From positions 1 to 27,959 of IMG/VR virus record IMGVR_UViG_3300018432_000039: a stretch of DNA of 27,959 nt. The stretch is one strand, 5' to 3'. Of this stretch, positions 1 to 27,959 are shown one piece after another. The stretch's first letter is position 1; each line of letters starts with the position of its first letter. The translations under genes and the position numbers were made by a program. The DNA is from a virus. The notes under the pieces were generated by a model. The model searched no databases. It saw only the letters and a program-made list of their open reading frames with translations, and was not told the origin of the DNA.

Positions 1-198
1 CCGATTAGCTTCGATGATTTCAAGCCGACTTTGCCTGACTCGTTGCTTAGATAGTTGCAGCGTTTCGTTCAAGTTCGCGTGCACCGTGGCGGTGGATTCG
101 GCCACTTTCGCAATTCGCTGTTCCTGTTCAAGCTTGCGCGGCGTCGGCCTGCCGCACAGCTTTGCACGGATCGAACGCATCATGCGCCCCAGCTTCAT
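1..198 (-). CDS. Partial charged, coiled-coil-like protein (cut by window edge)
   Basis: An open frame of 66 codons runs from an ATG at 198 to the left edge without a stop. Its start forms an ATGA overlap with the stop of the preceding gene (195-614), the join used throughout this operon, which is the main reason to accept it. It opens MKLGRMMRSIRAKLCGRP and then becomes rich in Glu, Gln, Arg and Lys with regularly spaced Leu, Ile and Val, suggesting a helix or coiled coil. There is no clear membrane segment. Toward the edge the codons become less GC-rich (CTA, TCT, AGG, AGT), unlike the neighbours. I recognise no family. Most of the protein may lie outside the window, so function cannot be stated. 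Confidence 0.6.
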   Translation of the reverse strand, partial: MKLGRMMRSIRAKLCGRPTPRKLEQEQRIAKVAESTATVHANLNETLQLSKQRVRQSRLEIIEANR

Positions 199-614
199 CG
201 ACCACCCCGCGCAGGCGGCAGAACTTCCGTTCGCAGCCGGTTGATGATCTGATCCTGAAACTGCGACCACCGGCGGTCAATATCCTGCCGATATGATTCG
301 CCGGCCGCCGCCGATCGTTCGGTGGCCTGCGCCATCGCGGTGACTTCCTTCGATAGCTGAACGATGGCGGTCGCGGTTGCCTCCTGCGCCCGCGCCATCG
401 ATTCGGTCGCGCGATTTCTGTTTTCCTGCGCGATCGTGGAGGCTTGCAGCGCGATGCTGTGTTGTTCCAGCACCTTGCCCATTTCCTGCGACTCGGCAAG
501 GCGGGCCGCCCAGTTGTCATCGACGCGCTTTTTTTCTTTCAGGTAAAGGCCGCAGACCACGGCCAGCATCAGGCCAAGCAAGCCATATTCGACAAATTTC
601 GGGATCAGTTCCAC
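195..614 (-). CDS. Small membrane-anchored coiled-coil protein, lysis-region
   Basis: A 139-residue protein with a GTG start (MELIPKFVEYG). Residues about 9-25 (YGLLGLMLAVVCGLYL) form one hydrophobic membrane segment followed by KEKKR. The rest, about residues 30-130, is polar, rich in Ala, Glu, Gln and Arg and almost free of Pro and Gly, which fits a long coiled coil. One N-terminal anchor plus a coiled coil recalls inner-membrane spanins and XhlA-like lysis accessories, but no family signature is visible. The positive residues after the helix would favour a cytoplasmic C-terminus, which argues against a classical spanin. No good ribosome binding site precedes the GTG. The next gene starts in an ATGA overlap with its stop. 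Confidence 0.7.
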   Translation of the reverse strand: MELIPKFVEYGLLGLMLAVVCGLYLKEKKRVDDNWAARLAESQEMGKVLEQHSIALQASTIAQENRNRATESMARAQEATATAIVQLSKEVTAMAQATERSAAAGESYRQDIDRRWSQFQDQIINRLRTEVLPPARGGR

Positions 615-630
615 GACGTGACCGGGCCGA

Positions 631-891
631 TCAGTTGCCCAAACACACTTCGCGCCAGTGCACGTTATTGGCCGAAACGGTCTGGATAAACGGGACCAGA
701 TCGCCCGGCACGCCGGGCTTGCACCTGCCCTTCGCGTCGCATTGCTCGCGCAGCCATTTGCGCAGCGCCGGCGTCATCGGCGGGACCTTCGTGGATTTGC
801 ACAGCGAGTCGACCACGATGGTGCGCTCGCCCATGGCCGCGGCGCTACAGATTGTCCACAGCAGAATGATAGTCGCCAGTGCGGGCCGCAT
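631..891 (-). CDS. Small exported protein with four cysteines
   Basis: The ATG at 891 follows AAGGG with suitable spacing, so I chose it over an upstream ATG in the same frame (948) that has no such site. The 86-residue product begins with a signal peptide: MRPAL, a hydrophobic core ATIILLWTIC, then SAAA as a likely signal peptidase I site. The residue before Cys15 is Ile, so this is a poor lipobox and a lipoprotein is unlikely. The mature part has Cys31, Cys51, Cys57 and Cys83, enough for two disulfides in the periplasm. Its start lies 47 bases inside the preceding gene, an arrangement like overlapping spanin genes, but the outer-membrane lipoprotein feature of Rz1 is missing. Family unknown. 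Confidence 0.65.
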   Translation of the reverse strand: MRPALATIILLWTICSAAAMGERTIVVDSLCKSTKVPPMTPALRKWLREQCDAKGRCKPGVPGDLVPFIQTVSANNVHWREVCLGN

Positions 892-1087
892 CGTGGATTT
901 CCCTTGCTCGCTTTTCGCGGGCGTCCAGAACCTTGCGCTGATCCTCAATGTGGGATTGCCGCCCCTGTTCCTTAAGGTCGGCTTCCCGTTTCAGGTTCGT
1001 CAGCCACCCGAACACTGCCGCGAAAAACTCGCTGATCAGATACCTGATCGCCATCGGGGCAATCGTGGCGATGATCCCGCTAAGCAA
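845..1087 (-). CDS. Small membrane protein with coiled-coil tail (spanin-like candidate)
   Basis: An 80-residue protein. The start is TTG at 1087, six bases after a good AAGGGA site; an internal ATG at 1054 (MAIRYLISEFF) is the alternative. Residues about 3-28 are hydrophobic (IIATIAPMAIRYLISEFFAA, then VFGWL) and form one membrane segment. Residues 30-80 are highly charged (LKREADLKEQ..RKVLDAREKRAREI) and probably coiled coil. It overlaps the upstream two-helix gene by eight bases, and the exported cysteine protein begins inside it. N-anchor plus coiled coil with an overlapping exported partner matches the shape of an Rz/Rz1 spanin pair; the sequence shows no more than that shape. The Lys/Arg cluster after the helix makes the topology uncertain. 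Confidence 0.6.
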   Translation of the reverse strand: MLSGIIATIAPMAIRYLISEFFAAVFGWLTNLKREADLKEQGRQSHIEDQRKVLDAREKRAREIHDAARTGDYHSAVDNL

Positions 1088-1601
1088 CTTTGATCCCTTC
1101 CGCAGGCGTCACCGCGGCCGGCGTAGGCACAGCAGGATCGACCAGCGCGCGGGTCATGCGGGCTTCGATGGCCTGTTCAAAAGCCGGCGTGTTCGGTGAC
1201 ACGCCCCACTTGCTGAACAGTTCCGTGCCGTGCGTGCGGACATACTCCAGCACATTGACCAGCAGCATGCTTTTCACGTCCACTTCACCCTTGCCGCGCA
1301 CCGAGTCGCCAAGCTGTTGCGCGCCCCAGTTGATGCCGTTGATGACCAGTTCCTGCAACCGCTGCCGATAGGTTTCATCGATCGCGATCCCGGCCCCTTT
1401 CAGGAATCGATAAACGATGCCGACGATGAAGGCGGCGATCACGGTCGCGAATGCGGTCAGCAGCGGCACCAGAATGTCGCTGGCAAGCGAACCGATGCTG
1501 ATGATCGTGTCGGTCTGCGCGAAGGCGGACGCGGTGCCCAGCACCAGCGCGAATGCCGCGATCAGCATGCCGCCGACATAGTTTGCGATTCCGTGAATCA
1601 T
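1080..1601 (-). CDS. Two-helix membrane protein, holin-like candidate
   Basis: A 173-residue protein. The ATG at 1601 follows a strong GGAGG site, so initiation should be efficient. The N-terminus (YVGGMLIAAFALVLGTASAFAQ) is either a signal peptide cleaved after AFA or a first transmembrane helix. A second helix lies at about residues 45-66 (ILVPLLTAFATVIAAFIVGI). The remainder is soluble, with amphipathic helices (ETYRQRLQELVINGINWGAQ) and a C-terminal helix (FEQAIEARMTRAL) before a Pro/Ala tail. This layout resembles LL-H-type phage holins, which have an N-terminal membrane part and a helical soluble part; that assignment is inference. It is the first gene after the terminator at 1668-1699 and heads the distal small-protein cluster. 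Confidence 0.7.
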   Translation of the reverse strand: MIHGIANYVGGMLIAAFALVLGTASAFAQTDTIISIGSLASDILVPLLTAFATVIAAFIVGIVYRFLKGAGIAIDETYRQRLQELVINGINWGAQQLGDSVRGKGEVDVKSMLLVNVLEYVRTHGTELFSKWGVSPNTPAFEQAIEARMTRALVDPAVPTPAAVTPAEGIKVA

Positions 1602-1667
1602 GTTGCCCGGCCTCCAGTTGAATGGTCCCGACCACTAAAGAACGAAAACGCCGACGCTGAAAAGCAC

Positions 1668-1699
1668 AAAAAACCGCGCCCCCGTGAAGGGGCGCGGTT
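1668..1699 (-). terminator. Intrinsic (rho-independent) terminator
   Basis: Read on the minus strand, AACCGCGCCCC pairs perfectly over 11 bp with GGGGCGCGGTT around a six-base loop (TTCACG). The descending arm runs directly into a run of six T. It lies nine bases after the stop codon of the gene at 1708-2181. A GC-rich stem plus T-tract in the transcription direction is the textbook form, and it is the clearest terminator in the window. Confidence 0.9.
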
Positions 1700-1707
1700 G
1701 GTCACTT

Positions 1708-2181
1708 TTACGCGATCGCGCTCGCGAACATCACCTGAACTTCCGCCGGCGCATTCGGCAGCTTCGCGACCGCCTTGCGCGCCAGTTCATCCCGGTGCCG
1801 CTTCGCCTTGCGACCCGCCAGATCGCGGGCATCCTTTTTCGTATCCGCCCACTGGAAGTCGAACCTTGCGGTTTGATCCCAGTGCCAGCGACCACGTTTC
1901 AGGCGAAAGGTTTCGACCTGCCGCCAGATCAGGAACACCCCGGCCGCATTGCGGTGCGTGGAAACGCAAAAACTGGTGCGCTCTTTCTTCCGCTTGCCCT
2001 TGACCTCCCCGGCCGGCCAGAACGTGAAGCCGGTATGCGCCCCGGGCTTCATGATCCGGGTCAGCCGATGCTTGCGCGGATCGGCCTTCACCCGCTCCAG
2101 TTCGTTCCGCTGGCTTGCCGCCTGTATGTCCCGCCAGACCGAAGCCAATAGATCGCGACCACGTTCGTCGATCGTGCTCAT
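1708..2181 (-). CDS. Basic hypothetical protein, isolated cistron
   Basis: A 157-residue protein that I do not recognise. It is rich in Arg and Lys (VKGKRKKERTSF, FRLKRGRWHW, AGRKAKRHRDELARKA) with several Trp and Phe in the middle, so a compact beta-rich core followed by a basic helix is plausible. There is no signal peptide or membrane segment. The ATG at 2181 is preceded by GGAATCTGAAA, a weak ribosome binding site. It is set apart: about 270 non-coding bases lie upstream and a strong terminator follows, so it may be expressed separately from the late operon. Nucleic-acid binding would suit its charge but nothing proves it. Confidence 0.75.
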   Translation of the reverse strand: MSTIDERGRDLLASVWRDIQAASQRNELERVKADPRKHRLTRIMKPGAHTGFTFWPAGEVKGKRKKERTSFCVSTHRNAAGVFLIWRQVETFRLKRGRWHWDQTARFDFQWADTKKDARDLAGRKAKRHRDELARKAVAKLPNAPAEVQVMFASAIA

Positions 2182-2243
2182 TTTCAGATTCCATTTTCAA
2201 ACAGCCCGCGCCCGGCACCATCGCCGTGCGACGCGGGCATTGT

Positions 2244-2268
2244 AGCAAACCGACTCTGCGGTTTTGCT
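2244..2268. other. Hairpin in the 2182-2455 gap
   Basis: AGCAAACCG and CGGTTTTGCT form an inverted repeat of nine pairs with one bulged base around a six-base loop (ACTCTG). No T-run follows on either strand, so it is not a standard terminator. It lies in the untranslated stretch upstream of the 1708-2181 gene and could be a transcript leader structure or a protein-binding site. Nothing else recognisable lies in this gap apart from the promoter candidate at 2424-2451. Confidence 0.4.
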
Positions 2269-2423
2269 GATCTGCTAGTGTCGACGACTCGAAAGCGCCT
2301 GCGCCACAGCGACTTCTGTGATCAGGTCGGCAGGCTTGACTCCGATGAAACGGGCACAAGTCGCGCGCGATCACACACCAGCGCGCGCGGAAGTGCCTGC
2401 CGTTATTGACCCGGGCGCGGCTG

Positions 2424-2451
2424 AAAATAATTTAATCGGATAAAGTGTCAG
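2424..2451 (-). promoter_or_regulatory. Weak sigma70-like promoter candidate
   Basis: On the minus strand CTGACA (five of six matches to TTGACA) is followed after 16 bases by TATTTT (four of six matches to TATAAT), inside an AT-rich patch that stands out from GC-rich surroundings. It would start a transcript about 235 bases before the 1708-2181 gene. The match is modest and the region is also the end of the holin-like gene, so this is only a candidate. Confidence 0.25.
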
Positions 2452-2455
2452 GCGG

Positions 2456-2647
2456 TCAGGGCGGCAGCATAAACCCGGCCGTCACAGCCGCCATCCCACC
2501 CATCATCAGCAGCGCGCCGGCGACGATCGCCATGCCGCTGGGGCGGGCGCATCGCTCCACCGCCCAGTCATGCAATGCGACAACCGCGCCCATCGCCGCG
2601 ATGGTCATCGACACCATCCCGATCGCGATCAGCGCGGTCGCAGTCAT
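2456..2647 (-). CDS. Small two-helix membrane protein, probable holin
   Basis: A 63-residue protein starting at ATG 2647, four bases after the endolysin stop. A longer in-frame start at 2749 would overlap the endolysin by about 100 bases with an Arg/Pro-rich stretch typical of out-of-frame translation, so I rejected it. Two hydrophobic segments are clear: residues about 4-24 (TALIAIGMVSMTIAAMGAVV) and about 38-61 (SGMAIVAGALLMMGGMAAVT), joined by a polar turn (HDWAVERCARP). A tiny two-helix membrane protein directly after an endolysin fits a holin, which makes the inner-membrane lesions that set lysis timing. A membrane-only or antiholin role cannot be excluded. Confidence 0.7.
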   Translation of the reverse strand: MTATALIAIGMVSMTIAAMGAVVALHDWAVERCARPSGMAIVAGALLMMGGMAAVTAGFMLPP

Positions 2648-2651
2648 CGCT

Positions 2652-3368
2652 TCACGCCTCGTTTGTGGTGACCGTGCCGGACGCTGTGACGATGCGCTTG
2701 CCGGTCCCGGGCAGCGGCACCGACTTCGGCCAGCGCGATCCGCCTTCACCGCCGATCAGTCGGTTTTTCGCAATGCGCGCGACGGAAATCGCGTTCGACT
2801 GATTGCCGCCAAGCACGTGATAGAACCCGGCCTTGTCCTCACCGACATAGAACCCGACGTGCCCGCTGGTGCCATTCTTCGCGCCGCGCCAGAAGATCAG
2901 GACCGCCCCGAACGTGGGCGGCGTATAAACACCCATCTTCGACCAGTTGCGCGCCAGATAGGGATTCGCCGGCAGGATTTCGTTCGGGCAGGTCAGCGCG
3001 ATGCACGTTTCGACCAGATCACCACACCATGGAAGCTTGCGCGGATCGCCCAGCCGGCGGCCGTCACTCGCAAGGAACTTCGACAGTTCGGTGAAATCCT
3101 TTTCTTCGTGCAAGCCTTTCTTGCGCAGGCACAGATCGATCCACGGCGTCATCGTGGTGATCGCTTCATCCTTCGCGGCGACCGGCTTGCTGTCCGCGGC
3201 CTGCAACGCGCGAAGCGTTTCCGGCCCCACGATCCCATCGACCAGAATGCCCCGCATCTGCTGGAACATCTTCACCGCGCCGATCGTCTGGCGGCCATAG
3301 ACTCCATCGATATCGCCGGGATCGCATCCCAGCGCTTTCAGCCGCTCTTGCAGTTCCCGCACCTTCAT
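2652..3368 (-). CDS. Endolysin: PG-binding domain plus NlpC/P60-like (TIGR02594-type) domain
   Basis: A 238-residue cell-wall hydrolase. Residues about 3-56 are a PG_binding_1 domain (VRELQERLKALGCDPGDIDG, then YGRQTIGAVKMFQQ and VDGIVGPETLRAL). After a linker, residues about 74-215 match the TIGR02594 cysteine-hydrolase type: TPWIDLCLRKKG, then KLPWCGDLVE with the likely nucleophile Cys115, then a Gly-rich FGAVLIFWRG and SGHVGFYVG with the likely catalytic His170. No signal peptide is visible, so it should need a holin to reach the wall; the adjacent two-helix gene fits. AAGGGGA precedes the ATG. Whether it cuts the peptide or the amide bond cannot be told from sequence alone. Confidence 0.88.
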   Translation of the reverse strand: MKVRELQERLKALGCDPGDIDGVYGRQTIGAVKMFQQMRGILVDGIVGPETLRALQAADSKPVAAKDEAITTMTPWIDLCLRKKGLHEEKDFTELSKFLASDGRRLGDPRKLPWCGDLVETCIALTCPNEILPANPYLARNWSKMGVYTPPTFGAVLIFWRGAKNGTSGHVGFYVGEDKAGFYHVLGGNQSNAISVARIAKNRLIGGEGGSRWPKSVPLPGTGKRIVTASGTVTTNEA

Positions 3369-3383
3369 CGCAATCCCCTTCGG

Positions 3384-4598
3384 TTATGATTCGCCGGCAA
3401 CGTCATCGGACGGCGTGACATTCTGCAACGGCTCAATCGGCGGCACCACCGGATTCCCCGGCGTCGGCTTTTCCGGCAACGGCTGCCCGGGCTTTGTCAC
3501 CGGGTCCCACCATTGCTTATAGGTGCTCGCGTCCAGCGACGGCTGCGCCACATCGCACCGCGTCGTGTAGCCGCCCCCGCGCGTGTAGACGTGCTGCGCT
3601 TCCTTGATCCGATAGGTGCCGTCGACTCCGGGACGCGCGCCGGTGATCTGAACCCGACCGCCGCCGCGGGCTTGCGGTTCGCCGTTGAACAGCACCCATC
3701 CCGTGCCGCGCTCGCGCTCCGATTCCGCGCCAAGTCCGCCGGCGATCTGCCCGGCATTGTTAGCGTTCGCTTGCGGCCCCGGCTGCATAGCCGTGGCGTT
3801 CGCACCACCGAATGGCGTTTCACCGCCGATCGACTTCGATGCCGATTTCCATGCACCGCTTAGGATATTGAAGTGCTGGCTTTTCGCGCCGGAATACTGC
3901 GGGCGCGCGGTGAACGGTTTGATGCGCCACGCAATCAGGTTGTCGCCCCACTCCGCTGCGACGATCGCCGTGGGCGTGCCATCCGCCGCGAAGAATTCGG
4001 TCGCGCTGGTCAAGCTGACCTGATTGCCGGAAATCTTGAAGATCGCCCCCAGTTCGCGCTGCTGTTGCAGGCCCCAGTGATGGAACGACGAATTGATGTA
4101 CCAGTAATCTTTTTGCTGACCGCCCATCGATCCGATGTTCGCGGAAAGCCCGGCCTGCTTTGCAAACTTGCCGAACACTTCCGACATGGAAACCATCTTC
4201 GCCGGGCCGTCCGGTGGCTGGCCTTCACCCATCGACATTTGAATGGGCGACTTTCCCGGCCCCTTCATGTCAGCGCCGGTCGCTTCGATCCATAGCCGAC
4301 GGCCACCGCCCTTTCGACTGAACCCGGACTCCACACTCGACACCACGCCGTCGAACACCGCGCGCGTGCCTTCGCTGCGCCATCCCAGCCGCACGCTGAC
4401 CGGCGCACCATCAGGCGGGATCGCAAGCTGCGCGTTGCGGTCGTCTAATTCCAGCGAACACGTGTCAACTTCGCCGCCCTCCTTATCGATCACCGTGACG
4501 CTGATCAGATAAGGGTCGAACGCTGCCGTCACGTCGCGGCCATCGACGATGATCTTGCAGAATGCGCGGACCCGGTGCGACTGCGCGAACGGAGGCAT
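3384..4598 (-). CDS. D: Baseplate hub protein, P2 gpD-like (late control D)
   Basis: A 404-residue protein of the P2 gpD / phage late control D family, the hub at the base of contractile tails that holds the spike and caps the tube. The N-terminus (FCKIIVDGRDVTAAFDPYLI, VTVIDKEGGEVDTCSLELDD) with PVSVRLGW and AVFDGVVSSVES is the characteristic first domain; a second part follows (MSMSEVFGKFAKQAGLSANI). The length is close to P2 gpD (about 387). The C-terminus ends in a Pro-rich tail. It follows gpX with two bases between stop and start, and U-X-D order matches P2-type tail operons. The start follows a GGAGG-poor leader, but there is no better choice. Confidence 0.9.
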   Translation of the reverse strand: MPPFAQSHRVRAFCKIIVDGRDVTAAFDPYLISVTVIDKEGGEVDTCSLELDDRNAQLAIPPDGAPVSVRLGWRSEGTRAVFDGVVSSVESGFSRKGGGRRLWIEATGADMKGPGKSPIQMSMGEGQPPDGPAKMVSMSEVFGKFAKQAGLSANIGSMGGQQKDYWYINSSFHHWGLQQQRELGAIFKISGNQVSLTSATEFFAADGTPTAIVAAEWGDNLIAWRIKPFTARPQYSGAKSQHFNILSGAWKSASKSIGGETPFGGANATAMQPGPQANANNAGQIAGGLGAESERERGTGWVLFNGEPQARGGGRVQITGARPGVDGTYRIKEAQHVYTRGGGYTTRCDVAQPSLDASTYKQWWDPVTKPGQPLPEKPTPGNPVVPPIEPLQNVTPSDDVAGES

Positions 4599-4600
4599 GT

Positions 4601-4861
4601 TTACGCCCTAGGGCCGAACAGCGTCACCGTCGGCATGTCAGGCCCCTTGCCGGCCATGATATCGGGATCGATCGGCATGAACACCTGAACGCCGGGCGGC
4701 AGAAACGGACTGACCTTGTGATAGGGCGCAAGGTGCGGGTTCACGTCCAGCGTCTTTTCATAGATGCCCGGCGCGTATCGCTTATAGCGACGCCACACCA
4801 GCAGATCGACGGTGACGCGATCGCTGGCGACGGTGATCGTTTCATAGTCGCTAATCGGCAT
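4601..4861 (-). CDS. X: Tail protein X, LysM-like
   Basis: An 86-residue protein of the phage tail protein X family, a small LysM-like protein of P2-type tails. The pattern is typical: DYETITVASDRVTVDLLVWR near the N-terminus, a hydrophobic PGIYEKTLDVNPHLA, then FLPPGVQVFMPID, the segment common to LysM-like folds of this family. It lies three bases after gpU and just before gpD, the usual place. It probably helps complete the tail or place the hub; the exact role is less certain than the family. Confidence 0.88.
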   Translation of the reverse strand: MPISDYETITVASDRVTVDLLVWRRYKRYAPGIYEKTLDVNPHLAPYHKVSPFLPPGVQVFMPIDPDIMAGKGPDMPTVTLFGPRA

Positions 4862-4864
4862 CGG

Positions 4865-5293
4865 TCACACCAGAAAGCTGTAAAGTTCGCTGAAATGATC
4901 CCGCGCATCAGGCACGGGATGCCGCACGAACACCGTTTCGAATTCGATCTTTCCGCCGATGCCCGTTTCCACGATGTTTGTGTGTTTGCGCACCAGCTTT
5001 TCGATCAGATACCAGCCCAGCCCGCGGCCATCGCCAAGCATGATATATTCGATCAGTTGCGCGCGCCGCATCTGTTCCATCACGTCAAGGCTGTGCAAGC
5101 CCTTGCCGCGCAGCGAATATGGGAAGATGCGCCCGCGGATGTATAATTCCTCGTCGCCTTCCCCAACCCACTCGCGATAATACGGCGACCCGGCGATTTC
5201 CTTTTTCGCCCAGTCCGATTGCGTCATGTGATCCATTTCATGATAGTTCAACGGATACACTTCAAATTGCAAAGGCCCCCAACTGGCGAGCAT
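4865..5293 (-). CDS. U: Tail protein U (P2 gpU-like)
   Basis: A 142-residue protein of the P2 gpU family. It starts MLASWGPLQFEVYPLNYHE, a standard opening (FEV.P.N), and contains GSPYYREWVGEGDEELYIRG, RIFPY and GLHSLDVMEQMRRAQ, matching the family pattern of a G-E-G-D-E turn and a helix before the GDGRGLGWYLIEKL strand. GpU is a small contractile-tail assembly protein acting near the tail end. It normally follows the tape measure directly, but here the GIY-YIG gene lies between them, with one base between that gene's stop and this ATG. Confidence 0.9.
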   Translation of the reverse strand: MLASWGPLQFEVYPLNYHEMDHMTQSDWAKKEIAGSPYYREWVGEGDEELYIRGRIFPYSLRGKGLHSLDVMEQMRRAQLIEYIMLGDGRGLGWYLIEKLVRKHTNIVETGIGGKIEFETVFVRHPVPDARDHFSELYSFLV

Positions 5294-5294
5294 G

Positions 5295-5957
5295 TTATTG
5301 TTTTCCTTCGTGTTTTTGGCGCGGCATCGCGGGTTTCGCTTTTCGCGTGCACTTCGCGCGATATTCCGGATCGGTCCACAGCCGGCGCATGATTTCGGCG
5401 CGCCTTGCCCCTTTGCTCGGATCGTTCGCGAAGCTTTTTGTTAATGCCTTCCCTTGTCGCTTTCGCGCCTCCGGTGTTCGCCCGGCCTTCAGCCCCGCGG
5501 CCATCGCTTCGCTTGTTTGCATTGCTCGCTTCACGCCGTCGGAAATCCGCTTCCTGACTTCCGGTCGGCCCAGACTGACCCGGATTGTCGCGGACATTTG
5601 CTCGCGAAACTCCGGTGATCTGCGCCGCTCCAGTTCCGCTTCGCTCATTCCGCCCAGCCCGCCGGGTCGAACATTCCACAGTTGCCCCGGCGCTGCGACG
5701 GCGATCAGGTTGCGTTCCAGATCGAACGCGGCGGTGTCTGTTAATCCATCGGACAGTTTGCGCGCGGTGACCGTTGCGCCATCCTCGATTGCGCGGATCA
5801 GCCGGTGATGGAACACGCCGCTGCGCACCGTTTCGCCATCAGCGCGCCGGCGTTGAATACGCCGCACGGCGCGCATGTGATCGTCGATGCGCCATCCCTT
5901 GCCCTTGCCGATGTAGCGCACCACACCGTCCACTTCGATGATGTAGACATAAGCCAT
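5295..5957 (-). CDS. Free-standing GIY-YIG endonuclease (homing type)
   Basis: A 220-residue protein starting at ATG 5957, one base after the tape-measure stop. The N-terminus shows the nuclease core: YVYII at residues 3-7, RYIGKGKG at 14-21, an Arg (23) on the following helix, and a likely metal-binding Glu81 in FDLERNLIAV, followed by LWNVRPGGLGG like the LxN..GGxG of GIY-YIG homing enzymes. The C-terminal half holds repeated basic helices (SPEFREQMSATIRVSL, RPEVRKRISDGVKRAM, TPEARKRQGKALTKSF, WTDPEYRAKCTRKAK) resembling NUMOD3 DNA-binding modules. It presumably makes a sequence-specific cut and spreads itself among related phages. It interrupts an otherwise fixed T-U gene order. A longer in-frame ATG (6473) inside the tape measure is rejected as out-of-frame reading. 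Confidence 0.88.
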   Translation of the reverse strand: MAYVYIIEVDGVVRYIGKGKGWRIDDHMRAVRRIQRRRADGETVRSGVFHHRLIRAIEDGATVTARKLSDGLTDTAAFDLERNLIAVAAPGQLWNVRPGGLGGMSEAELERRRSPEFREQMSATIRVSLGRPEVRKRISDGVKRAMQTSEAMAAGLKAGRTPEARKRQGKALTKSFANDPSKGARRAEIMRRLWTDPEYRAKCTRKAKPAMPRQKHEGKQ

Positions 5958-5958
5958 T

Positions 5959-8900
5959 TCAAGCCGCACCGATGTCAGCGTAGGAGTCCCAGCGGGACTC
6001 GCGGACTTCGCGATTGACTTCACGTCGCGCACTGGCGCGGCGGAACTGCGGCACAAGCTGGCTGGGCGGGCTGGGCGCTTCGATCGAAGGCCGGATCGGC
6101 GCTTCCAGTTGCCCGCGCAGTGCCGTCCATTGATCAGCCGCTGGGCTTGTCGCACCAGCGCCAGCGCCAGCGCCGGCTGCCGGGCCTGCCCCGACCGGTC
6201 CAGCGCCAGCAGCGGGATCACTATTGCCGGCGGCAACCGGCGGCGGCGCGGGCGCAGGGCGTGCCGCTCCAGCAGCCAGCGGCCCAGTTGCACCGGGCGC
6301 GCCGCCGCGCCCGATCTGTGATTGCCGCCGCGCGATCGATTGTTCATAGGCGTTGCCGCCCTTGCCCCATGCGTCCGTCGTCTGGCCACCGCGGTTGATT
6401 GCGTTTGATGCTCCGGTCGCACCGCCGCTGTGCGCGTGCCCCAGCATTTGCAGCTTCCGTTCAGGCGACGCATCGCGATAGGCCTGACTCTTTTGCATCA
6501 TCGTGCGGTGGTTTCCGCGCGTGTAGGCGTCCAGAAATCGTTCCTGCTGTTGCGGATTGCCGCGGAAGGCTGCGCGATCCGGCACGCCTTCGCCAAGCGC
6601 GCGCGCCGCGTCTGTTTTTGCCGCGCCGCCCATCTGATACGCGCCATCGAAATTCCCGCCTGCCCCGCCCTTCGCGCTGTAATCCCCGCCGCGGCTTTCG
6701 ATATCCGCCAGCCCTTGGCGGTAGGCGTTCCATTGTTCCGGGCTGACTCCCAGTTCGTTCGCCGTCATGCCGCCGGCAGCGCCGGGCAGCTTAGCGCCGG
6801 GGGCGGCAGGTCCGCCATGCGGCTGCCCGGGCTTCGCTGCGCCCAGAAATGGATTCTTCGGTCCGCCATCGTCCGGCACCGATGCCTTCGGCGCACCCGG
6901 ATCGGCCTTGCCCGACGCGATAGCCTGATTGCGTTGCAGCGCCGCCTGCGCCTTCGCCGGATCATGAACTTCGAAGTGACCGCGATCCGGATTGCGCCAC
7001 GTCGCGCCCGACCGCAGGCCCCACTTGTCCGCCAGCGCGTTTTCCGCCTCCACCCCGCCCGGAAGCCCGCTGCTGACTTTGTTGCGGGCGCTCATATTGA
7101 TATCGATCGCCCGGCCTCCATCCTTGCCGTGATTGCTTTGGATGTTCGTGCCGGCGATGTTTCGATCATTGAACCCGCCGATCGAACTGATGTTGCCGCC
7201 CTGCGCCGTGTAATCGTTCAGGAAGCCGCGGAAGTTTTCCGCGTGCGCCGAACCGACGGTGACCTTTTTGCCCCCGGGGCCGATCAGTTGCGTCTGGTTG
7301 CCCATGGTTTTATTGACGCGCCATGCGCCTTCCCCGCCGCCTACGCCGCCCGCTGTAGCGCCTGCCGCTGCGCCGGCTCCACCCATAGGCCCGGGCGCTG
7401 CGCCTCCACCAGCGCCGCCCCTGCCCCCGCCTGCGATCGCGCCGCCGCCTGCTGGCGTACCACCACCACCACCACCACCGCCGCCGCCACCGCCACCGCC
7501 GCCACCTGCCGCTGTGCGCGCCGCTGCCGCGGCGGTGCCAACCCCGCGACGGAATACACCAGTGCCGCCTGAACCGGGCGCACGCCTTCCCCCGCCACCC
7601 GATGGCGCTGTTCCGCCGCTGGGCGCTGCGCCTCCACCCGACCCGTCACCGGTGCCGAACGGGAAGCCCGCGCCGCCGGTGCCCGGGTCCACCCCGCCGC
7701 CTCCACCGCCTCCGCTAAACGCCGCAGGCGATGCCCCGCCGCCCGGCGTGAACCGCGGCAGGCCGCCGAAGCGGCCGACCGGTCCGCGCGATCCGCTCCA
7801 CGTGCCGCCGCCGCCCGTGAAGTTCATCTTTTTCGGGCTGGTGTCCTCGACTTCCTTGGCGGCCTTGTTCAGTTCGTCGGCCAGCGCACGCGCGGCCTTC
7901 GCGGCATCTTCCTCTTGCTTCAACCGGCTGCGCATCGCCTCCAGTTGCCGCTGATCTGCGCCTTTCTGTTCGGCTTCGGTCAGCAGCCGGCGCTGTGTCT
8001 GGACGTTGAATTCACGACGCTTTGCCGTTTCATCAGCCAAGCCGCGGCCGTGGCCTTGCAGCTTCGTGGCGTCATCACTTAGCCGTTCCTGCAATGCCGG
8101 CCCCAGATCGCCCATCGCTTCATCGAAGGCGGCCTTCGCGCCTTTCTGGCGCAGCGTCTGGATATACTCCAGCGCCCGGCCGATCCGCTCCAGTCCCTTG
8201 CCGACCGACTCGATCAGGAACGTCGCGCCGGATAAGTTCGCGACCCGCACAAGCTGATCGGATAGCGTCGAAACCGAATTCGTTAGCCGTTGCCAGTTCG
8301 CCTGCGCATCCTTCCCGACCACACCGAACGCCTTGTCAACCTGACCGGCGGAATCGCGCACGTTGTTCAGTTGCTTGATCATTTCTTCGCGCTGCGAAAG
8401 CATGCTGCGAACGCCCTGCTGAACCTGCAAATCGCCGAAGATTTCATTGATGCGCGAAAGGTCGCCGCGAAGCGCGCTGTTCGTGATCCCTAGGAACGTC
8501 GCCAGCACATCTTGCCCGGCGTTGCGCGCAGCCTTTAGCTGTTCGCGCAGATCGGACACGCCCATATCCTTGAACTTTTTCACCACTTCGTCGCTGGTCA
8601 TCTTTTGCAGCACGTTTTGAAGCTGTGTCGCCGCTTCGCTGCTGCTGCCGGCCGTGTTGCGCATCGTCTGGAGTGTCGCGACCAGAACCTGCAAACCCTC
8701 CGCACCCTTGTAACCCTGCGCCGCGAAAGCGGACAAAAGGCTGGGCAGTTCCTTCGCCATGTCAGCGATTTCGAACATGCCTTCATCGGCCGACTTCGCG
8801 ATGATATCGAACGCGCCGGCCATATCCTTGACTTCGATCTTCAACTGCCGGTTCATCGCGCCGGCGGTTTTCGCCATATCCTCCACGCTCGCGCCCGTCG

Positions 8901-9357
8901 CCTGCGCAGCCTTCGCGACCTGCGGCATGAACGCCATCATTTCTTCCAGCGATCGACCGCCCTGCGATGCCAGCGATTTCAGCCCGGCCGTGACTTCCGC
9001 GATCGGCAGGCCCATCGTCTGCGCGATCGACTGGATTTCGTTGCGCACCTTTTTCATATCGCCGGCGCTTGCGTTGGCGACCACCTGAATCCGGGATAGC
9101 TCGCGATCGAACGCCGCCATGTTTTCCACGGCCCGCTTGACCGCCGTGCCGCCGGCCAGCACGCCGAAGGCCTGACTCATGTTGCGGCCCATCGTGGCCG
9201 CGCTCGCACTCGCGCGCTTTGTGTTTGCTTCGATCTGCGCGGTGGTGCGCGCCATTTCTTGCTGGAACTGGCGGGCGTTGCGGCTTGCGGACTGAAACGC
9301 GCGGGCGGTTTCATCCTTGCCGCGAAGAATGAGTCTTGCTTCGTGGTCGTTTGCCAT
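5959..9357 (-). CDS. T: Tail tape measure protein with M15-like and lysozyme-like domains
   Basis: A 1132-residue tape measure in the P2 gpT position, setting tail length and probably helping DNA entry. Residues about 1-420 match the phage minor tail/tape measure core (ARLILRGKDETARAFQSASR, then AAFDRELSRIQVVANAS, QTMGLPIAEVTAGLKSLASQ, PSLLSAFAAQGYKGAEGLQV). About 430-510 are helical and charged. About 512-677 are extremely Gly-rich, including 16 consecutive Gly (618-633). About 680-800 look like an M15-type peptidase: SNHGKDGGRAIDIN with His743 and Asp752, then Trp787 and GHFEV with His794 and Glu796; the His-Asp spacing is two residues longer than usual. About 865-1010 look lysozyme-like (GLADIESRGGDYSA with Glu887, FDGAYQMG). 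A Pro/Ala-rich tail follows. The two enzymatic domains are inferred from motifs. Confidence 0.92.
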   Translation of the reverse strand: MANDHEARLILRGKDETARAFQSASRNARQFQQEMARTTAQIEANTKRASASAATMGRNMSQAFGVLAGGTAVKRAVENMAAFDRELSRIQVVANASAGDMKKVRNEIQSIAQTMGLPIAEVTAGLKSLASQGGRSLEEMMAFMPQVAKAAQATGASVEDMAKTAGAMNRQLKIEVKDMAGAFDIIAKSADEGMFEIADMAKELPSLLSAFAAQGYKGAEGLQVLVATLQTMRNTAGSSSEAATQLQNVLQKMTSDEVVKKFKDMGVSDLREQLKAARNAGQDVLATFLGITNSALRGDLSRINEIFGDLQVQQGVRSMLSQREEMIKQLNNVRDSAGQVDKAFGVVGKDAQANWQRLTNSVSTLSDQLVRVANLSGATFLIESVGKGLERIGRALEYIQTLRQKGAKAAFDEAMGDLGPALQERLSDDATKLQGHGRGLADETAKRREFNVQTQRRLLTEAEQKGADQRQLEAMRSRLKQEEDAAKAARALADELNKAAKEVEDTSPKKMNFTGGGGTWSGSRGPVGRFGGLPRFTPGGGASPAAFSGGGGGGGVDPGTGGAGFPFGTGDGSGGGAAPSGGTAPSGGGGRRAPGSGGTGVFRRGVGTAAAAARTAAGGGGGGGGGGGGGGGGTPAGGGAIAGGGRGGAGGGAAPGPMGGAGAAAGATAGGVGGGEGAWRVNKTMGNQTQLIGPGGKKVTVGSAHAENFRGFLNDYTAQGGNISSIGGFNDRNIAGTNIQSNHGKDGGRAIDINMSARNKVSSGLPGGVEAENALADKWGLRSGATWRNPDRGHFEVHDPAKAQAALQRNQAIASGKADPGAPKASVPDDGGPKNPFLGAAKPGQPHGGPAAPGAKLPGAAGGMTANELGVSPEQWNAYRQGLADIESRGGDYSAKGGAGGNFDGAYQMGGAAKTDAARALGEGVPDRAAFRGNPQQQERFLDAYTRGNHRTMMQKSQAYRDASPERKLQMLGHAHSGGATGASNAINRGGQTTDAWGKGGNAYEQSIARRQSQIGRGGAPGATGPLAAGAARPAPAPPPVAAGNSDPAAGAGPVGAGPAAGAGAGAGATSPAADQWTALRGQLEAPIRPSIEAPSPPSQLVPQFRRASARREVNREVRESRWDSYADIGAA
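7459..7506 (-). repeat. GGN trinucleotide repeat encoding 16 glycines
   Basis: Sixteen successive GGT/GGC codons in the tape measure gene. The end of the run in transcription order is seven identical GGT codons (7459-7479), a true microsatellite; the rest alternate GGC and GGT. Slippage in threes would change linker length without breaking the frame. On the other strand it reads as poly-proline, which is a shadow. Confidence 0.85.
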
Positions 9358-9397
9358 AGGTCAATTCATACTTGCGCGCAGGCGACGCCGGCAAGCT

Positions 9398-9901
9398 TCA
9401 TTCTTCGGCGGTGATATCGAACCCGGTGCCTTCATCCGTTTCGTCGATCGTGCGCTGGCGCAGCGCCCACTGGTCCGCCAGCGACCGTTCCGGGACCGGG
9501 GGCGCGGTCTGGTCCGGCATGCCGATCGGCGGCGCATCTGGTTGCGGAAATTCATCCGCCCCATAGGCCTGCGGCGATTGCGGAATGTTGCCGTTCAGAA
9601 TGTCATCACGCATCTGCGCCGGCAGCACCGCAAGGAACGCCGCCATGACGCGATCAGCGTCGGGATAGGTCAGCAGTCGCAGCGCGGTTTCCGGCATTCC
9701 GGTCAGCGCCGCCATCAGTTGCAGGGTCGATCGGAATTCACCCTGATTCCAGCGCAGGGTGTGATCCAGCTTCACCGGACCGATTTCGATCAAATCGGTT
9801 TCCGGCTTTGCCGCATCGACCGGCGCGCCAGTGATGCGCGTCTTTTGATAGGAAAGCGGATTATATAGCTCGACGATCGCGGTTCCGCGTTTCGTAAACA
9901 T
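9398..9901 (-). CDS. Tail assembly chaperone (P2 gpE-like position)
   Basis: A 167-residue protein between tail tube and tape measure, the place of P2 gene E, whose product binds the tape measure and helps tube polymerisation. It is acidic, with beta-rich N-terminal sequence (GTAIVELYNPLSYQKTRITG) followed by LRWNQGEFRSTLQLMAALTG and ALRLLTYPDADRVMAAFLAV, the helical pattern seen in phage tail assembly E proteins, and a Pro-rich C-terminal part. In P2 a frameshift makes a longer E+E' product. Here the +1/-2 frame stays open to 9361, but it reads as Arg-rich sequence and no convincing slip site was found. The start overlaps the stop of a 26-codon frame in a TGATG. Confidence 0.8.
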   Translation of the reverse strand: MFTKRGTAIVELYNPLSYQKTRITGAPVDAAKPETDLIEIGPVKLDHTLRWNQGEFRSTLQLMAALTGMPETALRLLTYPDADRVMAAFLAVLPAQMRDDILNGNIPQSPQAYGADEFPQPDAPPIGMPDQTAPPVPERSLADQWALRQRTIDETDEGTGFDITAEE

Positions 9902-9981
9902 CAGCCCAGCCCCTTCAAAGTGATGACCGGGATCGCCCCGGTCATCTGTGCGGCGGCGTCAAGCGCCGCACGTTCGCGCAT
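9901..9981 (-). CDS. Possible 26-residue micro-gene between tube and chaperone
   Basis: ATG at 9981 opens a 26-codon frame beginning MRERAALDAAAQMTG and ending ITLKGLG. Its TGA shares a base with the chaperone ATG (TGATG), the same coupling used by true genes here. The start lies 13 bases after the tube stop and has no visible ribosome binding site. The sequence also forms the two hairpins at 9922-9971, so conservation of either the peptide or the RNA structure could explain it. The TGATG may be chance. Confidence 0.3.
   Translation of the reverse strand: MRERAALDAAAQMTGAIPVITLKGLG
9922..9971 (-). promoter_or_regulatory. Two tandem hairpins between tube and chaperone genes
   Basis: In transcript order the first has an 8-bp stem (GTGCGGCG with CGCCGCAC, loop of eight) and the second a perfect 10-bp stem (GATGACCGGG with CCCGGTCATC, loop of five). 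One base separates them. No T-run follows, so termination is unlikely. They sit just after the highly expressed tube gene and about 20 bases before the chaperone start, close to its AAGGGG site, so they could stabilise the upstream mRNA or limit chaperone synthesis. Confidence 0.5.
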
Positions 9982-9994
9982 TACAGCGCGGGTA

Positions 9995-10531
9995 TTAAGC
10001 CCCGATCGGAACCCGCAGGATGCGGTTCATATCGAAGTTCAAATCTTCGCCACCGATGCGCCGCGTGCTGGTGAAGAAATCCCAGTCATAAATCATTTCA
10101 TCCTTGAGGCTTAGTTGATACATCACGATGCCGCGGATGGAGTATTCGTGCGCCTGCAAGTCGCCCTTGCGGAAGTTCGTCGGGGCGACGCGGCCAAGCT
10201 GGCCTTGCATCACCGCCACGGCTTCGTGAAGCTCGTTCGTGCGCAGATCGCGGATCGCACCGTAAGCAGTGAACCGGCGCTTGACGTTCGTGCTGGTGCC
10301 CAGCAGCGTCATCACCCACGGCTGCCAACCAGCAAGGTTGAACGTCGCTTCCAGCCGCTCGATATGGTTCGAAACTTCGATCGCGATCGGTGCACCACCG
10401 GCCGCATGATCGGAATAGTTTTCTTCCAGATCGGGAAGCTTCAATTCCTGCAAATGCAGATGGTTCGAAAGCGTCGGATCGTGATCGCCGGCGAACAAGT
10501 TCGCGCTTTCCATTACATAAAGTGACGGCAT
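9995..10531 (-). CDS. FII: Major tail tube protein (P2 FII-like)
   Basis: A 178-residue protein, near the length of P2 FII (about 172). It opens MPSLYVMESANLFAGDHDPT, then LHLQELKLPDLEENYSDHAA with GGAPIAIEVSNHIERLEATF, the typical start of a contractile-tail tube subunit, followed by FTAYGAIRDLRTNELHEAVA and QLGRVAPTNFRKGDLQAHEY. It stacks in rings to form the rigid tube inside the sheath. It follows the sheath gene after a 149-base gap, the FI-FII order of P2. AAGAGGAAAGG upstream supplies the ribosome binding site. ATG at 10531 was chosen because the residues before the second Met match the family start. Confidence 0.92.
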   Translation of the reverse strand: MPSLYVMESANLFAGDHDPTLSNHLHLQELKLPDLEENYSDHAAGGAPIAIEVSNHIERLEATFNLAGWQPWVMTLLGTSTNVKRRFTAYGAIRDLRTNELHEAVAVMQGQLGRVAPTNFRKGDLQAHEYSIRGIVMYQLSLKDEMIYDWDFFTSTRRIGGEDLNFDMNRILRVPIGA

Positions 10532-10680
10532 TGCCTGTTCGCCTTTCCTCTTAAGTGTGGCCGACCCGGATCAGGGCGCGGGCTGAATGCGATAAACCCG
10601 GATCGGCCGGTGTCCCTTGCTTTTTGTCCCGCCCATGGAGGCTAAATTCCCGAACAGACGCCCAGCAAAGGAACCCCGGT

Positions 10681-12216
10681 TTAGACTGCCATATTCAACT
10701 GCGCTTCCAACTGCTTCACCATCGCATCGATCGCCGGCCGATACCTTGCGGACTCGGTGGTGATCTTGCGCAACACTGGCGCTTCCTCGGCCGCGAAGCT
10801 GACCGTCAAATGCCCCAGTCGGATTTCCTCGGCACTGTTCTGTGATCCGCGGAAGTGGACCTTGAATCCCAGAATGTGTTCGTCGGCCATCAGGTCGCGA
10901 AGGAAGAAGTGCATCGTGTTCAGGATGGCTTTGATCGTGTGACCGGTGATGTTGAATCGGCCCAGATACGATCGCAGCGTCCGGATCAGGCCAAGGTGGA
11001 TATAATCCCGGCCGCGCGTGACGTTGTAAAACATCCACAGCGGATCGTCGGTGGCCACGTCGGTGCCCACGAAAATGAACCCGCCAGAAGAAATCGCGAA
11101 GTCATTGCCGACTTCACCACGCACCAGAATTCCGATGTTCGCGGACAAAAGCGACTGACCTTCGTTCGCGCCGTCCACGATGCTGAACTTCATGTCGCGC
11201 GCCGGGCCAAGGATGCCTTGAATCGGCTGGTTCGCCCACGAATGGAAGGGCGCACCCTTTTCGTGATCCCGGCGCACGGCGACGCCAAGGATGCGCGGCG
11301 CAAGCGGCCGGATCAGAATGTTGCCGGTTGCCGGGTCCATGATCCGGCAGCCGCCGCTGATCGGGATGATGCGCTGCGAATTGATCGTTTCGCGCCAGTC
11401 CTTGTCGGCGACTTCGGATGATCCGGTCGACTCGACCACCGCATGCGCGACAAGCTGGTTCAGGATGCTGGTCAGCGAAGCGACGATCGGATTTGCACCG
11501 ACGCTGATGGTGGCCGTCGCGGTTGCGGTAACAGCACCGCCGCCGGCTGGAGGCGCTTCGATCGCGACCGTCGGGGCCGACGTGTACCATGCGCCATAGC
11601 TATCGATCACGATATCGTTCGTCGTGATTTCGCCATCGGTGTTCGCGACCGCGTGCGCCGTCGCCTGAACGATCGTCGCGTTTGTGCCGCCCCCGGTGAA
11701 GGTGACGGTATAGGTTTCATTCGGTTCATAGCCTTCGCCGATCGTGTTCACGGTCAGCGTGCCAAGGCTGTTTGCCATCTGCCCGGTATAACCCGGGGCG
11801 GCGATCAGGCGCGGCGTCACCGCCAGCTTGTCCGGCGCTTGCAGGAAGGCGGAAAGGCCGGTGCCCTGCAAACTATCGCCCATGATGTTCGCGATGGTCT
11901 GTTGCAGCTTCACGGCCGGGTCGGCGTTCGTCCCGGTCGCCGTGCGCACGATCACCATGCGCGCCGCCGACTGGAATTCGCCAAGCTGGTCATTGATGCC
12001 GCGGATCGCGTCGGGCAGGTATCCCAGCGCCCCCAGCTTTTTCAGCTTCGTGGTGTCGTTTGAATAGATCAGCACCGGCGTGTTCAGCGGATAAACCGCG
12101 GCGTCGGCTTCATCGGCCGGCCCGATCAGACCGATCGTGGACATATCCGCGCCGATGACGGGCCGCGGCTCGTGATCGATGCGGCGAATGACGATACCGA
12201 ATACCGGATCAGACAT
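10681..12216 (-). CDS. FI: Tail sheath protein (P2 FI-like) with inserted domain
   Basis: A 511-residue contractile sheath protein, longer than P2 FI (about 396). The N-terminus (HEPRPVIGADMSTIGLIGPA, with PLNTPVLIYS and LGYLPDAIRGI) and the middle (RILGVAVRRDHEKGAPFHSW, ANQPIQGILG) are sheath-specific; the C-terminal half (YLGRFNITGHTIKAILNTMH, FFLRDLMADEHILGFKVHF) is the conserved interlocking domain. Between APGYTGQ (141-147) and ANPIVASL (241-248) lies an extra segment of about 95 residues of Thr/Ala/Val/Gly-rich beta character (GEGYEPNETYTVTFTGGGT, then APTVAIEAPPAGGGA). Removing it restores a continuous sheath sequence. AAGGGA precedes the ATG. It contracts to drive the tube through the envelope. 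Confidence 0.95.
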   Translation of the reverse strand: MSDPVFGIVIRRIDHEPRPVIGADMSTIGLIGPADEADAAVYPLNTPVLIYSNDTTKLKKLGALGYLPDAIRGINDQLGEFQSAARMVIVRTATGTNADPAVKLQQTIANIMGDSLQGTGLSAFLQAPDKLAVTPRLIAAPGYTGQMANSLGTLTVNTIGEGYEPNETYTVTFTGGGTNATIVQATAHAVANTDGEITTNDIVIDSYGAWYTSAPTVAIEAPPAGGGAVTATATATISVGANPIVASLTSILNQLVAHAVVESTGSSEVADKDWRETINSQRIIPISGGCRIMDPATGNILIRPLAPRILGVAVRRDHEKGAPFHSWANQPIQGILGPARDMKFSIVDGANEGQSLLSANIGILVRGEVGNDFAISSGGFIFVGTDVATDDPLWMFYNVTRGRDYIHLGLIRTLRSYLGRFNITGHTIKAILNTMHFFLRDLMADEHILGFKVHFRGSQNSAEEIRLGHLTVSFAAEEAPVLRKITTESARYRPAIDAMVKQLEAQLNMAV

Positions 12217-12228
12217 GGTTCAGTCCCT

Positions 12229-12465
12229 TCAAATCAGTAGGTTCGGCGTGGTGATTTCCAGCCGACCTTTTTCCGCTGCTAAGCATCGAACCACGAACAC
12301 AACGGGCGGTTCCTGCCCTTCCGTTTCCGGCGATCCCACGAATCGGAATTCCCGCACATAGTCACCATCTTCGGTCACTTCCTGACTGATCGGCGTCATG
12401 GAAACGGCGCGAACATCGCTGATTTGCACCGATTGCACGTAGACGTTCAGTTCCGACCGCGGCAT
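12229..12465 (-). CDS. Small hypothetical protein before the sheath
   Basis: A 78-residue protein with no recognised family. It is mostly alternating hydrophobic and charged residues (LNVYVQSVQISDVRAVSM, YVREFRFVG, PPVVFVVRCL, GRLEITTPNLLI), suggesting a small beta fold. There is no membrane or signal segment. The frame has no better upstream start: it stays open to a TAA at about 12510 without ATG, GTG or TTG. It ends 12 bases before the sheath start, so it may be a late structural or assembly protein. It closes the fibre module. Confidence 0.65.
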   Translation of the reverse strand: MPRSELNVYVQSVQISDVRAVSMTPISQEVTEDGDYVREFRFVGSPETEGQEPPVVFVVRCLAAEKGRLEITTPNLLI

Positions 12466-12530
12466 TCGTGATCCAGACTCTAGTTTCGCGAACCATAGAA
12501 CGCGGTTTTAATTCGACACAAGGGCCGGCA

Positions 12531-13013
12531 TCACGTCATCGGCCACTGTGCGAAAAGTGAGTTTTTCTGATCTTCGGTCATGTGCCCAGACGCCACCCAC
12601 TGCGCCGCGCCCATTTGCGTAAACGGGTGATCGCGCTCCACCGTGCCTGATAGGTCGAACAGTTCCCAGAAAAACGCCAGCGCCGGGTCCTGCTTTGCCG
12701 CCATGAAGGCTTCCGGCGTCAAGCTCGCAACCGTCATCGCCAGTTCAACAAACTGGATTCTGGTCAGCGGGACCGGAACCGGATCGGTCGGTGGTGGCGG
12801 CGGGATTTCTTGCAGCGCCCAGTCAGTCCCGCTCCAGATCAGGTTATATTCCGTCGGGTCATAGATCGGCTTTGCCGGCGCTTCCTCCCAGCCCGTCGCT
12901 TCGCGCCCTTCCTGATTGTTCGGCAGATCGGTCCACAGCCGGCCAGTTGCGTCGTGGGCGCTGAACGGGATTTCCTGCGGTGCGCCGCCGTCTTTTCGAT
13001 AAAGCGCGGTCAT
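12531..13013 (-). CDS. Fibre-module protein of unknown function (assembly-protein-like layout)
   Basis: A 160-residue protein starting at ATG 13013, which overlaps the cupin stop as ATGA; an upstream in-frame ATG (13040) is less likely. The first part (MTALYRKDGGAPQEIPFSAH) and YNLIWSGTDWALQEIPPPPP give short strands and a Pro-rich linker. The second part is helical (TRIQFVELAMTVASLTPEAF, AFFWELFDLSG, MTEDQKNSLFAQWP). This two-part, linker-joined layout at the end of a fibre cluster recalls tail fibre assembly proteins, but I see no diagnostic motif. Followed by a 65-base gap with no clear signal. Confidence 0.7.
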   Translation of the reverse strand: MTALYRKDGGAPQEIPFSAHDATGRLWTDLPNNQEGREATGWEEAPAKPIYDPTEYNLIWSGTDWALQEIPPPPPTDPVPVPLTRIQFVELAMTVASLTPEAFMAAKQDPALAFFWELFDLSGTVERDHPFTQMGAAQWVASGHMTEDQKNSLFAQWPMT

Positions 13014-13495
13014 TGCTGACTCCCTTTGCAGCCGGAACATCCGGGACAGGTCTGCGTGGTGGCCGCTTGTAACATGCGCGCAACTTCATCGGCCGAAAAA
13101 GGCGCTTCGCCATACGGCGAAGATTCGTCGCAGTAAACGTCGGTCAGATTGCCGGCCACATCCCGCATCGCAAAAACACAAAAGTATTGCGTTCCATCCT
13201 CCAGCGCCGTCATGCGATGCCATTGATCCTTCGCGATGACGATCACGCTGCCCGCACGGAATTCCTTCGGCGCATGCCCGGCGGCTTCGCATCTGACCGC
13301 GCCGCGCGTGACCATCGTCACGTGGTCGTGATTGTGTCGGTGCCCGGCGTGCACATCGCCGATCTTCACCAGTTCATGCGATCGCCACCAGATGTTCCCG
13401 AAAAACCCGGTGGACCTGATGGAACTCATCCCGCCCCATTCGACGCGCGCAACCGCCGCGGCCTCCCGCTCGTCATGTGGTGCGATTGCGTGCAT
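13010..13495 (-). CDS. Cupin-fold protein with C-terminal Cys cluster
   Basis: A 161-residue protein. Start ATG 13495 shares a base with the stop of the Asp-box protein (TGATG); a GTG one codon upstream is the alternative. The centre has cupin motif 1, GDVHAGHRHNHDHVTMVTRG, with three or four His for a metal, and a motif 2-like AGSVIVIAKDQWHRMTAL with another His. A single-domain cupin of about this length could be an enzyme (isomerase, dioxygenase) or a ligand-binding protein. The C-terminus holds TCPGCSGCKG, a Cys-x2-Cys-x2-Cys cluster that may bind a second metal. A cupin between fibre genes is unexpected for a virion; sugar modification linked to host receptors is one idea, not shown by the sequence. 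Confidence 0.82.
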   Translation of the reverse strand: MHAIAPHDEREAAAVARVEWGGMSSIRSTGFFGNIWWRSHELVKIGDVHAGHRHNHDHVTMVTRGAVRCEAAGHAPKEFRAGSVIVIAKDQWHRMTALEDGTQYFCVFAMRDVAGNLTDVYCDESSPYGEAPFSADEVARMLQAATTQTCPGCSGCKGSQQ

Positions 13496-14742
13496 CACGC
13501 GGCCTTAAGATACGCACCCGGCACGTCCGGAAGGCGGAATTGCGTCGCGCGATTCACATCATCTTCCAGCAACAGCGCACGAGTGAACCCGGTGCCGTTG
13601 TATGGAAGCGAAATCGCTTTGCCGTCGCCGATATCGTTCACATACTGAGTCGCGCCGTAGTTTTCCGAACCTAAGCGCCGCAGCCGGACGTTCAGGCCGT
13701 TGCGCATGATCGGCAGGATGTCATAGCTGCCGGTGCCTAAGTTTGCGTAATGATACCACAGGCGGCTACTGACCCGCTTCCAATCGGTCGCGGTCGCCGC
13801 GTAATAGTGCGCTTCGCTTGGGCCGATTTCGGTCCACGATCCAGTCAGGCCAGTTTCTGAAACGAACCGACGCGGGATATTGGTCGCAGTCATCGTGGCC
13901 AGATACCAAAACCCGTTCGAATAGAAAAAACGGGTGTAGCCGCTGGTCTGCGCAGTGACCGGAAGGTTCTGCGAAACCCAACTCAAAGAGTCGCCCCAGC
14001 TTGGCGATCGATAATAGGTGGTCGTGTTATTGGTCGCCAGCATCACGCCGGCCGGGCTGTGCTCCAGTTCGGCACTTCCATATTGCCAGTCCCAAAGGCT
14101 GAACGGACTTGCCGGCAAGCTTGTGGGCGTCTGGAAATAAGCCCACGTCGTCCCATCCCATCGCTGATAAGTTGTGCCGCCGGGGCCAGCGAACAGATAA
14201 TTGCCGGCCTTCGCCAAATAGGTTTGCGTTCTGGTCAGAGGGCCGGAAACCGTGGTCCACGTGATGCCATCAGCGCTGCGCTGCAAGCTGCCGGTGTCAT
14301 CATAACTGTAATAAATCGAACAGTAGAAATAGCCGTTTAAGAAAACCGGCGGGCTGGCGCTGCGCCCGGCTGCGCCAATGGACACAACCGCGCCGAATGT
14401 CGCGCCGTTGTCAGTAGATCGCCGCGCGCGGATTCCGATGCTCGAATTGCCGGTCACTATCAGGACAATGCCGTTCCCGTAGGCCGGCGGGCCGTAGGCC
14501 TGTTCATTGGAGGCGAACGCGGTGCCTTGCGTCGCTAGGGTGCCGTGCTTTTTGCCCTTGATCCAGTCATAGTGTGCGTGGCCGATCTTCGCATAGGCGG
14601 CGGGATAGGTCGCTTGCAGTTGCACGCTGCCGTCGGCCGGAATCCACGGCGATCCCGGCGCAACGGCGAAGGGGCGAATGTCGCCGACCTCCGACCCGCC
14701 AGCGCCGGAAATCTTCCGCAGTGCGCTTTGATTAACGAACAT
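13495..14742 (-). CDS. Asp-box (sialidase-like) tail fibre or receptor-binding protein
   Basis: A 415-residue protein. The ATG at 14742 overlaps the upstream stop as TGATG. Residues about 28-60 (PGSPWIPADGSVQLQATYPA, AYAKIGHAHYDW) resemble the N-terminal tag of phage tail-collar proteins. Two Asp-box motifs follow, RRSTDNGATFGAV at about 108-120 and RSADGITWTTV at about 155-165, with further YY/W-rich strands (TTYYRSPSWGDSLSWVSQNL, GFWYLATMTATNIPRRF), which suggests a beta-propeller of the sialidase-like kind. No catalytic Arg triad could be assigned, so it may bind a glycan rather than cut one. It is a good candidate for a receptor-binding tip. Confidence 0.75.
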   Translation of the reverse strand: MFVNQSALRKISGAGGSEVGDIRPFAVAPGSPWIPADGSVQLQATYPAAYAKIGHAHYDWIKGKKHGTLATQGTAFASNEQAYGPPAYGNGIVLIVTGNSSIGIRARRSTDNGATFGAVVSIGAAGRSASPPVFLNGYFYCSIYYSYDDTGSLQRSADGITWTTVSGPLTRTQTYLAKAGNYLFAGPGGTTYQRWDGTTWAYFQTPTSLPASPFSLWDWQYGSAELEHSPAGVMLATNNTTTYYRSPSWGDSLSWVSQNLPVTAQTSGYTRFFYSNGFWYLATMTATNIPRRFVSETGLTGSWTEIGPSEAHYYAATATDWKRVSSRLWYHYANLGTGSYDILPIMRNGLNVRLRRLGSENYGATQYVNDIGDGKAISLPYNGTGFTRALLLEDDVNRATQFRLPDVPGAYLKAA

Positions 14743-15101
14743 CACGCGTCCAGTTCAGCGATCACGTCCACGTGCGCTTCGATATCACCGTTCGCGCTGG
14801 CTGTGACGCGGATCGCGTCGCCCGCCTCCAGCACCTTCGGCGGCGTCTGCACAGCGTCACCGGCCTTGATGACCGTGCCCTTGATGATACTGCGCGCCAC
14901 ATCGGCAGCGCTATCGTCCATCCATTCAACGGTCAGCGCAGCATCGTTCACGCCATCGACGTTCGTGCCCAGAACTTGCACGATCTGGACCTTGCCGGCC
15001 GGGACGGTGTGCATGATCGTCGGCGTCGTGGTGACGGCGACCGCTGGCGGCGCGCTCAGCCGTCCGGTGCGCACCATGCTAAGATCACGGGCTGCTGTCA
15101 T
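14742..15101 (-). CDS. Small beta-sandwich-like virion protein
   Basis: A 119-residue protein with AAGGGACG before its ATG. It contains the repeating pattern of small phage surface proteins: TIMHTVPAGKVQIVQVLGTN, then DAALTVEWMDDSAA, then an alternating VIKAGDAVQTPPKVLEAGDA and IRVTASANGDIEAHVDVIAE. This reads as a beta-sandwich with PAGK and EAGDAIRV turns. It is probably virion-associated, as an accessory of the fibre tip or a decoration; no catalytic motif is visible. Its stop overlaps the Asp-box gene start. Confidence 0.7.
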   Translation of the reverse strand: MTAARDLSMVRTGRLSAPPAVAVTTTPTIMHTVPAGKVQIVQVLGTNVDGVNDAALTVEWMDDSAADVARSIIKGTVIKAGDAVQTPPKVLEAGDAIRVTASANGDIEAHVDVIAELDA

Positions 15102-15114
15102 GTCCGTTCGTCCC

Positions 15115-15783
15115 TTACATCCACGTCAGTCGAATAAAACCGTTCGCGGCGTTGCCGGGATAGCCCCCGCTATTTCCACCGCTGCCGCCGCCGTAGTTGC
15201 CGCCATTGGCGGCGGTATTTCCACCGGCCCCGGCTGGCGCGCCGCCGCTTGCGCCGCCCGTACTGCCGGCCGCATTACCCCCCGGCCCATCAGGTCCGGC
15301 TGCGCCGCCGCCGCCGCGCGACCCGCCCGTGCCACCCGCGAATTTTACGTCGCCCAGAGTATTGCCGGCGGCCGACCCGCCTGCCCCCGGAGTGTCCGCC
15401 GATCCGCCCGCGCCATATTCCGCGGCGCACAGCGTGGTGCCGATCGATGTTTCCGCGCGCACGGTAGTCATGCTGCCGCCACCGCTGACTGAAAGGTAAA
15501 GATTCGTGATCCCAGCCAGCGACATGGTTCGTTTAGCGTAGGCACCACCGCCGCCGCCTTGGCCGGACGCTGGTGGATCGGCGTCGCCATATCCCCGGCC
15601 GCCGGCCCCGATGCACTCCATGATGACTTTCGTCGCCCCGGGAAACTTAGGAACGGTCCCGCCGACGGCGTAAAGCACCACCTTTTTGCCAATGCCGCTT
15701 TTCTTGCGCGACGCCTGCGGGGCGTCGAACATGATCGGATGCGCCGGTCGGCCGGCCAGTGCGGTCGGTCGAACCGACGGCAT
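15115..15783 (-). CDS. Glycine-rich tail tip/adhesin-like protein
   Basis: A 222-residue protein starting directly after the upstream stop. The N-terminal part is ordinary and basic (MFDAPQASRKKSGIGKKVVL). From residue about 50 it has the pattern TKVIMECIGAGGRGYGDA, GQGGGGGAYAKR, LYLSVSGGGS, then a long Gly/Ala/Asn-rich section with GG, GGN and GGS motifs (about 120-212), ending FIRLTWM. The VIxxxGAGGxG..GGGGAY opening and FIRLTW ending are hallmarks of Gly-rich phage tail tips in which polyglycine-type helices pack together. Such tips carry receptor specificity in some phages. The receptor here is unknown. Confidence 0.8.
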   Translation of the reverse strand: MPSVRPTALAGRPAHPIMFDAPQASRKKSGIGKKVVLYAVGGTVPKFPGATKVIMECIGAGGRGYGDADPPASGQGGGGGAYAKRTMSLAGITNLYLSVSGGGSMTTVRAETSIGTTLCAAEYGAGGSADTPGAGGSAAGNTLGDVKFAGGTGGSRGGGGAAGPDGPGGNAAGSTGGASGGAPAGAGGNTAANGGNYGGGSGGNSGGYPGNAANGFIRLTWM

Positions 15784-16437
15784 TTAGTAATCACCCATAA
15801 AGGCGACCACATCGATATATTCGCCAGTGCCCAGCGCGTTACCGGCCCCAGCGAATAGACCCCAGCCGCTCGGCAGCATGATAAACCGATCCGGCGACCC
15901 GTCGATGAACGGCTTGTCGCTCGAAAGCACGTCAAGCGCGTTCGTCGCACCTAGGTTGCCGGCGTTCGCCGCCAACGTCGAAAGGCTTAGCTGGAATCCG
16001 CGCCACAGTTCCGAACCCGCCGGCATCGCTTCCGCGGCCGCCACGATGGCGGTCGGGAACGTCAAGGTGGTGGCGGTCACTGCCGACAGAACGGCCGCGA
16101 AGTCATTGGCGCGCGTGGTCGCGCCGCGCACGATCAGCACATCATCGGGCATCCAGCCGTCGGTCACAAACGAACCCACAGTGCGCGTGATGGTGTCCGG
16201 GCTGGCACCGTTGTCCACAAACGATCCCACGCCCATGTCGGCCTGCGCAGTCAAGCGCTGCGCCAAGTAAAGCCGCAGGGTATTCGCCGCGGTGTCGCTG
16301 CTGGAGGCGGACACGGCGTGCACCCGCGAACCAGACGCACCACCGGTGGCCACCCGCACGGGGCGGGATGAATGGCTGGGCGCAAGGCGCGCAGCTTGAT
16401 TGCGCCACGAACCGATCAGAAGTGGATCAAGTGCCAT
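15784..16437 (-). CDS. Hypothetical virion protein of the fibre module
   Basis: A 217-residue protein with a GAGGT site before the ATG. No family is recognised. It has Ser/Thr/Ala-rich beta sequence with two similar segments, MGVGSFVDNGASPDTI and VGSFVTDGWMPDDVLIV, suggesting a partial internal repeat, then FPTAIVAAAEAMPAGSELWR and a C-terminal YIDVVAFMGDY. There is no signal peptide or membrane helix. Position between a fibre and the glycine-rich tip suggests a structural part of the same appendage. The next gene's ATG follows its stop with no spacing, so expression is probably coupled. Confidence 0.7.
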   Translation of the reverse strand: MALDPLLIGSWRNQAARLAPSHSSRPVRVATGGASGSRVHAVSASSSDTAANTLRLYLAQRLTAQADMGVGSFVDNGASPDTITRTVGSFVTDGWMPDDVLIVRGATTRANDFAAVLSAVTATTLTFPTAIVAAAEAMPAGSELWRGFQLSLSTLAANAGNLGATNALDVLSSDKPFIDGSPDRFIMLPSGWGLFAGAGNALGTGEYIDVVAFMGDY

Positions 16438-16446
16438 TTTGTGACC

Positions 16447-17667
16447 TCACAGAAAACGTGATGCGATGAAAAGCCGGCGCGTTCGTTCTAGCCTTGCCCC
16501 CGCGGCTTCGATCACGTCTAGGCGAGTATCTAGCGCGGCATCGGCGGCGGTCAGCGCAACGTCGGCGGCGGTGTGGGCAGCGTCGGCAGCCGTATGGGCA
16601 GCAAGGGCGGCAGCTAAGCCCGTTATGTCGGCGATGGCATGCGAGTGCAAGCCGGTGCCGTCGCCGTTCAGGAACAGCGCGTCGGTTTCGGCTTTCGTGT
16701 AGAAGTCGCCGGCAAGGTTCGCGACGTGGCCGCGGGCCGATACATAGGCCCCGATCGGCGCGGCCGTTGTCAGCGTCACGTTCGGAGTCGCCGTGGTGTA
16801 ATCGACACCAGCAACCAGCTTCACGCCGTTCAGGAACACATCCATCGCGGTGAAGCCGCCGGTGATCGTGAACACCGACTGCGGCGCGACCAGCGGACCG
16901 AAGTCGGCGCTGCGCGAACCGGCGATCGACACGTTCGCCAGATTGCCCCACGTCGCGCCGTTATAGACGCGGGTCACGTTCAGGGCGGTGTTGAAATAGA
17001 ACTGACCGGTGGTCGAAGGGCCGGCAGGATCAGCAGCCAACGGCCCCAGATACTTCGAAAGCATGTCAGCAAGCGCTGCCGCACTTGCCGCCGCGGCGAC
17101 GCTTGCCGCGGTCGCAGATGTTGCCGCCGCGGTCGCTGACACGCTGGCGTCGGCGACCATTTCCCAGTGCGCCTGCGGTGATCCTGACCCGCTGGAAATG
17201 ATCCAGTCATCGTGCGGCCCGGGATCACCCCAGAATGCGATGACTTGCACGAACAGTTCGCCGAATTCCCGATCATAGCTGATCCGGCGCGCGATCGCGT
17301 AATCAGCGGTCGTGCCCTCGCGCTCCAGCGTGATGTTCGGCGAAGCGTGAAACAGTTCGCGTTCGGGGCCTTCCGGGATGATGAAGGTGTAATAAGCATC
17401 TTGCTCCAGCAAATGTTCGGTTTCGCTGGTCGCGGTCAGAAAGCCATATTCGGTCATCGCTGTGACCCGCTCGATGGCGGGCAACAGGATATCGTTCACG
17501 CGGGACAGCACCAGCGTGTTCACTTCCGCAATCGCGGCGTCTAATTCGGGCTGGAGGGCTTCGGCGGCATGCAAGCGGCCGTCAAGGTCATCTAGGACCT
17601 TGTTCCACAGCCGATCGGTGATATCGGTTGCAGGCTTGACCCGATATTGTTCAAACTTTCGCGTCAC
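16447..17667 (-). CDS. Tail fibre protein with heptad-repeat stalk
   Basis: A 406-residue protein with a GTG start that overlaps the small gene upstream by 17 bases. The N-terminus (MTRKFEQYRVKPATDITDRL) is probably the attachment part. Residues about 170-200 are an Ala-rich coiled coil (ASVSATAAATSATAASVAAA). The centre has the GQFYFNTALNVTRVYNGATW motif common in phage fibres, then beta strands (FTAMDVFLNGVKLVAGVDYT) and the FYTKAETDALFL segment seen near many fibre C-termini. It ends in exact seven-residue repeats (AHTAADA type) and a basic tail. Probably a trimeric fibre shaft; the following genes may supply its tip. Confidence 0.85.
   Translation of the reverse strand: MTRKFEQYRVKPATDITDRLWNKVLDDLDGRLHAAEALQPELDAAIAEVNTLVLSRVNDILLPAIERVTAMTEYGFLTATSETEHLLEQDAYYTFIIPEGPERELFHASPNITLEREGTTADYAIARRISYDREFGELFVQVIAFWGDPGPHDDWIISSGSGSPQAHWEMVADASVSATAAATSATAASVAAAASAAALADMLSKYLGPLAADPAGPSTTGQFYFNTALNVTRVYNGATWGNLANVSIAGSRSADFGPLVAPQSVFTITGGFTAMDVFLNGVKLVAGVDYTTATPNVTLTTAAPIGAYVSARGHVANLAGDFYTKAETDALFLNGDGTGLHSHAIADITGLAAALAAHTAADAAHTAADVALTAADAALDTRLDVIEAAGARLERTRRLFIASRFL
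16538..16618 (-). repeat. 21-bp tandem repeat in fibre gene (coiled-coil heptads)
   Basis: Three full units of 21 bases (16538-16558, 16559-16579, 16580-16600) and a partial fourth encode AAHTAAD-type heptads. They are imperfect at the DNA level, so the array is not very recent. Unit gain or loss would keep the frame and change stalk length by one heptad. Confidence 0.7.
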
Positions 17668-17911
17668 TGGTGCCGGCCGCCTGAACCGCTTGAATTTCTT
17701 CGCTGCGATCGACTGCGCCCTGATCAGTCAGGACGCCAAGCGCCGCGGAACTGACCCGATGCGGATTGAACGCTGGCGAAAGCGGCTTGCGCACGCCGGG
17801 CACGCGACCCGGCTGGTTCAGCCAGACGCGGTGCATCACTTCACCTTCCGGCGTTGATTGAACCGGTTCCGACGCCTTGTCTGGCGCTTTGTTGTCAGGC
17901 GCTTTTGCCAT
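17651..17911 (-). CDS. Small hypothetical protein between fibre genes
   Basis: An 86-residue protein with AAAGGGA before the ATG. The N-terminus is a Lys/Asp/Pro-rich low-complexity stretch (MAKAPDNKAPDKASEP). The rest has MHRVWLNQPGRVPGVRKPL and SSAALGVLTDQGAVDRSEEI; the final LTDQGAVD resembles LLDQGVLG of the 100-residue gene at 23080-23382, perhaps a shared fold. No signal peptide or membrane helix. It overlaps the next fibre gene by 17 bases. A minor virion or assembly role is likely from context only. Confidence 0.65.
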   Translation of the reverse strand: MAKAPDNKAPDKASEPVQSTPEGEVMHRVWLNQPGRVPGVRKPLSPAFNPHRVSSAALGVLTDQGAVDRSEEIQAVQAAGTSDAKV

Positions 17912-17936
17912 CGCTGGTCCCTTTCAGATCGTCGGC

Positions 17937-20228
17937 TTAGCTGGCCACATAGGTGACTTCGGACACCACCGGCAGTTCGGTCACGTCGGTGGTCGCGCCG
18001 TCGGTGATCGGCCTGATCGAAGTCGTGGAAGGCACCGTGAATGACGCGCGGCGCTCCACGATCCCCGGGATATCTTCCCGATCGCTGGTCGCAGTCGGAT
18101 TGTAGACCGTCCCGCCGCCCGCCGGTGTCCACAGCTTCGGCAGAATGTCATGCTTCACTTCATCGAAGTTTTCGATGACGGTCAGCGTTTCAACGGCGGT
18201 GGAGGCGGCAGCAAGGGTGCGCGTCGCCGACACGTGCCGCATCGCAGCCGCGGGCCGTGTCACCTTCACTTCCGAACCGGTCAGGTTGATTCCGACTTGG
18301 TTGGCGCGCGTGCCTTGCATGGTCAGACGAATGCTGGTCTGCGCCGGAAGGCCGACGAACGGGTTCGGCCCGCCCGGTTCGAACATATACCAGTTCGGCG
18401 AACCAACCGGGCGGAACTCCCATTCCGCCTTCGCGGACTGCGGCACCACCATGTCGGCCAGAATGTCGATCGAAGCGAGACCGCCAGCCAGTGCAACCGG
18501 CGTGAATTCGATCACCGTGCGCTGATGCGCGAACGCGCAAATCCCGAAATCGATCAGGAAGTTGTGGGAAGGATCGTTCTGCCAGAAGTTACCGACCGAA
18601 CGATAGAACAGCGTGCCGTCGGCGTAATCCAGCGCCGTGGTGACCGAAACGAAATGGTTGCCGGGCGTGATGACGGCGAAGCCATACACCTTGCCGGATT
18701 CCAGATAGGTCGGCGGGAACGGATAGCGGAAATTGATGATGCCGCCGGTGTCCAGCTTAAGCTGCGCACGCGGCACCGTGGTGATCCCGATCACGCGGTT
18801 CATGTCGGGCGTGCCGTCATCGCGCGTTTCGCAGATTGCGAACGTCACGTCACCGGACACGTCAAGCCGCGGGAAGTTCACGCCCCACGAATTGATCCAC
18901 ATATCCTGCGAAATGGTCAGCGTTTGCACCCACGCATAGCCACCATAGCCGACGGCCGGCGGGCTGGTGCGGTTCCAGTAGGGCGATCCACTAACGTCAC
19001 CCCATTTTTTCGACACGCGATAGAGCACCGTCCCGGTGACGGCATCGATCTGGTTCGTCGGCAGCGCCTGAAAAATTTCGCCGGCCTTTTCGAAGATGCC
19101 GCGTTCAACGTCGATCCAGCGTCCGCTGCCCCACCAGTTCGATGACTGAGCGACAAAGAATTCCGCACCGAACCGGACGCGATGCCGGGCCATGTCGGAA
19201 ACGACGATCGAACTGGTCAAATAATTGAACTGGTTTAGCGCCACCGATCCATCGTTCGACCGGATCGGGCGGGCGCGCAGTTCGGTGTAGACCGGCAGGA
19301 TCAGACCGTTGTCGTGTTCGATGAATTTGTCATCGGTCGGATTCGCCAGCGTCAACGGCGCGCCGTTTGCGCCATTGCTGGCCGCGTTCGGGAAGCGCAG
19401 GCCTTCCATGATTTTTGCCGCATAGCCGGCGAATCCGGTGTCGGTTTCCAGCAGATCAAGGAAATAGTCGGTGCCGTAGTCAGTCGCATCGTCCGGCAGA
19501 TCGACCTTCGCCTTCACGCGCGCCACGTCGCGGGCGACGCGGTTCACATAGGTCTGCGAAGCCTTCGTGCGCAGTTCGTTCGCCAGCCTCGAAATGTCGC
19601 CTTCCAGCGTTTCCAGCCGGGCGTTCCAGCGATCCATTTCAAGGCCCAGCAGATAGGCCATGTTGTAGACTTCGCGCACGCTCTTGACGCGGTTCAGGTC
19701 GATCATCTGGATCGACAGAACGCCGGTCGAATCCAGTGTGACATAGGCGATCGCCAGCAGATTATCGGCGATCACCTTCGGCGTCGGCGACGCTGATTCG
19801 TTGCCCAGTTCGAACGATACTGATGCAAGCCGCCAGTTTTCAGTCGCGTGCGGTCGCGCTTCGGTGACGCGGGTCACCACGTCTTTCAGGAATTCGCGAT
19901 CCTCCACGCGGGCGTTCTGCCCCTCTGGAGGCGCGCCCGAAACGACGATCGTGGCGATCCGGCGGGTCGCAATCGGCAGATGCTGCTGGAAGGAAATTTC
20001 CGCGGCCTGTTCGGTGAAAAACACCGGGCCGGCGTTATACATCGCGCCCGGCGCGACGATCACAGTGAAGGGCGGGCTTTCGGTGACATTGAACCCGGAA
20101 AAGGCCTTGCCCGGTTCGATGCCATCCTTCGAAATTCGGTCAAGCGAAGCGCGGGTGAAACCGGCTTGCGTGTTGTAATCTTCGGCGGTCGCCTTCTGAA
20201 AGTCGCTCCACCTGACCTGCTTTTCCAT
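17937..20228 (-). CDS. Large tail protein (DUF4815-like), probable fibre/baseplate appendage
   Basis: A 763-residue protein following gpI, where P2 carries its fibre gene H. The N-terminus (QVRWSDFQKATAEDYNTQAG, VTESPPFTVIVAPGAMYNAG) resembles the DUF4815-type opening of baseplate-attached proteins. Residues about 200-245 are a coiled coil (LLGLEMDRWNARLETLEGDI). The middle and C-terminal parts are beta-rich (MWINSWGVNFPRLDVSGDVT, YLESGKVYGFAVITPGNHFV, TSIRLTMQGTRANQVGINLT), of the kind seen in fibre adhesion domains. It probably links baseplate to receptor-binding tips. The family assignment is from resemblance, not a diagnostic motif. AAGGGCGAG precedes the ATG. Confidence 0.8.
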   Translation of the reverse strand: MEKQVRWSDFQKATAEDYNTQAGFTRASLDRISKDGIEPGKAFSGFNVTESPPFTVIVAPGAMYNAGPVFFTEQAAEISFQQHLPIATRRIATIVVSGAPPEGQNARVEDREFLKDVVTRVTEARPHATENWRLASVSFELGNESASPTPKVIADNLLAIAYVTLDSTGVLSIQMIDLNRVKSVREVYNMAYLLGLEMDRWNARLETLEGDISRLANELRTKASQTYVNRVARDVARVKAKVDLPDDATDYGTDYFLDLLETDTGFAGYAAKIMEGLRFPNAASNGANGAPLTLANPTDDKFIEHDNGLILPVYTELRARPIRSNDGSVALNQFNYLTSSIVVSDMARHRVRFGAEFFVAQSSNWWGSGRWIDVERGIFEKAGEIFQALPTNQIDAVTGTVLYRVSKKWGDVSGSPYWNRTSPPAVGYGGYAWVQTLTISQDMWINSWGVNFPRLDVSGDVTFAICETRDDGTPDMNRVIGITTVPRAQLKLDTGGIINFRYPFPPTYLESGKVYGFAVITPGNHFVSVTTALDYADGTLFYRSVGNFWQNDPSHNFLIDFGICAFAHQRTVIEFTPVALAGGLASIDILADMVVPQSAKAEWEFRPVGSPNWYMFEPGGPNPFVGLPAQTSIRLTMQGTRANQVGINLTGSEVKVTRPAAAMRHVSATRTLAAASTAVETLTVIENFDEVKHDILPKLWTPAGGGTVYNPTATSDREDIPGIVERRASFTVPSTTSIRPITDGATTDVTELPVVSEVTYVAS

Positions 20229-20243
20229 GGTGCTTGCTCGCCC

Positions 20244-21593
20244 TTACAGATAGCGCCGCGCGCGGCTTGCGAATTTGTGTTGCCCGTCGAACCGAATGTG
20301 GTCTCTGAATTCAATAGGACGGGTCGTCTGGAAAGTCACCTGAATCGTGTCGTCAAGCGCCATCGCCGCTTCGACAGACTTCAACGCGCGGTCGGTGCGC
20401 GTCAAGTCATCGTCCACAAGGAAGTTTTCACCGACGAAATCCTGATCCAGAACCAGTTCCATCGGACCTAGAATCCGATCGGCTTGGATCATCAGTTCGG
20501 CCCGGCGCTTCGGCATGCCCAGCCGGGCATCGTCCAAAAAGTCGCCTTTCAGGCCAACCGGCCCTTCGATATCCGGGTCATAGTATCGAAGCCGGTCGAA
20601 CACTAGGAACGGCGAATTGTCTGGGACCAGAAAGTAATCAGTCAGCGGATCGCCGTCCACGCACATGCCCCAGCCGGCGAACCCTTCGCGCGTGCCCCGT
20701 TCATAGCGTGGAATCCACGGCTCCGGTGCATCGACCACATATTCCGGCCGATAGGGCACCACATAGGTGACCGGGAAATCGGTTTCCGAATGGTAGTAAT
20801 CCCGGTGTAATTCATAGGTGACGATTTTCGCGGTGACTTCCTCGCCGCCGATGAATTCACTGTCCAGAAAACCGTCGGTTTTGAACAGCGCCGCGCCGGC
20901 CAGACCGTCCAGCGCCACGCGCTCGAAATCGATCCCGACGCCGTTTTCCACGCGGGTGACCGACTCGTAAGTGCGCAGGTTTGTTTCGACGCCGTTGCGA
21001 AACAGCGTGGTGCGCCGGCCGGCCAGCACCGGGCCGCGATCGACCGGCAGGAATTCGGCGTCCATAAACGACCCGCCGGCACCCGAAAGCGGCGTTTCAT
21101 CCGGATCGTCGAACCAGACTGCGCCATCGTCGCTTTCGAAGTATTTGCCCTTATAGATGCGGATTTCAGGCAGTAGCGAAAGCCATGCGTCGAATTCAGA
21201 CTTCGACGCATTCGTGCCAAGGAACAGGCCCTGCGGCGGCGTCACATACTGCAACAGCTTAAGGTCGCCACCCGGGTTCACCGGATAGGACATGACCTCC
21301 AGCGCCATTTCGATGGCGACAACGGTCCCGCGGGCGGCCTTGAACTTCCACTGGTCGGCAACCCATCGGCGTTGAACAGCTTCCGGCCACGCATCATCCC
21401 ATAGCGAAACGCCCAGCGCCCACGCCAAATATGGAAGGTTCTGCGCCGTGGTGCGCCATGGGTCCCATGTGTCGATGATCAGTTCAGCATTGATGGATAG
21501 CAGCTTGTGCACATCCACATCGGCCATCGCCCGTTCAAGGCCGGTGGCCGACTGATAGATCAGCTTTGACCCTAGGGTGGACGGTGTGAACAT
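20244..21593 (-). CDS. I: Baseplate protein I (P2 gpI-like), extended
   Basis: A 449-residue protein, much longer than P2 gpI (about 176). The first 105 residues match the family: ERAMADVDVHKLLSIN, then INAELIIDTWDPWRTTAQNL, LPYLAWALGVSLWDDAWPEA and QRRWVADQWKFKAARGTVVA. The next 340 residues are unlike gpI and rich in Asp, Tyr and Phe (IRIYKGKYFESDDGAVWFDD, TYELHRDYYHSETDFPVTYV), probably beta-structured. The family forms the wedge and helps attach fibres; the extra region may hold the following fibre. It starts two bases after the gpJ stop. Confidence 0.9.
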   Translation of the reverse strand: MFTPSTLGSKLIYQSATGLERAMADVDVHKLLSINAELIIDTWDPWRTTAQNLPYLAWALGVSLWDDAWPEAVQRRWVADQWKFKAARGTVVAIEMALEVMSYPVNPGGDLKLLQYVTPPQGLFLGTNASKSEFDAWLSLLPEIRIYKGKYFESDDGAVWFDDPDETPLSGAGGSFMDAEFLPVDRGPVLAGRRTTLFRNGVETNLRTYESVTRVENGVGIDFERVALDGLAGAALFKTDGFLDSEFIGGEEVTAKIVTYELHRDYYHSETDFPVTYVVPYRPEYVVDAPEPWIPRYERGTREGFAGWGMCVDGDPLTDYFLVPDNSPFLVFDRLRYYDPDIEGPVGLKGDFLDDARLGMPKRRAELMIQADRILGPMELVLDQDFVGENFLVDDDLTRTDRALKSVEAAMALDDTIQVTFQTTRPIEFRDHIRFDGQHKFASRARRYL

Positions 21594-21595
21594 TC

Positions 21596-22534
21596 CTATT
21601 CGGCCCGGCCGACCATCCGCAGTTCGACTTCCGTCACGCGCACAGCCTGTCGCGCGTTCACCAGAATGTCGGCAACCGGTTCGCGGATGCGGACATTGTG
21701 AACACCCGGGACGAATGCCGCATCATAGATCGCGGCCAGTGTGTGATCCCCGCCCAGCACCCGCTGCGCTTCAATATGCGCGTCAACCGCTGCGCGGATT
21801 TGCGCCATGATGCTGGTTTCGTCGATTGCCGGCAGCAAGGTGATATCGATCACGTATTTCGTGTTAATCACCACGACACCGGCAACGCGCACCACCGCGG
21901 TCAGAGGCTTCACCGTCGGTTTGTGCAAATGCGATCGCGCCGCCTCGATTTCCGCGGTGGTCGGCTTCGGATCGGGGCGATCCGCCATCAGCGTCACCAC
22001 GACTTCCTGATCATAGCGCGACAGATGCACCAGCACGGCGCTGGCGTCTTTCAGCGTCGGCACCGCGGTCAGCGCGTGGAACACATAGGCTTCCTCTGCC
22101 CCGGCGGTGCTGAACGCGTTCGCCGCCAGCCAGATGCGCCGCCGATAGCGGTTATCCATGCGGCGCTGTTCGATCAGCGGCGTGGTCAGCACATCATAGG
22201 TTTCGCTGGTCGCGCGTGGCACGCCGCCGGGATAGCGCGACGCGATCGCGTCCAGATCACCGCCGATCGCATGCACCAGTGTCAGCGCACGCGCGGCCTG
22301 ATTCACCCGATCTTCCAGCTTCACGTGAAGGTCGGTGTTAACTTCCTGATTGATCTTGATCGGGTCGAATTCCAGCCCTTCCACGTCATACTGCGCGCCC
22401 ATCGGCGGGTCGTATTCCGTCCAGCGGGTTTTCAGCGCCGTCATGCGTTCGACCAGCGTGGCTTCGCTGTCCGTCGGAACGATGACCACCATCGCCGGCA
22501 GTTGATTCGGATCGATAATGGAAAAGCGACTCAT
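21596..22534 (-). CDS. J: Baseplate assembly protein J
   Basis: A 312-residue Baseplate_J family protein, close to P2 gpJ (about 302). Features include DSEATLVERMTALKTRW, the helical LEDRVNQAARALTLVHAIGG and DLDAIASRYPGGVPR, NRYRRRIWLAANAFSTAGAE with AYVFHALTAVPTLKDASAVL, PKPTTAEIEAARSHLHKP and the C-terminal HTLAAIYDAAFVPGVHNVRI. It forms part of the baseplate wedge with gpW and gpI. The ATG overlaps the gpW stop as ATGA, and gpI follows at once. Confidence 0.94.
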   Translation of the reverse strand: MSRFSIIDPNQLPAMVVIVPTDSEATLVERMTALKTRWTEYDPPMGAQYDVEGLEFDPIKINQEVNTDLHVKLEDRVNQAARALTLVHAIGGDLDAIASRYPGGVPRATSETYDVLTTPLIEQRRMDNRYRRRIWLAANAFSTAGAEEAYVFHALTAVPTLKDASAVLVHLSRYDQEVVVTLMADRPDPKPTTAEIEAARSHLHKPTVKPLTAVVRVAGVVVINTKYVIDITLLPAIDETSIMAQIRAAVDAHIEAQRVLGGDHTLAAIYDAAFVPGVHNVRIREPVADILVNARQAVRVTEVELRMVGRAE

Positions 22535-23070
22535 GGTTGCGGCCTATCCCACATCCCCTGCCCATTGCCGACGATGCCCATGGACTTTTGCGTTTCCGGC
22601 GTCACGTCGCCCAGATGCGCGCGCGGCCGGTGAATCCCTTCGTTCCGGAACGTCGCGTGCCCCAGCCGCAGTTCCTCCGGTGAAGTCAGCGAATTGATCA
22701 CGTTCGGCGCTGTTTCTTCCGGCGATCTGGTCAGCATGCGCACCCGCGTCACCCGATAGTTCGGTTCCCACAGATCGATCGCGCTCGCGATGGCCCAATA
22801 GAATCGGGTTATCACGCGCGACGTGGCCAGTTCGCCAAGGATATGCGGAACGAACGAACCAACCCATCGCCGCAGAACGCGGTCATGGTAGCGCGTCACA
22901 AATATCGTGAAGATCGACTGTTCAGTGTGCGACCAGCCGACAAGCATCTTCCCCGTTTTACGATCCATGCCGACCCGCACCGGGCGAACCGGCGCAGGTC
23001 GGATATTATCCGGCCAGATATAGGCCGAAGGGTCATAATCTTCGTACCGCGGAAAAGTGTTGTCGGCCAC
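22531..23070 (-). CDS. W: Baseplate wedge protein W (gp25-like)
   Basis: A 179-residue member of the gpW/gp25-like family. The signature is clear: VGMDRKTGKMLVGWSHTEQS followed by IFTIFVTRYHDRVLRRWVGS and FVPHILGELATSRVITRFYW, the EQSI..I..TR...RV.R..GS..P..L pattern of gp25. The start is GTG at 23070. It is longer than P2 gpW (about 115) because of an N-terminal extension and about 60 extra C-terminal residues. In the wedge it contacts the first sheath ring and helps trigger contraction. The usual order V-W-J is kept except for the small gene before it. Confidence 0.92.
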   Translation of the reverse strand: MADNTFPRYEDYDPSAYIWPDNIRPAPVRPVRVGMDRKTGKMLVGWSHTEQSIFTIFVTRYHDRVLRRWVGSFVPHILGELATSRVITRFYWAIASAIDLWEPNYRVTRVRMLTRSPEETAPNVINSLTSPEELRLGHATFRNEGIHRPRAHLGDVTPETQKSMGIVGNGQGMWDRPQP

Positions 23071-23079
23071 AGATCACGT

Positions 23080-23382
23080 TTACTTTTTCGCCTGACCCGG
23101 GGCGTCGGCCATCTTCGTGCCCTTGTCCAGCGTGGCTTTGCCTTCGCCGATTAGCTGCTGTGTGGCGGCCATGCCTTTCGCGCTTTTCTTTTCCAGAGGC
23201 TTCGTGCCCAGCACGCCCTGATCAAGCAAATACTGGGCTTGCGCTTGCGTCAAACGAACGATGCGATCGCCATCACGATCGACCGGGACCTGACCGCCAA
23301 GGTTTTCGACGGTCGAATCATAAACATAGAATTCCTCGATAGGGTCAGGCTTGCGCGGGACTCCAGCGGGTGAACGTGCCAT
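23080..23382 (-). CDS. Small hypothetical protein between gpV and gpW
   Basis: A 100-residue protein with an AGGAG site before the ATG. It contains PIEEFYVYDSTVENLGGQVP, DRIVRLTQAQAQYLLDQGVL and a basic Lys-rich tail (LEKKSAKGMAATQQL). The segment LTQAQAQYLLDQG looks like a helix-turn motif that recurs in small phage tail-region proteins, but I cannot name a family. No signal or membrane segment. Its location among wedge genes suggests a minor baseplate or assembly factor. Confidence 0.7.
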   Translation of the reverse strand: MARSPAGVPRKPDPIEEFYVYDSTVENLGGQVPVDRDGDRIVRLTQAQAQYLLDQGVLGTKPLEKKSAKGMAATQQLIGEGKATLDKGTKMADAPGQAKK

Positions 23383-23396
23383 CGGTTTCGCTCCTA

Positions 23397-24134
23397 TCAG
23401 TCGTTTTTGTCATCATCCGGAACCGGGTCCTTGCCGATGACGATCGGGTGTGAGGCTATAATCTTTCCCTTCACCACCACAAGCCACGTGTCGGTGCCCA
23501 TCTTGATTTTCGCACCTTCCTTGTGCGCCGCGTACCGTCCGGCATTCTTCACGCGCCCGGTCAGATAGCCTTCCTTGTTCATGCGCTGAACCATGTCGGG
23601 GTCGGCCTTTTGCGGCTGGCGCTTCTGCGGCGTTTCCGACGCATCACCACCGCCCCCTTCGCCGCCGCCTCCACCCGCGCCGCCCGCGCCGCCGCCTTGC
23701 TGACCTTGCTGGCCGCCCTGTTGCTGTTGTGGTTCCTGCAACCAGTTCTGAAACGTCGATTTCGTTTTCAGGCCGCGCAGCGCATCCTGCTGATAGGTTT
23801 CTTCATCCTGCCCCGAATTGCTCGCGTGATCCGGCGCTTTATATTGATTGTTCTCCGCATAGGCCTGAACTTCCGCCTGCCGAAGATCGCCATCCGGCGA
23901 ACTCATCATGACGTTCTGGCCTTTTTTGAAAAACTTCCGTTCGCGCGATCCGCCGCGGTGATTGCCGGTGTGAAGCCACGGCGACATGAACTTTCCGCCG
24001 CCGGACTGTTCGCCCATGTTCACCCGGATTTTATCTTCCTTCACTTCCTCGATTGTGCCCTGCCGGCTGCCGAAGGCGCTCTTTCGTTTCAGGTCTGCCA
24101 CTTCGAAAAGCAGCTTCTGCATGTCGTTTGCCAT
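23397..24134 (-). CDS. V: Baseplate spike protein V
   Basis: A 245-residue gpV-family spike. I place the start at ATG 24134, which shares its A with the upstream stop (TGATG); a GTG one codon earlier is the alternative. Residues about 1-85 form the OB-like domain (GTIEEVKEDKIRVNMGEQSG, SPWLHTGNHRG, GQNVMMSSPDGDLRQAEVQA). Residues about 140-170 are a Gln/Gly-rich linker. The C-terminal part (MVQRMNKEGYLTGRVKNAGR, AHKEGAKIKMGTDTWLVVVK, IASHPIVIGKDP) is the short needle. The family pierces the outer membrane. I could not see the His-x-His iron site of the P2 tip. Confidence 0.92.
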   Translation of the reverse strand: MANDMQKLLFEVADLKRKSAFGSRQGTIEEVKEDKIRVNMGEQSGGGKFMSPWLHTGNHRGGSRERKFFKKGQNVMMSSPDGDLRQAEVQAYAENNQYKAPDHASNSGQDEETYQQDALRGLKTKSTFQNWLQEPQQQQGGQQGQQGGGAGGAGGGGGEGGGGDASETPQKRQPQKADPDMVQRMNKEGYLTGRVKNAGRYAAHKEGAKIKMGTDTWLVVVKGKIIASHPIVIGKDPVPDDDKND

Positions 24135-24361
24135 CACCTTTCCCCGCTGTATGGATCACGAATGAATGCAAAATAATCGATTGCGGCGTCCATGGCACGT
24201 TCCCGCAACCGGTCCAGCTTTCTTTTTCTGCGGTTACTCAATGCCGCGCGCGACACCGCCAAGTCGGCCGGCAGTTCGTCGCCGCCCTCCACTTCGTAGT
24301 CATCGGCGGTTTCAAAAACCGAAACTGTCAAGGTGCCAAGAAACTGGCGCGGGGCGGTCAC
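24134..24361 (-). CDS. Small hypothetical protein upstream of gpV
   Basis: A 75-residue protein with a GTG start in a GTGA overlap with the preceding stop. It opens with beta-like sequence (QFLGTLTVSVFETADDYEVE) and ends in a basic helix (RAALSNRRKRKLDRLRERAM). No family is recognised. By position between head and spike genes it could be a tail-completion factor, but nothing in the sequence proves it. Both ends are translationally coupled to neighbours. Confidence 0.65.
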   Translation of the reverse strand: MTAPRQFLGTLTVSVFETADDYEVEGGDELPADLAVSRAALSNRRKRKLDRLRERAMDAAIDYFAFIRDPYSGER

Positions 24362-25245
24362 GGGTCAGGATCGGGCGGGGGCGCTGGTTCGATGACCGCC
24401 GGATGGCCGCCCGCTTCATCCGTTGTCGTGATCTTCACGGCGATCGCCGGATCGTCAAGGTTGCTGTGTGTGATGGTGTCCGCGGCATGCGGGGCGATGC
24501 CGGCGGCCATCGTGCCTTCGCGCGAAATGTTCAGCAGCGACCACTGTTCAACCCAATGCGACAGATCATTATCCGACACGATATGCGCTCGCAGGATTTT
24601 GCCGATCGCGCCCATTTCCGCATCGGCTTCGAAAGCGGTCAGCAACTGGTTCCAGAACGCTGGAAGTTCGCCCGTGCGGAATAGCGGCTCCGCAATCGTG
24701 CGCAGTTGCATGCGAATCACCCGGCTTGCGTACCTGACGGCCGGGGCCTTGTCGGGATCGTGCCCGGGGCCTCCACGCCGCACTTCGATCTTCGATCGAT
24801 CGCGGATCGTCATCTTGCGCCAGAATTCCGCCCACGGGTTATCGGCAGAAAACAGCGCCTGCCCGACCTGCCGGCAGATCAGGCCGACCTGCAATTCCAG
24901 CGCTTCATCGGTTTCCGCAAGGTCGCGCACCAGCGTGTCGGCTGGCACCTGATCAATGTCCGGGTCGCTGGGATCACGGTCGCCCGGGTTAGTGGTCATC
25001 TGGTAAACGTCGGAAACGGCGACTTCGATCAGCAGCCAGACCGTTGCCTGACCCGTCGCCATCGACAGTTCCAGCGGATCGATATCGGCGTCATCGGTGA
25101 AGACTCCGATGTACGGCTCGCGATCGGCGTCCAGCTTTATGTCAGCAGCCTGCGCCGGCGAATCGAACACGCGCGATCCGACGAACGTGCGCCCGCGCAG
25201 GGCCTTCACGGTCAGCAGTCGCAGAATATCTTGCGTTAAGATCAC
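24358..25245 (-). CDS. Hypothetical neck/tail-completion protein
   Basis: A 295-residue protein. I place the start at GTG 25245, which forms a GTGA overlap with the preceding stop; a GTG at 25260 would add five residues. It begins MILTQDILRLLTVKALRGRT. The middle is acidic and contains a hydrophobic segment (ATGQATVWLLIEVAVSDVYQ) too short of charge-free length to be a membrane helix. It ends with a Pro/Asp tail. The family is not recognised. It occupies the place of P2 tail-completion genes (R/S) between head-completion and gpV, so a neck or tail-terminator role is the best guess. Translational coupling supports its reality. Confidence 0.75.
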   Translation of the reverse strand: MILTQDILRLLTVKALRGRTFVGSRVFDSPAQAADIKLDADREPYIGVFTDDADIDPLELSMATGQATVWLLIEVAVSDVYQMTTNPGDRDPSDPDIDQVPADTLVRDLAETDEALELQVGLICRQVGQALFSADNPWAEFWRKMTIRDRSKIEVRRGGPGHDPDKAPAVRYASRVIRMQLRTIAEPLFRTGELPAFWNQLLTAFEADAEMGAIGKILRAHIVSDNDLSHWVEQWSLLNISREGTMAAGIAPHAADTITHSNLDDPAIAVKITTTDEAGGHPAVIEPAPPPDPDP

Positions 25246-25688
25246 CGCACCACCGCGCACCAGAACAGCAACCGGGCGCTGCCATCCTCTGCCATGCGCG
25301 TGATTTCGACAAGGCGATCGGCGGCGTTTTTCTGTTCTGGAAGTTCGAAGCGATCGCCCTTTTTCGGATAGCCGTGCGTCGCATAGTCATCTTCGAAGTA
25401 GGCGCGTTCGATATCGATCAGCAGCGCAGCGCCGGCGATCTGGCCGCCCTGTTCGGTGTTGCCTCCAGCGCCTTCCACCGGCGCTGTGGTCGATCGCCAC
25501 GACACCACGGCCCGCAAGGGATCGTCGATCGTTTCGCCGCGCACGGGGCGAATTGGATCGGGCGTCGGCGTCGTTTTTACGTAAGTGCCGCCGGCTGGGC
25601 GAACGTAAGGCCGCCACACCACCGATTCATTCAAAAGGCGGCCCACACTGCGGGCCGCCCTTTCGTCTAATTCGTCGAAAACCGTCAA
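25242..25688 (-). CDS. Head completion / head-tail joining-like protein
   Basis: A 148-residue protein with a TTG start (25688) three bases after the capsid stop; an internal GTG about 15 codons in is the alternative. Sequence: FDELDERAARSVGRLLNESV, then VWRPYVRPAGGTYV, IERAYFEDDYATHGYPKKGD, RFELPEQKNAADRLVEITRM. The KKGDRFELP and EITRM-A-EDG...LFWC pattern is like lambda FII/head-completion proteins, which are mainly beta barrels at the head-tail junction. The match is by pattern and position, not a diagnostic motif. Confidence 0.7.
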   Translation of the reverse strand: MTVFDELDERAARSVGRLLNESVVWRPYVRPAGGTYVKTTPTPDPIRPVRGETIDDPLRAVVSWRSTTAPVEGAGGNTEQGGQIAGAALLIDIERAYFEDDYATHGYPKKGDRFELPEQKNAADRLVEITRMAEDGSARLLFWCAVVR

Positions 25689-25691
25689 GGT

Positions 25692-26708
25692 CTATGACGC
25701 GGTGGCGCGCTGCAACACTTCCGGCCGCAGGCAGAAATAAAGCGGATATTTATACCCCTCGACCCGCTGCCACGCACCGCGATCGCGGTCCGGGATGGTC
25801 ATCGCGTAAATGTCCTGCCCGGGGCGATTGATGAAGGGTTCGAATTCAGCCGGGCCAAGGGCGCGGCCGAAAACATTGCGGGCACCGACCGGGAAGAAAC
25901 GCGCCGTGCCGGCTGGGATCGCAATCGCGCCGTCATCGCTGGGGCGGAACTTGTGCCAGATGATGCCGCCGAACTCGAATTCGTCGGGCGACCGGCGGTT
26001 CAGTTCCATCGCGCCGGACCAGCCCAGATAGGCGCGCTCCACCATCGGATGGCTGATCAGCAGTGCGAAAAACGCCGGATCGGCAAGCGCATGGACAACG
26101 GTCTGACCGTTCACCCATCCGCCCTTATAGGCCAACTGCATGGCGTCGATGATTTGCGTGCACTTGTCGCGCACGTTCGTGGTCGCGACGTTCAGGGCGA
26201 AGTTCACCGCGGTCGGCTCGGCGATATCCCAGTGATCATAGAAATCGTCCAGCACCGTCACGCCGTCGGCGTCCATCACCTTGCCCATCAGGGCACCGAA
26301 GCGCATGTGTTCTTCGGTCAGTTCAAGGTCCTGCCGGATTTGAACACCGCGGCTCGCAACTTCGGCGGTCAGATCGGCAACCGCCTGCAAGCGCGGAAGC
26401 TGCAAAACGCCCTGCAATTCTTCCGCATAGATCGTCGAACCCTTGGCAAGTCGCTTCGTGCTGAACAGGCGGAATTCGCCACCGCCCTTTTCCAGTTCGA
26501 CGGGCGGCGCGCCGATCGGGCTGACCGGCACCAGCGATCGCGAATTGTCCCGGCGGAACACGGCGACCGCCCGGAAGCGGCTGCGCGTTGTCGGGAATAG
26601 CGCTTCGCCGAACTGGCCAAGCAAGTCGGGCACGTAGTCAATCCGTTCGAAGGCGGCAGTCAGTTCGATCGCCCGGAACGATGTGCTGGTGAAAAGGTCT
26701 TGCAGCAT
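25692..26708 (-). CDS. Major capsid protein, lambda gpE family
   Basis: A 338-residue protein, nearly the length of lambda gpE (341). It contains the phage capsid E patterns: FTSTSFRAIELTAAFERIDY, SRFRAVAVFRRDNSRSLVPV and PIGAPPVELEKGGGEFRLFS in the N-arm, AVADLTAEVASRGVQIRQDL and TEEHMRFGALMGKV in the E-loop/spine region, then HWDIAEPTAVNFAL and the C-terminal TIPDRDRGAWQRVEGYKYPL. It forms the icosahedral shell with the HK97 fold and works with the decoration protein encoded just upstream. The ATG at 26708 is the only reasonable start. Confidence 0.94.
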   Translation of the reverse strand: MLQDLFTSTSFRAIELTAAFERIDYVPDLLGQFGEALFPTTRSRFRAVAVFRRDNSRSLVPVSPIGAPPVELEKGGGEFRLFSTKRLAKGSTIYAEELQGVLQLPRLQAVADLTAEVASRGVQIRQDLELTEEHMRFGALMGKVMDADGVTVLDDFYDHWDIAEPTAVNFALNVATTNVRDKCTQIIDAMQLAYKGGWVNGQTVVHALADPAFFALLISHPMVERAYLGWSGAMELNRRSPDEFEFGGIIWHKFRPSDDGAIAIPAGTARFFPVGARNVFGRALGPAEFEPFINRPGQDIYAMTIPDRDRGAWQRVEGYKYPLYFCLRPEVLQRATAS

Positions 26709-26750
26709 TGGATTTGCTCGCTTTCGCTGGGGGCGACTAAGGCCTGTTGA

Positions 26751-27410
26751 TTACCGGAACGCGATGCCAGCGGCGGCCAGTGCCGCATACGCGGCATCTT
26801 TCTGGCCATTCGTTGGCGTACCGGCGAAGGCAAGCGCCGCACGCTGAACTTCCGCGTCGCGCACGATGAAGGTGGCCTTCACGGCCACATCCGTCGCATC
26901 GACGGTTTCGAACAGAATGGCGGAAGCCTTGTCTGCGCCGGTTGCACCGCCGGCGGGATCATAAGGCACATATTCGCCAGACCCTGCCGCAGCCGTCACG
27001 GTGATATCGAAGCCATCGCCGGCAGCGAACGGTGTACCGCCTGCGGTGATGGTAAAATTCACGGGGCCGTTGAATGCCGCGCCCGGTGCGCCGCGCCCCA
27101 CTTCCTCGCCGCCCGGTCCGTAAACCGCGAACGTGTCAGCGTCCAGAAACCGCGCGCGATAGACGCCCGCGCCGGCGTCATTGTCGGCGGTCAGGGTGCC
27201 AAGCGTGCCGTTGCCGGTGTTGCCGCCGGCGGCCGCGGCCGAAGATGATCCGCGCGTCGCGGCACTGGACCGGCGCGCCATAATCATGCCGTTCGGGACC
27301 TTCCCCGCACCGGATGCGACCACGGCCTGTTCACGCGAACGATAGCCGCGCGCTTCTGAAACGATAAACGTGGCGGCAAAGCCGACCGGGTTCACTAAGA
27401 CGGGGGCCAT
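26751..27410 (-). CDS. Head decoration protein (lambda gpD-like) with inserted beta domain
   Basis: A 219-residue protein just before the capsid gene, where lambda carries gpD (110 residues). The start (FIVSEARGYRSREQAVVASG, AGKVPNGMIMAR) and end (ASAILFETVDATDVAVKATF, IVRDAEVQRAALAF) fit decoration proteins. Between them, about residues 60-140, lies an extra beta segment (GNGTLGTLTADNDAGAGVYR, ARFLDADTFAVYGPGGEEVG, NFTITAGGTPFAAGDGFDIT), the Gly/Ala/Thr-rich module seen inserted in other phage decoration proteins. It trims the capsid threefold axes and stabilises the filled head. GGAG upstream of the ATG. Confidence 0.85.
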   Translation of the reverse strand: MAPVLVNPVGFAATFIVSEARGYRSREQAVVASGAGKVPNGMIMARRSSAATRGSSSAAAAGGNTGNGTLGTLTADNDAGAGVYRARFLDADTFAVYGPGGEEVGRGAPGAAFNGPVNFTITAGGTPFAAGDGFDITVTAAAGSGEYVPYDPAGGATGADKASAILFETVDATDVAVKATFIVRDAEVQRAALAFAGTPTNGQKDAAYAALAAAGIAFR

Positions 27411-27451
27411 AGGTCATTCACTCCGTTTCGGGGCCGATGCCCGCGTTTAGA

Positions 27452-27922
27452 TTATCGCCGTGCGCTGGTGTTGCCGCCGGGATAGCGGCGCTGCGCAGCG
27501 GTCGAAGCATTTACGGTTTTCAGGGCGCTGTCCCAGTTGCTGCCCTCTGTGTGGGCTTCCAGCGCAGCGGCCTTTTGCTCACCCGGATGGCTGGTCACGT
27601 CGTCTGCGCCGGTTTCGTTGGCGCGCTGACCGATCGGCGGGATCGCAGCGGCCACGGCGACATTCGCGACCACAAAGGCCACAACGTCATCGGCGCTCAT
27701 GCCGGGCGATTTGATTGCAAGGTCCAGCGCCGCCTTTTCGCGGCCCTTCACACCTTCGTTCGAAAGGATCGATGCAAGTCGCGTTTGCGCGGTGGCGGTG
27801 CCTTCGGCAACGCCGGCGCTGAACACGTCAGATCGGAAGCGGTCCACGTCGGCCGACGTGACCAGCAAATCGCTGTTTTCCTGCGGCGTGCCCAGAAGCT
27901 GAATTGTTCGTGGATCGGTCAT
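27452..27922 (-). CDS. Head scaffold-like protein
   Basis: A 156-residue protein. Its signature is RLASILSNEGVKGREKAALD, LAIKSPGMSADDVVAFVVAN, matching the RI..I....E..GRE.LA..LA....MS...A motif found at the C-terminus of phage protease/scaffold proteins of the lambda C-Nu3 type. It should guide capsid assembly and be cleaved or expelled. Here it appears as its own gene, since AAGGGG precedes the ATG and an upstream frame ends in an ATGA overlap with it. An alternative is that it is one part of a split protease-scaffold. Confidence 0.75.
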   Translation of the reverse strand: MTDPRTIQLLGTPQENSDLLVTSADVDRFRSDVFSAGVAEGTATAQTRLASILSNEGVKGREKAALDLAIKSPGMSADDVVAFVVANVAVAAAIPPIGQRANETGADDVTSHPGEQKAAALEAHTEGSNWDSALKTVNASTAAQRRYPGGNTSARR

Positions 27923-27959
27923 TTATCACACCCCTTCGTGCCGGCTTGCGGCTTAGGTC
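27919..27959 (-). CDS. C-terminal end of an upstream gene (partial)
   Basis: The frame from the right edge reads PKPQAGTKGCDK and stops at TGA 27921-27919, overlapping the scaffold ATG as ATGA. Only 12 codons are visible. The overlap style matches true gene joins here. By position it is probably the head maturation protease (S49/ClpP type) normally found upstream of scaffold, but the visible part cannot prove it. Confidence 0.4.
   Translation of the reverse strand, partial: PKPQAGTKGCDK

Follow-up and report, generated by a model that had tools for sequence, protein, structure and literature searches.

The window, by which we mean the whole 27,959-nucleotide stretch of IMG/VR virus record IMGVR_UViG_3300018432_000039 that was analyzed, carries a 1132-residue open reading frame on its minus strand. 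The product matched two tape measure profiles far above their curated cutoffs, PF10145 (1.1e-24; 87.9 bits versus a cutoff of 33.2) and TIGR01760 (1e-19; 70.8 versus 28.8), and also matched phrog_34270 (5.9e-64). By these profile matches, the product of 5959-9357 is a TP901-type tape measure protein. Its parts are as follows, the linkers and the C-terminal end having been read from the sequence.

5959-9357, minus strand: tape measure protein gene, 1132 aa
8158-9357, minus strand: tape-measure core, residues ~1-400, with 80 relatives in IMG/VR and others in Rhizobium phage PPF1 and Microcystis phage yong2
7330-7821, minus strand: Gly/Ala/Pro-rich linker, residues ~513-676
6952-7293, minus strand: domain A, predicted M15-like zinc peptidase, residues ~689-802 (PF13539, Ply500 profile, AlphaFold2/Foldseek)
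6763-6951, minus strand: Pro/Gly/Ala-rich linker separating domains A and B, residues 803-865
6325-6762, minus strand: domain B, predicted lysozyme/lytic-transglycosylase-like domain, residues ~866-1011 (phrog_5867, AlphaFold2/Foldseek)
6124-6324, minus strand: Ala/Gly/Pro-rich linker, residues 1012-1078
5959-6123, minus strand: C-terminal end of the tape measure, residues 1079-1132, and stop codon

Upstream of the tape measure gene is one for the tail sheath (10681-12216, minus strand), and genes for P2 gpU-like (4865-5293) and gpP-like (3384-4598) proteins lie downstream, so that by its predicted gene content the phage is contractile-tailed. Relatives were found in phages that infect Rhizobium, Bradyrhizobium, Aurantimonas or Microcystis, which makes a Gram-negative host likely.

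Several other features of the window were recorded. The sheath is 49% identical to that of Microcystis phage Mae-JY30, and other genes lead to alphaproteobacterial phages. A 763-residue protein of unknown function (17937-20228, minus strand) matched phrog_17470 at 1.6e-156 and is of a type common to Bradyrhizobium phage BDU-MI-1 and Aurantimonas phage AmM-1. Beginning one base past the tape measure stop codon, and before the gpU-like gene, is a GIY-YIG-like reading frame of the homing-endonuclease type (5295-5957, minus strand; phrog_314 at 1.8e-6 and a weak PF22945 match). The protein encoded at 2652-3368 (minus strand) has a PG_binding_1 match at 5e-19, a weak CHAP match, and phrog matches annotated as baseplate hub/tail lysozyme and endolysin; it may be a third wall enzyme of this phage. 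Two plus-strand reading frames, 6430-7572 and 7259-7954, appear to be shadow frames of the GC-rich coding strand, and weak Phage_tail_APC and SOSS matches were set aside as chance.

Domain A and its His-Asp spacing

The initial annotation had described, at 7320-6310, an M15-type peptidase pattern (His743, Asp752, His794) followed by a lysozyme-like pattern with Glu887. Residues 680-1016 do map to this segment, and the four named residues are where they were said to be; they are near-invariant among the 41 aligned domain A sequences and the 47 aligned domain B sequences. Residues and folds both agree with the predicted order, an M15-like peptidase and then a lysozyme/transglycosylase-like domain. 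Asp791, the fourth residue expected in the active site, was missed in that annotation and is present as part of a DxxH motif, so that domain A has the full M15 set of two His and one Asp zinc ligands plus the catalytic acid.

7129-7131, minus strand: H743 codon, predicted Zn ligand (H in 41 of 41 aligned sequences)
7102-7104, minus strand: D752 codon, predicted Zn ligand, H-x8-D spacing (D in 41 of 41)
6985-6987, minus strand: D791 codon, predicted catalytic acid/base of DxxH (D in 40 of 41)
6976-6978, minus strand: H794 codon, predicted Zn ligand (H in 40 of 40)

Searched alone (residues 676-823), domain A matched PF13539, Peptidase_M15_4, with an E-value of 4.4e-4 and 21.2 bits, short of the curated cutoff of 25 bits. 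A profile of the domain A family matched Ply500 (2vo9) at 3.5e-7, as well as LysB4 and ChiX, all of them L-Ala-D-Glu peptidases or endolysins. Structure prediction, which had been proposed earlier as a check on both regions, gave a confident AlphaFold2 model of domain A (pLDDT 94.4, pTM 0.90), and the top three Foldseek matches, LysB4, Ply500 and VanX, were the sole plausible ones, at modest E-values against the PDB (about 2e-2, none below 0.016) and with an rmsd of 5-6 Å, as for domain B. By tblastn, relatives of domain A were found within Rhizobium-phage tape measures, where the PF13539 match reaches 1e-16. Other hits were to records of rhizobial plasmids and to a short "lysin A" in Rhizobium phage RHph_N65. 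Patterns built directly from one sequence at a time picked up nothing in viral contigs; relatives there were recovered only with family alignments. The profile and model comparisons support a LAS/M15 fold and a predicted zinc peptidase. Because of the H-x8-D spacing and the PF13539 score below cutoff, we call domain A M15-like rather than a typical M15 domain.

The H743-D752 spacing is indeed two residues longer than H-x6-D, which is the spacing in the remaining 40 aligned sequences. (Apparent spacings of 11-14 in a regular-expression search of domain A relatives were artefacts of an upstream His; the true spacing in these is H-x6-D.) From this spacing it had been proposed that the domain might be divergent or inactive. 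If domain A were a decayed, non-catalytic M15 fold, serving as a structural or wall-binding module and leaving the cutting to domain B alone, then the odd spacing and the sub-cutoff PF13539 score would both be explained. We consider this unlikely, since all four active-site residues are present, the local pLDDT is about 95, and the closest relative of domain A, here called L173, has the same spacing. L173 is 62-65% identical over the domain, reads H-AKEGGRAI-D, and keeps all four active-site residues; between the two, dN is 0.38 and dS 0.94. Divergence in spacing thus stands, and inactivity has become the less likely part of the earlier proposal. The sharing of the x8 spacing with L173 points to a trait of a subfamily and argues against simple decay. 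Outside domain A, L173 has no further similarity to the window, suggesting that domain A moves between phages.

Domain B and its lysozyme-like fold

Domain B matched phrog_5867, annotated as endolysin, at 1.9e-24, and segments 41-46% identical to it occur in cyanophage baseplate-region proteins. Across the 47 aligned sequences, E887, Y893, G905, Y907, Q908, N949, H976, G979 and D995 are invariant.

6697-6699, minus strand: E887 codon, predicted catalytic acid in IES (E in 47 of 47 aligned sequences)

Lytic transglycosylases have the motif order ES / GLMQ / AYNAG. Domain B has the catalytic-Glu ES motif (E887-S888) followed by GxxQ (G905-Y907-Q908), and the order in its family, ES / GxYQ / AHNQG, resembles that of the lytic transglycosylases. 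The third motif is AHSGG in the window and AHNQG in 43-45 of the 47 sequences.

Sequence searches of Pfam, NCBIfam and the PDB with domain B gave nothing usable, so fold comparison was applied. The AlphaFold2 model (pLDDT 89.9, pTM 0.87) matched MltE (probability 1.00, TM 0.62), phiKZ gp144, Slt, the phi6 lysin and goose-type lysozyme, with E-values against the PDB of only about 1e-3, and it also matched many viral SLT/LT_GEWL proteins. Pfam SLT (PF01464) matched neither the window's domain B nor its 46 relatives, and for this reason the domain is labelled lysozyme/LT-like rather than SLT; PF06737, Transglycosylas, gave weak matches in 9 of the 47 sequences. The model comparisons support a lysozyme-superfamily fold with predicted glycan-cleaving activity. 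That domain B might bind glycan without cleaving it, leaving domain A as the active enzyme, is suggested by the AHSGG variant of motif III and by the lack of an SLT match; we regard this as improbable, given that E887, Y893, Q908, N949, H976 and D995 are all retained and that the best fold matches are active transglycosylases.

Origin and recurrence of the cassette

The searched enzyme domains were absent from all 80 of the nearest tape-measure cores in IMG/VR. The core is followed by 732 residues here, versus a median of 262 in the 80 relatives, and the PPF1 and yong2 tape measures are short (606 and 672 aa) and matched neither domain A nor domain B. By these comparisons the A+B cassette is an addition to the core, bounded by Gly/Ala/Pro-rich linkers.

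Elsewhere both domain families recur with other wall enzymes in baseplate-region, tape-measure and lysin proteins. The partners of domain B are M15_4 (in reverse order, in a contig described below), M15_3, M23, Amidase_2 and Amidase_3. Of 76 domain A representatives, about 21 join it to an SLT-like, NNPGN, DPBB-like or glucosaminidase-like domain, and many of these two-domain representatives are long, tape-measure-like proteins. In four of the tape-measure-like proteins (L092, L107, L181 and L197) and in others, the M15 domain is followed by a domain that looks like an RlpA double-psi barrel (GSWFG...QTDIGP...GRGIDIT); DPBB_1 (PF03330) failed to confirm it, and we keep the DPBB-like identity as tentative. 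In another four (L094, L096, L174 and L175) an NNNPGN domain lies immediately N-terminal to M15. The assignment of this NNPGN domain is likewise tentative because its matches, to an endolysin (7q47) and the virion protein Gp29 (9vvp), are weak. One phage protein, L027, has domain B, Amidase_2 and M23 together, i.e., three wall enzymes.

A broader reading would be that tape measures repeatedly gain interchangeable cassettes for wall entry, each pairing an M15-like peptidase with a glycan-acting domain drawn from several unrelated kinds (the B type seen in the window, or SLT-like, NNPGN, DPBB-like or glucosaminidase-like). The window would then hold one such cassette, with an active H-x8-D metal site, while the 80 relatives recovered for its core have none. 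We offer this tentatively and give it a little less than an even chance.

Proposed entry model and comparison with known systems

The best explanation of the computed architecture, homology, folds, active-site conservation and absence of the cassette from core relatives is probably that a TP901-type tape measure of a contractile-tailed phage has an added C-terminal cassette of ~550 residues, whose two predicted enzymes open peptidoglycan at entry. The core would set tail length. The cassette would consist, in order, of a flexible linker, the M15-like zinc peptidase, a linker, the lysozyme/lytic-transglycosylase-like domain and a linker. Tape measures are virion proteins, and we infer that the cassette would be present in virions with both domains catalytically active, domain A as an L-Ala-D-Glu or similar stem-peptide endopeptidase. 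The predicted timing follows sheath contraction, when the tape measure would be first out of the tail; domains A and B would then open the peptidoglycan locally, cutting peptide and glycan bonds, and make a passage for the tube or the DNA.

Tape measures can be processed; the C-terminal part of λ gpH, for example, is cut off before ejection. General knowledge of this kind leaves some room for the idea that domains A and B serve virion assembly or maturation, or are removed before ejection, with no part in wall passage. We think this very improbable, as the recurrence of both families with other wall enzymes in baseplate-region, tape-measure and lysin proteins argues against it and for the entry role.

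Phage tail proteins with two-enzyme pairs have been described before, each half of the present pair has, by sequence similarity, many relatives among phages, and it is the combination of M15-like and lysozyme/LT-like domains that is new. One known pair is in CwlP (YomI) of the Bacillus subtilis prophage SP-beta, which we take to be a tape-measure-type protein. In a 2017 review's entry on it, CwlP is described as a muramidase plus endopeptidase and placed as "probably tail" (PMC5380687; Sudiarta et al. 2010, cited there), and on that description the initial annotation was too narrow in naming single muralytic domains as the known case for tape measures. The review as a whole gives five two-enzyme virion lysins, all from phages of Gram-positive hosts (PMC5380687). 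Going by the same entry, CwlP resembles the present protein in being one large tail protein with two different wall enzymes, its muramidase being SLT-like. It differs in having M23 and a Gram-positive host, whereas here the peptidase is M15-like, the lysozyme-like domain is of another branch, and the phage is contractile-tailed with a host that is probably Gram-negative.

Rhizobium phages RHEph10, RHph_N1_10 and B1VFA likewise have an M15_4 domain inside a tape measure, 33-36% identical over domain A, but there the M15 domain was found alone, with the standard H-x6-D spacing and on another core (TMP_3). In cyanophages S-WAM1 and S-B05, domain B (about 41-46% identity) has Amidase_2 or M23 beside it as a further wall enzyme; the partner enzymes are thus different, and these baseplate-region proteins have no tape measure annotation. 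IMG/VR contig 3300005613_000671 (L028) has the A and B families in one protein, but in the order B then A, and no PF10145 match was found in that contig. Piuri and Hatfull showed or noted that tape measures can have motifs of peptidases or transglycosylases, with a role in stationary-cell entry (PMC1796659), and VldE, a pneumococcal protein in which the Mt3 motif recurs, is a zinc L,D-endopeptidase (PMC11667670). The Mt3 motif of mycobacteriophage TM4 is alike in being a tape-measure wall-hydrolase motif shown to aid entry into stationary cells (PMC1796659), while Mt3 and its homologue VldE differ in being single enzymes of another sequence family. In sum, the window would extend two-enzyme entry machinery, with a different pair of enzymes, to a contractile-tailed phage whose host is probably Gram-negative. 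It supplies two new predicted catalytic domains and a testable case of why phages would need both glycan and peptide cuts across a thin wall.
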